Assembly (NCBI GenBank): GCA_956465555.1
Contig: OY101121.1
Span: forward strand, 1,264,722 to 1,328,721
From: Nitzschia sp. pyKryTriq1
Lineage: Eukaryota; Bacillariophyta; Bacillariophyceae; Bacillariales; Bacillariaceae
Direction of reading: 5' to 3'
DNA: 64,000 bases
Shown: positions 1 to 64,000 of the stretch, in pieces
How the letters are laid out: each line of letters begins with the position of its first letter
How positions within the stretch are numbered: position 1 is the first letter of the stretch
The notes under the pieces: model-generated
The model's database searches: none
What the model was told of the DNA's origin: nothing
The model's input: the letters and a program-made list of their open reading frames with translations, nothing else
Program-made: the position numbers and the translations under genes

Positions 1-1876
1 TTTTTGGGTTCCAACTGGATTGCCTTTTCAAATTGTTCCTTGGCCTGCCCAAATTCATTCTGCGTAAACAACAACTCTCCCTGGTATGATTGAACTTCAG
101 ACGAATCGGGATCCACCCGAGCTGCTTGTTCCAAGTGCTTTTTTGCTCTAAGTGGATCGTTCTTGGACGTCAAGACAGCAGCTAAACGAAGGTGGGCCAA
201 TACATGATTCGGTCGAAGTTTAACACATTTCTCCAAATCGCTCTGAGCTTCCTGCAAATTCGACTGTAGCATTCGCAGATTGGCTCTGTGCAAAAGAGCA
301 TCGACAGCATCCGGATCCATGATCAACGCCTTTTCAAATAATTTCAGTGCTTGGTCATGCTTTCCACCATCCATGGCAACTCCCGCCCGTTTCACGAGAA
401 CTTCCGCCTGCCAAACGAAAATACGTGTAAGGAAAACATTCAAGCAAGACAATGGCGCGAGCGAACCTCGATTATACTGGTGACCATACAAAACTTACAT
501 TGGTTGGCTCCAAGTTCGAACATTCTTGATAACACTCGGTAGCACCATCCAAATCATAGGTCCAATGCTTTACCATTCCCACCCACTCCAACAAGCGTAC
601 ATAGTCGTCGTCCTTCATTACTTTTTGGATTTCCGGTTTTCCCTTGACCAAGTCATACGCATCCAAGAAGGTCTTTCTCGCCTCAGAAAACTTGGAGTCG
701 TATACGTAACGACGACCGATCTTCAACATGATGCTCACGCGATCGGCGATGGTGGTTGGGTCGGGAACGGCCTCCACCGGGATCGCATCGAGCTCCTTTT
801 GCAGTTTGTCAACAGACCCATCTCGTGCCGCCTTGGCCATCCAAGAATTGTAACCAGTGTAGGATTTAAGCAATTGCGTCAAAGTGTAATCCGAAGGGAG
901 CGCATGTTTGTTCTCGGAATTGATTGTTTTCACCAACTCTTCCAGTTGCTCCGGCAAGACTTTCTGCAACAACTCTTCCAATTTCGATTGGGGTACTGGT
1001 GGCGGAGTCGCTGGCTGGATTCCCATACGCAGTGTATCTCTATGTTGTTGCATGTACAACAACTGCAATGCACAAACTTCCACAAGTCCTTGATAAAAAT
1101 CCTTAAAGGTCTCCAAAATTCGGAGCTTTCGGATACGCGCCTTGATATGCGCTTTATCGTAGACGTCCAAAATTTTGGTACAGTCTTCCAACGCCAGCTC
1201 GGGGAGACTTCCCTTTTCGTACATGGCAGAACGGTTGTTGATCAAGGTAACGATCTGTTTCTTCAACGAAGAGGATGCAGTACCAGGTTCCGTTTGACCT
1301 TCAATCATGATGAGAGCCTCGGTAAACGCCTGGGCGGCTTCCAAAAACTAAACATATTTCGTAGAGAAATGAATAGACAAGCAAAGAAGGAGAATGGTGA
1401 GTCATAATACTATTGAGCAAACATGTGTTTATACTGGCTCTGCACTCGGTCCCCTCTGTGGACCCTCCACACAGTACCGTTAGATACATAATATGGATCA
1501 ATACATTCGAGACACCCACCTGCTTGTTCTTGAAAAACGCCTTGCCCTTTTTGTCAAGCTCTTCAATCTTGGCGTGTAGATCCTTTTCATCCATTCGATC
1601 TGCGGCCGATGACTTGGAAGAAGTAGCCGAAGAATCCTTGCTGGTGGTCTTTAGGGTTTTGGCCGTGGATGATGATGCAGTGCTAGTACTGGTGCCGCCC
1701 TTGGCCTGAACTGTATCGTCGTCCGCCAGATCATCCTCGTCTGCCAACTTCTTCTTCGTCGCCTTGACTGTTCCTAACGAAGACTCTTGTTGCAAAAGAT
1801 AATACAGAACACCGGCTGCAGCGATGGCAGCCAGCCCCATGAGCAAAAACTGCGTATTTTGATTTTTGGCCGACAT
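1..1876 (-). CDS. TOM70-like mitochondrial import receptor (TPR protein), C-terminus beyond window
   Basis: Probable outer-membrane receptor that takes chaperone-bound preproteins and passes them to the TOM pore. The start at 1876 opens with a short polar stretch and one membrane anchor (about residues 10-28), then a Lys/Ser/Thr-rich linker; this anchor-plus-TPR order is the TOM70 layout. Three exons join in frame: 1876-1520, 1347-499 and 407-1, with GT-AG introns 1348-1519 and 408-498. The first join reads KNKQ-FLEAAQAFTEAL and the second EPTN-AEVLVKRAG, both inside TPR helices. TPR motifs continue to the left edge (for example the DPDAVDALLHRANLRML stretch), so the 3' end is missing. Family assignment rests on architecture and TPR pattern. 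Another anchored TPR co-chaperone is possible but less likely. Confidence 0.8.
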
Positions 1877-3034
1877 GTTGGATACGACGACACGACGAGA
1901 TGCGAAGCTTGCTTGGTCGAGAGATGGAATGCAACGGAACGGATCCCCCCAGTAAATTCAACTCTACTTGAACTTAGGATTCACGGCTTTTGTGCTACTA
2001 CTAGCAATGCTGGTTCAGGCCTCAGCAACAAGCATTGACAAGAGGTTAACTCTATTCATGTGGCAACGGCATCTCCCATCTCTCCCCTTGGCGTTTGTCG
2101 TCCCCATTCTATCGCGCTCATTACGTGGTTGTACTGTAGTAGCGGAGCAACAGGAGGGAAGGCCAGACGGAACCCGCTGGACGAAAGCATGTGTTGAGAT
2201 ACGAGCGCGATGCCGCACGCCTGTTTTGCATATCCAATGGATAGGCCAACATTCAGAATTCTCCATATCCGAATAATTTTTATGATATATCCAATCGATA
2301 GTGTCTGTCGTGTCTGCGGCGTCTGTTTGTTCTTCTCCTCCCTTTTCGTCCTTTTTCCGTCTGTCATCCCTTTCCTCGGTAAAATGTGACCGATCCGATC
2401 ACTTCGTCTCAACTCCAAGATAACGTGATGCGACAAAATCCGAAGAAGAAACTACCGAAGAAATGGGTTCGTTTGCAAAAAAAATGAAGGCTGTTATCAA
2501 AAGTTCTGGTATCAAAGCCATGCTCTCTTGTCGCTGCGATCGTATTCCGAATGCTCGATCTTTAGAGAGTTGGATGGGTGTCTTTCGGCCCTGAAAGATT
2601 ACTATTGGTCCCTGCCAAGGATAAGCAAGGACAAGATCTCACTGTTGCTGTTTTACCTGGTCATTGAGTTTTTTCAGCACCCCTTAAAAATTATCCCCTA
2701 TTTTCCATGCTATCAGATCCCTGCTTTTTCAGAAGTGTTCTTTAATGTCCGATGGATATTGTTTATTGCCCGTTGTGGGTCTTGGTCGTTCTCCGCAACC
2801 GCACACACACACACCACGTTCACATGAAAGAAGCTAACGGACCCTGCGATGATGATGCCGAATGCCAAATGCCTAATGCCGAATGACGAGAAGATCAAAA
2901 AATAATAAATAATAATTGTTGTTCCATGTCAAACGTCCAACTACGGTATACTGTACCGAGCCCCCGCTGAGCTCTTTGCTTTCTCCACTACTTTTGCACC
3001 AATAGGCATAGCATCATAGCAACTGATAAAAAAG
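1877..3034. other. Intergenic region, TOM70-like / cyclophilin-like
   Basis: Divergent promoter space between a minus-strand and a plus-strand gene. It holds a short (CA)n run at 2802-2814 and AT-rich stretches. The open frames here are short and show no recognisable motif. I see no gene. Confidence 0.5.
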
Positions 3035-3979
3035 ATGAATATCGGATTCCAATTCGCTGTTTTGTTTTCGGCTGCATTGTTGTCAATCGTACATGGGTTA
3101 TCATCAGATTTATTGTTGGACCGACGCTCTGTGCTGGAACTGCTACAATTCTTGCCCTTGTCAGCGTTATCTGCCAATGGAGTGGCCCCCTCTCCTACAC
3201 TTTCGGCTGCGCCTTCGATGCCAGATGTGCCAATCACAGACAAGCTCTTCTTTGATGTCCGAGTTGCCCGGCAAGATGGGTCGACCTATGTGCGAGACGA
3301 TTTACCAGATACCTTTGAAAATCGGGTCCTCAAAGCACGGATAGTTTTGGGACTGTATGGGACCATGGCACCAAACCATGTCGAACGATTTCTGAGCTAC
3401 ATTGTCCCCCCTAAGGATGACGATGTCGAGAATCCATACCCCTCCTATGGGAGATCGTCATTCACTGCGTTGGACCAGGAAACAGGACTCTTGCAAGGAG
3501 GATACGTCCCCTCCCTCCGCGTCACGGATATCGGTGGATCCACCGCCATTACGTACGGTTCAAGAGTAATGCCGGCGACGCTTTGGATCGACAAGGCACC
3601 GTCAAATGGTTCCGGCAAACTCTCGCATTCGACGAAAGGATTGTTGACTCATAAAACACTCGACGCGACACCCGCGTTTGGAATAACCACAAGATCTGCC
3701 CCCCAGCTTGATGCGACGCATACTGTCTTTGGCCAAGTCATGTGGGATGACTCGACTTTGGAGTGGTTTCGCAATGTAGAAGACATACCGACCTATTCAA
3801 TCGATCGTCCCTCGGGCTTTGACGACTTCGAGTCGGGTGGGGTGGCCACTTCTGTATTCAATGCGCAACGAGAGTTCTTTCGAGGAGCTGCCAAATCGGT
3901 GGGTGATACTCGTGTCAACAAATTGTATGAAGGGAAATTATTGCGGCGGACAGAGGTAATGCAAGTTGGAAAGATCTAG
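3035..3979 (+). CDS. Cyclophilin-like peptidyl-prolyl isomerase, targeted to secretory pathway or plastid
   Basis: Single-exon protein of 314 residues. Residues 1-22 form a hydrophobic signal peptide, and a second hydrophobic/Ala-rich stretch follows at about 38-60; this bipartite look would suit plastid or thylakoid-lumen delivery, but no clear ASAFAP motif is seen. From about residue 70 the sequence follows the cyclophilin fold: a strand with FFDVRVA, then RIVLGLYGTMAPNHVERF, which matches the G-x-(I/V)-x-(I/L)-x-L-(Y/F)-x-x-x-(A/V)-P helix region, and later THTVFGQVMWDD, which matches the family's VFGxV segment. The usual catalytic FHR-type segment is not obvious, so activity is uncertain. 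The closest type is the plant thylakoid or divergent cyclophilins (CYP37/CYP38-like). Confidence 0.7.
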   Translation: MNIGFQFAVLFSAALLSIVHGLSSDLLLDRRSVLELLQFLPLSALSANGVAPSPTLSAAPSMPDVPITDKLFFDVRVARQDGSTYVRDDLPDTFENRVLKARIVLGLYGTMAPNHVERFLSYIVPPKDDDVENPYPSYGRSSFTALDQETGLLQGGYVPSLRVTDIGGSTAITYGSRVMPATLWIDKAPSNGSGKLSHSTKGLLTHKTLDATPAFGITTRSAPQLDATHTVFGQVMWDDSTLEWFRNVEDIPTYSIDRPSGFDDFESGGVATSVFNAQREFFRGAAKSVGDTRVNKLYEGKLLRRTEVMQVGKI

Positions 3980-4094
3980 TGTGATAGTAAAAGTTACAAC
4001 ACAGTAAATCTAGCATTTACACTGATGAAAAATACATTTGGAACATAAACACATGACACATAAACAAGGCCGAGCTGGCCAGTTTCAGGCAAGT

Positions 4095-6479
4095 TTACCT
4101 CGTGATACACCTAGAGGCAATGGAAGGTTTCGTCATGTTGACGCCGGGGCTGGCATGAAACATAATTTTATCGGATCGCGGTCGGATCTGAATTTCCCGT
4201 CGGGGTTCGGGAAATGGAACGTTGGTGAATAGCCGTTCTTCGTGCCGAATTTCGACATGTTTTGGAGTATCCAGCCTACTGGGTGTAGGAGGAGGCGAAA
4301 CGTCAGATCGTCGCTTGGGTCTAGTTGGTGTGGAGGGGGCCGAGCGCGAGGAGGATCCTTCTTCCATCGCCTGCAGATCGTCGGTGGATCGGCTCCGCCC
4401 TGCGGCTACCAGTGGAACGTCATTCAAAGAAGGCGAGCGAATATGCCGTAATGACTTGCTCAGCTTCTCTGTCATTCGCTTGACAAAATTTGGTCGTCTT
4501 CCTGACAAGCCTGGCGCGTAGTTCTGGAGCAAAACGATCAAAAAGATTTTTGTTTGTAAAACCATGATGGGAATTTCAAGACCTTGGAGTGGCAGAAACC
4601 CGTACAAATCCACCGACGGATAATACATTCCCATATCCTCCGGCTTTCTCGGTGTGTCATAGTTGATGGTAAACGACTCATCATCGACGGGGTTTGATAA
4701 AAGTACTGTCGAGTTCTTCGGTACTTGCACACCATCCAATTCGATAGTTGCGTTTACAGTCTTCAACCCTCCCATGAAGGCAGGGCAGAATCGCATGGCC
4801 TCATAAATCAAATTATCCAATTTCTCCATCTTTGCAAGCACAAAGGATGTGAAGAGTCTGTCCTTGTATTTGTTTTCCAGCATATCGATTTCTGCTTGAA
4901 CTTCATTGCATGCATCCTCGTGTCGAGACAAAAGGTGCAGTGCCATGGAGGTCCACGCTTGGCCAGCATCCATCATCATCCAAATCAGCAGCGTCATTTC
5001 GGTGGTAGCAACTGTCGTGATTCCTTGCCCTTCATAATCCGCAGCACCAAGTATTTGATCGAGCACCGAGTGTATTACTTTTCGACGTGGTTTGACCACC
5101 GCTCGTGAGCTATCTACATCCAGAATGTCCGGTTCGGACTGCGTTCTGAACCTTGGTTGCGCTGCAGCTTTCGTGGAAGGCAAATCTCGAACTTCCATTT
5201 GGGGTACAAGGTCATTTTCGGATCTAGCCCGGGACCGATTGGAATCCGCAATCTTTAATTTCCGATAGCCCATGACGGGATGTTCGCTCCGAGAGAAAAA
5301 GTTTTCAGTGAGCCTCCAAAGCGGAATAGCAGAAGAAAAAGGATCCCGTGTCGCCCGTCCTTTCTCGTGATGGACCGGTACATGTTTCTCACGTTCTTCG
5401 ACATGTGCCGTCAGCATTGCTTCCAGCTTTTTCCTGGCGTTCAGCGCTCTGCCGTATGGGTTGAGTCTCCAAAGCTGCATGCACTCCGGACCATAGGTAA
5501 ATTTGATATCGCAAAGGCCGTCCTTGAGTCGATTGATCCACAAAAGCAACAGTTCTTGGCTTGGTAGTTCGTCTTCAGTATCCTCCTTGCCAGTGACATT
5601 GTCCTCGAAATGCACCGCCTTCTCCCCATCCTCGTTGATGAGGCTTTTAGAGGATGCATGCTTGTGCTGTGATGCTGTCGTTGAAATGTTGTCCCGATTG
5701 TCTCGCTTCAAGTTCAACACTGGCCCATGCATCAAATCGAGCGTATAAGACCGCAAGGCATCCAATTTGATGTTGTGGCTCCTTTCTCCACTGTCGCTGC
5801 TGGCCGAGTCACTGGTATTCATCAGGTCCTCATGTCCGCTCCTAGGGTGCGTTCCGTCAGTGTCTCTGGAGTCGCCCTGCTTGATGAGTGGTCTCTCTCC
5901 TTTGTCGCTGAAGCGTCCCTCTATTATTTCATCGATGCACTTTTGCGCCAACTCGGCAAATTTCGGTGCGTGCTTCACCACTGACGCTTGACTCAGAGGC
6001 CCGCTAATCATCGACCGCAAGCATCCCGCCTCTTCTTCTTCTAATATCGCCGGACAAGTCTTTCCTAGCAAAGTGACAGGTGGAGTAATGTATGGCCAAC
6101 CCTCCGTCACATCGCCCTCCAAAATCAACTTTTCCACCTGCTCGCGGCCCTTGGCCACAATGTTCCACTGCCCCCATACAAATACACTGTACGTCTCCCC
6201 TAATCGCCGACTGCAGGGAAAACACCGCCATTCTCTCCAAAAGGGTGGGAAGAGGTACGCCATTTCGGAGCCATATTTCTGAAATAGTGTCGTATGGCCT
6301 GATACAGGCCACGCCCCATTCCCCGTTAACGCTCTGGGCGGTACCGGCAGCGATGAATTCGGATCACGTTTGGGGCCCGATATCAGTTGTATTATTGTCA
6401 AGTAAAAGAAATATAAGACAATCAGGACGACAATCGCAATGATAACGAACGGCTGAAAAAGATGACGCAACAACAACAA
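4095..6479 (-). CDS. Divergent cytochrome P450-like protein lacking the heme-thiolate cysteine
   Basis: Single-exon protein of 794 residues with an N-terminal membrane anchor (about 7-35) and a Pro-rich hinge (PVPPRAL), as in ER P450s. An I-helix-like segment near residue 503 reads MDAGQAWTS, and a K-helix ExxR occurs near residue 560 in LIYEAMRFCP. It is followed by the beta-region DGVQVPKNSTVLLSNP. The place where P450s carry FxxGxRxCxG (about residue 626) instead reads LYGFLPLQGLEIP, with no cysteine, although the following helix (VLQTKIFLIVLLQNY) aligns with the normal L-helix. Two long Ser/Arg-rich disordered insertions (about 195-290 and 380-450) and a 100-residue basic tail are extra. 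By family knowledge a P450 without this Cys cannot form the normal thiolate heme. The role is unknown. Confidence 0.65.
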   Translation of the reverse strand: MLLLRHLFQPFVIIAIVVLIVLYFFYLTIIQLISGPKRDPNSSLPVPPRALTGNGAWPVSGHTTLFQKYGSEMAYLFPPFWREWRCFPCSRRLGETYSVFVWGQWNIVAKGREQVEKLILEGDVTEGWPYITPPVTLLGKTCPAILEEEEAGCLRSMISGPLSQASVVKHAPKFAELAQKCIDEIIEGRFSDKGERPLIKQGDSRDTDGTHPRSGHEDLMNTSDSASSDSGERSHNIKLDALRSYTLDLMHGPVLNLKRDNRDNISTTASQHKHASSKSLINEDGEKAVHFEDNVTGKEDTEDELPSQELLLLWINRLKDGLCDIKFTYGPECMQLWRLNPYGRALNARKKLEAMLTAHVEEREKHVPVHHEKGRATRDPFSSAIPLWRLTENFFSRSEHPVMGYRKLKIADSNRSRARSENDLVPQMEVRDLPSTKAAAQPRFRTQSEPDILDVDSSRAVVKPRRKVIHSVLDQILGAADYEGQGITTVATTEMTLLIWMMMDAGQAWTSMALHLLSRHEDACNEVQAEIDMLENKYKDRLFTSFVLAKMEKLDNLIYEAMRFCPAFMGGLKTVNATIELDGVQVPKNSTVLLSNPVDDESFTINYDTPRKPEDMGMYYPSVDLYGFLPLQGLEIPIMVLQTKIFLIVLLQNYAPGLSGRRPNFVKRMTEKLSKSLRHIRSPSLNDVPLVAAGRSRSTDDLQAMEEGSSSRSAPSTPTRPKRRSDVSPPPTPSRLDTPKHVEIRHEERLFTNVPFPEPRREIQIRPRSDKIMFHASPGVNMTKPSIASRCITR

Positions 6480-7492
6480 GGAGAGTGAGAAAAGCAGTGT
6501 GACTTTTTAAAAATAGAAACCAGTCCGCGATGAGAACGTTCCAGCGTCGCCCACGTACCATGGTGGAAAGGGATTCTCACTACCGTATCACTGGGAACTG
6601 GGAGGAGTAAAGCGCCTCTCGTCCAGGGATGACCGCACTTCTTCTGTACTGGTAGTTTCTCCTAACAAGGCTCAATAAAGAAAAGATGGAGGAAGTGACC
6701 TTCGAGCTTCACAATTGCGGTACAATGGCTGAGCTTTCCTTGTAGGGCATGCAAACAAGAAAAGGGAGAACGCCTTGCTCTACTACTACTGGTACGAGTA
6801 CTGTATTCGTAGCTAGCTTGAGAACAATAGAGAACCAACGCACTCACTACCTGGTACCGGTACGAGCTTGACAGTCTGTGTGACTGACAGTCACAGGCAG
6901 AGTGAGGAGTGAGGAGGACGTGAGTCGTCGTCTGTCTCAAGGTTAAAGTGACCCCGCGTTGAAATAAGGGTGTGAAATACCTTGTACCGGTACTGTACCG
7001 GTACTTGTATGCACATACCGGTACTGGCTGGCGGGTTTGAAAGTCCTCTCGCGAAACACAGGGGCGCACCACCATGATAACAATAATTAAGAAAATTTGG
7101 CGGGGAATGTTCTTTACTTATCTTAATGAATGGATATGCTATTCAGGCATTCATAGGAAACAAGATAAGCCCAACGGTTGGCAGGCGCAAATTGCTGTTA
7201 TTATTATTTAGCGCCGAACGATAGCAATCGCCACCAGCAAGACTTCGAGCCCGCTTTTGATCGGATTATTCGTCCCGACGGCGGAGCATTTTTTCGTCCA
7301 AACCGTGCGCGTCTAAACCCACCAACACTCACCACATTATTTTCCGAGTGAGTAGTATTCAAGATGGTCGAAACTGCCCGCCGCGGTAAATGAACGGAGA
7401 ACGGAGCAGAGGAGAGACAAAAGCATTGCTGCTATTCTTATTGTTGAACTGTGTTCGGAACGTACAGTACACTGTCTGTAGATAGCTAAATC
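6480..7492. other. Intergenic region with GTACCGGTAC-type palindromes
   Basis: Divergent promoter space. It holds several copies of a palindromic ACCGGT core in a GTACCGGTAC-like context (about 6853, 6985, 6996 and 7018). Open frames on both strands are short and unrecognisable. Confidence 0.5.
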
Positions 7493-8928
7493 ATGGCCTT
7501 TCCTCAAACAGCTCCCATTGGGGCCTCTATGGTGCACTTGCTGGGTGGTGGTGCGCCAAGCAATCCACCTTCCATCGCATTGGAGTCGTCTTCGGCGTCT
7601 TCGTCGGAGGCAACTTTGGCGACGACCCAGGGTGTCAATCGCACCAGTATCACACCGAAGAATAATGCATCTTGCAGTCTACCCACAATGCCGTGCCTGT
7701 TACTTCCCTGGGCCCTGCTGGAGGATCCCGTTTTACCCGCTGCTTCCCCAAACAACAACAACAACAACAACAACAACTCGAGAAGAATTCTGTTGCAAGG
7801 CCCGTCGCAATCGGGGCGCACCAGTCTCGCCATGAACCTCGCCTACGCGTGCGCTGCAGCGGGAGTGGAGAATGCCACCACTCTGCCGCCGTGTCACTGT
7901 CTTTTACAATCTTGTCGCTGTACCAATGTCGTTCTTTATCGAAAGGTGTCGCCGAGACTGTCAGGAGCGCCCTCGTCGTCGGCGTCCGAGAACTTTCCAC
8001 TGCCTTGTGTCTACTGCTCTGGCGATCTTCCACGTCCGCATGATCTTCGTGTTAGGGGAGAGACGGATCATCATCGTCCAAAATCGAATACTTCTGCCGG
8101 CGCGGCTAGTACGATGAATGCACCCGAGGAGGACGAACACAAAATACTATGGGATCCGAATATTTTACGACGCATTCGAGTTCAATATGTGAGTTCAGCT
8201 CGTGATATTCTACAAGACCTGCTGGGGCTACTCGGAAAACCAATGCACGAACATCCTACACGAGCGATCATTATCGATGATCTAGACCAAATTTGTGCTG
8301 GCGATGTTGTTCCGCCGGGGGTGCAGCAGGACTCCTCTTCTTCCTCCAGTAGTAGTCGAATCATCTGGCGGGAGAGTGCTGACAACAACAAGGGTCGTTC
8401 CAATAACAACGCCGCGAGTGAAACAGCCATCTCCATCATGCAGACACGTACGTATTAATGGAAGGAAGGAAGGAAGCAAGCAAGCAAGCAGGGCGAAGCG
8501 ACCTGCCTGGAGCGTACTTATTTTCTGACCCTATCATTGCTTGCTCCTTGTCATTCTTTCTTCTCTATCGGTGGTGTTCTGCAGTTGCGGTAACAGTGGA
8601 TACAAGTCATGCTTTACAGCGTCTTCATGGCGAATTGCCCTTTGTCCTAGCGAGTGCATCTTCCAGAACCAAAATCGTTGCACCCTGGATGGATACAGTC
8701 GTCACTCTGGGCTCGTCCTCCCCCTCCTCGTCGACCGCAACTGCGGGTGGTGCTGCACCTGTCACCGCCCATCAAAACAGCAGCAGCTGTTGTTGGAGAG
8801 CCGACTTTCGAGGAACCTGCTCTGCCGGTGGTGGTGGGAGCACGGCGTGGTCCGCCACTGTGGATTATTCAACAACGAATCATCCGCTGGACGGCACTCC
8901 TCGCATCGAGTGGAACAAGCGACGGTGA
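7493..8928 (+). CDS. SWSAP1-like RecA/RAD51-family ATPase
   Basis: Two exons, 7493-8447 and 8585-8928, joined in frame across a GTACGT...CAG intron, give 432 residues. Residues about 103-115 hold a Walker A loop (QGPSQSGRTSL), and RAIIIDDLDQI is a Walker B strand. Between them RIRVQYVSSARDILQDLL matches the RIQIQY-x-x-SRxEL stretch of animal SWSAP1, the partner of SWIM-domain protein SWS1 (ZSWIM7) that promotes RAD51 filaments in homologous recombination. Exon 2 carries an ALQRLHGELPFVLAS helix and ends with PRIEWNKRR, like the C-terminal strand of RAD51 paralogues. Low-complexity insertions (Asn run at 7750-7777, Ser run near 8337) and a Cys-rich loop (CHCLLQSCRC) are unusual. The RecA fold is clear; the SWSAP1 identity is inferred. 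Confidence 0.7.
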
Positions 8929-10696
8929 TCGTATTGTATGATACCATCACACTACTAGCGACGATTTCCTCCAGTTTCCTAGTTTAAACGAAGTGAAGAA
9001 GGGCGACGGCTGGTCGTTCTCCACGAATGCGGCGGTCGGCACAAGAAACACTAGCTAGTAGTCTACTGCTCGGCGTACGGAAATTGATGACTCTCGAAAT
9101 GATTCGTCTTTGTTCTTGCTACCTGTAGTAGCAACAAAAAGGAGGCCACACTCCTCTCTTGGACGGGATGCATTGATGGTCTTCTGGTTCTCTGGCTAGT
9201 AGTAGGTAGAGCTACCGGTACGGTAGGAAGAGTATTCTACTACTCATACTTCACGACCATCACCGCCATGATTGACTGTTTGATCTATTCGATCCGTTCG
9301 CACGCATGGAACGTCGAGCGAGCAGTCCCCGTTCGGATTTTCACACGTCGTAGAAGTTAGTACAAAAGACTACCACATACGTCAGCCGATGTGACCGCCC
9401 TGCTCGCGAGAACCTTCTTCTCGCTCCAGACGACTTCAGACTTGCCGCCATCAACAGCATCACAAAAAAATCGCTTGCCCACACATCATGATCGTCAACT
9501 CGACTACGAGCAAAAGAACACATTGCTCCGTTTGAAAGCTGAACGAAGCCAACCAAACACTCTTACAGGTCTTTGAGACTTTAAAAGGTTAGAATATATA
9601 CAAAGCTTCGCGTTTGATTTTCGTGTTGTGCTGAATCAATCCATCGATGTTTCGGTCCGCAGAAGTTTGCCTTCTCATCTGGTTGTCGAAAAAATGAGGG
9701 CTGCCAAAAAAGCGGAATTCCGTCATGGCACGGACGGTCCACGTTCCGATGGAACTGTTCGCAACCTCCAATGACATGAGAAGTGCCAAGAATCGTTTGA
9801 TTGCACCTCGTCTCAATGATGATGAGAGATCATCCTTTCTTTCAGCCTTTTGATCATTTTTTTTTGTCCCACCACGAAACACTAGTACGTCGTGAAAGAA
9901 AACTATCGAGAACGTCTTACTTCTCGCCTCGGTCGGAACGAGACGCGCAAAAAAAAGGAAATCTGACAAGAATTTTGCAAATGCGCTGTTCTTGATGGGA
10001 AGACGTGACGCTGCTGGGTCTAATGCAACATTCCGCCACGAATATCTTTTATATGTTTCTGACACCCGTTATTCCATCCTTACCACAGACAGACGATAAA
10101 TTTGAGTACCAGTTCAACGTGGCTCTACGCAAACCGCAACATCGCGATAGATCTGCAACTTGGAGTTCTCTCGCCCTCCCGAGCTCACAGAAAGCATCGT
10201 CAAACTTCTTTGCCATCATCTACGAGTAGAGCGAGAAAGTGGGCAGTTTCTGTGTTTACTACAAGGATTGAGAAAGACTACTTATCATAGATCGAACAAG
10301 GCATCGCTCTTTGACGGACAGGTGAGAAACTGTCTTGTGGTTGTAATGTAATGAGTGAATAATTCAATTCCTCCGCGACGGAACAATTGTCACGGTTGGG
10401 CCGATTGATTCGGCTTGATTCCACGCAAACGTGCAGTACCTAAATCCCAACGCTCCGAAATCGGCCAAATGCAACTGAGCTACTTGCAGTCAAACGACAA
10501 TGTCTCCTCTTTGTTCTCTGCACCTCTTCTTGCCAACATGTGTCTCACTATCCTGGCTCTTTGTGACATCCGTTCATTCTCTTTTTAATTGCCAAGAAGC
10601 AAGACTAAACTGGCATAATAGCAAAATAATTCGCGCGCAGATCTCCTATCGTCTCTCAGTAATTTCTTTCTCTTTAAAATCCGAGTCGACGAGGTC
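8929..10696. other. Long gene-poor stretch
   Basis: About 1.8 kb with no convincing gene. An ACCGGTAC element lies near 9222. A minus-strand frame of 158 codons at 9589-10065 has no motif or homology that I recognise, so I did not call it. Confidence 0.4.
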
Positions 10697-11815
10697 ATGG
10701 CAGCCACTGGCGGTGTAGGTATGTGATGGATTGCTTTTAAAAACCGACGAGTGTCCGCTACTACTCGTACATTGACCCCCCTCCGGTCACTCATCCCTTC
10801 AAATTTCTTGTGTTACCCCTACTCTACACATACCTTCTATGATTCGATCAGTAGAACCTGCAAGCCCGGTGATGCGACCGAGGCACCAGCAATCTCCGAG
10901 AACAGGAGCAGCGGCTGCTCCAGTAAATTTACCTGGAAGAGCCAATCTCTCATCCTCTTCCCTAGACCACAATCCTACTGCTGCTCCCCATTCCCCTGTT
11001 GCCTCAAGGCGTCACTCTCATTCAGGGGACCACCCAATGCTCTCGCCAGGGACTCCAAGTCGATCGTCAAGGTCTTCGAGGAAGGTCATAAGTGATGCCA
11101 CGGAAGCTTTGGCGAAGGCGCAGTCTAGAAGCGCTCGAAAACTAAACGATGCGATGGTATACCTCGATGGACCCCAGGTCTATACTTGTGCCCAATGCCG
11201 TACACATCTTACAAGTCACGATGAAATCATATCCAAGAGTTTCCATGGGCGCCGCGGTAAGCCAATATCGTAGTGTTGGAGTATTTGCACAATATGTATC
11301 CACATTGTTCGAGCCTCACTCATGCCTTCACTTGTTTGCTCCGCGCAGGTCGGGCGTATCTTTTTGACAACTGTGTCAACGTTTGCGTTGGTCCCGCTGA
11401 AGACCGTCGTCTCATCACCGGGCTTCACAGTGTTTGTGATATATTCTGCAAGCGATGCAATACCATGGTTGGTTGGACCTACGCGCGAGCCTACGAACAC
11501 AGCCAAAAGTACAAGGAAGGGAAGTTCATTATTGAAAAGATCAATCTACATTTGGAAGAGAGCGACTACTACGATGTTGCACCTCCTGCGGGTGAAAGGA
11601 AGGATCGCTTTCGAGCACGTTCGATCAGCTGGGGTAGTGAATCTTCTGCTTCTGGACAACGACATGAGACAATATATGAGTATCATCCGTCTGGTAGTCC
11701 TGTGGATGCTCCCCGCCATATGTCAGGGAGTCCTTTGAACGCCCCCCGTAGCCCACGGAAACGCTCAGGAAGCATTGGAAGTACCGGATCAGCAGGTCTT
11801 CATATCTTGCGGTAG
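10697..11815 (+). CDS. Yippee-domain zinc-binding protein
   Basis: Three exons are proposed: 10697-10718, 10852-11256 and 11349-11815, giving 297 residues. The last join is well supported: it reads FHGRRG-RAYLF, which restores the Yippee signature F-x-G-x-x-G-x-A-Y-L-F. The domain (about residues 102-210) has two CxxC pairs, CAQC and CKRC, that bind one zinc, and ends with [11 protein letters not shown] as in the family. Yippee-like proteins are conserved, small and mostly nuclear or centrosomal; their biochemical role is not settled. The N-terminal 100 residues are Ser/Pro/Arg-rich and disordered, as is the tail. The first 22-bp exon (ATGGCAGCC, donor GTATGT) is my preferred start. The alternative is the in-frame ATG at 10839, inside the putative first intron. 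Confidence 0.8.
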
Positions 11816-12113
11816 CTTCGAGCAGGGTCTTATCTTACAACCAGGCATGGATTGACGTTTTTATGGGAGGTTGCATACTGCATTTGCCGGAGGCTCCTCT
11901 CAACCTAAAAGAGTGTGACTATAAAGGATACACAATTGATAGTACGTTTTTATGATATAGCATGTACTTTACTCAATGCATGAGGAATCGTCTTATGAAT
12001 AGTACTGTGCACCGGGGTTTCCTGAGTGTAGTTCTGGTTATGGGAGGCTTCCCGTCGTCAACAGTCAAATATGCATTTGCTCTATAGCTGCTCGTATGAA
12101 GTATGGAAGAAGA

Positions 12114-12791
12114 CTAACTTTCCACCCGAGCTCTGAACCTTTGTACACCGTCTTTTCGCTGCCAATCACGGGATTGGTGAGGAACGTCTTCTTGGGTAGA
12201 CGAGGAGTCCGAAGCTACGACTCCAAGCGGCACATCTCGGCTGTTGCTCCCCCTTTCAATGGAAGATCCCCAAGCTGCATGTCCACCAGAAAGCTGATAT
12301 TTTGAAGGGGGAGGAAGGAGCTGTTGTCCTGGATACGGCTTCGTTGTGCCATCGTTTGTGGTGGGTTGGGCAGTATTACGATAAAGGGCCATTCTCTTGG
12401 CAAATCGTTCCATTTCTTCCAGCGTGTTCGCAGAGAGATCCGAAACGTCATCTTTGAACATCCCCTCGGCTGGAAATTCAAGTGTACCCCCTTGGTTTCT
12501 TCTTGGCTTTCGACTTGGTCTTTTGGTGTCGAAAAGTGGACCAAGAACACCCCCTTGCCTGCTAGGATTGTCACTACCGTCGCCACGACAACTTTGGATA
12601 ACGAAGGCGGCGACATCGACAAAGCCGGCACATTGACCAAACACAGTCTTGACTGTACTTCCGAGAAAGTCATCATCTTGCTCATCGGATGCGGCCGCGT
12701 CGTGGGAATGTCTGCCCGTATCAACTTCTTCACCTTCAGCTGATAGGGGCCTAGACGGCATCTTGCGTCCGCGTGGTTTTGTGGACACCAT
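12114..12791 (-). CDS. Hypothetical protein, 225 residues
   Basis: I do not recognise this protein. The start MVSTKPRGRKMPSRP is basic and could be a nuclear signal. The middle holds a hydrophobic patch (VDVAAFVIQSC), the segment LFDTKRPSRKPRRNQGG, and an acidic helix with LEEMERFAKRM. The C-terminal 90 residues are Ser/Gln/Asp-rich and probably disordered. Its frame runs uninterrupted for 678 bp, and the opposite-strand frames over it are shorter and less protein-like. Upstream or downstream exons cannot be excluded. It lies tail-to-tail with the Yippee gene. Confidence 0.5.
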   Translation of the reverse strand: MVSTKPRGRKMPSRPLSAEGEEVDTGRHSHDAAASDEQDDDFLGSTVKTVFGQCAGFVDVAAFVIQSCRGDGSDNPSRQGGVLGPLFDTKRPSRKPRRNQGGTLEFPAEGMFKDDVSDLSANTLEEMERFAKRMALYRNTAQPTTNDGTTKPYPGQQLLPPPSKYQLSGGHAAWGSSIERGSNSRDVPLGVVASDSSSTQEDVPHQSRDWQRKDGVQRFRARVES

Positions 12792-13870
12792 AGCACTCTA
12801 GAGTATAGTCTCTGATTCGGCCTGAAAAACGCAGACGGTAAACCTTATACTTCCAATATTGTGGCTTCCAATATTATGATAAGAAATCGGTCCAATTTCC
12901 GATCCCTTTCCAACTCCCAAACAGCGCCTCCAACTACTGATACTGTTGGTCTGTGTTGAAACGCAATGGAGACTCTCTCGTTCGTCACGGTTGAAACAAG
13001 AGACTGATGGGCAGAATCTCTCCACTCGTAAATGTAGATCAACTCCTACGAACAACGAACCATCAGTACTGTATGTACTCCGTTGGATGGAGGTGGTACG
13101 TGTTGTTGCCCCATCGGAAAAATCTGGATAATTTTTTCGCAGAGATGAGATGCACGTGCGAGATTACCATTGGCTATGCCCATGATGATGTCTGCCCCCG
13201 ACGAGAAATTCGTAGTTTGAAGCAGGGGACCCTACGGAGTGCTTCGTAGCATTCGTACTACTAGGTACAGTACAAACGAAAACTTAGAATATCGGAGGGA
13301 AGTCGGTGGAACATCGGATTTTTTGCTAGATCGTTGGGTCGGAATTCTCGCAATGCCTTCTAAGAAGCTGAATAAAGATATACTTCCTTGTTTACAAGAA
13401 TGAAATCAGATTTTTCTACGAAAAAATGGCCTATCACCAATCTTTCATAGGTCGCCGAAAATCTTCAAACGGCACTCCGATATTTACATATGCCTCTAAA
13501 TGGCGCGAAATGCAAGTTGGGCAATAATATTGAAAGCCGGCCGGCGAGCTGGCCGAAAGGCGGCCACAAATTCCTGCATCGCCTCCGACAAGATGTCTCT
13601 TTTTGAACAAAACACAACATTCGTTATTCTTGCAACTCCAAATGTCAGAACTGTCGGTAGAGTCTACCGGCAACTCAAAAAGAAATACCTGAGGAGTATA
13701 TCAATTTAGCTGCATTGCGAATTTGTTTGAGTGGAGTGCTGCGAAAGGTTTTGGTTCAACGGATTGTGCAGAGAACGGAGACGACAATAATTATTTCTTG
13801 TGGAGGACAGCTACTTTGCTGCTAAGGGTGCATTTTCCTTGTATCCGCTCCCAATTGAAAGCTCTTAACC
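12792..13870. other. Intergenic region, mostly empty
   Basis: Divergent promoter space. The only candidate inside is the small Cys-containing frame at 13434-13673, listed separately. No repeat or RNA gene was recognised. Confidence 0.4.
13434..13673 (-). CDS. Possible small Cys-rich protein or exon, 79 residues
   Basis: The frame starts with ATG at 13673 and contains the Cys/His pattern SCKNNECC, then GICG, then YYCPTCISRH, which is zinc-finger-like. Codon choice looks mixed in the way the real genes here do. I cannot name a family, and the frame may be one exon of a larger spliced gene or may be chance. Confidence 0.3.
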   Translation of the reverse strand: MPVDSTDSSDIWSCKNNECCVLFKKRHLVGGDAGICGRLSASSPAGFQYYCPTCISRHLEAYVNIGVPFEDFRRPMKDW

Positions 13871-15676
13871 ATGAATCTACGAAGATGTCTTTTTTCTGGT
13901 GTTATACTGTCCATCATGCTCATCAGTTGTCTCTCGACAGCACAATATCAAGATACCAGAGGTTCTGTCTTTGTCGATGCGTCTGTCTACCTTTTATACC
14001 TGCCTTCTTTGATGAGCACCGTGGGACTCGAGAATCTCGGCACCGCAACACAGGTTTTCTTACAAAGCAATTTTGAATTCTTTCCAACGCCGGTCGCTGA
14101 CATCCGAGTCATTGTTTCGTCACAAGCCCTAGACGGTCGAAAAGCGTTTGGTGACAACTCGACATACTTTGTGGTCCAAGCCAACATTCAAGTTTTAGTT
14201 CATTCTCAAGGAAATAATGGAAATTTGAACCAACAGTTGATTGAAGATAAAATTCTCACGCACTTTACGGAAGACTGGACTGAGTTGAGTGCTATGCTCA
14301 AGCTTCTAGACCCACAATTCTTCGAAAACCTCAAATACATCGAGCTCAAGTCAAGTACAATGGACTATTTTCCACAACTTGGCAACACTCAAGAGAGCGA
14401 AAGTCCGTCCTCTCTCCCAGAGAATGTGATATTGATACTTCTTGCACTTGGTGTTGGGATTGTCGTCGCGTCATTCACGCTGCTCATTCCATTTTGTCTA
14501 GCATGGTATCGATGCAAACGGTAAGTTTCGGAACGAGGATGGTGGATCACGTATCAAGTATCGTATTATTTCAGATGATTGGCAAGTTCTCATCCCATTT
14601 TTGGTGAAACTTATTTTGCTTTCAGAGGATCCGCTCGTGAAACAATAGCATCGTCCTTCGGGTCTGAGGGATCGGTCCCCGCCGAAAGACCGAGCAAAGC
14701 AAAAGTGTCCAAAACGACAAAACAACAGCAGCAGGATAAAATTGCAAGCAAAACTCCTTCCAACGACCATTCTTCGCCCGTTGAATCACCATTGCAAAAG
14801 GCACCAAGCGAAATATTCGTCAGTGATTGTGGGCACAGTACAGGTCAAATACAGCGCATTTTTTCAACAGACAAGGTCTGCTTGGTGGAACAAGCTTCGC
14901 ATCGTCATTCTTCGTCGTCGACGCACCATTCGTTTTCTATCAGGGACCTTCGAGCGCAAAAGCATTCGGCAGAGGACAATTTTCGGGAAAGTTTGAGGGG
15001 AATCATACGACAAACCTTGTCGGAAGTGGACCTGGAGTCCGGCCAGAGGGTCCAATATATTACGAATGTTCACCGTGCATCGACACCACTGACAGAGCGC
15101 GATTCGAGTGATCACGAGTGTTCCAGGGACCGACGGAAGAAAGTAGAGGTGCAAAAGACAAGTACAAGTACTCACCACAGCAATAAACGGCATCCGTCTT
15201 CTCAATCTTCGAAAGGTAGAAAACGATCCACTTCCAAGAATCCAACTACCGTATCCATCGAGCCTACTGGAAGAACGAGACAGACTCCTAAGGGGGATGA
15301 TGGAGTCAGTCCCAGCAATAAACAATCCAACAAAGAGCAGTCATCCGTGGCCTCGTCGCCTTTGGACGAGAAATTTCAACCAGTCATTTCGCTTACGAAT
15401 GACCATGACGGAAGTAGCATTAGTACGATCACGGGGTCCAGTTCTCTTTTCAGTGCGGGACCTATTCAATATGAACTGTCATCGGACGAGCCTGTTGGAT
15501 CCTCGCAGCAGGGCAAATTGGCAACACAACGGGAGCGGACTGAGGAAGATGAGGACGATACTGACACCACCATGTCCTACGATTTGGGATTGTCAGATGC
15601 CGACGACTTCGGTAGCATTGCCCATTCTCTTCCGTCGTATCAAAGAAATGCCATGGAATATCTTGAGGATGTGTAA
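13871..15676 (+). CDS. Single-pass type I membrane protein with Ser-rich cytoplasmic tail
   Basis: Two exons, 13871-14520 and 14626-15676, separated by a GTAAGT...TTTCAG intron, join in frame to give 566 residues. Residues 1-24 are a signal peptide (ending STAQ). The extracellular or lumenal part of about 160 residues has no known domain. One transmembrane helix follows (ENVILILLALGVGIVVASFTL, split here as ENVILILLALG / VGIVVASFTL, about 186-208), then WYRCKR as a stop-transfer. The long tail is rich in Ser, Lys and Asp and ends with an acidic stretch. I do not recognise the family. Similar signal-TM-tail proteins are common in diatoms, and a surface receptor or adhesion role is only a guess. 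Confidence 0.75.
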
Positions 15677-15720
15677 ATAATATAACATTCTAGGGGGGTT
15701 AGGGAAATCAGTGATTATAG

Positions 15721-17485
15721 CTAAACTGCCTCATCCGAAGGGACGGCAGTGACCACCACGTCACGCTTGCTGCTAGTTGGAGGGTTCACAGGAACCCCGA
15801 TTGATACCACTTCACGTTTGCTCGATTGTTTCGCCGGTGCGGCACTTTGTTTGGGCGGAGCCTGCGGGACAGTGTCATCCTTGTCATCCGTTGTTGGATC
15901 GTCTGCTTGACCGAGCATCTTGAATAGAGATGCCTGAATTTCCCGTTGGCGCTCCTGGGTCATGCCCATGTTATCGCCGTCAAAACCAGTCTTGTCGCTG
16001 TTTGATTTGCCATTAGCTGAAGTGCGTTTTTGCGGACCATTTCTTCCATTCGAGGCGCGTTGAGGTGCTCGCATTGATCGATTTTGATACATTTCAAAGT
16101 ACCAAGGAGGGCACATAAGGTTCATGGACGGCGGCACCGGCAGAGTCCAGGCATTTGGGACTTGGAGGCATGTTTGAAGAAAGATGCTTGCCGAATCGAA
16201 CATGAACTTTGGCCGCGGGGAGTTGTGGTCACCCTCAACGATAATAAGGTTCTTATCCCCGGCATACCTGTCATAGATGGCTTCGGCGTGATGCTTTTTG
16301 ATAAAGTCGTCGTGTTCACCGGCCACAAGGAGGGCCGGAATAAAGCACTTATCAGCATGAGAAATCGGTGAAATATTCTTGATGTTGACATTGGCTTGTT
16401 TCTTGACGGATCCTGAGATCAATCGGAGAGCAACGCTCACGACAAACGTTGGGACCACAATCCCTTGGTCTCTGCCCTTTTCTACCATTTCTTCGGCTAG
16501 TTGCGTCAAATCTGCAAATGGAGAATCCAGAATCATACAGGCGATGCTTGGATCTCGATCTCCAAACATCAAGGCAGTAGCAGCCCCCATGGACCTTCCC
16601 CACAGAGCAATCGTTGACACAACATTGGTGGATCGCAAATGGGCCACAACACAAGAGAGATCTTCTCGTTCGTAGTAACCCAAACTAACATACTCTCCAT
16701 CGGACTTTCCACTTCCTGCAAAGTCGAATGAAAACACGGCAACTCCCAGAGACAGAAGGTACGATAGCTGAGGAAGGACCTCGACTCTGGCACTGGAGTT
16801 TCCGTGCATATAAATGACCACCGGAATACGATCAACGGCTCTCTCCACGGGCTCCCAGTGCGAACATTCCAGGTTATAGCCCCGCTTTGTGCGCAGAGTA
16901 AAGTCTGTCCGGGTAAATCGCTTTCCACAAAACGTAAACGCAGGGGGGCCCAATGCTTCCATCTACGAATAAAGTACAAATACAGACAGTGATAATGCAG
17001 GGAACAGTCGGGTCAGTCAGTGAGCCGTCAGTATTCCATTATGGAACCATCAATCAATCAATCAATCAGTCGCAAGCCTTCTTTCCACATACCTTATAGT
17101 CCGCCCGAGGAGGCCTGATAATCGCATTGACAAGCTCTTGATATCCCAATTTGGCCATTTGAATATAGCTCAACTTCTTTTGCTGTTGCGCTGTCATTGC
17201 TTGTTGCTGCTGTTGTTCCGTGTGCTGTCTCTTTCTTCGTTCCCCATCATTGTTCTCCGACATGCTGCTATTTCGACGATGCTTTTCGGAGAGACGCTTG
17301 TCCCCATCGGGATGATCATCATCTTCCTGATCTTCCCTCTGCTCTTTCATGGTCTTTTTGGGTTGACAGTTCGGAGCCGCCGTTCCGGCATTGAGAACTT
17401 TATCGGCTTCAGGAGATTCCAAACTCATCGAGTAAGCTTCCTCGAGGAGCTGTGTTTCCTCTTCTTCTGATAATGCGTTACCCAT
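15721..17485 (-). CDS. Alpha/beta-hydrolase (S33/S9-like serine hydrolase), N-myristoylation signal
   Basis: Two exons, 17485-17093 and 16962-15721, join as RADYK-MEALGPPAF (donor GTATGT, acceptor TAG), giving 544 residues. I chose the internal ATG at 17485 rather than 17506 because it begins MGNALS, a good N-myristoylation signal with Gly2 and Ser6. Residues about 20-110 are acidic and Gln-rich, with a predicted nuclear-type RRKR. The hydrolase core shows the strand VVIYMHGNSS (oxyanion HG), the nucleophile elbow GRSMGA (Ser at about 255), DSPFADL, the acid in GEHDDFI and the base in GDHNSPRP, so the triad is complete. Similar proteins in protists and plants are annotated as serine aminopeptidase-like hydrolases. 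The substrate is unknown. The lipid anchor would place it on a membrane face. A CAAT-repeat lies in the intron (17050-17069). Confidence 0.8.
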
Positions 17486-18096
17486 CGTATAGCGTGTGAG
17501 TTGCAAGGATGATGATGAGAATTATCGAATAATCAAACGAAGCAAAGCAAACGAGCACCTGCAATGGAGTAAGTCGTATCGAATGAGGAGATTAGTACGG
17601 AACACAGAAACACGGGAGGAAGTTGTTGTGTTTGCGTTCGTTGCTCGTGATTGTCGTTGCAAATTGTCGAAACGTTAAAGTTTCGTTGAAATTCGCGCCT
17701 GCCGATGCAAGTGGAGAAGAAGAAAAGGACTTTCTTAGTTCTATTCCAACGATAAAGGTACTTCCTTAGCCTCCCTTCGAAGATGGGTTCCGGGTTCAGG
17801 CACTCGCCCCAAAAATATTTCGCAGGCGAAGAAGGGGCGAGCTGCCGATGCCGCCGACCACCACGCCGCCGACGAAGGCGAAATAGCGAGAGACGTATGG
17901 ATACGGTATTATATGTACTTGTACCAGGTACCGGTACGAGTAATGCCAAAAACTTACCCGACGTGCATGCACGAAGATAAAGATCAAAAGAGGCGAAGGT
18001 ACTTTGCATGTTGCACACTGCTTCGTTTTTCCTTTTCGTACGATACTCTTTGAATCATCATCATTTCGTTTCTTCCGATTTTACATAACCTCCACC
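17486..18096. promoter_or_regulatory. Shared divergent promoter region, hydrolase / PDH E2-like
   Basis: About 610 bp separate two genes that point away from each other, so both promoters must lie here. It contains a GTACCGGTAC-like palindrome near 17929. The start of the plus-strand gene at 18097 has a favourable CCACC context. No TATA box was confidently seen. Confidence 0.4.
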
Positions 18097-19840
18097 ATGA
18101 ATCCTACACTTCGATTGCGTACAACAGCGATTTCTCGGTTAGGCTGCCAACGCCAACAACGGCGAAATTTGAGCGGCAGCAGAGGTGGTCATGATGTGAA
18201 TGTGCTTCTTCGACGTCTGAATGCTTATCCTCGATCGTTGGGAGCGCTCCGTGGGGTCGGCCCGTCGCTGCTGGCCGCGGGTGGACGGCAAACACTAGTA
18301 GCAGGCGGCTCTTCCTTTCTTCATGCGGTGGAAGGATGTCGTGCTTTTCATGCGACGGTGGACTTGTCGAAGGATTATCCCGCCCACGAACTGTTGCCCA
18401 TGCCCGCGCTGAGTCCCACCATGGAAATGGGCACCATTTCGAAATGGGTATTAAAGGAGGGAGACAGTTTCGGAGCCGGTAGTGTGATTTGCTCTGTAGA
18501 AACGGACAAGGCCACTATGGACTTTGAAGCACAGGATGATGGTATCCTGGCAAAAATCCTCCTAGACGGAGCAAGTGCAGTGGATATTCCCATTGGATCT
18601 CCGATTGCGGTGGTGGTAGAAGATGAAGCAGATGTGGCGGCCTTTGCCGATTTTGTATGGGAACCCCCGGCAACTGCTGCGGCAGCAGCATCAGCTCCGG
18701 AACCAGCCCCCTCGGCGGCGGCTCAGGTAGCAACTGCCCCGACGAGGGAAGTGTCGGATGAGTACATTCTGCTACCGTCGGCGCGATTCTTGGCCGAATC
18801 TAAGTAAGTGTTGCTTCCACAAACTATTAGGTGGAGCATCTCGCTCATGGCGACCCTTGAACAAGCACCTTCTAACGCAGATCTATCTCTGTACTTACTT
18901 TCTGAATGATTCGTTCGTTTACAGAGGCTTGGATGCGACTGGTTTGCCAGGAACTGGCAAGGGTGGGCGTGTGACCAAAGGAGATGTGTTGATGGCGATT
19001 CAGAAGGGAACTCCGATGCCTGCCCTGGCAGCGAAGGCTGTTGCCGCCCCGGCTCCCGCGGCGGTGGCTGTACCACCGGTCTCAACGGCTCCTTTGGCAG
19101 ACTTGCCGGTACCAGCGGTGGATTCCTACGGAACCTTTGAGGATGTTCCAAACAACAACATGCGCAAAGTCATTGCCAAGCGTTTGACTGAGAGTAAGCG
19201 TGATGTCCCACACTTTTACACGTCCATGGAAGTCGAGTTGGATAACGTGTTGAAACTACGAAAGCTTTTGGTTGCCAATCATGATGTCAAGATATCGGTC
19301 AATGATATAATTATTCGAGCGAGCGCGTTGGCGCTGAGAGACGTCCCCGAAGCCAATGGAACCTACGACCCCAAGTCGGATTCTGTTAGACTTCAAGATT
19401 CCATCGATATCAGTATAGCTGTGGCAACTCCGACAGGACTGATCACCCCAATTGTTCCATTTACGGATAAATTGGGATTGTCGGCCATCACTGACAAGGT
19501 GCGAGATTTGGCGGGTCGTGCACGAGACGGAAAGCTAAAACCTGAGGAATATCAAGGTGGTACGTTTTGCATTTCAAACCTCGGTATGTTTGGTATTGAT
19601 GAATTCTCGGCCGTCATCAACCCACCCCAGGCTGCCATTTTGGCAGTAGGGGGTGGAAGCCGTCGCGTCGTTCCCACACCCTATGTAGAGGGAGCGGAAG
19701 TCCAGGCCAAGCCATCGATCAAGACCATCATGACGGCACGACTCAGCGCGGATCGCCGTGTAGTGGATGAAGCCACCGCCGCTCTCTTCATGTCAGCCTT
19801 CAAACACTACATGAACAAGCCTGAACTGCTCATGCTGTAA
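18097..19840 (+). CDS. Pyruvate dehydrogenase E2 / E3-binding-protein-like subunit
   Basis: Two exons, 18097-18803 and 18925-19840, join as [13 protein letters not shown] and give 540 residues. The Arg-rich N-terminus ([10 protein letters not shown]...RRNLSG) looks like a mitochondrial presequence. The lipoyl domain (about 95-175) carries ETDKATMDF with the lipoyl Lys. An Ala/Pro linker, a peripheral-subunit-binding domain ([11 protein letters not shown]...[10 protein letters not shown]) and the acyltransferase domain follow, with [12 protein letters not shown]. The catalytic motif normally reads DHRxxDG, but here it is ADRRVVDE: the catalytic His is Arg and the Gly is Glu. This loss is known in the E3-binding protein (PDHX) of animal complexes, so this may be an E3BP-type structural subunit, not an active acetyltransferase. 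An Ala/Pro-rich linker lies on each side of the binding domain. Confidence 0.85.
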
Positions 19841-20120
19841 TGGCGCATGCACATACAACCGACTACTATTGTTTTAGATGGATGGAATTATTTTGATTGT
19901 TCAATCTTTGCTCAAGTCTAAACGCCGAGCATCACGGACTGGCTATTCTACCGGTATGGCAGTGATCAGGTGCTCCATGGCTTTACACTCTACGTCACTC
20001 GCTCGACCTATTCACTATCTGCTAGGATTTGGTCCGCTATCCGTTCTGAGCAAAGTTTAAATGCCCTATTAGAGTCGAGATGGACAGGTTTTGCTGGGTC
20101 ATTCTCTAGACAGGCTTAGA

Positions 20121-22385
20121 TTATGCTCTAGCGACGCGCGGAGAATCCGCCTCAACAATTCTAGCCGTCGAAGTCACAGGTGAACATTTTTCCTCCATAC
20201 CACGTATCATGTCATCGAGATCATCATGTTCGGCTGCCAGTTGCTCGACCTGGGCTGGTGGCAGCTTGAGTTTGGACTTGGAGTCTCCAATGCCTCCCTC
20301 CACCGCCGCTGTTATGCTAGCAATCTGCTGGTCACTCAGGGAAGTCTGGTAGTAGAGCTCCAGCATTTGCACGATGTCTGGAGCCTCCATGTATCCCAGC
20401 ATTAGCGTCTTATCGACACGTCCAGGGCGGATCAACGCTGGATCCAACATCTCGGGATGATTCGACGTCAGAATGACAATTCGCCCGGGGGTATCGACCA
20501 CGCCATCGAGCACGTTGAGTAGGCCCGATAGAGAAAGGGCGTCAGGGTTAGGCTTGAAAAAAGAAGGACCAAATCCGGAAGACTTTCCATTAGGCTCACC
20601 CAACGAGTCCAAGCTCAACATGGTACTTGGAGGGAAGGAACAATCGCCTCCTGTTCCAGTCGCCCTCTGCTGAGTGGGAATCATCTTGGCTTGTGGAATA
20701 TGAGTGCGAATGGATTGGTTTTCCCCCAACAGTTCATCAACAAATTCATGAGTGACCTCCGCCCCAGAATTTAACAGCTTCGTGATCATTTCAGCATGAG
20801 AATTTATAATCTCGTCCAACTTTGATCGTTGATCCCTCATTTCACCGGCCAACTCCATGGCGTCGGTGCACGCTCGAGCAATTGTCGGATCCTCCACCGC
20901 CTCATCCATCAGCCCAAGGGCCGGCTGCTCATTCAAACGTTTTGCAAGAGCACATAGTGCTTCGGGTCTTTCCTTATCCGCCCGTTCCTTGAGTCGTTTT
21001 GATTTCTCCAACAATAGTGTAACGACCTCTTCGCACTCAGAAGAAGTACTTTCCAATAGCAAACGCCATAACGACTTCGGTGTCGGCAAGGAAACACACT
21101 CCTGGATCCCAACTTCAGCAGGCTGTAGACCGTCTCGTCGCTTGACAACCTTGGATGCAGCATCACAATCTTCCATTACGAAAATAACATCCTTGAATCC
21201 TAGCTTGACTGGAACGCAAGCACCTTCGACATCATACTTTCGATCAAAGAAGACTGACATGAGTTCGCTGTTGGTCGAAACTCGCGACAAGGGAACATTG
21301 ACAATAGAGCGTCCAGTGTACTGTGCCAGCGCCTTGATCAAACTTGTCTTTCCTGTTCCTGGAGGACCATGTAGGAGGACTCCAAGTTTGTGTGGATAAC
21401 CCTTGATGGAGTACTTTCCCGTCTTGGCACTAAAATGATTAATGAGAGCCACTAAGCTGTCCTTCTCACGGAAGAAGAGGCTGTCAAAACTCTTGTCCTC
21501 TGAAAGTTTGTAGCGCTTGTAGCTTATACCGTCTGAACTCGCGCCTTCGTCAGCACTTTTGCCAATCTTGATATCTGGTACTTTCATCTCGTAATAGTAC
21601 CGGGAATTATCGTCCATCTTTCGGATCTCCTCGAGATACCACTTGTAAGCAGTGTCAACAAAGGCATCAATGGCGCCCTTTTCGCGACATAAAAAGTGGA
21701 AAGTGATATTTTCCACGTTCTTTTCCGGGCTGTTTGGACTTTTTCTGTTGTTGTGGTGATTACCACAATCTTTCTCGTCGCCGTCCGTTGTCATTTGATG
21801 CTCAATGCGCAACCTTACCGTCCCTTGGGCATCACCATAGCTACCAATATCGTGCCATTCATTGTTGGGGAGACGATTGACGATCTTGAAGCGGCTCAAC
21901 TGGCCTGCAAGAGTTTTCTGGGACCCATAACAATGAGGATCTTGATCCGAATCATCGTCGTCCTCGCTGTCATAGTCGTTGTCATAGTACCCAGCATAGT
22001 TCCGATCTGCCATCCCAGTTAAGTCTAGGTGAGCGGACCTGAGATCCAACTTGACAACTTGATGTAAGTACATCTTAATGGCCTTGAGAAGAATAGAATT
22101 TTGAGTGTCCTCATCCACGTTGGATTTACCTCCCCATACGTTGGTCTTGGTGCTGTGGGAGATGAATCGTTCATGATCCATTACCTTGGTCTCGAAAAAG
22201 CTCGACAAAATCTCCCAATCTAAAAGGTCTTCGGCCTTTCCCACGCAATTGAAGAGGACTTTGAGGACAAACGGGATGAGCATGGCAATGATCATATCCG
22301 CAACGACATCACCTGTCTTTAATGCGTTAATCATCCCCATCATTTGGAATCCTTGTCCATCGTCTCCCTCTTCGTTGAAGAACAT
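20121..22385 (-). CDS. BCS1-like AAA ATPase with a large insertion
   Basis: Single exon of 754 residues. One hydrophobic segment near residues 28-48 (MIIAMLIPFVLKVLFNC) can anchor it in a membrane. The BCS1-type N-terminal domain precedes an AAA module with Walker A GPPGTGKTSLIKAL (about residue 345), Walker B VIFVMEDCDAAS (about 405), the sensor ILTSNHPEMLDPALIRPGRVD (read ILTSNHPEML / DPALIRPGRVD, about 638) and Arg finger. Mitochondrial BCS1 inserts the Rieske protein into complex III, while many protist relatives have unknown roles. Between Walker B and sensor 1 there are about 180 extra residues, mostly charged helix, where the family normally has about 50. Its 3' end faces the PDH-like gene 280 bp away. 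Confidence 0.8.
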   Translation of the reverse strand: MFFNEEGDDGQGFQMMGMINALKTGDVVADMIIAMLIPFVLKVLFNCVGKAEDLLDWEILSSFFETKVMDHERFISHSTKTNVWGGKSNVDEDTQNSILLKAIKMYLHQVVKLDLRSAHLDLTGMADRNYAGYYDNDYDSEDDDDSDQDPHCYGSQKTLAGQLSRFKIVNRLPNNEWHDIGSYGDAQGTVRLRIEHQMTTDGDEKDCGNHHNNRKSPNSPEKNVENITFHFLCREKGAIDAFVDTAYKWYLEEIRKMDDNSRYYYEMKVPDIKIGKSADEGASSDGISYKRYKLSEDKSFDSLFFREKDSLVALINHFSAKTGKYSIKGYPHKLGVLLHGPPGTGKTSLIKALAQYTGRSIVNVPLSRVSTNSELMSVFFDRKYDVEGACVPVKLGFKDVIFVMEDCDAASKVVKRRDGLQPAEVGIQECVSLPTPKSLWRLLLESTSSECEEVVTLLLEKSKRLKERADKERPEALCALAKRLNEQPALGLMDEAVEDPTIARACTDAMELAGEMRDQRSKLDEIINSHAEMITKLLNSGAEVTHEFVDELLGENQSIRTHIPQAKMIPTQQRATGTGGDCSFPPSTMLSLDSLGEPNGKSSGFGPSFFKPNPDALSLSGLLNVLDGVVDTPGRIVILTSNHPEMLDPALIRPGRVDKTLMLGYMEAPDIVQMLELYYQTSLSDQQIASITAAVEGGIGDSKSKLKLPPAQVEQLAAEHDDLDDMIRGMEEKCSPVTSTARIVEADSPRVARA

Positions 22386-23299
22386 ACTTGCGTCGTTATC
22401 AATATACAGTATATAGATTTTGGTTTGCCTTTTTCGAAATGAATGTAAGGAGTTTTATGAGCCTCCCACCGCTACAGAATCGTTACAGTGCAGTCATGCC
22501 ATACTGTAGCGAGTAGCGACTCAGCATCAGTCAGACGTGCCATTCATTTTGAGAGATCTACAGTATCGTGTCGTGCGCAATACAGTAGGACGAGGATGTG
22601 AACAAAACTCGCTTTCTCAGACCCGCGCCCTTCCAAGCTAGTTGAGTGAGGTAAAAAAAGATCGTACTTTGAAGTAGTCCGATTTGTCAAATGTCTTCTG
22701 ATTTATTTATGAATTATTGCTTGAGTTGCGTCTCAACTTTTGTCAAACATTTATGGAATGTGCGTCGCTCAAGACACAAAGGGTCATGTCAGATACGAGT
22801 TTCGTATCTGACATAGGAGGAATTTGTACAGTACACTGCTAATATCCCCCTGAAAAGAACTCCAATGACTGTTTACGTCATCGTCCTTTCTATGTCCGGT
22901 CCAACACGCACGCCACACACATCTCAAGAGACAACCTACCCGCGGCATCGCGAACTTCCCAGATTAGAGATTACTACTGGTATGAGGTATGTACTGGTAC
23001 AGTACCGGTACCGTTACCGTACACACAAGTACCTGGTACCGGCCTGCCGAGATCTTTTACACCGAATTCGTTGTTGCCATTATTATTGCACAGACAGTGC
23101 CCGAAGCACCCGAGAAGAAAAACGCTTGGAGCGCGATTAGGAGGGTACCGGTACAGGTAGAGGGCAACAAAGGCCTGAAGCTGATGCAGTGAATTCACTC
23201 TCAGTCGAGAAGAACATTACACCCCGAAAGGCTCCCTCTAAATAATAATACAGGACTTTCAATCCCATCGGTTGCAGTGCCCACAGTCGCCCTTCCACC
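22386..23299. other. Intergenic region with a perfect hairpin and GTACCGGTAC elements
   Basis: Divergent promoter space of about 0.9 kb. It holds a perfect inverted repeat at 22786-22814 (listed separately) and palindromic GTACCGGTAC-type sequence near 23001, 23037 and 23149. No gene is supported. Confidence 0.5.
22786..22814. repeat. Perfect 13-bp inverted repeat with 3-nt loop
   Basis: The arms ATGTCAGATACGA (22786-22798) and TCGTATCTGACAT (22802-22814) are exact reverse complements around GTT. No gene is adjacent to it as a normal terminator. It could be a protein-binding site, a hairpin RNA or the trace of a small mobile element. Confidence 0.85.
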
Positions 23300-26200
23300 A
23301 TGAGGCCTAGAGTGTCGATTTACGGGAAGACGTATCACGGGCGCCACGCCGAGAGAAGGAGGCTGGATGATCTCTACGAATCTAGCCTGCGGGGGAGCCA
23401 AACCCTATACATCCGAGGATACAGTGGGGTAGGGAAGACATCGCTGGTTGAGTCAAGAGATTGGGAAGAGGAGAAGAATTGTTATTGTGTGTCGGGGAAG
23501 TTCGAAGAGCATATGGCTCGCCCGTACTCGGGCATATCCCAAGCCCTCTCAGCACTCTCTCTAAAGTGGGCGGCCTCTCCGGCGGGGGCGAGAGGGCTTC
23601 AGAAATTCCTCGGCGACAACAGCCGAGATGAGCACATTCTTCGATTATTTCTACCGAACCTTTACAATGTGTCTAATGCAGACTTGGGGCGGAAGGACGA
23701 AAAAGTTACATACGAGGAGATCGGCAACAACAGGCATGAGTTTGAACGCTGGAGGCTGGTCGTCTTCAAAATCCTGGAGCAGGTCGTCGTCCATGATCGA
23801 CCAGTAATCATTCTTTTTAATGACCTCCATTGGGCCGATCAACCAAGCCTAGATCTCATACAGTTTCTCATTGAAGAGAACCTGAGAGGCCTGTTTTTAG
23901 TCACGACTTTCCGGACAGAAGAAGTCGGCGAGGGTCATATTCTGAACACACATTCAAAGCGGCTTATGATTTCTCAGAAAGCTGACAATCGTTTTCATCA
24001 GATGGAACTTTTAGGATTCGATATTGACGAACTCAACGATATATTCTCACATCTTACTAGCAAGAAGGCAGAGGCAACTCTTCCGCTTGTGAAAGTCATT
24101 CATGCGAAAACAAACGGAAATCCCTTTTTTGTTGAGCAATTTTTTCATCTGCTTCAACAAGAGGGATACCTCCAATTTTCATACAATACATCTCAGTGGG
24201 AGTGGACCAATGTTAACGAGATTCAAAATGCCATGAGTATTGTTTCAAGTGAAGTGGCAGACCTAGTGGCAAATTCTATGAGAAGTTTGAACAAACACAC
24301 CCAAGAAATTTTGAAAGTTGCAGCCTGTCTTGGGGCGCAGGTGCCACTACCAGTTCTGAAAAGATACTTTGCCGAACTCAAATGGTCGAACGAAGAAACC
24401 AAAATCGATTGGTCGAATCTGGAAGAGACTCTGGAGGAGCAAGTAGAAACCCAAGTGCTAAAACGCTCCTCCGACTCTTCCCTCTATTTTTGGGCTCACG
24501 ACAAATTGAATCAGGCCGCTTTGATGTTGTTACCGTCGGAAGAGAAGGAAGCGCTGCACCTCCGCCTCGGCACCCTGGTTGTACAAATGAGCGAAGAGGA
24601 GACAAGAGCCATGCGAAAGGACATTTTGATCTACATTGCGGCTGACCAACTTAATCGAGTATCCTTATCCGTTTTGACCAAGGAGGGCGTCGTTCTGGAC
24701 CTTGTCCGACTAAATCTCCAAGCAGCAAAATTATCGAAATCGAAATCGGCCTTCTATACTGCTGCAGATCTCCTGCGGAAAGGAATACATTTGATGCGTT
24801 CACTGAAAGAAATAAGCAGGCGAGAGTCAAGTGCCTGGGTCAGGAATCATGAATTATGGATGGACCTGTTTAATAATCTGCTCGAAACAGAATATATCAT
24901 TGGGAATCATGGAGGTGCCACTGACGCTATTGCCGAAATTCTGCGTCGTTCAACATCCTTGGACGAAGAGTTCCGTGCCCAATCCTGCCAACTGGAGATT
25001 ATGACAAACGGGAAAGTCAGAGATTATGATGGAGCGATAGCCTTGTGCTTGCAGATACTGAAGGCTTACCGCCTTCCGATGCCTAGAAATCCGAAGAAGA
25101 TCCAAGTATCGATGGAACAACGTCGCGTGAAGAAAGCTCTTCCAACCGGCGAGTTCAATGACTTGTTGCGATTTCCGCTTGCAACGTCCACAAGGGAGCA
25201 ATATGTCTCTGTGTTCTTGGCAAAACTCTCTCACTTGGCACTGCTTGGTGGAAATCTAAGAATCACTCGGTTTGCCGGTCTGCGAGCGATCCGACACGCC
25301 AGTGAATTCGGTTTGACTTCTTACACAGCTATGGCGTTAGGATGCTTCGCGGCTTCGCTCCGTGAACAGGGAAAGAACGAGGAGGCTTATACATACGGCG
25401 AGCTATCGGAAGGTTTGTTGAAGCAGCTCAGCGCCCACAGCAACGACAATCATGCGAAAATACTTGTGATTATTCACTCTAGCGTGATTCCTCTCAAGAA
25501 ACCGTTACAGGACAGTCTAGAACCCTTCATGGAAAGTTATAGGGTTGGTATGAAATCTGGTAAGTTTGCTAGACAGCGCTTTGAAGGCAACGTGTGACCC
25601 CCCCCTCTAACAAGATTATGTTTCAGGGGAAGTCGAATTCGCGTTCGTAGCTGCCATGAATTATGGCTATCATTACTTTTTCAGCGGTTTGCCACTGGGT
25701 CCAATCGCCCAGGACATGGAATCGTATGGACATGAAGCACGGCAGTTTGGTGTGACGCCTAGTATTTCAGTTCAATTCCCCATCATGTTACAAACAGCAC
25801 TAAATCTTCAAGGAAAATCCTCAGCTACCACTCGATTGAAGGGGGAAGCCATGGACCAGGCAGCCGTGCTTCAAGAGGTCGCTGGCAGACAAACTTCCAT
25901 GACTCTGCGTGATATTTGCACCTTTCGACTTATGTTGGCATATATCTTCCGCGATTTGGACACTTTGCGTGAAATGCTGGAGGAGCTATCAACCTTCCCA
26001 GTCTTTAACGTTGCGATTGCGCGAAGCCACCTACGACAAGCCTTCACAAGTCTCGGTGGATTTCTTCTGTATCGTAATACGAAACAAAAGAAGTGGTGGA
26101 CAATCGCCAACCACGCACTTGAATACTTCCATGATGCGGTCACGAAGGGATCGATGAATGCGTATCCGATTTATTGCTTGCTCCTGGCTGAAAAGACACC

Positions 26201-26768
26201 TAGCAAACAAAAATATGATGAAGCGATTCGCGTTTGTTCTAGAAGCGGCCTATTGAATTTTGAGGCAATCGCCAACGAGAACGTTGGGCTCTATTTTGAT
26301 GTCGAGGGTGACACAGATTGGGCTTCTTTCTACGTCACGCGCTGCTTGAAGCTTTACGAAGAGTGGGGTGCACTAGGCAAAGTTACAACGTTGCAGAACT
26401 CCCTGAAGCATCTCCTTGGTTCTTCAGCACCAAGTACGACACGGGAACAACAAGCGCGATCAGGGACAACCCACCTCGGGCGTACCAACTATCGAAAGAG
26501 TATCGCCAGCAAGATTCGGATGCTCTCATTCGAGAGTCAGAAGCACTTGTTTGGTCGAAATGGCGCTAGCAGCCGACAGCTTCAATCCACGACGACTCCT
26601 AGTTCGTTGCATTCAGGTGCGTTGCCCGCCTTTGAAGAGGGATCGGAGAAAGATGAGGCGGAGGAATCTAGCAGCCGACAGCTTCAATCCACGACTCCTC
26701 CAAGTTCTTTGCATTCTGCGTTGCCCGCCTTTGAAGAGGGATCGGAGGAAGGTGAGGCGGAGGACTAA
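23300..26768 (+). CDS. STAND-type NTPase (AAA_16) with helical-repeat C-terminus
   Basis: Two exons, 23300-25559 and 25627-26768, join as MKSG-EVEFAFVAA across GTAAGT...TTTCAG, giving 1133 residues. The N-terminus has FHGR-like YHGRHAERRRLDDL, Walker A RGYSGVGKTSL (about residue 40) and Walker B VIILFNDLHWAD (about 170). The DLHWAD form is typical of AAA_16/MalT-like STAND ATPases that couple nucleotide binding to signalling. After a winged-helix-like segment (ILKVAACLGAQVP) come TPR-like helices to about residue 1030. Related bacterial and diatom proteins often continue into kinase or cyclase domains, but here the protein ends in a disordered, acidic, Ser-rich tail made of two near-identical repeats (26568-26669 and 26670-26765). 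The ligand and output are unknown. Confidence 0.75.
26568..26765 (+). repeat. Tandem duplication in the STAND NTPase tail
   Basis: Two adjacent units of 102 and 96 bp begin with AGCAGCCGACAGCTTC. Each encodes SSRQLQST, then PSSLHS, then ALPAFEEGSE. The few differences keep the reading frame, so the protein tail grew by recent duplication. Confidence 0.9.
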
Positions 26769-27414
26769 TGATATAGATCCAAATTTCTTCTCTAGCGAGA
26801 GGATTTGTCGCCTCTACCCGGTACTACCTATTCGTACGTAAATAATGAAAAACTATGGAATCATCGATAGATGTAGGTACCGGTATGTACAGTACGGTAC
26901 CAGGTACCAGTCTACGGCGCGGTGCGAAACCCACCCCACAAAGCTGCTCGTCCAGCGCGCTCTGTAATATCCACGTAGATTTCAGTACTGGTGCTGAAAG
27001 TGCAAGCGCGCGCGCCGTCTACCCTCCGACCTGTCCGACCAATCCCAACAGCGATGATTCATCATCATCCAACGACGACGATGACACATACAGGTACAGT
27101 ACAAGTACCGATATGAATACATAGAAAACGAACAACACCGACGTACCGGCACATTACCAAGTGAATATTAACTTTTCAACCAAGACAAACGATTTGCAGC
27201 CTGAATCGTTTCCTATACAGTATAGGGATCTTGCAGTCATAGAGTCCATCGAAGTCAGGTGAGAGACACTGGTGCTTGGTTGGAATGCCACCGTCGGATA
27301 TCATCCGTTGCACGACTTGAATGACTTTGCTGCCGCTCACCGCTTGTGTCAATTTTCTTCGATCTTCCGTTGATATCAACATATCTTGCAACTGTAGAAT
27401 CCCATCACTTCAGT
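26769..27414. other. Intergenic region with GTACCGGTAC elements
   Basis: It contains palindromic GGTACC/ACCGGT runs around 26876-26905 and a CG-alternating stretch near 27006. No gene is supported. Confidence 0.5.
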
Positions 27415-28509
27415 ATGCCTCTCGTCATTCCACCCGAATTGAAAAAGGTAACTCCTTACGTTCGTCGAGCGGAGGAGCTCGACAAGGACAAATCCAACGC
27501 AGAAAGCCGCCTTGTGGCGTATTACTGTCGACAATATGCGGTCCACACAGGGATTGATTTGGCCACCAGCACAGCGGGGAAAATATGTCTTGGTGATTTG
27601 TTGAGTTCGTTGGAGGAGGAAAAGGTCGCGATGAACAGTTTTACTCGTGACGAAGCCAAATTCTTGTGCAGAAAATTTGCAGACAAGATCTTCGATAAGG
27701 CGGACTTGGATGATCGAACAGGTGCAGCGACCAAGAATACAGCGAAAACTTTCTATGCAGCTGCGTCCTTTTTGGAAATCCTCAACCAATTTTACAAAAA
27801 CGACGAAGGTTCGGAAGAGCTTGCGGAAATCAAAAAGAGAGCCGTCTACGGAAAGTGGAAGGCGACTGAAATCCTAAAGGCTATCAATGAGGGGCGAGAG
27901 CCAACACCGGGTGGATACGGAGAAGATCTTACCAAGGAGGAGGACGAAGCTGGATCAGGGGCCGATGAAGCGCCAAAGGTAGAACATGTGGAAGACGAAG
28001 ACTCAAAGATGGCGGAAGAGGATGTGCCCTCGTCGGAACCCGACGGTCCAGTTGTGCGCTTGCCTTCAGAAGAACAGAGCGAGGACGATGATGAGTACAA
28101 AGCAGAGCCTAACAAGAAAGAAAAAACGGAAGAAGAAGACGAAGATACGGGCACAGAGGTCGAACTGGGTCTACCACCTTCTTATGACTTTGCACCTCCA
28201 CCATTGGCTCCTCCAGTCGTCCCTCCAACTGTTGCTAAACCTCCGATTACTTTTACTCCACCCCCGCCAGCACCGGCGATGCAACGCCCCCCGATCAAGC
28301 CAACCCCTCCTCCACCAGTAGAGAAACCGGAAAAGAAATCAGGAGGTGGGATCTTCGGTTTTGGCAAGAAAAATAAATCCAAGCTCAGCAAGGCGGTACT
28401 GGCAGATGCGATGGAATTGACGAAGTTCGCTTTGGCAGCTTTGGAGGAAAAGGATTCTGATCTAGCAGCCGAACGACTCAAGCAGGCCCTCAAGGTGCTG
28501 GGTAGATAA
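27415..28509 (+). CDS. VTA1: VTA1/LIP5 homologue, ESCRT cofactor of VPS4
   Basis: Cytosolic protein of 364 residues that stimulates the VPS4 ATPase in disassembly of ESCRT-III during multivesicular-body sorting. The ATG at 27415 was chosen because MPLVIPPELKKVTPYVRRAEEL is the typical VTA1 opening; the upstream 23 in-frame codons do not resemble it. The N-terminal tandem MIT-like helices run to about residue 160 (for example ESRLVAYYCRQYAVHTG and FYAAASFLEIL). An acidic, then Pro-rich linker follows (PPPP repeats). The C-terminal dimer and VPS4-binding helices (about 320-364) read LADAMELTKFALAALEEKD and AAERLKQALKVLG. The linker carries an extra segment GGGIFGFGKKNKSK. Length and domain order agree with the family. 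Confidence 0.9.
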   Translation: MPLVIPPELKKVTPYVRRAEELDKDKSNAESRLVAYYCRQYAVHTGIDLATSTAGKICLGDLLSSLEEEKVAMNSFTRDEAKFLCRKFADKIFDKADLDDRTGAATKNTAKTFYAAASFLEILNQFYKNDEGSEELAEIKKRAVYGKWKATEILKAINEGREPTPGGYGEDLTKEEDEAGSGADEAPKVEHVEDEDSKMAEEDVPSSEPDGPVVRLPSEEQSEDDDEYKAEPNKKEKTEEEDEDTGTEVELGLPPSYDFAPPPLAPPVVPPTVAKPPITFTPPPPAPAMQRPPIKPTPPPPVEKPEKKSGGGIFGFGKKNKSKLSKAVLADAMELTKFALAALEEKDSDLAAERLKQALKVLGR

Positions 28510-29048
28510 TCTCTTTCGAATAACTTTTCTCTTGTATTCTATCATTCGTCCCTTGTTGGAAAGTATTTCGATTGAGATAAGCTTGGAGGATTGTGGCTTG
28601 GCGAAGGGGATGGAGACTTTTCATTGCATTGCATTACGAATAGAGCGAACGGGAGACGTACAGAAGAGATCCCGTACTGGTACCGGTACTGGAGCATCCG
28701 GGGAATACCAGTTACTGTACCAGGTATGGGTGTACCGGTGGTACCTGGTACCAGCAGCGTATGGTTGGTTTCCGCCAGTTTCCGCCCGCCCCTCCCCACG
28801 GGCTCCGCGGGTCGTGCGCGCGCACGCACGACCAGAAGACTGATGACGTCATCATCTAGAGTAGTCGATCGATCGATCGAAGCTGTCGTCCCGAAATTGA
28901 AGACGGATCTTGAGCAGATGAATTTCAATCGCTGACGAAATGAATGCTTGTTGGAATGGTGCGTTGCTTGTTTTTATGCTGCTTTGCGTCTCCCTTTCAG
29001 GACGGAGCATGATCTATTTCTGCCAACATCATCGTCAAATCTTTCACC
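28510..29048. other. Promoter region of the FCP gene with GTACCGGTAC elements
   Basis: Contains clustered palindromes (TGGTACCGGTACTGG near 28676 and further GGTACC/ACCGGT copies to about 28755), alternating CG near 28816, and tandem GATC repeats near 28867 (ATCGATCGATCGATCG). It lies upstream of the antenna gene, so light-responsive control elements are expected here, but none is recognised. Confidence 0.4.
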
Positions 29049-29815
29049 ATGACCAAGTTAACTTCTGCTGTTCTCGCTACTCTTGTTGCCTCGTCAGCGG
29101 CATTCGCCCCTCAACAGGCAGCCGTCTCCAAGTCGACCGCCCTCAATGCGAAGGGATTCGAGGAAGTTGGCGGAGTTCCATTCGACCCTCTTAGCTTGGC
29201 CAAGCTTGGAACAGGTGAAAGTTTCGACACTTTTCCCAACATGTTCCCCAATGAGCAATTTTTGAAGGAGGCAGAAATCAAACACGGCCGTCAAGCTATG
29301 CTTGCCTGGACTGGTGTTTGGGCCACCCACGAGGTGAGATAATGATGAGCGTGACAATTTCATCTTGAAGGAAACAAAAACAACCATCTGACTTGTGTGC
29401 GTCCTCCTCTTTTTCGTCATTTTCTTCCTTTTTTAATACCGAATTTCCGCAGGGAGGATTGGGGCTTGGCATGCACTTCCCTGGAGCCCCAGAATGCTCT
29501 GATTGGACCAAGGCTCTGGGATGCTTCGCATCTGAGAACCCCGGAGTTTTCGGAGTCACCCTTCTTATGATTGCCATTGCTGAGGGAGAGAGTGTTGGAC
29601 ACTCGGGAGACAACTTCCGAGGAAAGTCGACCAAGACCCCTGGTGACTTGAACTTTGATTACCTTGGTATGAAGAAGAAGCTTTCTCCGGAAAAGTACGA
29701 ACGCTATCAACGTGTTGAGATGAAGAACGGTCGGGCCGCCATGATTGCTATGGCCTCGCTTTTCGCCTACGAATCTATCCCCGGATCGGTCCCTATCATG
29801 GACATCATCAGTTAA
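29049..29815 (+). CDS. Fucoxanthin chlorophyll a/c-binding (LHC-family) antenna protein
   Basis: Two exons, 29049-29333 and 29453-29815, join as ATHE-GGLGLG, giving 215 residues. The presequence ends in SSAAFAPQ, the ASAFAP-type cleavage motif that directs proteins through the ER into the diatom plastid. Membrane helix 1 carries EAEIKHGRQAML and helix 3 EMKNGRAAMI, the two chlorophyll-binding, salt-bridging ExxxxR motifs; a middle helix is VFGVTLLMIAIAE. The loop DLNFDYLGMKKKLSPEKYERYQ precedes helix 3 (written here as DLNFDYLG and KKLSPEKYERYQ). The insertion after helix 1 with two Cys (PECSDWTKALGC) is less usual. The subgroup (Lhcf, Lhcr, Lhcx or another) is undecided. It should sit in thylakoid membranes and pass excitation to the photosystems. 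Confidence 0.9.
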
Positions 29816-30189
29816 ACAGGAGGAAAGGAATTGTAGCCATAGCCCCCCCCTAGATTTCATCTTCTTTAGGAGAAACATCTGACGGAACATTGGTTTTCAA
29901 AGCGTGGAAGTATCGTCTTTGTGTAGCCATTGCCCACTGGTGACAGGGTTGCTGGACCGCTATATTCGATCAAATCCATGAACATTTAGAGTAGCTCGCA
30001 TAATCTCCCATCTCAAATCTTTGCTATTCTATGGTGCCACCTACTAGAGTGTATGTTCTGGTGTCTCACAATCTCGTGGGTACTATGATAGGTTGGACCG
30101 TGCAATACAAGTAAGATATGCCATGCCGACCCATCCAAATAGCAAACTGCGGTACGCCAATCCAGAGTAGTCTAGTAAAATTTATATAA
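29816..30189. other. Convergent intergenic space
   Basis: 3' flanks of the FCP gene and of the minus-strand plastid membrane gene. No gene, repeat or clear terminator was seen. Confidence 0.4.
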
Positions 30190-31032
30190 CTAGAGTCGGG
30201 GAGTTGTGAAAGAGTGAAGAGCTCTCCATGAGCTCATGAGCAGTAGACCGAACCCTATTTCCAAAGGTAACAGTTGTTCCGCGGGGTCGATGCCTACGGG
30301 TCGGTGTTCTGCCACTGCAACTAGAAACGCAAACAACAATCTGAGATTGACTGTGTTGACATAGGTATTCAAAGCCAGGACAGCCGCAGCCGTGGGCCCT
30401 CCCCTCTCGTCGGACGACCCATAGTGCCCATCCACAGCAGAATAAAGGAACATGCCGTGGTAAAGTCCTGCCGCAATCCAAAATATAGATAACAGACAGC
30501 CCTCGCTGAATGCGTACGGCAAAAACGCGAAATCCATTCGATGTGTCACCCAAAAGCTGATGGACAGGGTCAAATTGACTATCAGGAAAACATCATAAAG
30601 TAAGAGATTCGTATCATCGACTTGGATGGGGGGAAGTTTTTGTCGGTCTCGAAACAGTTCGACGAAGGGAAGACCATCAATAAATGACCCTAAAATTGAC
30701 GTCTTCTCTTCTGTTTCTTTTGTGGATTCTTGTTCCTGATAGTAGGAGGTCAACCCGTTGATTGGCTCGCTTTCATCGTCCCCATCACGGTCGTCATCTC
30801 CAAGAATGCTGGATTGTAAACATGTTGTGCGTGACTCACGATCTACAACTGACTGCAGAGATCGTACAGGTAGACTCAATTCGCTCCTCTTTGTCAGCAA
30901 AGCGTCTCTTCTTGTGGTCACTGAAAGAGACCGAAAAGCGAACGATTCCGCGACATCCATCAACCCGAGAAGAAGGCTCGGCCATCCCAGGAGAAGAATG
31001 CTTTTTCCAATCATTTTCCTCCGCAAAGACAC
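30190..31032 (-). CDS. Predicted plastid multi-pass membrane protein, unknown function
   Basis: Single exon of 280 residues. The N-terminus is a signal peptide (about 9-29) ending in ESFAFRS, close to the ASAFAP-type site, then an Arg/Ser-rich transit-like stretch, so plastid import is likely. From about residue 140 there are four hydrophobic helices: LLLYDVFLIVNLTLSISFWV, AFLPYAFSEGCLLSIFWIAAG (split as AFLPYAFSEG and CLLSIFWIAAG), TAAAVLALNTYVNTVNLRLLF (TAAAVLALNTY / VNTVNLRLLF), and LLPLEIGFGLLLMSSW. The conserved-looking Asp, His and Arg in and near the helices suggest a real family, but I cannot name it. Neighbouring the FCP gene gives only weak context. Confidence 0.7.
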   Translation of the reverse strand: MSLRRKMIGKSILLLGWPSLLLGLMDVAESFAFRSLSVTTRRDALLTKRSELSLPVRSLQSVVDRESRTTCLQSSILGDDDRDGDDESEPINGLTSYYQEQESTKETEEKTSILGSFIDGLPFVELFRDRQKLPPIQVDDTNLLLYDVFLIVNLTLSISFWVTHRMDFAFLPYAFSEGCLLSIFWIAAGLYHGMFLYSAVDGHYGSSDERGGPTAAAVLALNTYVNTVNLRLLFAFLVAVAEHRPVGIDPAEQLLPLEIGFGLLLMSSWRALHSFTTPRL

Positions 31033-31686
31033 TGAGGAAAGCTTTAGTTTTCGCTTCCAAGCAGTAGATACGACGTTTAGTGCGTAAAGTATAGGCTGTG
31101 CTTGCGATTCACGAACGATGAAATATGAGTAAGAGCACGAACAGAGAATGTCCTTATTTCATCACAACAATACGAGTAATGCAACAATGATGCTTTGGTC
31201 GATGGTGTGATGTGTTGTTCTTTGCGATGTGGCGCTTGCTTTTGTTCTGCTTCTGGCTGGCCGGCTGTTTGTCGACACAAGGTCGACATTCGCTTGTTAC
31301 CTTGGGTACCGTACCAGAGGTACTGGTACTGTAGACCAGCTGTAGACTACAGTATGTACCCCGCCCAGGCGTGGGGTCGACAGTACAGTGTACTGTACCG
31401 GTACTGTGGGGGCAGTCAGAGCGCGTCTGGGGGGGGGTACACCCCCCCCTGGTACGGCACTGTACCCCAGTACCCAACTACCGTACCGGTGGTACGGTAC
31501 AGTACATACGTACCGGAAGTTGACCCGCGCACAGCGCGCACTTGCTAAATCCAGTTGGATGACGTCGATAGACCAAAAAGAAATGTTGTAAAAAGTCAGT
31601 GTAGCGTAGACTTACAGTAGTGAAAATAGTAGTACGCTGGGGTACAGTATCGTTGCGACGCGACGACGACGACGACGACTCCTTTT
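31033..31686. other. Repeat-rich intergenic region
   Basis: Dense GTACCGGTAC/GGTACC/AGTAC palindromes between about 31300 and 31515, a G9-TACA-C8 inverted repeat at 31429-31449, and a (CGA)n run at 31656-31680. Frames that appear here are composed of these repeats and are not genes. Confidence 0.6.
31429..31449. repeat. Poly-G / poly-C hairpin
   Basis: Nine G (31429-31437), TACA, then eight C (31442-31449). It could fold as a GC hairpin or stall polymerase, and sits inside the GTACCGGTAC-rich region. Confidence 0.8.
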
Positions 31687-34600
31687 TTACTCGCTCAACT
31701 TCGGATTAGCTACCCGACTGAGAGTTGCGCGCTGCTGGTTTAGTTGTCGAGCGATAACAAGGTGCTGCATTTCAGCTCGTCGCAAGAGCATATCCAAGCC
31801 ACGCCATCGCTCTTCGTGAACAATCACACGAGCGGTGCTTTCCGAAGTGCCACACTGCTTTTCTAGTTGAGCACTGAATTCTTCTTCGATATTTGGACCT
31901 GGGCTTTGCAGTGGTCTTGGTGATCCCAAAGTACTACACACAGAACGAGGAGACAAAGCAAGACGAGATGGCACCTGAGTCGCACCCACAATGGTCGACA
32001 AGGCCCGAGGATGCGATCGCAAGATTTGAAAAATGTCGCCAAGGGCATTTCGGTCGTGCTTCATTCGGCTCTTCTCAAGATATCGTCGTTTCTGCTCGAT
32101 AGAGAGTGCAGTCCAACTAACACGGGCCATGCGTTTGGCTTCGCTCATAATGCTGCAGTATTGGTGCTCTGTCAATCTTGGAAGTGCCATCAGCTGAAAA
32201 GGAAGTAGCCCGGTTTCCGAGCGATCTGGGCGCAGACATGCTTGGGGCTCGATTTTAATCAGGCGCCGAACCTCTCGGTACGACTTGCCACTTGCAATTG
32301 CAATTTCAAGCACCGATCGTCCGTTCTTGCCATTGTCCTTCAGTAAGCTGGGAGGAGTCTTCAGGAAAAGAATCTCAAGCGAAGTGCGGCCATATTTCTT
32401 CTCGAAAGTCTTCGGAATATACGCAGGCATTGCCGCAGCTACATGGATTGGATAGGTGGTACTTCCTGGGAATGGCAACAGTACCGACTGAGGAGATAAT
32501 TTTACAAGCAGGTGAATCACTATTGGGTGCGTGTCTGGGTTGGATATAGCGCAATGCAGAAGATACTTCGCATGGTGTACCTTTAACAATCCAAATTCCC
32601 CAGAGTACGACTCCCAGATCAAAGTCATAAGACGATTCCACCAGGATGCCATGCCTGGAAATATGCTGGCATCTTGAATGGATGTTACCAGCATGTCCAG
32701 TCGTCTTTGGTCTAACAGCCATGCACCAGATACACGATCTTGGAGATAAAGCCATGATAGAAACTCCGAGGAAACACGAGAAGCTTCGTCCAGTGTTTCT
32801 TCGTTCGAAGCATCTGACACGAGGGATCCATGTCCGATTGCATCAGGGTTAGCCTTCAGCAATTCAAATACCGTCCTCACTTGCTCCCGATCCTGTTCGC
32901 TGGCAACTCGGGTGATGATTATTTCTTGTTCGATGGTCTCCATTTGTTGCCACTCTGACGGCTTGAAAAGACCACGGATTTCCGCGAGAAGTCGCTTATT
33001 CTTCAATATATTTTCCTCGTCGTCACCTCCCCATCTAGAGAGTGCTGCCTGCTGGAACGGGAAAAGTTTTGTCTGCGGATCACGTGATAATAGTGTTCGA
33101 TGATCAAATCCCACAATTGTCTTGATGAACTGCCAGTCTTTCCCTGCAGCGACTGCATGGTGGATCGGCAAGCGATTCTCAAATCTTCGCCAAACAAAGT
33201 GACCATTGTTCCTTCCGACGATCATCATTTTCAAAACCTTATCTGGAGTATATGAAGCTTCTTGACTTTTGCCTGCCTTCCATCCAGAACATGCAGTGTG
33301 TATCGGGAGTGCGCCAGATATTGGATGTTCCTTGTGTCGAGAAAAAGGAAATACAGCAACAATCAGCTCAATGATTGAAGGTGGGCACGCTGGAATAGAG
33401 AGTGCTACATGCAGTAGGTGCTGGCTTTTCAGGCCGGTAGGATCTCTCGTCGATGTGAAGACAAGAAGAAACTTTAGCATATCGAACCACGCTTGGCAAG
33501 ATGGATCCAATGTCTCCTCCCTCTTCCGCATTTCATCGTTGTGTGCTATAGCACGCCGGTTTGTTGAATGAAATCGAATAACTTCCTCACGTACGCAGGT
33601 GCTCCTACGAAATACGCGACCGTCTTGTCGCTTCACCCGCCACGCAAAGCCTGCCTTGTAGTGTTTCATCAGTCCTTGCCGAAGAGCTCGTAGAATCTCT
33701 TTTGGGGGATCTCCCTCATCATATACAGCATGTGTCAGAATCAATTTCAGAAGGGAAAGGGGGTAGTTAAATTGGAAAATGGCATTCACCGCTTTTGAAC
33801 AGAGGGGCAAGTTGTCCGCAAATGCACCAGTCTTTTTTTGTCTACTTGCACCAATCATCTTTTCGACAATGTCTGGGGGTGCTCCTGTTTGTAGAGCCCT
33901 GACGACCAGTTTGTTGTGTTCCTTGGGCGAGATAGATACGCCTTCCGAGTCAATCAGATCCAACAGGAGACCAACGCGCCTCCACTGCTCGTTTTGAGAA
34001 GATTGCCATGTGAGATTTTCCTCGGAATTGAACCCCCATAGCTGACACGTATTTTTTTGATTCTTTACGTCTATCGTGTTGTTTTCAGCAGAATTTTCGA
34101 TGGCTAGTGAAATCGCCGACGTTCCCTTTCGATCAAGAGCTATCAGGGCCTTCGGGCAGCCCGTCACAAGCAACTTCAGTTCTTCATCGTTGCGGTTCCC
34201 TAATACTGCGTGATGAATAACATATCGGCCTGACTTGTCTGGTTGACTTAGTGCCCCATTTTCAATTTTTATCATTGTATTCAAGATGTTCAGAGGCGTC
34301 TTCGTATCTTCCTGCACTGCCAAGTGTAGAGGAGTCCTGCCAACGCCATCCTTCGAAGTGAGGTCGGTGGAAGAAGATTGTTTATCCTTCTTCTGCCCAA
34401 ACAAGATCGTGCTTGATCTGCGAGATTTCTGCGATTCTACTTCCCAGCGATATGATTCAAGTTGTTTTTCAAGCAAGGCCCATCGTTGTTGGTCGATGGC
34501 AGCATGCCAGATTGAAGGATACGATCCGAGATTGCGAAGCGTCGATATATCCAAGTCCTCCTTGATTTTAATTTGCTCCTTTTTGTCTTCAGAAACCCGA

Positions 34601-34698
34601 GAGGCTCTTCTCCGCAATCGTATCTTCGGCATTTGGTCGAGGTTGGGGCCTGGTGCTTCTTGTGCGGAAGTTGTTTGACAAGAGAAGATGTTGATCAC
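31687..34698 (-). CDS. Large ankyrin-repeat-type protein
   Basis: Single exon of 1003 residues. A basic N-terminus (MPKIRLRRRASRV) is followed by ankyrin-like repeats: GVGRTPLHLAVQEDT, DKSGRYVIHHAVLGN, DRKGTSAISLAIEN, then in the middle LLHVALSIPACPPSIIELIV, GALPIHTACS and NRLPIHHAVAAGKDW, and late TTYPIHVAAAMPAY and NGRSVLEIAIASGKSY. Such proteins are numerous in diatoms and usually act as binding scaffolds. No catalytic or membrane domain was seen. The start at 34698 is the longest; the Met at 34632 (MPKIRL) is an equal alternative. The C-terminal helix after HEERWRGLDMLLRRAEMQ (about residue 965) is unassigned. Confidence 0.75.
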   Translation of the reverse strand: MINIFSCQTTSAQEAPGPNLDQMPKIRLRRRASRVSEDKKEQIKIKEDLDISTLRNLGSYPSIWHAAIDQQRWALLEKQLESYRWEVESQKSRRSSTILFGQKKDKQSSSTDLTSKDGVGRTPLHLAVQEDTKTPLNILNTMIKIENGALSQPDKSGRYVIHHAVLGNRNDEELKLLVTGCPKALIALDRKGTSAISLAIENSAENNTIDVKNQKNTCQLWGFNSEENLTWQSSQNEQWRRVGLLLDLIDSEGVSISPKEHNKLVVRALQTGAPPDIVEKMIGASRQKKTGAFADNLPLCSKAVNAIFQFNYPLSLLKLILTHAVYDEGDPPKEILRALRQGLMKHYKAGFAWRVKRQDGRVFRRSTCVREEVIRFHSTNRRAIAHNDEMRKREETLDPSCQAWFDMLKFLLVFTSTRDPTGLKSQHLLHVALSIPACPPSIIELIVAVFPFSRHKEHPISGALPIHTACSGWKAGKSQEASYTPDKVLKMMIVGRNNGHFVWRRFENRLPIHHAVAAGKDWQFIKTIVGFDHRTLLSRDPQTKLFPFQQAALSRWGGDDEENILKNKRLLAEIRGLFKPSEWQQMETIEQEIIITRVASEQDREQVRTVFELLKANPDAIGHGSLVSDASNEETLDEASRVSSEFLSWLYLQDRVSGAWLLDQRRLDMLVTSIQDASIFPGMASWWNRLMTLIWESYSGEFGLLKVHHAKYLLHCAISNPDTHPIVIHLLVKLSPQSVLLPFPGSTTYPIHVAAAMPAYIPKTFEKKYGRTSLEILFLKTPPSLLKDNGKNGRSVLEIAIASGKSYREVRRLIKIEPQACLRPDRSETGLLPFQLMALPRLTEHQYCSIMSEAKRMARVSWTALSIEQKRRYLEKSRMKHDRNALGDIFQILRSHPRALSTIVGATQVPSRLALSPRSVCSTLGSPRPLQSPGPNIEEEFSAQLEKQCGTSESTARVIVHEERWRGLDMLLRRAEMQHLVIARQLNQQRATLSRVANPKLSE

Positions 34699-35179
34699 AG
34701 ATCATGACATGCAGAACAAAGGAAATGGGGTGACAAAAAATAATAAGATCGGCAAGAAAATCTTGGCTCTTGGCGGAAAGCGGGAAAGTCACAAGCTGTA
34801 CCTGGCTGGTACAGTGCTGTATTTACTGTTCTGTACGGTACGTGTGCTGGGTCTACGAGTACTCGGTTCTACCGTTGAGTGAGGAGGAGTGAGTCGTCTA
34901 AAGTATGATTACTCGTACGCACGGACGGATGCGTGCATTCGACATGACGTCATGCGACGGCAGCAGATATCTTCTTAGATACCGGTACTATGACTACTGG
35001 TACTCTGACTGTGAACTATGTTCTCTGATGCAAAATGTTCTCTTATGCAAATCATTGGTCCATGCTCATAACTTGTGATTTTCGTGTGAGTAGTCTACTC
35101 GTACTACTACTACTTGTAGCTACAGAACTGCTTTCGTACTTTCCCCGCAGTCTTCCCAAGCACAATATATTCCTTCGGT
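34699..35179. other. Intergenic region
   Basis: Contains TACCGGTAC at about 34980 and a TACTACTACTAC run near 35100. No gene was seen. Confidence 0.4.
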
Positions 35180-36409
35180 CTACTCTATCCCAACATAGAT
35201 TGATCTGAGCAGGGGAGTGAGTGAAGATGGCTCGGGGTACGAATAAGCGTCCTTGAGACGAACCTCCTCGTCCTCCTCAAGCTTTTGGAGAGACGGAGCG
35301 GACAGAGTATGGGTGATGGAGGCGGCTGACATCATTGCACTGTCCACAACCAAATTGGATGGCCACTCTACGAGATCGCAGCCTTCGTTTGGAATTGTGA
35401 GAGGGGATTGGGGTGGTGTCAAGAGGGGAACTGGAGAGTTCTCGCCACCCATCTTTGATGGCCGTTTCAACTCCTCTGATAGAGCCCTATCCAGCTCCTC
35501 ATCATCGTCGCTTGAAATGGCTTGTGATTCGTCGTCGCGCGTGCTATATCTGTTCGACAGTGGTCGAATGGCATCCATGGCCGATATTCCCAAACTAAGC
35601 TCGGGGAGGCTATCGATAGACTTGAGGAATGATTCTGGTGCAGTGCGCATCCTTTTCGGAGTATCCGCATTTCGACCTGCTTCCGCATTCAATGCTGAAA
35701 GAGTATTCGAAGATAAAACGCGTTTGGCCTTTGGTTCAACTTTGTTCAGACTTGTTTGGGAGCCAATGGCTTCAAATTTCTTCTCGACCAATTGAATCTC
35801 GTGCAGAATACTCTGCTGTGGCAGGATGGGGGGTTCTTCCGTAAGATTCTGTTGCTCATTATCGCTCTCTTCACCATAAGAAGAGCCATCAACTTCGTCC
35901 CCAATAGACTCATCATCAGCTATGATCTCTTCGTCACTTGCTGAATCCTCGTCAGCATTGTCCCCAAGAGACAGAGCGGCTCCTCGAGCTCCCACAGAGC
36001 TGGCTGCGGACGATTCACCTGAGCTGTCATCGGCGGCAGATGCTTCTTCTTGATGCGGGGATAGTCGTTCTGGTTTCGGTCTGACAATCAACACACCGGG
36101 ATTTGTTTCCTGCGTTGTTCGGCAGGAAAACTCAACGACACCGTCCTCGCTGTTAGGACAAGGTTGAGAGTCACTCTTGTCGTGTGCACTGCAGCAGTGT
36201 GGACAAAACTATGCGTACCTTTTCTTTTCTTCTTCCATGTCGTCTTCTTCACCGCTATCAGAACTGAAATCAGAATCTTGATAACCACGACGAAGTCCTC
36301 CAATACAATTCAATTTCACCTCTTCGTCCTCTGTCTCGTCGTCGATAGAGTTTTGTTCTTGGTGGCCGACAAAATCTCTGTTTTGTTTCTCTACAGAAAT
36401 ATTATCCAT
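35180..36409 (-). CDS. Acidic, largely disordered protein, 386 residues
   Basis: Two exons, 36409-36219 and 36149-35180. The donor is AAAAG-GTACGC; the acceptor CTAACAG, with an ideal branch-like CTAAC, keeps the frame and reads KKRS-EDGVVEF. The nearer CAG at 36110 would shift the frame and was rejected. The protein is rich in Asp, Glu and Ser (for example DEEIIADDESIGDEVDG and SSDDDEELDRALSEEL), with a few ordered-looking pieces: PGVLIVRPKP, ILHEIQLVEKKFEAIG and the C-terminal LTPLLRSIYVG. Several SP and TP sites suggest phosphorylation. I do not recognise a family; a chromatin or nucleolar role would suit the composition but is a guess. Confidence 0.6.
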
Positions 36410-36566
36410 TCGGTAAACGTAGTTCAATTTTCTTTTCTTGCTCTCTATTGATCTCGTAAGAGAGGATCAGCTGATCATTGACAAAGGTGGAGAGGAGAGA
36501 CGACAACTCAAAATGTGAGACGCGGGTCATTATTGTTTTCTCGAGGTCTGAAACTAAGAACTCGCA

Positions 36567-36929
36567 CTAAACGAGCGAGCCGATCTGAAATCGTGATTCG
36601 TGATTGACTGTCACGGATTGTGACCTCATCTTTAACTCAACGTTCAACTTCTTCCTGCTTGCATCATGAATGCACCTCTTTTTCGGAAGGATGCCTTTGT
36701 GAAGTGAATGACCATGGGGATGATCGAATCTCAAACCAAACCAAACCAAACCAAACCCAACGCAAGCAAAAGAAGTCGAGGAGAGAAACGCGAATTCACC
36801 GGAAAGCTGGGTCCATAACTTTCCAATGAGAAAATGCGCAAGAGCTGTGACCAAGCAGGCGACGGCGATCACCATATGCCCGTTGGCGACTATTTTCTTG
36901 ACTGCCAAGTAGGGAGCTGCCAGTGGCAT
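36567..36929 (-). CDS. Possible small membrane protein or exon
   Basis: From the ATG at 36929 the frame reads MPLAAPYLAVKK and then a hydrophobic helix (MVIAVACLVTALAHFLIG), which looks like a small organellar membrane subunit. After WTQLSG the frame enters a (TTTGG)n microsatellite (36732-36757 on the plus strand), so the true exon probably ends at a GTGAAT donor near 36814 and the rest is intron. I could not find an in-frame downstream exon. Confidence 0.35.
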   Translation of the reverse strand: MPLAAPYLAVKKIVANGHMVIAVACLVTALAHFLIGKLWTQLSGEFAFLSSTSFACVGFGLVWFGLRFDHPHGHSLHKGILPKKRCIHDASRKKLNVELKMRSQSVTVNHESRFQIGSLV

Positions 36930-36941
36930 ATTGTAATCCAC

Positions 36942-38467
36942 GAAAAAAACGAGCCATGTTCCTCAACGACCGACTTTCGGGTTGAAGAGGACCGTTCACG
37001 GGGAAGAAATCCATCGAAAAGACGAAGTCGGAATGGTGGTCGTCGCGAAATTAATCCCGTTGGTATCTTTGTGTACCAGCTCACAAAATTGAATCATACT
37101 CGATGACCAACCACGACAGCAACAACATGATATAGAACATCTCACGAAATATCAGACGAAAGCGATGTTGCTGAGAAGAAAGTTACTCACATTTCATTGA
37201 TATCCACTGTGTCTTTGCTTTATTTTGTTTTGTGCGAAGTCTGCGGTTGTAGTCCTCGTCTTGCGTTTCAATTTTCAGTCGGTAGTGCTCTGCCGCGGTA
37301 CCCGGGAACATGCCGCTGGATGTGTGCATTGATTCTTCGCTTCTTCTGGCTTTTTCCAAATAATGCAGTAGTGATTGTACTGCAGTCTACCAAACCCACG
37401 CACGAGCGAGGGACCGAAGGTTGGTGACATCGATCATGTCGTTCCTCGATCTGATTTCCAATTGACTGTACATCTCGTTCCACTCTTCGGGGGGCAAAGC
37501 GAACTGAAGGATTTTGTCGTGTTTCTTCTTCGCCAAACAACTCCTATGTACTACTTGTACCGGTGCCAGGTACAGTATACCTGGTACTGTAGTGACGACC
37601 AGGTGACGACGAACGGGCGGCGATCCAGAATGGAATCCAGAAGCCCCCCTTTAGTTTCTACTGTACCGGTACAGTATCGTACGTACGTGTAACGTGTAGC
37701 ACCTGTACCCCACTGTACCGGTAGTTCTGGCCTGGTAGAAGTTCTACACACACGAAATGAATTTCCTCATCAACTTTTGATGCCAACTTCTTGTCTTCGC
37801 CGGCCGTCGCGTGCCTCGAGTCTCGCGTACGCGTGCCGTCGACAGATGACAGAAAATCCATCCCGAAAAGAGAACGAGAAGCCTTCCCGCACGGTATGTA
37901 CTGGTACCAGTACACTTGTACGGACGGTGCTGTGAGGGGTTCTCACGTACCGGTACTCGTGTAGAAAATGAACTGCGTGGCGAGCTCTCAGGAAGTTGTC
38001 AGGCAAAAGGATTTTTTAAGGAACGAAATTAGACCTCGTGCCAATAAATCAAAATCCCCAGTTTCAGTCGGATAAGTCCACAATGTTCGACTTCCGCGAC
38101 CAACCACATTTCAAAAGATCACGGCGGTGCTTGCTACACCGTACACAGTCGATCGGTACCAGTTCCTACGTACCGGTACAGTAGATCGAAAGTCTCCGAA
38201 ATATTATTTTGTACGGTACCGCTACGTACTGTACCGTACATACCGGTACCAGGGTACTTGTACAGTATTCGTACAGTACCTCACTGCGACAGGCTAGGCG
38301 AGCAACGGCCATTTTCGTTTCGTGGTTCTGGACCCTGGACCATGGACCGACGACCACTTGCTGCATTCAAATTGCATTCCTAATCGATCAGCACCCAGCT
38401 AGCAAATAATCAATTGTAGTCTATTCGTAGCAGTCTTGCTCCATCGAATTGACCTTCTTTGTCCAAA
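36942..38467. other. Repeat-rich intergenic region upstream of CSE1
   Basis: About 1.5 kb without a supported gene. GTACCGGTAC-type palindromes cluster at about 37558-37585, 37660-37690, 37716, 37895-37955 and 38155-38280. Short frames on both strands translate these repeats and were not called. Confidence 0.5.
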
Positions 38468-41400
38468 ATGGCTAGTCTAGCTCAAGTGATCGAAGGGACC
38501 CTATCCCCAGTTCCCGAAACCCGGAAAGCAGGTAAGCGAAAGTACAAGTACGCTGTCGGTGGACTACGTACCTGTGGTCAGCCTTTTATCACGCATATTT
38601 CTCGACGGCATCTCACCAGTTTCGATGCCTCCTCCTCTCCTCCTGTCTGTTGTCTGTTGTCTTAGCCGAAGCTCATTTGAATGAAGGGTTGCAGCGTCCT
38701 GAACATCCTCTTGAGGTTTTGAGATTGATTGCGAGTGCCGAAGGGGCCTCGCCAGCCGTCCGACAGGCGGCAGCGGTTCATTTCAAGAACTTGGTGAAGA
38801 ACGGCTGGGACGAATCCAAAGACGAACATGACCGAAAAGGCATCAAAATTTCCCCCGCGGACCGCGATACGATCAAAAATCACCTCGTTGAATTGATGTG
38901 CACAGTTCCTCCAGTCATCCAGGCGCAAATCTCTGAAAGTATCAGTCTAATAGCCGAGGTAGACTTTCCCAAAAACTGGCAGAACTTGCTTCCATCATTG
39001 GTGCAAAAATTGAATTCTCCCGACATGGCGGTTGTGAATGGCGTGTTGACGACTGCAAACTCCATTTTCAAACAATTTCGATACGTTCGGCGCAGCAACG
39101 AGTTGTACGAAGTCATTATTTATTCCCTAGAGCAATTCCAAGAACCACTCCTGCTGCTGTTTGCACAGACAGGAAAAGCGGTGGAAGGATACGCAAATGA
39201 CAAACAGCAACTGGTTCCTCGTTTTGAAGCCCTTCGGCTGATGTGTCGAATCTTCTTTTCGCTCAACTACCAGGATCTTCCCGAGTTCTTTGAAGATCAC
39301 ATTGGAGAATGGATGGAAGAATTCGCCAAGTATCTCCAGTACAAAAATCCTTTCTTGGTAGACGAGGACGAAGAGGACGAGCCCAGTCCGATTGACAAGC
39401 TGCAGACTGCCATTATCGAAAACCTCAAGCTCTATGCTGACAAGGACGAAGAGGTTTTCATGGATTTCCTACCCAACTTTACGACTTTGGTTTGGAATCT
39501 ACTGATCAGTTTGTCTCCCAACCCGAAACATGACTCATTGGTGACCAATAGCATCAAGTTCTTGAGTTCTTTGGTTGAAAAGAAGATGCACAATGCTCTC
39601 TTCCAGGACGAGGCCACCTTGAGACAGATCGTTTCCCGTATTGTCATTCCCAATCTCATGGTTCGGGAGTCCGACGAAGAAAAATTTGAAGAAGATCCGC
39701 AGGAGTACATTATGACTGAAATTGAAGGTAGTGATAGTGAATCGCGACGAAAGTGTAGTCGAGACTTGCTTCGGGCTATGTGCCGCCAATTCGAACAACA
39801 GACTACGGCCATTTGTATGGAACATATCGGTACCATGTTGGCTGAATTTGCTGCAGATAATAGCAAGTGGTCTGCGAAGGATACCGCGGTGCGTGCAGTC
39901 AAGGACCAAGACGAACGAACGGCTGGGTGACTCTTGTATTCTCACTTTTTTTCTTCCTTCCTTCCTTCCTTCTTCTAGATTCATCTCATGTTGGGTATTT
40001 CAATTCGTCTCGAAAGCTACCAAGGGGTGTCTGAACTTAACCCGAATGTGAATCTGATGGAATTTTTCTCCACTCAAGTTTTCCCGGAATTGCAGGACAC
40101 CAATCAAGGTAACCGCCCCATGCTGAAAGCGACCGCGTTGAAGTTCGTATGCACGTTCCGAAAGCAGTTCAGCAAGCAGGACTTGCTTTCTCTCATGCCG
40201 TTGCTGACTACTCACCTATCATCGCAAAGCGTTGTCGTTCATACTTTGGCCGCGTATGCTATTGAGAGAAGTCTCATGACAACGGAGGAAAGCGCCACTG
40301 GTGTCAAGCACTATAAGATTACAAGAGCTGATTTGAGTCCTCTACTCCAGAATCTTTTCACTGGTCTGTTTGCGATCATCGACAACCCTGATTGGAACGA
40401 GAATGAGCACGTCATGAAATGTACCATGCGAGCGCTGTCAAGGGCTGGCCAGGACGTGATTCCAGTGACTGGAATTGTATTCGACAAATTGGCGGCTGCT
40501 CTGGGCCGAGTCTGCAAGAACCCTCGTAACCCGTCCTACAACCATTACCTCTTTGAGTCCATTGCTGCCCTTGTACGAAACTGCTGTTCCAAGGACCCAT
40601 CCATGACGGCCCAATTGGAAGGCTTACTTTTCCCACCGTTCCAAACAGTCTTGCAAATGGACATTCTGGAGTTCACACCCTACGTCTTCCAGGTGCTAGC
40701 CCAACTTTTGGAGTTCCGACCAGAGGGTGCCGGTCTTGGACCAGCGTACACCTCGCTCTTCCCCCCTTTGCTAAGTGCCACGCTTTGGGAAAAGAAAGGC
40801 AACGTTCCCGGACTGGTTCGTCTCCTGCAGGCGTACATCAGGCGCTCAGCAAATGAACCATTGCTTTTGGATAGCCTGAAGCAGATGTTGGGTATTTTCC
40901 AACTGCTCAATGCGTCCACAGCGACAGAAGCCTCTGGTTTTGGGTTGCTGCGTGCTTTGACTACGTATGTGCAGAAAGAGTCGATGCAACCCTTTATTCC
41001 AACAATCTTTCGTCTAGTTTTGACGAAGTTGCAGACTTCAAAGGGGCAGAAGTATGCACCACTTGCCATTTCCTTTTTCGCCGTCTTCACAGGAATTTAT
41101 GGCGGGCAGGCTTTTCTTGATTGCATGAATGAGATTCAACCAGGAATTGGCTTGATTCTGTTGGTCCAGGTTTGGGTCCCCAAACTGAATTTGGTTACAC
41201 ACAACAAGGTCGAAGCCAAGATTCATGTCATTGGTCTTTCTCGACTTCTTTGTGAAACACCTGCTCTTCTCGACGACGAGAATGCCAAGCAAATCTGGGC
41301 GCAGACATTCAAGGGGGCGGTTGTGATCCTGACGACACAGTCTTTCACCTCACAGGATATCGAAGACGACGAAGCCGACACAGAGATCGGGTATGATGCT

Positions 41401-41616
41401 ACATTCACGAAGCTTAGTCTGGCGGCCAAAAAGCCCGATGATCCTTTTGAGAGCGTTGCCAACCCCGTTGCTGCTTTTACTCAAGCGCTGCAGACCTTGT
41501 CGGCGCAACGTCCGGGTGTACTAGGCCCTATCATTCAGACAAGCCTCAACGATGATCCAAAGCTGTTGTCTGGATTTCAGGGAATGGTGCAGCAATTGGG
41601 AGCTACTATTGCATAG
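38468..41616 (+). CDS. CSE1: CSE1/CAS exportin-2 (importin-alpha re-exporter)
   Basis: Importin-beta superfamily export receptor that, with Ran-GTP, returns importin-alpha from nucleus to cytoplasm. Three exons, 38468-38531, 38666-39888 and 39979-41616, join as ETRKA-AEAHL and KDTA-IHLMLG, giving 974 residues, practically the length of human CSE1L (971). The N-terminal importin-beta domain (about 20-95) includes SPAVRQAAAVHFKNLVKNGW, followed by the family's DFPKNWQNLLPSLVQKL, and HEAT repeats run to the end. The acidic DEDEEDEPSPIDKLQ loop matches the CSE1 segment before the middle HEAT repeats. The first donor is GTAAGC, the second GTGCGT. Intron 2 holds a CTTC-repeat pyrimidine tract before its acceptor. 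Confidence 0.92.
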
Positions 41617-41928
41617 GCTGCTTGAAACTTTCTCCGTTCGCGTACGGTGCCCATTTTGCGACGTCTGTCCCTGCGAAGCAACATTTTGCTTGGCAGCGTT
41701 AAACGTCCGCGTTGTGATAGTTTGCTCTTCTACCGTTCTAGTAGAGTCTCCAGAGGTATAGAAAGAGAAACCGCCCTATAACGCTAAGGGTTCCTTTAGT
41801 TTGCTATTATTATCATTTGTTTATCCATGCTACCGGTAGGTAGTAGAGTTCATCTACAGGGATAGCCATCTACCATTAAAAACATCATTGCCGGAAAGTG
41901 TGCGAGCGAGGATTGTGCATTGGGGAGC
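41617..41928. other. Short intergenic region after CSE1
   Basis: 3' flank of CSE1. It contains a CTACCGGTAG palindrome at about 41830. No gene is seen. Confidence 0.4.
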
Positions 41929-42237
41929 CTATCCGTCAAGAAAATCGAGACCCAGCAACAGTTCATCTGATGATTCTTCGGTGGCCACGTTGGCTGCTAA
42001 TGGTCTTGAAGGCGTTGATTTAAATGGACGGAAAGTGACAGCCCCCATTGGTCTGTTTTCCTTTTCGTCTTCGACAATCAGGGTTGGCCGAAACCAGAAC
42101 AGTTTTTTCGTAGGTGGGGCCTTCTCCAGTTTTGTGGGCAAAGAGGTTGCGCGTTTGACGGTGTATGGTCTCGGAACATTATTGGGCCTTGTCATTTGAA
42201 GTGACTTGGCGTGGTTGGTCCTTGTGTTGTAAGTCAT
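41929..42237 (-). CDS. Possible small protein with a KEN-box-like motif, 102 residues
   Basis: The frame from 42237 to 41929 begins MTYNTRTNHAKSL, is basic in its first half (RPYTVKRATSLPTKLEKAPPTKK), contains DEKENRPMG, and ends acidic (ATEESSDELLLGLDFLDG). A basic body with a KEN motif and acidic tail resembles cell-cycle substrates of the APC/C, but at this length the motif can arise by chance. The plus-strand frame 41888-42199 over the same DNA is a competitor, with a less protein-like composition. Confidence 0.35.
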   Translation of the reverse strand: MTYNTRTNHAKSLQMTRPNNVPRPYTVKRATSLPTKLEKAPPTKKLFWFRPTLIVEDEKENRPMGAVTFRPFKSTPSRPLAANVATEESSDELLLGLDFLDG

Positions 42238-42986
42238 GTCTTATCCTTCAATGCTGTTGGCGAAATGTAGACGAATGAAATTGAATAATGTGAGGCGGGA
42301 AGAATCGGAAAGGGTTCGTATTGTTTGTATGTCGATCGATGCTGTCTCTATTACTGTACCGGTACGAGTAACGAGTAGCGACGACCACGACTGACGACTC
42401 CTCGAATATGGCTCGCCAATACACATGCATTAAAAAAATGGATATTTATCGTTATTACACGTTGTTCCATGCAATTCTACCAATCGACAAAATGATGTAA
42501 TAGCAAGGTAATAGCGTCCATTATGCGTCCGTAATAGTTGTAGAATAGTAAAATACATCTTTATTCGCCGTTATTCGCAGTCAGGCTTTGATGGCATTCG
42601 TGCCAAAACCTTTAATAAGTATTATGACATACCGGTACCGTACTGCTAATAATATGTAGTACTACGGTGTCTCTCTAAAAAGTAGATATAGTATTTCTCC
42701 AAACTCTCCATCATTATAGCTACGTACTTCGTAGAGAGTCGAGTAGTAAAGAGCGAAGAAGTCTGCTACTAGAGCAGTAGTAGCCCACAGTAGTTTTGCA
42801 AAAAGTAGGGTTTACATTATCATGAGTAGGCTATTGTGTTCACTTCTAGCAGAGCAAAAGCAGCGAAAAACGGCTGGTCAAACAGATTACCTACTCAATC
42901 CATCAATAATTGTCTCTTAATTTATAGAATGACTTGTAACTGCTCCTTGAGACTACCGGGTACAGGATCATACGACGAGAGACACT
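42238..42986. other. AT-rich intergenic region
   Basis: Contains ACCGGTAC elements at about 42357 and 42633 and many TAGTAG-like trinucleotides around 42740-42790. No gene is supported. Confidence 0.4.
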
Positions 42987-45870
42987 CTACGCCTCCTTGA
43001 TGATCGCTTGGAACGAAAAGGGGGCGAAGCGGACACCGTCGGCCTTGAAAAACTTGTTCTGGAACTCAACCCAGTGCAAACGAAGTGCATGGAGAAAACA
43101 TTCGAGAACGTCCATGGCCAACAACACACCGAACGTAACTCCAGCGAAAACTCCAAAGCCAATGTAAGTGGCAAACCAGCCCCACGACGCGTCAATGTTC
43201 AAAGTGGAAAGCATAGCCTTCTCCCAGAACACGGTGGCGAGCTCGGAGTGGGCAAGCGACAGGGCCCAAAGACGAAGATAAGATGCGGTGTTGGAAACCA
43301 TACCAAGAACGAACTCAATGGTTTCGATGGCTTGATGGATCACGATCTCACCAAAGTTGTGCTCTTCCCCATCCTCGTCGTCGTGAACAAGAGCATCTTC
43401 CTCGTCGCTGTGATGGTGAATAGGCTGATGAGTCTGCTGGCTAAGGATGTAGGGCTTCGCAAGAAGCAAGACGGGAACAGAACAGAGGGCGCAGAGTAAC
43501 AAGATGTTCTGGATACCGGCTTGTCCGGGGTACATGGGTTCGGCCACATTTCCGGGCTGAAGAGCAATGTTGATCAACGTAGTGATGAGGTTAGGGGGTT
43601 GACAACCATCACCGTCTCCACCATAGTTCAATGGGCACTTGGCGACGGTGTTGTCGCCCTCTTGGCACGAGTAGCCCCAGGGAGTACAGTAACCAGTGCC
43701 GACCTTATCGCAAACAACCCATTCGCCGTTGTAGTCAGGACTGCCCCACCCATCACCATCAGGGTCGAGACAGGTGGCGGAGAGCATGCGAGAGTTCCAG
43801 TCCGTGCTCCACTTCAAGAAAATGAGAAACACCATGTAAATGAAGAGCGAAACAGCAAAGACAACCATAGGAATGAACTCGAACAAAAAGTCCAACCTCT
43901 CGCCGAAGTAAATGGCATTGATACCCTTCAAGCAAGTACCCATAAACATCTGGAAAATACCGAAAATGACCGACAACTTCATCTTGAACGAGTTGAAGAA
44001 CAACAGTTCGTTGGTAGATACGTGCCAGATCGGATCCAAGCCAAATGGGTATACCGATTCGTCGCTTCCGTACTGGGAGGTTGGCTGGGCCTTGGCACCT
44101 TCTGCAACGCTACCATATTCCTGTCCTTCGAAAGCCCACCTGGATCCAAACAAGTTTAGACCAAGCGAAAAGCAGTCGTTGTAAATAAGACCCGCATAGA
44201 TCGCAAAGAAGCCCATCATGAGAAGCATATAGCGTCCTATGTGCATTCCTGCGGTTAGCTCATCCAACTTGACTCCGTCGTTCTTCTTTTCGTTCAAGAC
44301 CAACATCAAACCAACGATGAAGAGGAAGAGTCCGTGACCGACATCTCCGTACATCACACCGAACAAAAATGGAAAGGTGGCCGCCGTAAAGAGAGCAGGG
44401 TTTGCTTCTCGATAACGAGGGATACCATAGGTGTTGACAAACTCTTGGAACCCGTAGGTGAACTTGTTCGTCATGAAATGGGTGGGCGGAGTGGGCCAAG
44501 GCTGAGGGACGAGGTCGACGTGACTGGGCATGTTCGAATCCATGTTGGAGTGCGCCTTTTCGACGGCCTCGCGGGCGTCGGGAAAGTGCTCACTGACAAC
44601 CCATCCTTCTCCACGAAGCATACCCGAGACATCAGCCTTGAACATGTTCAAGGAGTGGTACACAGCCTTCTCCTTGAGGACGATCCAGGTCCAACGTTCC
44701 ACGTGTTGGGCAAGCATTTGGCAAATGCGGTAGCGAGTGTCTTGGTTCTTCAAAAGCACGGTGCGGGAGTCCACAAGTTCTTGGGCATTCTCGGTCAACA
44801 TGGCGGAGACAGCGGTAGTATCATCCATGTCGGGAAGAGTGTAACGGTGAGCGCTAAAGGCGTCGCAGATCTTCTTCAACTTGACTTCGATGCTTTCCGA
44901 TTTATAAAAGATAATAAAGACAGATTTCTCCACCAAGTTCCCGCTCTCTGGATCTGTAATAGGTTGATCGATGGGGGCAAAACGAGTGTAGCAATTACCA
45001 CGTGTTGCTCTGAACACCATTCGCTCAAATCGCTGGCGTTCGTCAGTGGCAACAACTCCCTACAATTCAAAAAAAAGACAATCAAGTGAGACAAGTCCTC
45101 CGGATAAGCCAAAAATGCCATTCTGTGCCAAGTCAATAACTTACCGTGATGGAAGCGAATCTCATGTCCAAGTCGGGCCTGTTTCCCATCGTGTCCGCGG
45201 ACAAGAGATCAGTGACGGTCGAGGCGACAGTAGTAGGTGCTCCGCTGCGGGCACCGAGACGAGCGCCGTCGGCCAAGAAAAAGCGGCGAGCCTTTTCGAG
45301 AACTTCCTGTAGCTCAACCTTCTCGTTGTACTCAATAGTAAGTTTCTCACTAAAGGAGTTCAACTCCCGGAGCTGAGATTCGTAACCTCCGAGTTCCGCT
45401 TCAAGTGTCTTCAAGAGCTGCGCGCCGCTTGCCTTAGAAGACTCCCCGGATCCATCGAGAAGGCCAGGAGAGCTAAGGAACGCGTCCACGTTTCCGGCGG
45501 AGGTGATATCAAGCTCGAACTTGTCGATTTCCGCATGGAAGAATCGAAGCTTGCGCTCCAGTTCATCGCAACGCTTGACGTACGACACGTAACGGCGCTG
45601 GAAAGGAGTCAAGTCGGGGTTCAACTACCGGTATAAAAAAGGGAAGTGTGGAAAGACAAAATGAGGAACTTTTCACCACAATTAAATAACAAGCATCAAT
45701 ACAGAGGTCCCATAGATGCTCCAGCGGATCGATTTCAAATTGATAGTACGTACATCAGTGAACTGAATCGCGCCGAGCCTTCCCAGATCGGAAAGGCAGT
45801 CATGAGCGGCGTCTTCGTTCATGATGATGGAGATGTACTCCATCGGCTCCGAACGGAACCATTTCGCCAT
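42987..45870 (-). CDS. V-type H+-ATPase subunit a
   Basis: Membrane stator subunit of the vacuolar proton pump that forms the proton half-channels. Three exons, 45870-45754, 45624-45145 and 45059-42987, join as AIQFTD-LNPDL and ASIT-GVVATDE, giving 889 residues. The cytosolic N-domain starts MAKWFRSEPMEYISI and contains FERMVFRATRGN. The membrane half contains GVMYGDVGHGLFLF, the FGSRWAFEGQEYG stretch and helix 7 with SNTASYLRLWALSLAHSEL, whose Arg (about residue 795) is the essential proton-exchange residue. The lumenal loop at about residues 623-686 (43600-43790) holds an extra Cys-rich insertion with CLDPDGDGWG and similar DG repeats. The first intron's acceptor lies in ACCGGTAG. Confidence 0.93.
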
Positions 45871-46440
45871 GTTATTGAAGTCTTGAGGATCCGCAGCACG
45901 GTATCAAATAATACGCTTGAGTCCTGATGCTACTGTAACCCTGCAACAAAGAGCAAGCTGCAAGAGATCCAAGTAAAGTTAGTCTTGCTACTATACCTGC
46001 TGCAATGAACATATGTACAGGTAACGCACAGATCGTGATGAAGAGAGTTTTCAGGGATCGAACTTCGCCCTCCCTGCGCATGCAGTCGCTGTGCTCTGTG
46101 CTGTTCCGAAGCAAGGCGCGCGCACAGTTGCTCTTGATTTTTTCGGCACTTTGGCACGCACGCGCGTCCAGGCAGGATAGGAGATGCCTGCTCTCAAAAT
46201 ATGTTCGGATTGGTCATTCCTGTTGATTGGTCTGGACGTCTCCAGGTTTTGTTTCGCGATTGCGAGATTTTGATGATGTTTCGTTCGTGTGCGTCGCCAC
46301 TCATCCTCTTCACTCGTAACTCGTACAGTACCCACATGCGTCCTTATCGACTTTCGACTTTCAAACAGATGATTGCTGCTGTCATTTTCGTTTCTCTCAT
46401 CTAAATCCCTCTCTACTAGTAGTAGAGCATTAGCATCATT
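45871..46440. promoter_or_regulatory. Shared divergent promoter region, V-ATPase a / PRP17
   Basis: 570 bp between two genes that start in opposite directions, so both promoters lie here. Alternating CG near 46118 and 46157 (GCGCGCG-like) was noticed. No specific box is recognised. Confidence 0.4.
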
Positions 46441-48255
46441 ATGGATTTGCTTGGAAACTACGATGGTGATTCGAACGACGAGGGCAGCACCGGTAGTGGC
46501 AACGACGAAGGAGAAGGAGAGCCCTCGTCCGCTCAGCCCAAAGTCCATCGACCCGATCGACGCTACTTACAAGCGGCGCCTTCCATTTCCGTCATGACCA
46601 AGCGCAAACATGGACAGGAGCTAATTGTGAGGGTAGATCCCGCCACCAACATGGCGATTACAGAACCGATCCAAGGTCCTGCCGCAATGGATCCACACGA
46701 TCCTTCCACCAAGGCGGGTGGGAAAACCGAAGCCAATGTTGCTTTCGATATCGTCGATTTCAAGAAACAGCGAGCGCAGTTTCAAAAGACGGGAAAGGCG
46801 TTGGCACCAGGATCTAAAGACTCGACTGTGGTACGAACAGCATTAGGCTACAACAGAAGTCGACTAGAAGCGTTTGAAAAGCAGGAGCAAGAGCGACGCA
46901 AGCGGCCCAAATTTGACAGCAAAGAAAAGGAACCTCTAGTGTATGGCTCGGATGACGAAGCTGAGCACGGTATATGGGCCCCACCGTCCAAGGAAGAGCG
47001 CTGGAATGCAGAAAATCAGTTGACGGATGTTCAGAAGGGTGGTCTGGATTCTTTGGCGCCCGAGCAGCTGGCAGAGCGAGAGTATATCAAAGAACGGGAC
47101 CGTCTTCAGGGGGCTGCCCAAGAAGAAAAGGAAGAATCGAGGGGCTGGGAGCAGCTCATGGAGAGAAAAATGTCCCATCTCTTACCTCCGAAGATGGAAG
47201 ATGAACCCTGCGAGCCGTCCACTACCTTTCACGGGAAAGAAGAAACCAACTACAAGGGCCTTTCATGGACGGCTCCACCGGCTGGGATGGGATCCCTGGT
47301 GGCTTCGAACGAGCCTCTGGAAATGGATCACCACAAATGTTTTGTGCCTAAAAAGTGTGTTCATCGATTCACTGGACATACCAAGGGTGTCCAGCGGATA
47401 CGACTGTTTCCAAAGACCGGGCATTTGTTATTGAGCGGAGGTCTAGATGGGAAATGCAAGGTCTGGTCCGTCCCTGACCGGAAAGTCATGCGGACTTACG
47501 AGGGACACACCGCTGGCGTCCGAGACGTGCAGTTCAATCACGATGGATCCAAATTTGTTTCTGGTGCCTTTGATCGGTACCTCCGATTATGGGACACGGA
47601 AAGCGGCAAGGTCCTGCAAACGTTTACCAATAAGAAGGTCCCGTACTGCATTGAGTTTTATCCACATGACGACAATTTCTTTGTGGTTGGATGCAGCGAC
47701 AATAAGATCATCACCTATGATGCAACGAGCGGTGAAATCACACAAGAATACAATCATCACTTGGCACCCGTGAACTCCATTGTGTTTGTCGAAGACAACG
47801 GGACCAAGATGGTTACATCTGGCGATGACAAGAAGGTGCTGGTCTGGGAATGGGATATTGGCGTCCCGATCAAATACATTTCGGACCCCACGATGCATTC
47901 CATGCCTTGTCTGGTGATGCATCCGTCGCTGCAGTACTTTGCTGCTCAGTCGCTGGACAACACCATTTGCGTGTTTCAGGCCGGCAATCGATTTTCTTTG
48001 CAAAAAAAGAAAAAGTTTAGCGGTCACCAGGTGGCAGGGTATGCCTGCGAGCCTGCCATCAGCCCAGATGGCCAATTTCTTGTGTCTGGAGATGGAAAGG
48101 GGAAATTATTCTTTTGGGAATGGAAGCGAAGCAAGGTATTGCAAAAATATCGGGCACACGACAGTGGTCCTGCCATTGCCTGTGTGTGGCATCCGATTGA
48201 TCCGTCTGTAGTATTTTCCTGTGGATGGGATGGCATTATCAAAATGTGGCAATAA
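46441..48255 (+). CDS. PRP17: PRP17/CDC40 pre-mRNA splicing factor
   Basis: Nuclear WD40 protein that acts in the second catalytic step of splicing. Single exon, 604 residues, close to the human CDC40 length (579). The start MDLLGNYDGDSNDE matches the family's short acidic opening, and the middle has the family's RRKRPKFDS-like and YGSDDEAEHGIWAPP segments. Seven WD40 blades occupy about residues 300-604, including HRFTGHTKGVQRIRLFPKTG, DGKCKVWSVPDRKVMRTYEG (20 residues), HTAGVRDVQFNHDGSKFVSG (20), FDRYLRLWDTESGKVLQTF and the final PSVVFSCGWDGIIKMWQ. It converges with RRP8; the two stop codons are only 69 bp apart. Confidence 0.93.
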   Translation: MDLLGNYDGDSNDEGSTGSGNDEGEGEPSSAQPKVHRPDRRYLQAAPSISVMTKRKHGQELIVRVDPATNMAITEPIQGPAAMDPHDPSTKAGGKTEANVAFDIVDFKKQRAQFQKTGKALAPGSKDSTVVRTALGYNRSRLEAFEKQEQERRKRPKFDSKEKEPLVYGSDDEAEHGIWAPPSKEERWNAENQLTDVQKGGLDSLAPEQLAEREYIKERDRLQGAAQEEKEESRGWEQLMERKMSHLLPPKMEDEPCEPSTTFHGKEETNYKGLSWTAPPAGMGSLVASNEPLEMDHHKCFVPKKCVHRFTGHTKGVQRIRLFPKTGHLLLSGGLDGKCKVWSVPDRKVMRTYEGHTAGVRDVQFNHDGSKFVSGAFDRYLRLWDTESGKVLQTFTNKKVPYCIEFYPHDDNFFVVGCSDNKIITYDATSGEITQEYNHHLAPVNSIVFVEDNGTKMVTSGDDKKVLVWEWDIGVPIKYISDPTMHSMPCLVMHPSLQYFAAQSLDNTICVFQAGNRFSLQKKKKFSGHQVAGYACEPAISPDGQFLVSGDGKGKLFFWEWKRSKVLQKYRAHDSGPAIACVWHPIDPSVVFSCGWDGIIKMWQ

Positions 48256-48303
48256 GCAAATAAATGACTACGCTTCTCAAGATAAAATTGTATCCTAACA
48301 GTG

Positions 48304-48329
48304 ATGCTACTGCTACTGCTACTGCTACC
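48304..48329. repeat. (CTACTG)n microsatellite between convergent genes
   Basis: A short GCTACT repeat lies between the stop codons of PRP17 and RRP8 and just overlaps the RRP8 3' end, where it encodes part of the final Arg-rich codons. Confidence 0.6.
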
Positions 48330-49392
48330 GCCGCTTGTAGATGCATGGCTTGGCAGAGAACGTTAGTTTCTTGTCGGGCCTCTTCCCCGTCTTCTCAAGC
48401 TCGAGCACAAGAAACATTTTATTGGATAAATCTTTCTTTGTACACTTGAATCCTAGTTCCTTGAGAACGTCAACAAACTCTGATAGCGTGCCTGCATTTT
48501 TCGTGGTGTCTTTCTCGTTTCCTTTCGACGACTTCTTGGAATGGCTGTATTCAATACGTGAACGGACCTCTGCAATTTTGACTTTTCCGTCATCTTTCAA
48601 GACTCTGTGAGCCTCGCGAATAAAGTCTGCCAAATTTGTCCCCATCAGTGACAAGCAAAAGACACAAACATCCACTGATTTGTCTTTCAAAGGTACATTT
48701 GCCATATCACAAGCTGTGACCAGTTCATTGGGTGACACCAAATCGAAAGAATGAACATTGAATGGTGTCTTCCCCTTGTGCTGTACTTTCAACAAGTCCC
48801 TTGCTAGCTGAGCATCACCGCAACCAAAGTCCGCAACGACACATTGCGACGACTGATATTTGCTGGACAACCACCTGACAATCACGTCCACTGGGTTGAC
48901 GGGCCAGCTTTCTACTTGATGACGAAAGCCTTCGTGATATTGTTCGAATAACTCTGGATTTTGCGAAAAGCGTTCAAAGGACTCCTCCGATGTTTTTGTG
49001 TAGAGCTCCTCATTCAGAATTCGGAAACGAGACCCCGATAGACGGGCCTTGAAAGCATTCTGTAACTTCGACGAAGAATTGTTCTGGGTTTCGGCTTCTT
49101 CGACATCGGGCAAGGAGGAGGAGGCTGCAACCATTTTACTGGGTGGAATAGGAGACGAATCTTTTTTATTTTGTTTTGATATCAACATTCGCATACGCTT
49201 CTTTTTGCTTTTACTCCATGACTTTTCGCCTTCGGTGGCGGCAGGATCTTTCGACACAGCGGGGGTCGGTTGTTCTTTAGTAGGAGTAGGAGTTTGAGTG
49301 CTGTTTCTCTTCTTCATCCGCGATTTCTTCGCGGATCCCTCGGGACCATCTTGTCTGCCCCTGGCAGTTTCGGGATGTGGCCTCTTTCCCAT
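48325..49392 (-). CDS. RRP8: RRP8-type rRNA N1-adenine methyltransferase
   Basis: Nucleolar SAM-dependent enzyme; in yeast RRP8 makes m1A645 of 25S rRNA. Single exon of 355 residues. The basic N-terminal 75 residues (KKSRMKKRN, SKSKKKRMRM) are a nucleolar signal. The conserved family segments are LQNAFKARLSGSRFRILNE (19), LYTKTSEESFERFSQNPELF (20), EQYHEGFRHQVESWPVNPVD (20), motif I VVADFGCGDAQLA, the SFDLVSPN segment, VDVCVFCLSLMGTN and the late GRPxKK-like GKRPDKK with LKPCxYKRR-like AKPCIYKRR end. All match yeast and human RRP8. No part is missing. Confidence 0.92.
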   Translation of the reverse strand: MGKRPHPETARGRQDGPEGSAKKSRMKKRNSTQTPTPTKEQPTPAVSKDPAATEGEKSWSKSKKKRMRMLISKQNKKDSSPIPPSKMVAASSSLPDVEEAETQNNSSSKLQNAFKARLSGSRFRILNEELYTKTSEESFERFSQNPELFEQYHEGFRHQVESWPVNPVDVIVRWLSSKYQSSQCVVADFGCGDAQLARDLLKVQHKGKTPFNVHSFDLVSPNELVTACDMANVPLKDKSVDVCVFCLSLMGTNLADFIREAHRVLKDDGKVKIAEVRSRIEYSHSKKSSKGNEKDTTKNAGTLSEFVDVLKELGFKCTKKDLSNKMFLVLELEKTGKRPDKKLTFSAKPCIYKRR

Positions 49393-49968
49393 GGTGGATA
49401 TATGTTATTATTTTTAATGTTTTACTATTCAAAGAAGGAGATACTTGTGTACATATCCCGTCGTCGCTCTATTTCACAGTCTCCTTGATCTTCTATATTA
49501 TAAATCTGAGCCGCGATCTTTTTCGTTGGTTCTGGGAAAGGGCCGCCTGGCCGTCCTACGCAATGTTCGTCCTGTCATTATAGAATAATCTAAAATCGAC
49601 TATTCCGATCAATGGAACTCCGTTCGAAGGAACGCATTTTAGAGAGTATTATTGGAAATAAATTTCTCTGGAATCTACTCGTTCACAAAATCGGCTGGAT
49701 TTAGCATGGAAGCTCACTTTTTCCGCATTTTTGACACAAATCAGGGTCGGACAATGATGTTTTTTCCATCTTTCTCACGCATGCACGACCAAAACCCAAA
49801 ACGACGTCGACGGTCGACGAAGAACAAAGATCCCTTTTTTGACGACAGGAAGGCGTCAAGAAGTTCTTATTGTGTTCTGTGTTGTCTTTCGTTGCCCATT
49901 TCATCCCACCATAAGCTGACCACTCGAATGCATCCTATCCTTTACTGAAACCCCCCGTTTCTTTCGAA
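49393..49968. other. Intergenic region
   Basis: Divergent promoter space between RRP8 and the small secreted protein. One 98-codon frame (49652-49948) has no signal or motif and was not called. Confidence 0.4.
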
Positions 49969-50286
49969 ATGAACCCCTTCAGAGTTATTCAAGTTCTGAT
50001 CCTCGCTAGCTTCGCTGTATCTGGCACGGACGCTCTGGCCAACCGTCAAGTTCCCTCCGTTGGAACGAGCGCTTCAGAACAAACTTCCTTGTACGGATAC
50101 ACCTACGGTGAGAGTTGCCTCTTTGGCGGCGCCGCTTCCTACTCCGCGACTACCCTTTGGACGGGAAAGAAAGCTCAAGCGCAGCAACATGGTGAAAGCA
50201 ATGATGTCATGCCAACATTTCCAACCGCGTTTGTTCCCAACAATGTGAAACAACGGGGATCGCATGTTTTCCCCCGCCAACCGTAA
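49969..50286 (+). CDS. Small secreted or plastid-targeted protein, 105 residues
   Basis: I do not recognise a family. Residues 1-23 form a clear signal peptide (MNPFRVIQVLILASFAVSG) with a likely cleavage near TDALA-NR. The mature part is about 80 residues, Ser/Thr/Ala-rich with a TSLYGYTYGESCLFGGAASY segment (20 residues) and a single Cys, and ends basic. One Cys argues against a disulfide-rich effector. A start by an unusual alternative codon is not needed. Confidence 0.5.
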   Translation: MNPFRVIQVLILASFAVSGTDALANRQVPSVGTSASEQTSLYGYTYGESCLFGGAASYSATTLWTGKKAQAQQHGESNDVMPTFPTAFVPNNVKQRGSHVFPRQP

Positions 50287-50689
50287 CACCACGTTGACAT
50301 CCTTTTCCGCATCCCCCACCATCCCCAGAAAAATACAGTACCACCACATTCCCGCCAGCAATAAGCCTTGATCATTTCCAGTATGTATTTCCTCTCTTAT
50401 ATATTTTGTACTGGCTGTATGAATATTTAGTCTACTCTATTTTGCCGAGGACAAGGAAGCTTGCAATCGCCCCTAAACCACGGTAGACGATTCTACTGGA
50501 CGCCTTTATTCTTTTGAAAATAACGCTTTTCGAAGAAGGTGATATAATATTAGACTACTCGTACTGTTTTTACCCGGCGACGTTATGTACTATCAAGAAG
50601 GCAAAACACCTGGCAAGACAAAATTATATGACATATTTACAGTTAGTCACTGGTAATAATAGTTGAAAGTATTGCTTCGAGGTTTGCTC
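50287..50689. other. Convergent intergenic space
   Basis: 3' flanks of the small secreted protein and the guanylate cyclase gene. Nothing else was recognised. Confidence 0.4.
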
Positions 50690-53363
50690 CTAGTCGTCTA
50701 GTATTCGCAGGGCTTCATCAACAGCATTTGAAACAGGCATTGACCCCATCGAGGACCCACCCTTTCCTTCTTCTGGGATAATTTCATCATAGTTCTCGCC
50801 ATCGAGAAAACCTCCCAGCATTTGTAATAATTCAAACTTTGAAGGGGTATAGCTCGATCTGCCCGACACTCCCAAAGGGGAAGGCATCGCGGATGAAGCA
50901 AACGACGCGGAGGATGAATGAAAGTCTGTTGAGGAGCCATCGAAGCTCGCATCGTCCAGATCTCCGAGGCTTTCATTCTGTTCGTTTCTTGCCATGGGTG
51001 GGCGGCCAGGACCCGACGCTGGAGCTGCGATAGGTGCCTTCTTTGCTACTCGTCGTGCTATACAGTCCTCTTGTTTCAACATCTCACCGAACTTCTCCAT
51101 GATTTCGGCATCGAGAGCCTTCAGCATTGCCGTATTGGTCAACGCGTTGTCCTCGGTGGACGACAACCAGTAGGTTGGGATGGCTCCTTTACCCTTCATC
51201 TCAACCATTCCACGAGAATCGTGCACAAAATCATCTGGAGCACGCTTTAGAAGCTCAATCATCGTAGTCATGGAACTATGGATGCGACCTGCTTCTCCGG
51301 TGCCCTCATGCCGCGCTGTTGTATTGACGGTGTCTCCAAAAACGCAGTATCTCGGATTGGTTACACCAACGATTCCACTCGCACATCTACCAGAATTCAC
51401 CCCGATCCGGAGGTTGATTCGGGAACCGTCAAGGGGAGAAAGCACTCGTTGACAGCAATAGTTCACAGCCACAGCGAAGTTGGCAACATTGACAGCGTGA
51501 TTAACATCGCTATCCGGGAGTCCACAGGCGGCTACGTATGCGTCTCCAACTGAAAGAAGGAAAATGCGTTAGGAATGACCACTTTCCATTGTGACCATGA
51601 GCAATCTGGCAACGTAGAAAAGTTACTTACTTGTCTCAATCTTGAACAGATTGAACCTTCCTGCCAAGAAATCCATCAACATATAAAGACGGTTCAACAT
51701 GTCAACCACCTCAGTAGGGTCAATGTGTTTGCAAATGTTTGTGAAACCAACAATATCGGAAAAGAACATGGTAACATTGTGATGCACACGAGGCTTGACG
51801 GTTTCTCCTTTTCGCAAGCCTTCCGCCGCATGTTGTGGGAGCAGAGATTCAAGCAGCTCTTTCTCCGTCTGAAGTGTTTTACTTAGTTTCTCCATCTTGA
51901 GCGCATTGTTGAGCTGCCTGCTCAGATGTTCCCTGAGGAAAATTACATCGCGATAAGCCCCATGCGCCGGAAGGTCGCTCATCGTGAGACGCATCGCCCT
52001 GAGCTCCTCGAGGTTATTAGCCTCGGGGCACAACACCAGCATAGCCTCTCCTGGGTTTGTTGCTACCAAGGTCCCCTTGAACAATACATTTGATGGTGCA
52101 GACTCCAAGATACACTTCAAGGTGAACTCCTGGTCCTCCAGCTTCCTCATCCAACTGCGTGTCCACTTTGCTGGTTTAGGCTGAACAAATTCGAAAACTT
52201 CGTCAACGTCATAGTTGCTGAGGAGATTTTCATTTGTGCCAAGCGCTTTAGGGAGATTCATTCCGACTTGTGATATCGCAAAGTCTTGGTCGATTACAAC
52301 ATGGTACGGGAAGAGTTTCTGAGTTGTGGACGATGACAAACTTCCAGATTCGAAAGTGCCTGGCTCTACTTCACCTCCGGATTCCAACGAGTATCCACCC
52401 CTAGAGTGACCAGACCCTCCCGACAACTTTGACGACACAGATCCACGTCTTCCCGATCGACCACCACCGAAAGGGCAGCTTTTCTTGGGGTTGCCGGCAA
52501 GTTTGGTGTTCTTGCTGCCATTGCTATTGTCCGCAAGAGAGTATTCAGTGACAGACGCCGTGTCCAGAGTTCCGTCGGTAGAATCTGGAGCATAGTGGGC
52601 ATTGATGACCATTCCTGACATTGGACATTTCACAGTTGCTGAACCGTTAACTTGTGCCTTGTTCAAGGACGCCGTTGTAGACCATAATTTCGGTAAGTCA
52701 TCGGAATTTTCTGTGGCAACAACCCAGCTGCAAATATAATGAGGAATACCGCTCAACGTGTGAGGCAAGGCTGTATACCAGGTAAAAGGGTCAGGCTAAC
52801 AGACGGTATAGGCTAACGCACCTTGTGAATTTAGCTCCTTCTTCTCCTTGTGTCGACACGAGTGTCATGTTAATGTCGAGTTTGAATTCAAGTTTGGCAA
52901 CTTCGGTCACGATACCCTCGGCAAGAGGTGCCAGGTAGTTCCCTCGTGATGACATATAGAATAGTGCCAGTGTGCCATCAGCATTCTCTTCGCACCAGAA
53001 CTCGGGCATTTTCATCTTGTTGGGTAATGTCTTTTGAAGATGTCCGTGAATCGCGTTGATTCCAGCCATCCACTCTTTCAGGGTGTGCCCTTGGCAGCAC
53101 AGCAAATTCTCGTACCCTTCGTCAACGATATACTTGACGAAGTGAACACCCAAGCGTCGATACACTTCCTCCATTGGCATGCCCGTTAGTTCGCTTGTGG
53201 CTTCCACCAGGACTACCGTGCTTTCGTCATGGTAATTCTCTAATTTCAGGAAACCGTCGTCCTTCACATCACAGCCTGCTGATTCTTTAATAGCATGCCA
53301 CATTTTAACGCCGAAGGCGCTGATGATGAATTTCTCAATGCAGTCGTTGATGAAACCCAACAT
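50690..53363 (-). CDS. H-NOX-domain soluble guanylate cyclase
   Basis: Three exons, 53363-52822, 52727-51631 and 51549-50690, join as KFTS-WVVATE and KIET-IGDAYV, giving 832 residues. The N-terminal H-NOX (HNOB) domain has the proximal heme His at residue 106 (GINAIHGHL) and the YxSxR heme-propionate motif as YMSSR at 136-140, one position off human sGC beta-1. An HNOBA/PAS-like region and a coiled linker (RQLNNALKMEKLSKTLQTEK, 20) follow, then a class III cyclase: metal Asp in FFSDIVGFT and GDAYV, guanine-specifying Glu in KIET and Cys in RYCVFGD, and the Asn/Arg pair in VNTTAR. One chain thus holds every catalytic residue, so it could work as a homodimer making cGMP in response to NO (or another gas). 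The C-terminal tail is Ser-rich. Confidence 0.92.
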
Positions 53364-55066
53364 GGTGAAGGCTTATTGTGAGTTAGTGATAATGTCGATG
53401 AAGGACGAAGATAAAGAATAATGATAATGATGATGGATGATGGGGTCGTTCGTTTGTTTCACTGAAAGAGCCACCACCTTCCCTCTCGTGAGGTGGTGGA
53501 AGAACGCCCTAACAGAAGAGAGCCTGGGAGCGGAGTGTCAGCACGGTCGAAGCAACCTTTCATTCATCATCATTCGACCGACGCACGGCGGCGTCGAGCG
53601 AGCTGCGCTATGTGTGGCGCTTTTCGATCCTGTCTTGAAGGTCTTTTTTCTCCGAAGAAAACATAATATATGCCCTTTATCAGAACCTTATTGAAAAAGG
53701 GAACTGACGTGGTGCAAGGAAAGGCCCAGAATGAGTCGGAAAAAGATTCACTTCGTTCTCGTCGTCGTCAGTCGTGCTGTCGCGTCGTTGCGTCGGACCG
53801 GAGCCGAGGACGCCGCCGAAACGGTACCAGTACTATCAGGCTGTACTGTTTATCATAGTTTCTGCGACCGACGCAAGCGCGGCAGATATGACAGATATGC
53901 CTGCGCGCTTACACTGTGCAGAACTATCATCTACATACGCACGCACAGCATGTGCGCGTACTCGTACTTGTACCTGCTGGTACTCCATCCTGCTGTTGAT
54001 GTTTCGGAAAAATATGCCGCCAGAACAACATAACGAAATGAAGGCTTAAAGAATTCAGAAACTTCTGCTCTCACGGTCTATTTAATACCTAATCGTAGAA
54101 ATAATAGTTATGTCCGGCCGGCGTGAGATGATGATCGGCGCTACATACCGGTACTGCTGTACCGGTACAGTACCGGTACACACGTATGAGTGAGCCTGGA
54201 AAGAAGAAGACTTCTTGTACCGTTTGTCTGTCATCCGTATCAATACGTAACTACAGTGACAATATGTAGAGAGAGGTGCACACTCAAAATGATCTAGTCG
54301 GAACCGTGTGCTTTTTCTCGTGCTTCATGACATAGTAAGAATGCGTGCTTTTTCTCGTGCTTCACGACATCATAAAAATAATAACAATGCGTACGAGGAG
54401 TACTTTTCAACGCTTTTCTGGATCCTTTCTTGAAGAAAGTCTCCCCACTTCGGGTTGCTAGGTTGCGCCATTGAATGGGTTTGAAAGTTCCTTTTAAACC
54501 TAATTAAACTAGAAATCCGAAGTTGCGATATCGGTCGTCGACTCGATGATCTTATGAGATCCATCGGTCGTCTCTCTTCGGTATCGGCTCAAATGCTTGT
54601 GTTCGTTCGACTTCTTGTCTGTCCTTCGCTCGTTGGGGGTAGCCACGCTACGAGTACCGGTACCAGGTACGGGTAGTACGAGGAGTCTGCGCCAGGTCTG
54701 CGGGAGATGATATTCTTCTACGGCGCTCATTCCCCAAGCACCGTGCAGGTACGTCGTGCATCACACACCGAACCTGGTTCCTGGTTCCTGGCGGTCTTTT
54801 CTGTTGTACCGGTACCGGTATGCGTGTTCCTGATGTCAAATACCTCTTCCACTTTCCACTTTCTGTCAACTACTGTATTAGTAAAGAAGGGCGTCTCTCC
54901 CATTACCAAGAAGGAACAGCTGCTCTCTCGTGGCCTGCAAGTTCACACAAGCTAGATATCTTGGACGGCCACATCGCCCCAGAAACTTGACACGCGACAG
55001 GGTTCTAAGCTCTGACTCACGCATAACCAGAGAAGCAAAGAATCGAGCAATCGATCACAAACCCAA
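53364..55066. other. Gene-poor region with GTACCGGTAC elements
   Basis: About 1.7 kb. Palindromic TACCGGTAC copies lie at about 54147-54180, 54655-54668 and 54808-54822, with GGTACC at 53823. A direct repeat of GTGCTTTTTCTCGTGCTTCA occurs at about 54309 and 54345. The open frames are short and unrecognisable. Confidence 0.45.
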
Positions 55067-55489
55067 ATGGATGAGGTCGAAGATGTGCGGTTGGGAGAAG
55101 AAGATTCTTCCGAAAGTAGGTATTCCGAGGAGGAATCGGAAGCATATGATAACACCGCCAAGAAGCCACAGTCCGACTCAGCGCTGTCCCTGGGAACAGT
55201 AGAGAGTGCTGGAACAACTGCCTCCACTGCCATAACAGAGGAAGACGTTACAAAGGCACGAGATGAACTGCAAAAAAAATTGCAAGAGGAGCAAATGGTG
55301 ACAGGCCTTCAGATGCAACTCCTTTTGCAATTGGACGAGTTGAATGCTTCTATTGCTTCGGCTGAGAGTGAGGAACGCATGGCAAAGCTTGCCATGCAAC
55401 AGGCGCATGCTATTCGCTTGATGAAAAAGACGCAGGATCCTAACTCGAACACTGACGAGGAGAAAATTGTCATCAGGCTGCGACGGTAG
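55067..55489 (+). CDS. Small acidic coiled-coil protein, 140 residues
   Basis: Single exon. Residues 1-60 are acidic and Ser-rich (EEDSSESRYSEEESEAYD). Residues about 60-125 form a likely coiled coil: ARDELQKKLQEEQMVTG, then QMQLLLQLDELNASIASAES (20), then MAKLAMQQAHAIRLM. The end is basic (IVIRLRR). The heptad pattern and clean ATG context support a real gene, but I do not recognise a family. It may be an adaptor or subunit of a larger complex. Confidence 0.6.
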   Translation: MDEVEDVRLGEEDSSESRYSEEESEAYDNTAKKPQSDSALSLGTVESAGTTASTAITEEDVTKARDELQKKLQEEQMVTGLQMQLLLQLDELNASIASAESEERMAKLAMQQAHAIRLMKKTQDPNSNTDEEKIVIRLRR

Positions 55490-55812
55490 TTGCACTATAT
55501 CATACTTTTGGAGAGTTTGGATGTGCGGAAGGTAGCACGAGGTACGAGCGAAGTGTGAGTGAATATGTCCAATGTTTGGCTTGCTCCCTTCCCCGCCTCG
55601 GACGATTCTTCCAAAACCTTCCTCCATTCTACAGTCAGTACGTGTACGATAACATGCCTCTTATTTCGATATGCTAGTTGCCTTCGTAACATCGCGTGAA
55701 GAATTATTATATTGCTTATGGATTCTTTAGAGTCTAGTTGGAGCGATTATAGATTGGAAACTACAGCAGTATTATTCTGAACAACATAGGCACATTCGTT
55801 GGCCGATAGGAA
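55490..55812. other. Convergent intergenic space
   Basis: 3' flanks of the coiled-coil and secreted-repeat genes. Nothing else was recognised. Confidence 0.4.
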
Positions 55813-57440
55813 TTATGGAAGTCGGTTTTCTTCTGGGATTGCTTCTTCAAACGCTCCACTTTCAATGGACGCCTGGATTCCCGTCCGAAGTGCGGTTCGC
55901 ACCACGGCTGGATCGTCACCTTCTTCTAAAAATACGCAGGTCGAGGTCGTGACAACAGCACATTTCGTCACTTGAGGGGTTTCGCTTGGACAAAACGGGC
56001 TATCAATAATGGCCCGAATTTCAGGCTGAACGGAGTCAGCATAGTACACAAGCCTTCTCGATAGATGATATTGGGAGAGTGAGGATCTCTGTTGTTGTCT
56101 ATTTTGTGATTGATACCCCAAGAGTCTTCCGTCGCCTTCAAGTCTCCTGTCGGGTCCCTCAAGAACGAAGTCTGGCGGAAGTCGCGAACCAAAGAAATCA
56201 AGAGGAACAACCCAAAAATCAAGTGTGGTCGATAATGGTCGTGATCGAAGCGCTAGGCCATCATCCTCAGCAGTAGTATGGTGGGACCCTGTCGTATGTT
56301 TCCGATACCGAAGGAGTCGCCCCTCCTCTGGGAAGCTTGCATTGAGAGTCTCAATTGTTACATTGATCGTGGCAATGATTAGTCCAGTCTTCAACGTATT
56401 GTTTGTCATGTTCATGATGGCCTCCGCGTTGAACCCTGCATTGTTGACAATCCCATACTGAAATGTGATACATAGCTCATTTGCGGCAGTTGGTCCTAAC
56501 AAACGAAACAGCAACGGGTGGTGTGTGAGTTTTTTAAACGTCCAATGAATTGATGTCTGAAGTGAAAATGAAACTTACGAAACGATGGAGCAGTAGGCAT
56601 ATAGCTCGGTGCATCAGAGGGTACAATTGTGGGCGCCATCGTAGTAGGTGACAAAGTGGGCGAGGAGGAAGGAGCATCGGAAGCCGCTACCGTGGGTGCC
56701 ATCGTGGGTGATACGATTGGCGATGAAGAAGGAGAGACCGTCGGCACCCGTGTCGGTGTAGACGTAGCCGGCACAACCGTAGGCGAACCTGAAGGAGCAT
56801 CGGAAGCCACAACTATGGGCGCCATCGTAGGTGACACGATGGGCGATGAAGAGGGAGAGACCGTGGGCACCGATGTCGGTGGAGAAGTAACCGGGAAAAC
56901 CGTGGGCGTATCTGTCGGCGACACAGTCGGTGAAGACGACGGAGAGCCCGTCGGCATGGTAGTTTGAGGTGCCCTCGTTGGTGAAGGAGTGTCAGGAGCT
57001 TCAGGCAGAATGTCTGCAATGGCTTGGTCGACGATTCCACAAAACGTGAATACCATATCTGCGACCATTCCAGACGCCTCGATATCCAGGTCGACCTTGG
57101 CATTTTCGCCCACGCAGCACTGATCATCTGACGAGATCACAACACAGAAGCACGCCCCAAAATTGAAATTCGATATCAGAGAAAGAGGCAACTGTGAATA
57201 ATCTTCGTATTTCAAGTCTCCCCCACTGCGAAGAGCGATGAACGTGACATACTCGTTGGCTGTCAGCGCAAGGTCTCCGTCATCGGCCATCGACAGATCA
57301 ACTAGACAGCTTTGGAACTCGGCCTCGGACTCTTGTGACCAGATAGTTGGAGCACAAAGAAGGAATCCCATGATGAAAGCAAGCAGGATTGTATGCACAG
57401 TCGCATTTCGAGAAACCGTCTTCCCTTCTCGAACGCCCAT
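55813..57440 (-). CDS. Secreted Ser/Pro/Thr-repeat protein
   Basis: Two exons, 57440-56579 and 56495-55813, join as APSF-RPTAANEL, giving 514 residues. Residues about 15-36 are a signal peptide (ILLAFIMGFLLCAPTIWSQ). An N-terminal domain of about 110 residues has paired Cys (GACFCVV, DQCCVGENA, TFCGIV). Residues about 150-285 are a mucin-like stretch built of degenerate units such as SPSSSPIVSPTMAPTV and ASDAPSSSPT; its DNA is a minisatellite (about 56600-56980). A C-terminal domain (about 290-514) contains ELCITFQYGIVNN and late Cys in TKCAVVTTSTCVFLEE. Diatom cell-wall and adhesive proteins often have such PTS spacers, which are usually O-glycosylated. The function is unknown. Confidence 0.75.
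56600..56980. repeat. Minisatellite coding for Ser/Pro/Thr repeats
   Basis: Degenerate units recur, with two long copies sharing GATACGATTGGCGATGAAGA-type and ATCGGAAGCC-type pieces (around 56690-56740 and 56815-56860). They encode SPSSSPIVSPTMAP. The unit length is a multiple of three, so copy-number change keeps the frame. Confidence 0.7.
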
Positions 57441-58787
57441 CTTGATCCTCCTCGTCCAACGATGATTCAGATTTTCGCGAGAAACGTCTACTTGTACGCC
57501 TCTACAATGATTGCTGCGTTTCCAACAAATGCGATCTCAGGAAGGAATGCTTTGAAGGTACGATTGCTGAAACCAATGGAAGATCGATCGATGCAATAGA
57601 CCTAGTGAGAAAGAGGTTTCTCAATCGGTCCTGTATTGTACTTTTACCGGTAGTGTGCGATGTTGTTTTTGCTTGCTGCCTTTCGTCATGCATATTGTGT
57701 CGAAGAGGCGACTGAAGCTATACAGTATCGGTACGTCTACCTCGGTACGAGTCTACGGTACGATAGTGGATGGCGATATCCGAAAATAGTACGTGATGTA
57801 CAGTATGCTATTCTAATTCGTTGAATTTGAATGAGTGAAAGTTGGGAGATCCACATACGTTTACTTAAGAGGCACACCCGTTGCGAAAGCGTGCACACAC
57901 TGAACGGCTTAAGTACTGAACGGTCAATTGTATGTTGTATCCGAGTTCGCCTACAAAACATTTCCCTAATTACTCTTGGCCGCCATGATATTCCTTCGGT
58001 TGGAAGTCTCGCAGAAATACAAGCTAGACCAAATTTTGTATACAAGATACCAAAAATGGACAACAGACAACAACCATGAAATGAATCACGAACGGTAAGA
58101 AAAGGAAGTAGCAACGGATATAAGTGATAACGTTACTGCTTCCTTGTTAATTAAATAATGACTACGAGTAGGTAAAAATTTCTTCACAGGAGTCAAGATT
58201 TACGTTCTACGAGTAGTTATTCCTTTTGTTGAAGAATCGAATTATCATTTTTATATCAAATCATTTTTATATCAATCTTGTAGGCGGTAGGCGTTACTCG
58301 AAAGCGCAGCAAAGATTCTTGGAGAGCTATGTCGGACTTTGCGGAACGATCTTGGTGCAGACAATAGCATCACTCTATGCGAAAGTAGCCATATTGTAGT
58401 TGGAGATTTCATAGCTCTCGCCGCGCCGGAAATGAAGCTGTAGTAGATTCCTTCTTCTGCTCCTACAGTACTACAGTACGAACAACTACTCTCTACTCTC
58501 TACTAGCGAGAGAATCCACTGGTGCATACCCCATTCTAGTAGCTTAGCTAAGGAAATGAACCATTGCTGCTGCTGCTCTCTCTCTCTCTAGATTACTACT
58601 ACTAGCAAGCTACATAATGTAAGTGGTAAGCTTGATAGCAAACAAGCTGAGCAAGTACTGTGGGGATTCTATGCAGTTCCACTCTAGTAAGCTGCAGACT
58701 ACAAAGCATATTAACCTGCGAGGCGACTCGAATATACCCTTCCTTAGACTTGATGATTCGTTATACTATCGTTCATCCTTCTGAGTC
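57441..58787. other. Gene-poor region
   Basis: About 1.3 kb upstream of the secreted-repeat gene and downstream of the oxygenase-like gene. It contains a TTACCGGTAG near 57646, a direct repeat of TCATTTTTATATCAA near 58248-58275, and TGC and TC microsatellites at about 58565-58589. No gene is supported. Confidence 0.45.
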
Positions 58788-60227
58788 TTATACTGAAAAC
58801 GTAGACGCCACAAAGGAAATGGAGGCAACGAGCAAGGCAAAGCGTCCAGAATGGAAACCAACTCCACTGGAAGTAGTAGCACTATCGTGTTCATGGTCGT
58901 CACCATTAGTTGTTTCCCCATGGTCGTTGTCATTGTGGCTGTCATCCATGATCGTAAAGTTCTCTGCTGTACTAAGATCGATACAACCAATAGAGAATGC
59001 CGGGTCATGATTTCCCGGCCACAAATATCCCTCTTCGTTGATACATGCCAAGTCCAGTTGCTGGTCGGCGCAGATCTCTGGAGACACGCCATACTCGGTG
59101 AAGTTCATGCACCGATGCCAGCAGTACGAAGCGACTCCATCTTCACAAGTCGTCTCGTAAAGTTCTCGGGCGACCAAGTCTTCCGAGCAACCAATCATCG
59201 AACCTCCATCTTCGATGATCATTTGCTCGCGAATCTCACCAAAAGTAAATGGGTGAAAAGGGTGCATCGCAGCGGAAGGAGGGAGCACCATTCTTCCGTA
59301 CCACACGCGAGGCGAGACAGAGTCACTGCTACTGCTTATGGGCATTCGGAGCGAATGAGGGAGTGCCCGAAGGGAGTGGTCAGCATCGATCACTCGATTT
59401 AGGTACTGGTTAACACCATCACCCAACAAGATTACGAGATCGTCCTTCTTTTGAAAGTCCACCATTTCCGTCGATCCGTCCTCCAGTTGGATGTAGAATC
59501 CATCCGTAGGTTTTCCATCGGTTGAGCCTGGCGTAAAGACAAGTGCCAATCCTTGGTCTGTGTGCCATTCAATGGTGTCTTCCCCAGGAGCAAACGACGA
59601 GTCTTCCTCCTCACTCGAATAGTAGCAGTGGAAATGATCCAACTGGTCACCTCCCTCAAAAATATCCACCAAGGAGTAGGGCTTGATCGAAGACTTGTCC
59701 ATAAGAACAGGTTTGGTATCGTCGAGATTGAGAACTTCGGCCAGTTGTTCGGCAAATGCCGCCAACACCAAGCCAACTACTTGGCGAAATGTCTGACTCG
59801 CTTCGGTAAAGGCTGCGCAAGAATCGCTGTCGGCAACTGGAACCGGAGAGGCAGCATGGATATTTCCTACCGAATGGGACGCCAGAGTCTGCCGGCGTGT
59901 GCCATCGGAAAAGGTGTGTTCCAAGGCCCATTCAGGAAAGGAATCATTCATACACGCGGGGAGAGTATTCAAAGTCTCCCATTTGCTATCAAAGTAGGGG
60001 ATATCGGTCACGGAAATCATGCCGATATTGCGGAGCGATCGGAGAAACAGCTCCCGGCTTGCATTGTCTGGCTGGACGAGGCTCTCAAACGAGATCCGAG
60101 CCGGTGAAAAGGCGCCATCTACCAAAGTCGTGAGAGTAATGGTAACTGCCAACAGCAATGGCAGGATCTTTGCGCTCGGAGATAGTTGGAACATTATCAT
60201 GGTGGTGCTCGTACGAGTGTTATTCAA
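58788..60227 (-). CDS. Secreted 2OG-Fe(II) oxygenase-like protein, probable GPI anchor
   Basis: Single exon of 479 residues. A signal peptide (about 20-38, ILPLLLAVTITLTTLVDG) leads to a domain with the layout of non-heme 2-oxoglutarate/IPNS-like oxygenases: EWHTDQGLALVF gives the HxD metal ligands, LVILLGDGVNQYLN is the typical jelly-roll turn, and ADHSLRALPHSLRMP followed by RVWYGRMVLPP supplies the distal His and an Arg that could bind the acid co-substrate. A Cys-rich region follows (IGCSEDLVARELYETTCEDG (20), YCWHRCMNF, ADQQLDLACINEEG), then an Asp/His-rich stretch and a hydrophobic C-terminus (FALLVASISFVASTFSV) suited to GPI anchoring. Use of a second Met at residue 10 or 12 is possible. 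The substrate is unknown; extracellular members of this fold are rare. Confidence 0.7.
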   Translation of the reverse strand: MNNTRTSTTMIMFQLSPSAKILPLLLAVTITLTTLVDGAFSPARISFESLVQPDNASRELFLRSLRNIGMISVTDIPYFDSKWETLNTLPACMNDSFPEWALEHTFSDGTRRQTLASHSVGNIHAASPVPVADSDSCAAFTEASQTFRQVVGLVLAAFAEQLAEVLNLDDTKPVLMDKSSIKPYSLVDIFEGGDQLDHFHCYYSSEEEDSSFAPGEDTIEWHTDQGLALVFTPGSTDGKPTDGFYIQLEDGSTEMVDFQKKDDLVILLGDGVNQYLNRVIDADHSLRALPHSLRMPISSSSDSVSPRVWYGRMVLPPSAAMHPFHPFTFGEIREQMIIEDGGSMIGCSEDLVARELYETTCEDGVASYCWHRCMNFTEYGVSPEICADQQLDLACINEEGYLWPGNHDPAFSIGCIDLSTAENFTIMDDSHNDNDHGETTNGDDHEHDSATTSSGVGFHSGRFALLVASISFVASTFSV

Positions 60228-60429
60228 ATTGATACTTCAACAACCAAAAGATATTATTTGTCGGAAGATCTTTTTCAAACAATTTTTATTGTGGGAGCCT
60301 CTGCCGTGGCCACCCTAAGAACGAGTGATTCGGTCGTGCATCCTTCTTCCGCGCGGGTGCGTGGTACGGTATTTTTATTTAAAAAATGTGGGCGGAGAAA
60401 GATCGTTTGATCCTGGAGGTTCTCACCAA
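60228..60429. other. Short intergenic region before the inverted-repeat element
   Basis: 5' flank of the oxygenase-like gene; it contains its promoter and the left border of the inverted repeat. No gene was seen. Confidence 0.4.
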
Positions 60430-60437
60430 TTCTCAAC

Positions 60438-60716
60438 TGAGGGATGGCGATTCGCAGCGCTCGCGCGGAATGACGCGCTTCTTCGCAGAATTTCCGCAGG
60501 GTTCAAAACTCTGCGCGTAATATCTATTCCGCGCGGAAATTTTCCGCATGACGGCGCGCAGGATGAGAAAAACATCCGCGTAATAATCCAGAAAGTGTCC
60601 GCGGAGTTCAAAAAAGTCCGCAGAGTTCCCGGTTGTCCTTAAAGTCCGCGGAGTTCTTCAAAGTCCGCGGAGTTCCTCAAAGTCCGCGGAGTTCCTCAAA
60701 GTCCGCGGAGTTCCTC
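60438..60716 (+). repeat. Left outer arm with four 19-bp tandem units
   Basis: A GC-rich arm with many CGCG and CCGCGG sites. Near its inner end are four tandem units of AAAGTCCGCGGAGTTCCTC (the first has TTC in place of CTC), 60640-60716. Confidence 0.85.
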
Positions 60717-60890
60717 AATCATAACCATCACTTTCTCAACTGACGCACGCTCTTCAAGAACAGACAACAACAGGATCGCAACATGTCGATCAAGATGATA
60801 ATTATAATTCATACTTTTCTCCCTATTGCTACCCCTATTGTAGTAGTGAGACAGTTGCCCAGAGTATAGGCTAACCCCTGTATTATCACA

Positions 60891-61615
60891 AAGATGTGAA
60901 TGGGTCTCCAGTCAAGCGAATGAAATCCGAGCCCGAAACATCAACGGGCGAGAATGGATCGGCGACCAAGCACGTAGAAGTACCTGCCGATGAACATACC
61001 GTTTTCGGATCGGTCGCGAAAATGCTTGATCCGGTCTCCCTCTCCAGATGCCCTTCCGTTTCAAGACAGTGGCGTGACATGAATGTGTTCGACGATGATT
61101 CTATTTGGTTGCAATTGGCTGTCCAGAGATTTGGATTTTTTAATGTGCGTCAGTGGACGGAGAAACTTGAAGATGGCGAAACAGAAGATACGAATGTTTC
61201 CAAGAAAGTGCTGTATCGTGCCATGAATGCAGCCAACGTGATGCCACATATGCCGCACGATGGGCTGGTGCTTCTTGGGGATGCAAAAATACCGGGAAGA
61301 ATCAGTGGGTGGGTTTTCATGGTGGAACGAAGCAACGGTGAAACACTGAGGAGTGTCAAACGAGAACCTTCAGCTATTGCTTCAGGATTTGGTGTGTATC
61401 AATCCCGACCAGTTGTGGAGCTACAAATTGTCATCCAGAATACTGGGATGGCTCATCAACCGATCGTGATCAAGAACCAAAAGATAGCTGTGGACGTATC
61501 GACACGTAGAAGTGTGGGCGAATTTCCTGAGATTAACTGGGACGAACGATTTTCAAAGGCGGTCAAGACATTAGATGGGTCCCCTTATCAAGGGAGCGCC
61601 GGGTCCCAGTCATGA
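60891..61615 (+). pseudogene. 5'-truncated copy of F-box-like gene (left arm)
   Basis: The frame has the same residues as the right copy from VNGSPVKR to the stop at 61615, but lacks exon 1 and the exon 1-2 intron. The similarity starts at 60891, the base that pairs with the first base of exon 2 in the right copy. The first in-frame ATG is at 60920 (MKSEPETST), so a shortened protein of 231 residues remains possible. No promoter counterpart of the right copy is present. It is either a truncated duplicate or the downstream part of a hairpin transcript. Confidence 0.7.
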
Positions 61616-61791
61616 TTTGATGTTCAGGGTGAACTCTGTCGTCTGGGATTATTTGAATCCGCTGTCATCAACCTTCACATCGATGCAAAAGGCTGCTCGA
61701 CCACCTCCAAATTTCGACAGAGAAGCAACTTCACCAAAGTTCTGGTTTGCGGTAGTGTGGCTTTTTGTAGAGATAAAAGTTTGAAGCTAGA
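60891..61791 (+). repeat. Left inner arm of 901-bp inverted repeat
   Basis: Pairs with 62174-63074. Spot comparison at 61501-61560 and 61681-61740 shows full identity, and the encoded proteins are identical over 239 residues. Confidence 0.9.
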
Positions 61792-61830
61792 GTGTGGCAA
61801 GGGATTGGTCTAGATCAATTTAAAGAAAAG

Positions 61831-62178
61831 ATGGGATACCGAAAGCCTAATAATAATAATAATATTAATAATAATACGGCACCACCAAACGAAGACAGCA
61901 TCAGGCATGTGGCCGACCATCAACATACACATGAAAATGTTAATAATCATGAGACCAGCAAGAAACCATCAGCTTTCAGCATGGGTCAAGCGCTCTCGGT
62001 CTTACGCCACACGAAGACATTCTATTCTGGCTTATTTTATCATATTTTTGGTGAGGGAAGGCATTCCCCTTACCTTTTGAAGAATGAGTCCTCCATCTCT
62101 TCACTGAAGATCTCAGCTTCCGACTCGGAGGAAGAAGCCCTTTTCAAGCAGCACGCCAGATCCATTTATTCAGTCTAG
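61831..62178 (+). CDS. Small ORF filling the centre of the inverted repeat, 115 residues
   Basis: From the ATG at 61831 the protein reads MGYRKP, then an Asn run coded by an AAT microsatellite (61847-61876), a His/Asn-rich stretch, and a C-terminal part with AFSMGQALSVLRHTKTFYSG (20) and ISASDSEEEALFKQHARSIY (20). Nearly the whole frame lies in the unique loop, and its stop codon falls in the first bases of the right arm. I do not recognise a family. The C-terminal half looks like a real protein, possibly the last exon of a captured gene. Confidence 0.4.
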   Translation: MGYRKPNNNNNINNNTAPPNEDSIRHVADHQHTHENVNNHETSKKPSAFSMGQALSVLRHTKTFYSGLFYHIFGEGRHSPYLLKNESSISSLKISASDSEEEALFKQHARSIYSV

Positions 62179-63074
62179 CTTCAAACTTTTATCTCTACAA
62201 AAAGCCACACTACCGCAAACCAGAACTTTGGTGAAGTTGCTTCTCTGTCGAAATTTGGAGGTGGTCGAGCAGCCTTTTGCATCGATGTGAAGGTTGATGA
62301 CAGCGGATTCAAATAATCCCAGACGACAGAGTTCACCCTGAACATCAAATCATGACTGGGACCCGGCGCTCCCTTGATAAGGGGACCCATCTAATGTCTT
62401 GACCGCCTTTGAAAATCGTTCGTCCCAGTTAATCTCAGGAAATTCGCCCACACTTCTACGTGTCGATACGTCCACAGCTATCTTTTGGTTCTTGATCACG
62501 ATCGGTTGATGAGCCATCCCAGTATTCTGGATGACAATTTGTAGCTCCACAACTGGTCGGGATTGATACACACCAAATCCTGAAGCAATAGCTGAAGGTT
62601 CTCGTTTGACACTCCTCAGTGTTTCACCGTTGCTTCGTTCCACCATGAAAACCCACCCACTGATTCTTCCCGGTATTTTTGCATCCCCAAGAAGCACCAG
62701 CCCATCGTGCGGCATATGTGGCATCACGTTGGCTGCATTCATGGCACGATACAGCACTTTCTTGGAAACATTCGTATCTTCTGTTTCGCCATCTTCAAGT
62801 TTCTCCGTCCACTGACGCACATTAAAAAATCCAAATCTCTGGACAGCCAATTGCAACCAAATAGAATCATCGTCGAACACATTCATGTCACGCCACTGTC
62901 TTGAAACGGAAGGGCATCTGGAGAGGGAGACCGGATCAAGCATTTTCGCGACCGATCCGAAAACGGTATGTTCATCGGCAGGTACTTCTACGTGCTTGGT
63001 CGCCGATCCATTCTCGCCCGTTGATGTTTCGGGCTCGGATTTCATTCGCTTGACTGGAGACCCATTCACATCTT
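62174..63074 (-). repeat. Right inner arm of 901-bp inverted repeat
   Basis: Exact reverse complement of 60891-61791 wherever compared. It carries exon 2 of the F-box-like gene and about 180 bp of 3' sequence. Confidence 0.9.
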
Positions 63075-63295
63075 CTGTAGGATGTTCCTGCCGTTTGTGA
63101 TCCGGATGTGACGCTAGTAGTTGGCTCTGGGCAGGTAGGGGGAAGCGGAACACTCCCTGGTACACCACTTGTAGTTCCAGTGGTCGCATCGAGCCGCTCT
63201 TGCAGGCAAACCATTTCCCTGGACAAAGATTCGCATTGAGAATTCAATGCTCGTAGACTCCTCGTACCAGAGCAAGTAGTCGGTACGTTCGGCAC
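62350..63295 (-). CDS. F-box-like protein (right-arm copy, two exons)
   Basis: Exons 63295-63166 and 63074-62350 with a 91-bp GTGTAC...CTACAG intron give 284 residues and join as GTTS-EDVNGSPVKR. Exon 1 codes for a coiled-coil segment (LNSQCESLSREMVCLQERLD, 20). Exon 2 holds the F-box-like region (VFGSVAKMLDPVSLSRCPSV (20), then SRQWRDMNVFDDDSIWLQL), which in other proteins binds SKP1 in SCF ubiquitin ligases, then a beta-rich domain with GRISGWVFMVERSNGE. The unspliced alternative starts at 63189 with MRPLELQVV. After the stop, another frame continues with RVNSVVWDYLNPLSS, so the ancestral protein was probably longer. Upstream exons may exist. Confidence 0.6.
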
Positions 63296-63393
63296 AAGTA
63301 CTCTAGTCTACTGTAGTAGTAATACTGGTCTTCCGCCGTTTCGCGGCGTTTCGCGGCGTTTCGCGGCGTTCCGCGTCATTTCAAAACTCCGCG

Positions 63394-63716
63394 GACTTTG
63401 AGGAACTCCGCGGACTTTGAGGAACTCCGCGGACTTTGAGGAACTCCGCGGACTTTGAGGAACTCCGCGGACTTTGAAGAACTCCGCGGACTTTGAAGAA
63501 CTCCGCGGACTTTAAGGACAACCGGGAACTCTGCGGACTTTTTTGAACTCCGCGGACACTTTCTGGATTATTACGCGGATGTTTTTCTCATCCTGCGCGC
63601 CGTCATGCGGAAAATTTCCGCGCGGAATAGATATTACGCGCAGAGTTTTGAACCCTGCGGAAATTCTGCGAAGAAGCGCGTCATTCCGCGCGAGCGCTGC
63701 GAATCGCCATCCCTCA
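63394..63716 (-). repeat. Right outer arm with seven 19-bp tandem units
   Basis: Reverse complement of the left outer arm but with seven copies of the AAAGTCCGCGGAGTTCCTC unit (six full, one altered) against four. It is preceded on its inner side by a TTTCGCGGCG tandem (63335-63375) that the left side lacks. Confidence 0.85.
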
Positions 63717-63727
63717 CTTCTTGAGAA

Positions 63728-64000
63728 CAGCCTGGAGCGGCTTCGCCACGCTGTCCGTTAACGCCCGCCACAAGCCAAACGATGCCTGATTGAAGAGCGA
63801 TACATATCGTACAAGTACTCGTACCAGTACAAGTACCTTGTCTAACGGGTACCGCGGTATATGCATAGGTCTCCTCTAATAGATTATTTTTCGTACGAAG
63901 CGATCCCTTGTCCAAAATCCAATCGATCATCAATCGTTGTGTCGCTGATAGTTTGCGACATTCAAAGCGAAATTGGTTTCGTAGTACTGTCACCGAATTA
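63728..64000. other. Right flank of the element
   Basis: Contains GTACAAGTAC/GTACCAGTAC repeats near 63815. A minus-strand frame running from 63993 (with RKLSATQRLMIDWILDKGS) may belong to a gene beyond the edge, but nothing firm can be said. Confidence 0.3.

Follow-up and report, generated by a model that had tools for sequence, protein, structure and literature searches.

A foldback-like element family with captured gene pieces in the genome of the diatom Nitzschia sp.

A stretch of 64,000 nucleotides of Nitzschia sp. pyKryTriq1 DNA (hereafter, the window) carries toward its right end an element bounded by long inverted repeats, which is likely to represent a young, low-copy, non-autonomous, foldback-like family of DNA transposons with gene capture of the Pack type. 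The element displays several structural traits of foldback-like elements: long terminal inverted repeats form much of the window copy, with one such arm visible at each of two related loci; the tandem units in these repeats vary in number; and sequences with fixed termini are dispersed over four loci (six ends). It also carries pieces of host genes whose originals lie elsewhere, as Pack-type elements do. The fixed-length target-site duplication and the transposase that characterize cut-and-paste transposons with terminal inverted repeats were not found, the duplication at the two complete sites and the transposase in the element and the assembly.

Foldback-like elements are documented in animals and occur in plants as well; if our reading is true, this element extends the architecture to a diatom. 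The preliminary description of this DNA knew of no such element in diatoms, and none of the papers listed in our literature searches, mostly from outside subscription journals, appears to describe one either.

Results

Architecture of the window copy

The outer arms are reverse complements, as the preliminary description had stated. Positions 60438-60716 and, inverted, 63438-63716 are identical at 278 of 279 positions, and the pairing extends over 284 nt at 99% identity (60435-60718 and 63436-63719). Inside the outer arms lies a second inverted pair, 60891-61805 and 62160-63074, with 909 of 915 positions identical; all six mismatches fall at or beyond 61792, leaving an identical stretch of 901 nt. 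Between positions 58001 and 64000, 2363 14-mers have an inverted partner, far above chance expectation (maxima of nine among 100 mononucleotide shuffles and of 15 among 18 overlapping 6-kb segments of window positions 1-57000). Moreover, the outer arm folds on itself with a z-score of -6.2, which none of 200 shuffles equalled. The 19-bp tandem units reported earlier are present in both outer arms, in unequal number (Table 1), while the description of the arms as GC-rich holds in direction but only moderately in degree (54% G+C, against 48% in the window).

Table 1. Features of the window copy and its immediate flanks (positions in the window)
Feature	Position	Strand	Remarks
Flanking heptamer TTCTCAA	60430-60436	+	Reverse complement of the heptamer at 63721-63727 rather than a direct target-site duplication
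Left outer arm	60438-60718	+	Terminus TGAGGGATGGCG..., then internal hairpin, then 19-bp units
Left 19-bp tandem array	60636-60718	+	4.4 copies
Dispersed-repeat fragment	60719-60890	.	Occupies the place of the right half's spacer and first part of the gene piece
Left copy, F-box-like gene piece	60888-61746	+	231-aa open frame 60920-61615
ATP-grasp-like piece, 49 nt, end of left half	61746-61794	-	
Third captured piece, part of loop	61789-61959	+	81-83% like gene at C6:2645372
115-aa ORF	61831-62178	+	Chimera of third piece and ATP-grasp-like piece
ATP-grasp-like gene piece	61960-62219	+	97-98% to C6:2334623-2334883
Right copy, F-box-like gene piece	62219-63251	-	98% to C6:2337787-2338815
Right spacer	63252-63384	-	10-bp CGTTTCGCGG repeats at 63337-63375; spacer also at C5 and C7:1021955 copies
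Right 19-bp tandem array	63385-63518	-	7.1 copies
Right outer arm	63385-63716	-	Terminus ...CCATCCCTCA
Flanking heptamer TTGAGAA	63721-63727	+	Inverted partner of 60430-60436

The two halves of the window copy are not equivalent. The right half matches the copies at C5 and C7:1021955, and the left half lacks the spacer and the start of the gene piece, having instead 172 bp of a dispersed repeat. This repeat occurs at 12 other places in the genome at 88-98% identity (two of them partial), with one further short match at 82%. A solo LTR was considered as the identity of the left spacer and rejected: at all nine of the 13 other places where the edges were read, the sequence continues past the left edge with nearly the same letters, so the left spacer is a fragment of a longer dispersed repeat.

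Elsewhere in the window, an exon at 29471-29773 has its best matches among photosystem I fucoxanthin chlorophyll protein chains (E 5e-45), which we take to be from diatoms; the genome contains 72 light-harvesting matches, exons counted separately. Both observations agree well enough with a diatom host.

Related copies at other loci

The preliminary description had proposed a genome search with the outer arm as a test of mobility, and the outcome is positive. The host genome (40.65 Mb in 20 contigs) contains the outer arm at four loci or more, namely the window (both arms), C5:1276987, C7:1021955 and C3:755823-755944, which together provide six element ends in different flanks; the search scores the best candidates only, so that these counts are lower bounds and diverged copies may be missed. 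All six ends start at TGAGGG and share the beginning TGAGGGATGGCG; the base before it is a G in four cases and a C in the remaining two. Allowing up to two mismatches, the terminal 21-mer has six matches, all at these four loci (none for the reversed control). A 30-nt pattern of the 19-bp units, searched with up to three mismatches, has 19 matches, all in the window and the C5 and C7:1021955 copies (none for the control); the four long arms contain 6, 9, 6 and 6 unit cores.

The C5 and C7:1021955 copies each consist of one arm and, towards the interior, the same spacer and gene piece, and they end in an N run, of 1024 bases at C5 and 200 bases at C7:1021955. What the two copies share is confined to element sequence, and their flanks differ. 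Because both copies run into assembly gaps, the complete long element is seen only in the window. The C5 copy stops at the equivalent of window position 62144 and the C7:1021955 copy at 62143, the two being approached from opposite sides, a pattern expected if long inverted repeats broke the assembly; this suggests that both copies are folded back too, and their second arms would then lie inside the gaps. In addition, the C7:1021955 copy contains a 319-nt internal duplication as well as some 0.36 kb of sequence that the window copy lacks. The C3 copy is of a different kind, a 122-bp palindrome in which 34 nt from one end meet 98 nt from the other, 10 nt being common to both; judged from this sequence, it appears to be the product of an internal deletion or of a strand switch at the shared 10-mer. 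Since the same ends stand at three other places in the genome, the element has probably moved recently.

Origin of the captured interior

The preliminary description had the arms enclosing an F-box-like gene and a small ORF. The claim of gene capture proved right in kind, but what is enclosed is a fusion that joins pieces from two host genes and one from a third gene, the F-box-region piece being present in inverted orientation to itself. The source of the first two is the armless locus C6:2334611-2338815, where an 883-aa frame, an RPB11-like gene and an ATP-grasp-like gene stand in a row, the outer two convergent. The element holds about 1.03 kb of the 883-aa-frame gene and 0.26 kb of the ATP-grasp-like gene at 97-98% identity, and the roughly 2.9 kb that separate these two stretches at C6 are missing from it. 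The third piece joins the ATP-grasp-like piece near a shared ACCAG; the genome search found no direct source for it, only the relative at C6:2645372 listed in Table 1, whose frame is open for at least 700 aa.

In the right copy of the F-box-like piece, a 279-aa frame (62350-63189) begins near a 4-bp indel and ends prematurely with respect to the source. Compared with the source, the frames of the element are disrupted at the indel and terminate too soon, so that what was captured is no intact gene, and the F-box-like gene of the preliminary description is thus a truncated, frameshifted piece. The F-box label itself is weak: the Pfam match in the 279-aa frame falls below the cut-off (E 0.0029, 17.8 bits against 24.3), and the 883-aa source frame has no Pfam match at E 0.01. 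The small ORF does exist as a frame but is a chimera of two other gene pieces, and it has no Pfam match at E 0.01 either. For the second captured gene, an acyltransferase identity was considered and dropped, as Pfam gives instead a weak ATP-grasp match below the cut-off (E 2.3e-6, 27.5 bits against 31.4).

At three loci the arm leads into one common interior. The four copies of the F-box region at these loci share 15 substitutions and the 4-bp indel relative to the C6 source (each substitution counted over the copies that cover its position, 11 of the 15 being covered by all four; the count excludes two alignment columns bordering the captured piece and another two at the C7:1021955 breakpoint). 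One substitution and a 16-nt gap, both located in C5, are the only differences among the four copies. These common differences from C6, together with the near identity of the copies, argue for one capture followed by spread to three loci, and the near identity itself points to recent activity.

Search for a mobilizing partner

No transposase was found in the element, as the preliminary description had noted, and no partner with the same ends was found in the assembly, in which gap stretches are invisible. The 11-mer terminus was tried as a guide to an autonomous partner and rejected: it has 15 exact matches, four of which are the family itself. The reversed control gives 13 matches, against the 11 that lie outside the family, and the agreement of these 11 continues over no more than 12 of the next 24 positions. 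The genome has two MULE-domain matches, one of them over the cut-off, and the roughly 3 kb covered of each contain no arm-like sequence that would link these possible movers to the ends. One of the two MULE loci (L077 and L078), L078, carries an inverted pair of 58 nt that is unrelated to the arms. A search with Pfam PF21787, which we take to be the P-type transposase domain, gave no match here, nor in any of 14 control genomes. A viral origin was rejected, the terminal 21-mer having no exact match among viral contigs in a scan limited to exact matches.

Insertion sites and alternative explanations

At neither of the two complete sites, the window and C3, is the element directly bordered by a target-site duplication of at least 2 nt, which confirms the earlier observation for the window and extends it to the C3 copy. 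The window copy is flanked by ...AAC on the left and CTTC... on the right and the C3 copy by ...CAC and CTCG..., so that just one C adjoins the element at either end. Over the first 14 nt beyond the ends, direct matches reach no more than 4 nt at each site (TTCT in the window, CTCG at C3), a length reached by 32% of random pairs. This shared absence could alter how the element is classified. For the window site, the one site searched, the genome search found no empty site by way of a paralogous flank.

A palindromic target site was also considered. Four of the six ends have a perfect stem of 4-6 bp that terminates no more than 5 nt away, and at the other two no stem reaches 3 bp. Stems of at least 4 bp occur at a random site with a frequency of 0.17, so four of six would be expected about once in 100 if the ends were independent, but the stem thresholds were chosen post hoc and two of the four stem-bearing ends belong to one site. 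With stems near four of the six ends and none at two, the palindromic target is suggestive at best, and we do not adopt it. We regard as unlikely the broader reading in which the element belongs to a class of diatom inverted-end mobile DNA that assembles its arms from host-gene pieces and inserts without a target-site duplication, perhaps beside or within small palindromes, either as linear DNA with hairpin ends or by a novel transposase chemistry.

Quite unlikely, in our judgment, is an origin from linear DNA with hairpin ends (a linear plasmid, a defective virus-like genome or excised linear DNA) that end joining, and not a transposase, pasted into chromosomes. In such a case the self-complementary ends would be terminal hairpins, consistent with the strong self-folding of the outer arm, the lack of a duplication at both complete sites would be natural, and the C3 copy is just such a palindromic end. 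However, the first base is constant at all six ends, which is unexpected from end joining. Nor does the terminal 21-mer match any viral contig exactly, and Pfam gives no replication-protein match in the 279-aa and 115-aa frames.

A non-mobile local palindrome, created when repair folded back at short inverted repeats (TTCTCAA/TTGAGAA, for example) and with its arms spread by segmental duplication, is very unlikely. The heptamers that flank the window copy are indeed inverted rather than direct, and only 0.41% of 20000 random flank pairs share 7 nt or more within their last 14 nt, although this match was spotted post hoc; in addition, the two F-box-region copies in the window show not one difference over 901 nt. 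Yet three further loci, in different flanks, carry these ends with an identical first base. Segmental duplication would have brought flanking sequence along, and the window flanks, over about 1.4 kb on each side, have no second match in the genome search. These other loci and unique flanks mostly refute such an origin. Where the window flanks have the inverted heptamer, the C3 flanks show only CTCG. Finally, long near-perfect palindromes can arise from chimeric reads, and two related loci do end in N runs, but an assembly artefact from inverted chimeric reads or collapsed haplotypes is highly improbable given that the two halves are unlike (a 172-bp repeat fragment with 4.4 units on the left, a spacer with 7.1 units on the right), that the flanks are unlike each other, and that a separate copy at C3 has both ends in gap-free sequence.

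Discussion

Our preferred explanation is a non-autonomous, foldback-like transposon family. In the mechanism that we propose, the outer arms of about 280 bp, with their fixed terminus, hairpin-forming stretch and variable 19-bp units, would be the targets of a transposase, and the whole interior would be passenger DNA, in which pieces from two neighbouring host genes and one from a third gene would have been fused and then folded back on themselves; the inverted interior and the repeat fragment most likely came about through template-switching repair synthesis. A transposase acting in trans would have moved the element, with the 19-bp units as putative binding sites, by analogy with the tandem repeats of Galileo, and the C3 copy would be a 122-bp deletion derivative. 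The mobile foldback-like element of the preliminary description is partly upheld, as its ends occur at four loci in different flanks; foldback-like mobility we infer from this dispersal over a small sample of loci.

Comparison with known elements

The structure comes closest to those of Tm1, Tetris, Galileo and Pack-type elements, and we make no superfamily assignment. It departs from these kinds in having no detectable target-site duplication.

Tm1, a Mutator/Foldback family of root-knot nematodes, is likewise low-copy and has composite inverted ends whose tandem motifs vary in number and differ between the two ends of an element, a likeness that rests on the published description rather than on sequence comparison. 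As far as that account goes, Tm1 ends carry 1-9 tandem units, most often of 14 bp, some members are MITE-like, and one encloses a gene (PMC3169594). Unlike our element, for which neither was found, Tm1 has target-site duplications of 9 bp and includes members that carry a putative Mutator (Phantom) transposase (PMC3169594). Tetris, from Drosophila virilis, is also non-autonomous, with tandem repeats in its inverted ends and ends held in common with a small element, and for it, too, no autonomous partner was found in its genome (PMC4079207). In contrast to our element, Tetris has target-site duplications of 8-10 bp and internal repeats of about 220 bp, and the accessible part of its description does not mention host-gene capture (PMC4079207). 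Galileo, a member of the P superfamily in Drosophila, also has long, foldback-like ends that contain tandem repeats, and additional binding sites for transposase were located within those repeats; it differs in that P-type transposase sequences are described for Galileo (PMC3688188), whereas our PF21787 search was without match, as it was in the control genomes.

Mutator-like elements are known from diatoms (PMC6446971, PMC2806351). One group, MULE group 37 or 'MULE-Diatoms', is tabulated with ends of 123-124 bp and the entry 'No TSD and not indicated' (PMC6446971), so that the missing duplication does not exclude a relation to MULEs; the table differs in scope, as it covers autonomous, transposase-bearing elements (PMC6446971). 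With Pack-TYPE and Pack-MULE elements, described as non-autonomous elements with inverted ends that capture pieces of host coding sequence (PMC8903248, PMC8277862), our element has gene capture in common, but part of its arm sequence consists of the captured piece, which is itself inverted. One small family of nearly identical copies shows host-gene pieces that have been captured, fused, inverted and spread.

Repeats within and around the element

The segment at window 60719–60890, in the left half of the foldback-like element, belongs to a dispersed repeat family with copies elsewhere in the host assembly, including those at C5:2068846, C2:1034828, and C9:170262. Identity within the family is mostly 88–98%, and in three cases copies form same-strand pairs 0.2–1.1 kb apart. 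The repeat is possibly the terminal repeat of a small retroelement, and the copy inside the element is truncated. Two tandem repeats lie elsewhere in the window; each unit length is divisible by three, and both repeats are perhaps within coding sequence.

Two-copy tandem repeats elsewhere in the window
Feature	Window position	Unit (bp)
Two-copy tandem repeat	26566–26764	99
Two-copy tandem repeat	56668–56908	123

Transposase-related loci in the host genome

Beside the copy of the element at the C7:1.02 locus, a frame of 354 aa lies ~0.8 kb beyond the element end (L011:2564–3628). It has transposase-type HTH matches (HTH_Tnp_1, E 1.9e-6) and a weak Tc5-type match under the cut-off; the product may be a domesticated DNA-binding protein. 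In the extracts around the two MULE-domain matches, several runs of GAATTC-type hexamers occur downstream of the stronger match (L077:2177–3174), and an inverted pair (L078:254–448; 58 nt, 95%, 79-nt gap), a MITE-like palindrome of a different family, lies ~1 kb from the weaker one.

Paired light-harvesting gene matches

Equal-scoring pairs of light-harvesting gene matches occur at C1:4283352 and C1:4323268 (~40 kb separation) and at C3:3144038 and C3:3186600 (~43 kb); these may stem from segmental duplication on a large scale or from haplotypes that were not merged. Light-harvesting matches at C3:1940953 and C3:1942761, on opposite strands with 1.8 kb between them, share an identical score and internal stops of the same kinds, and are perhaps another recent inverted duplication.
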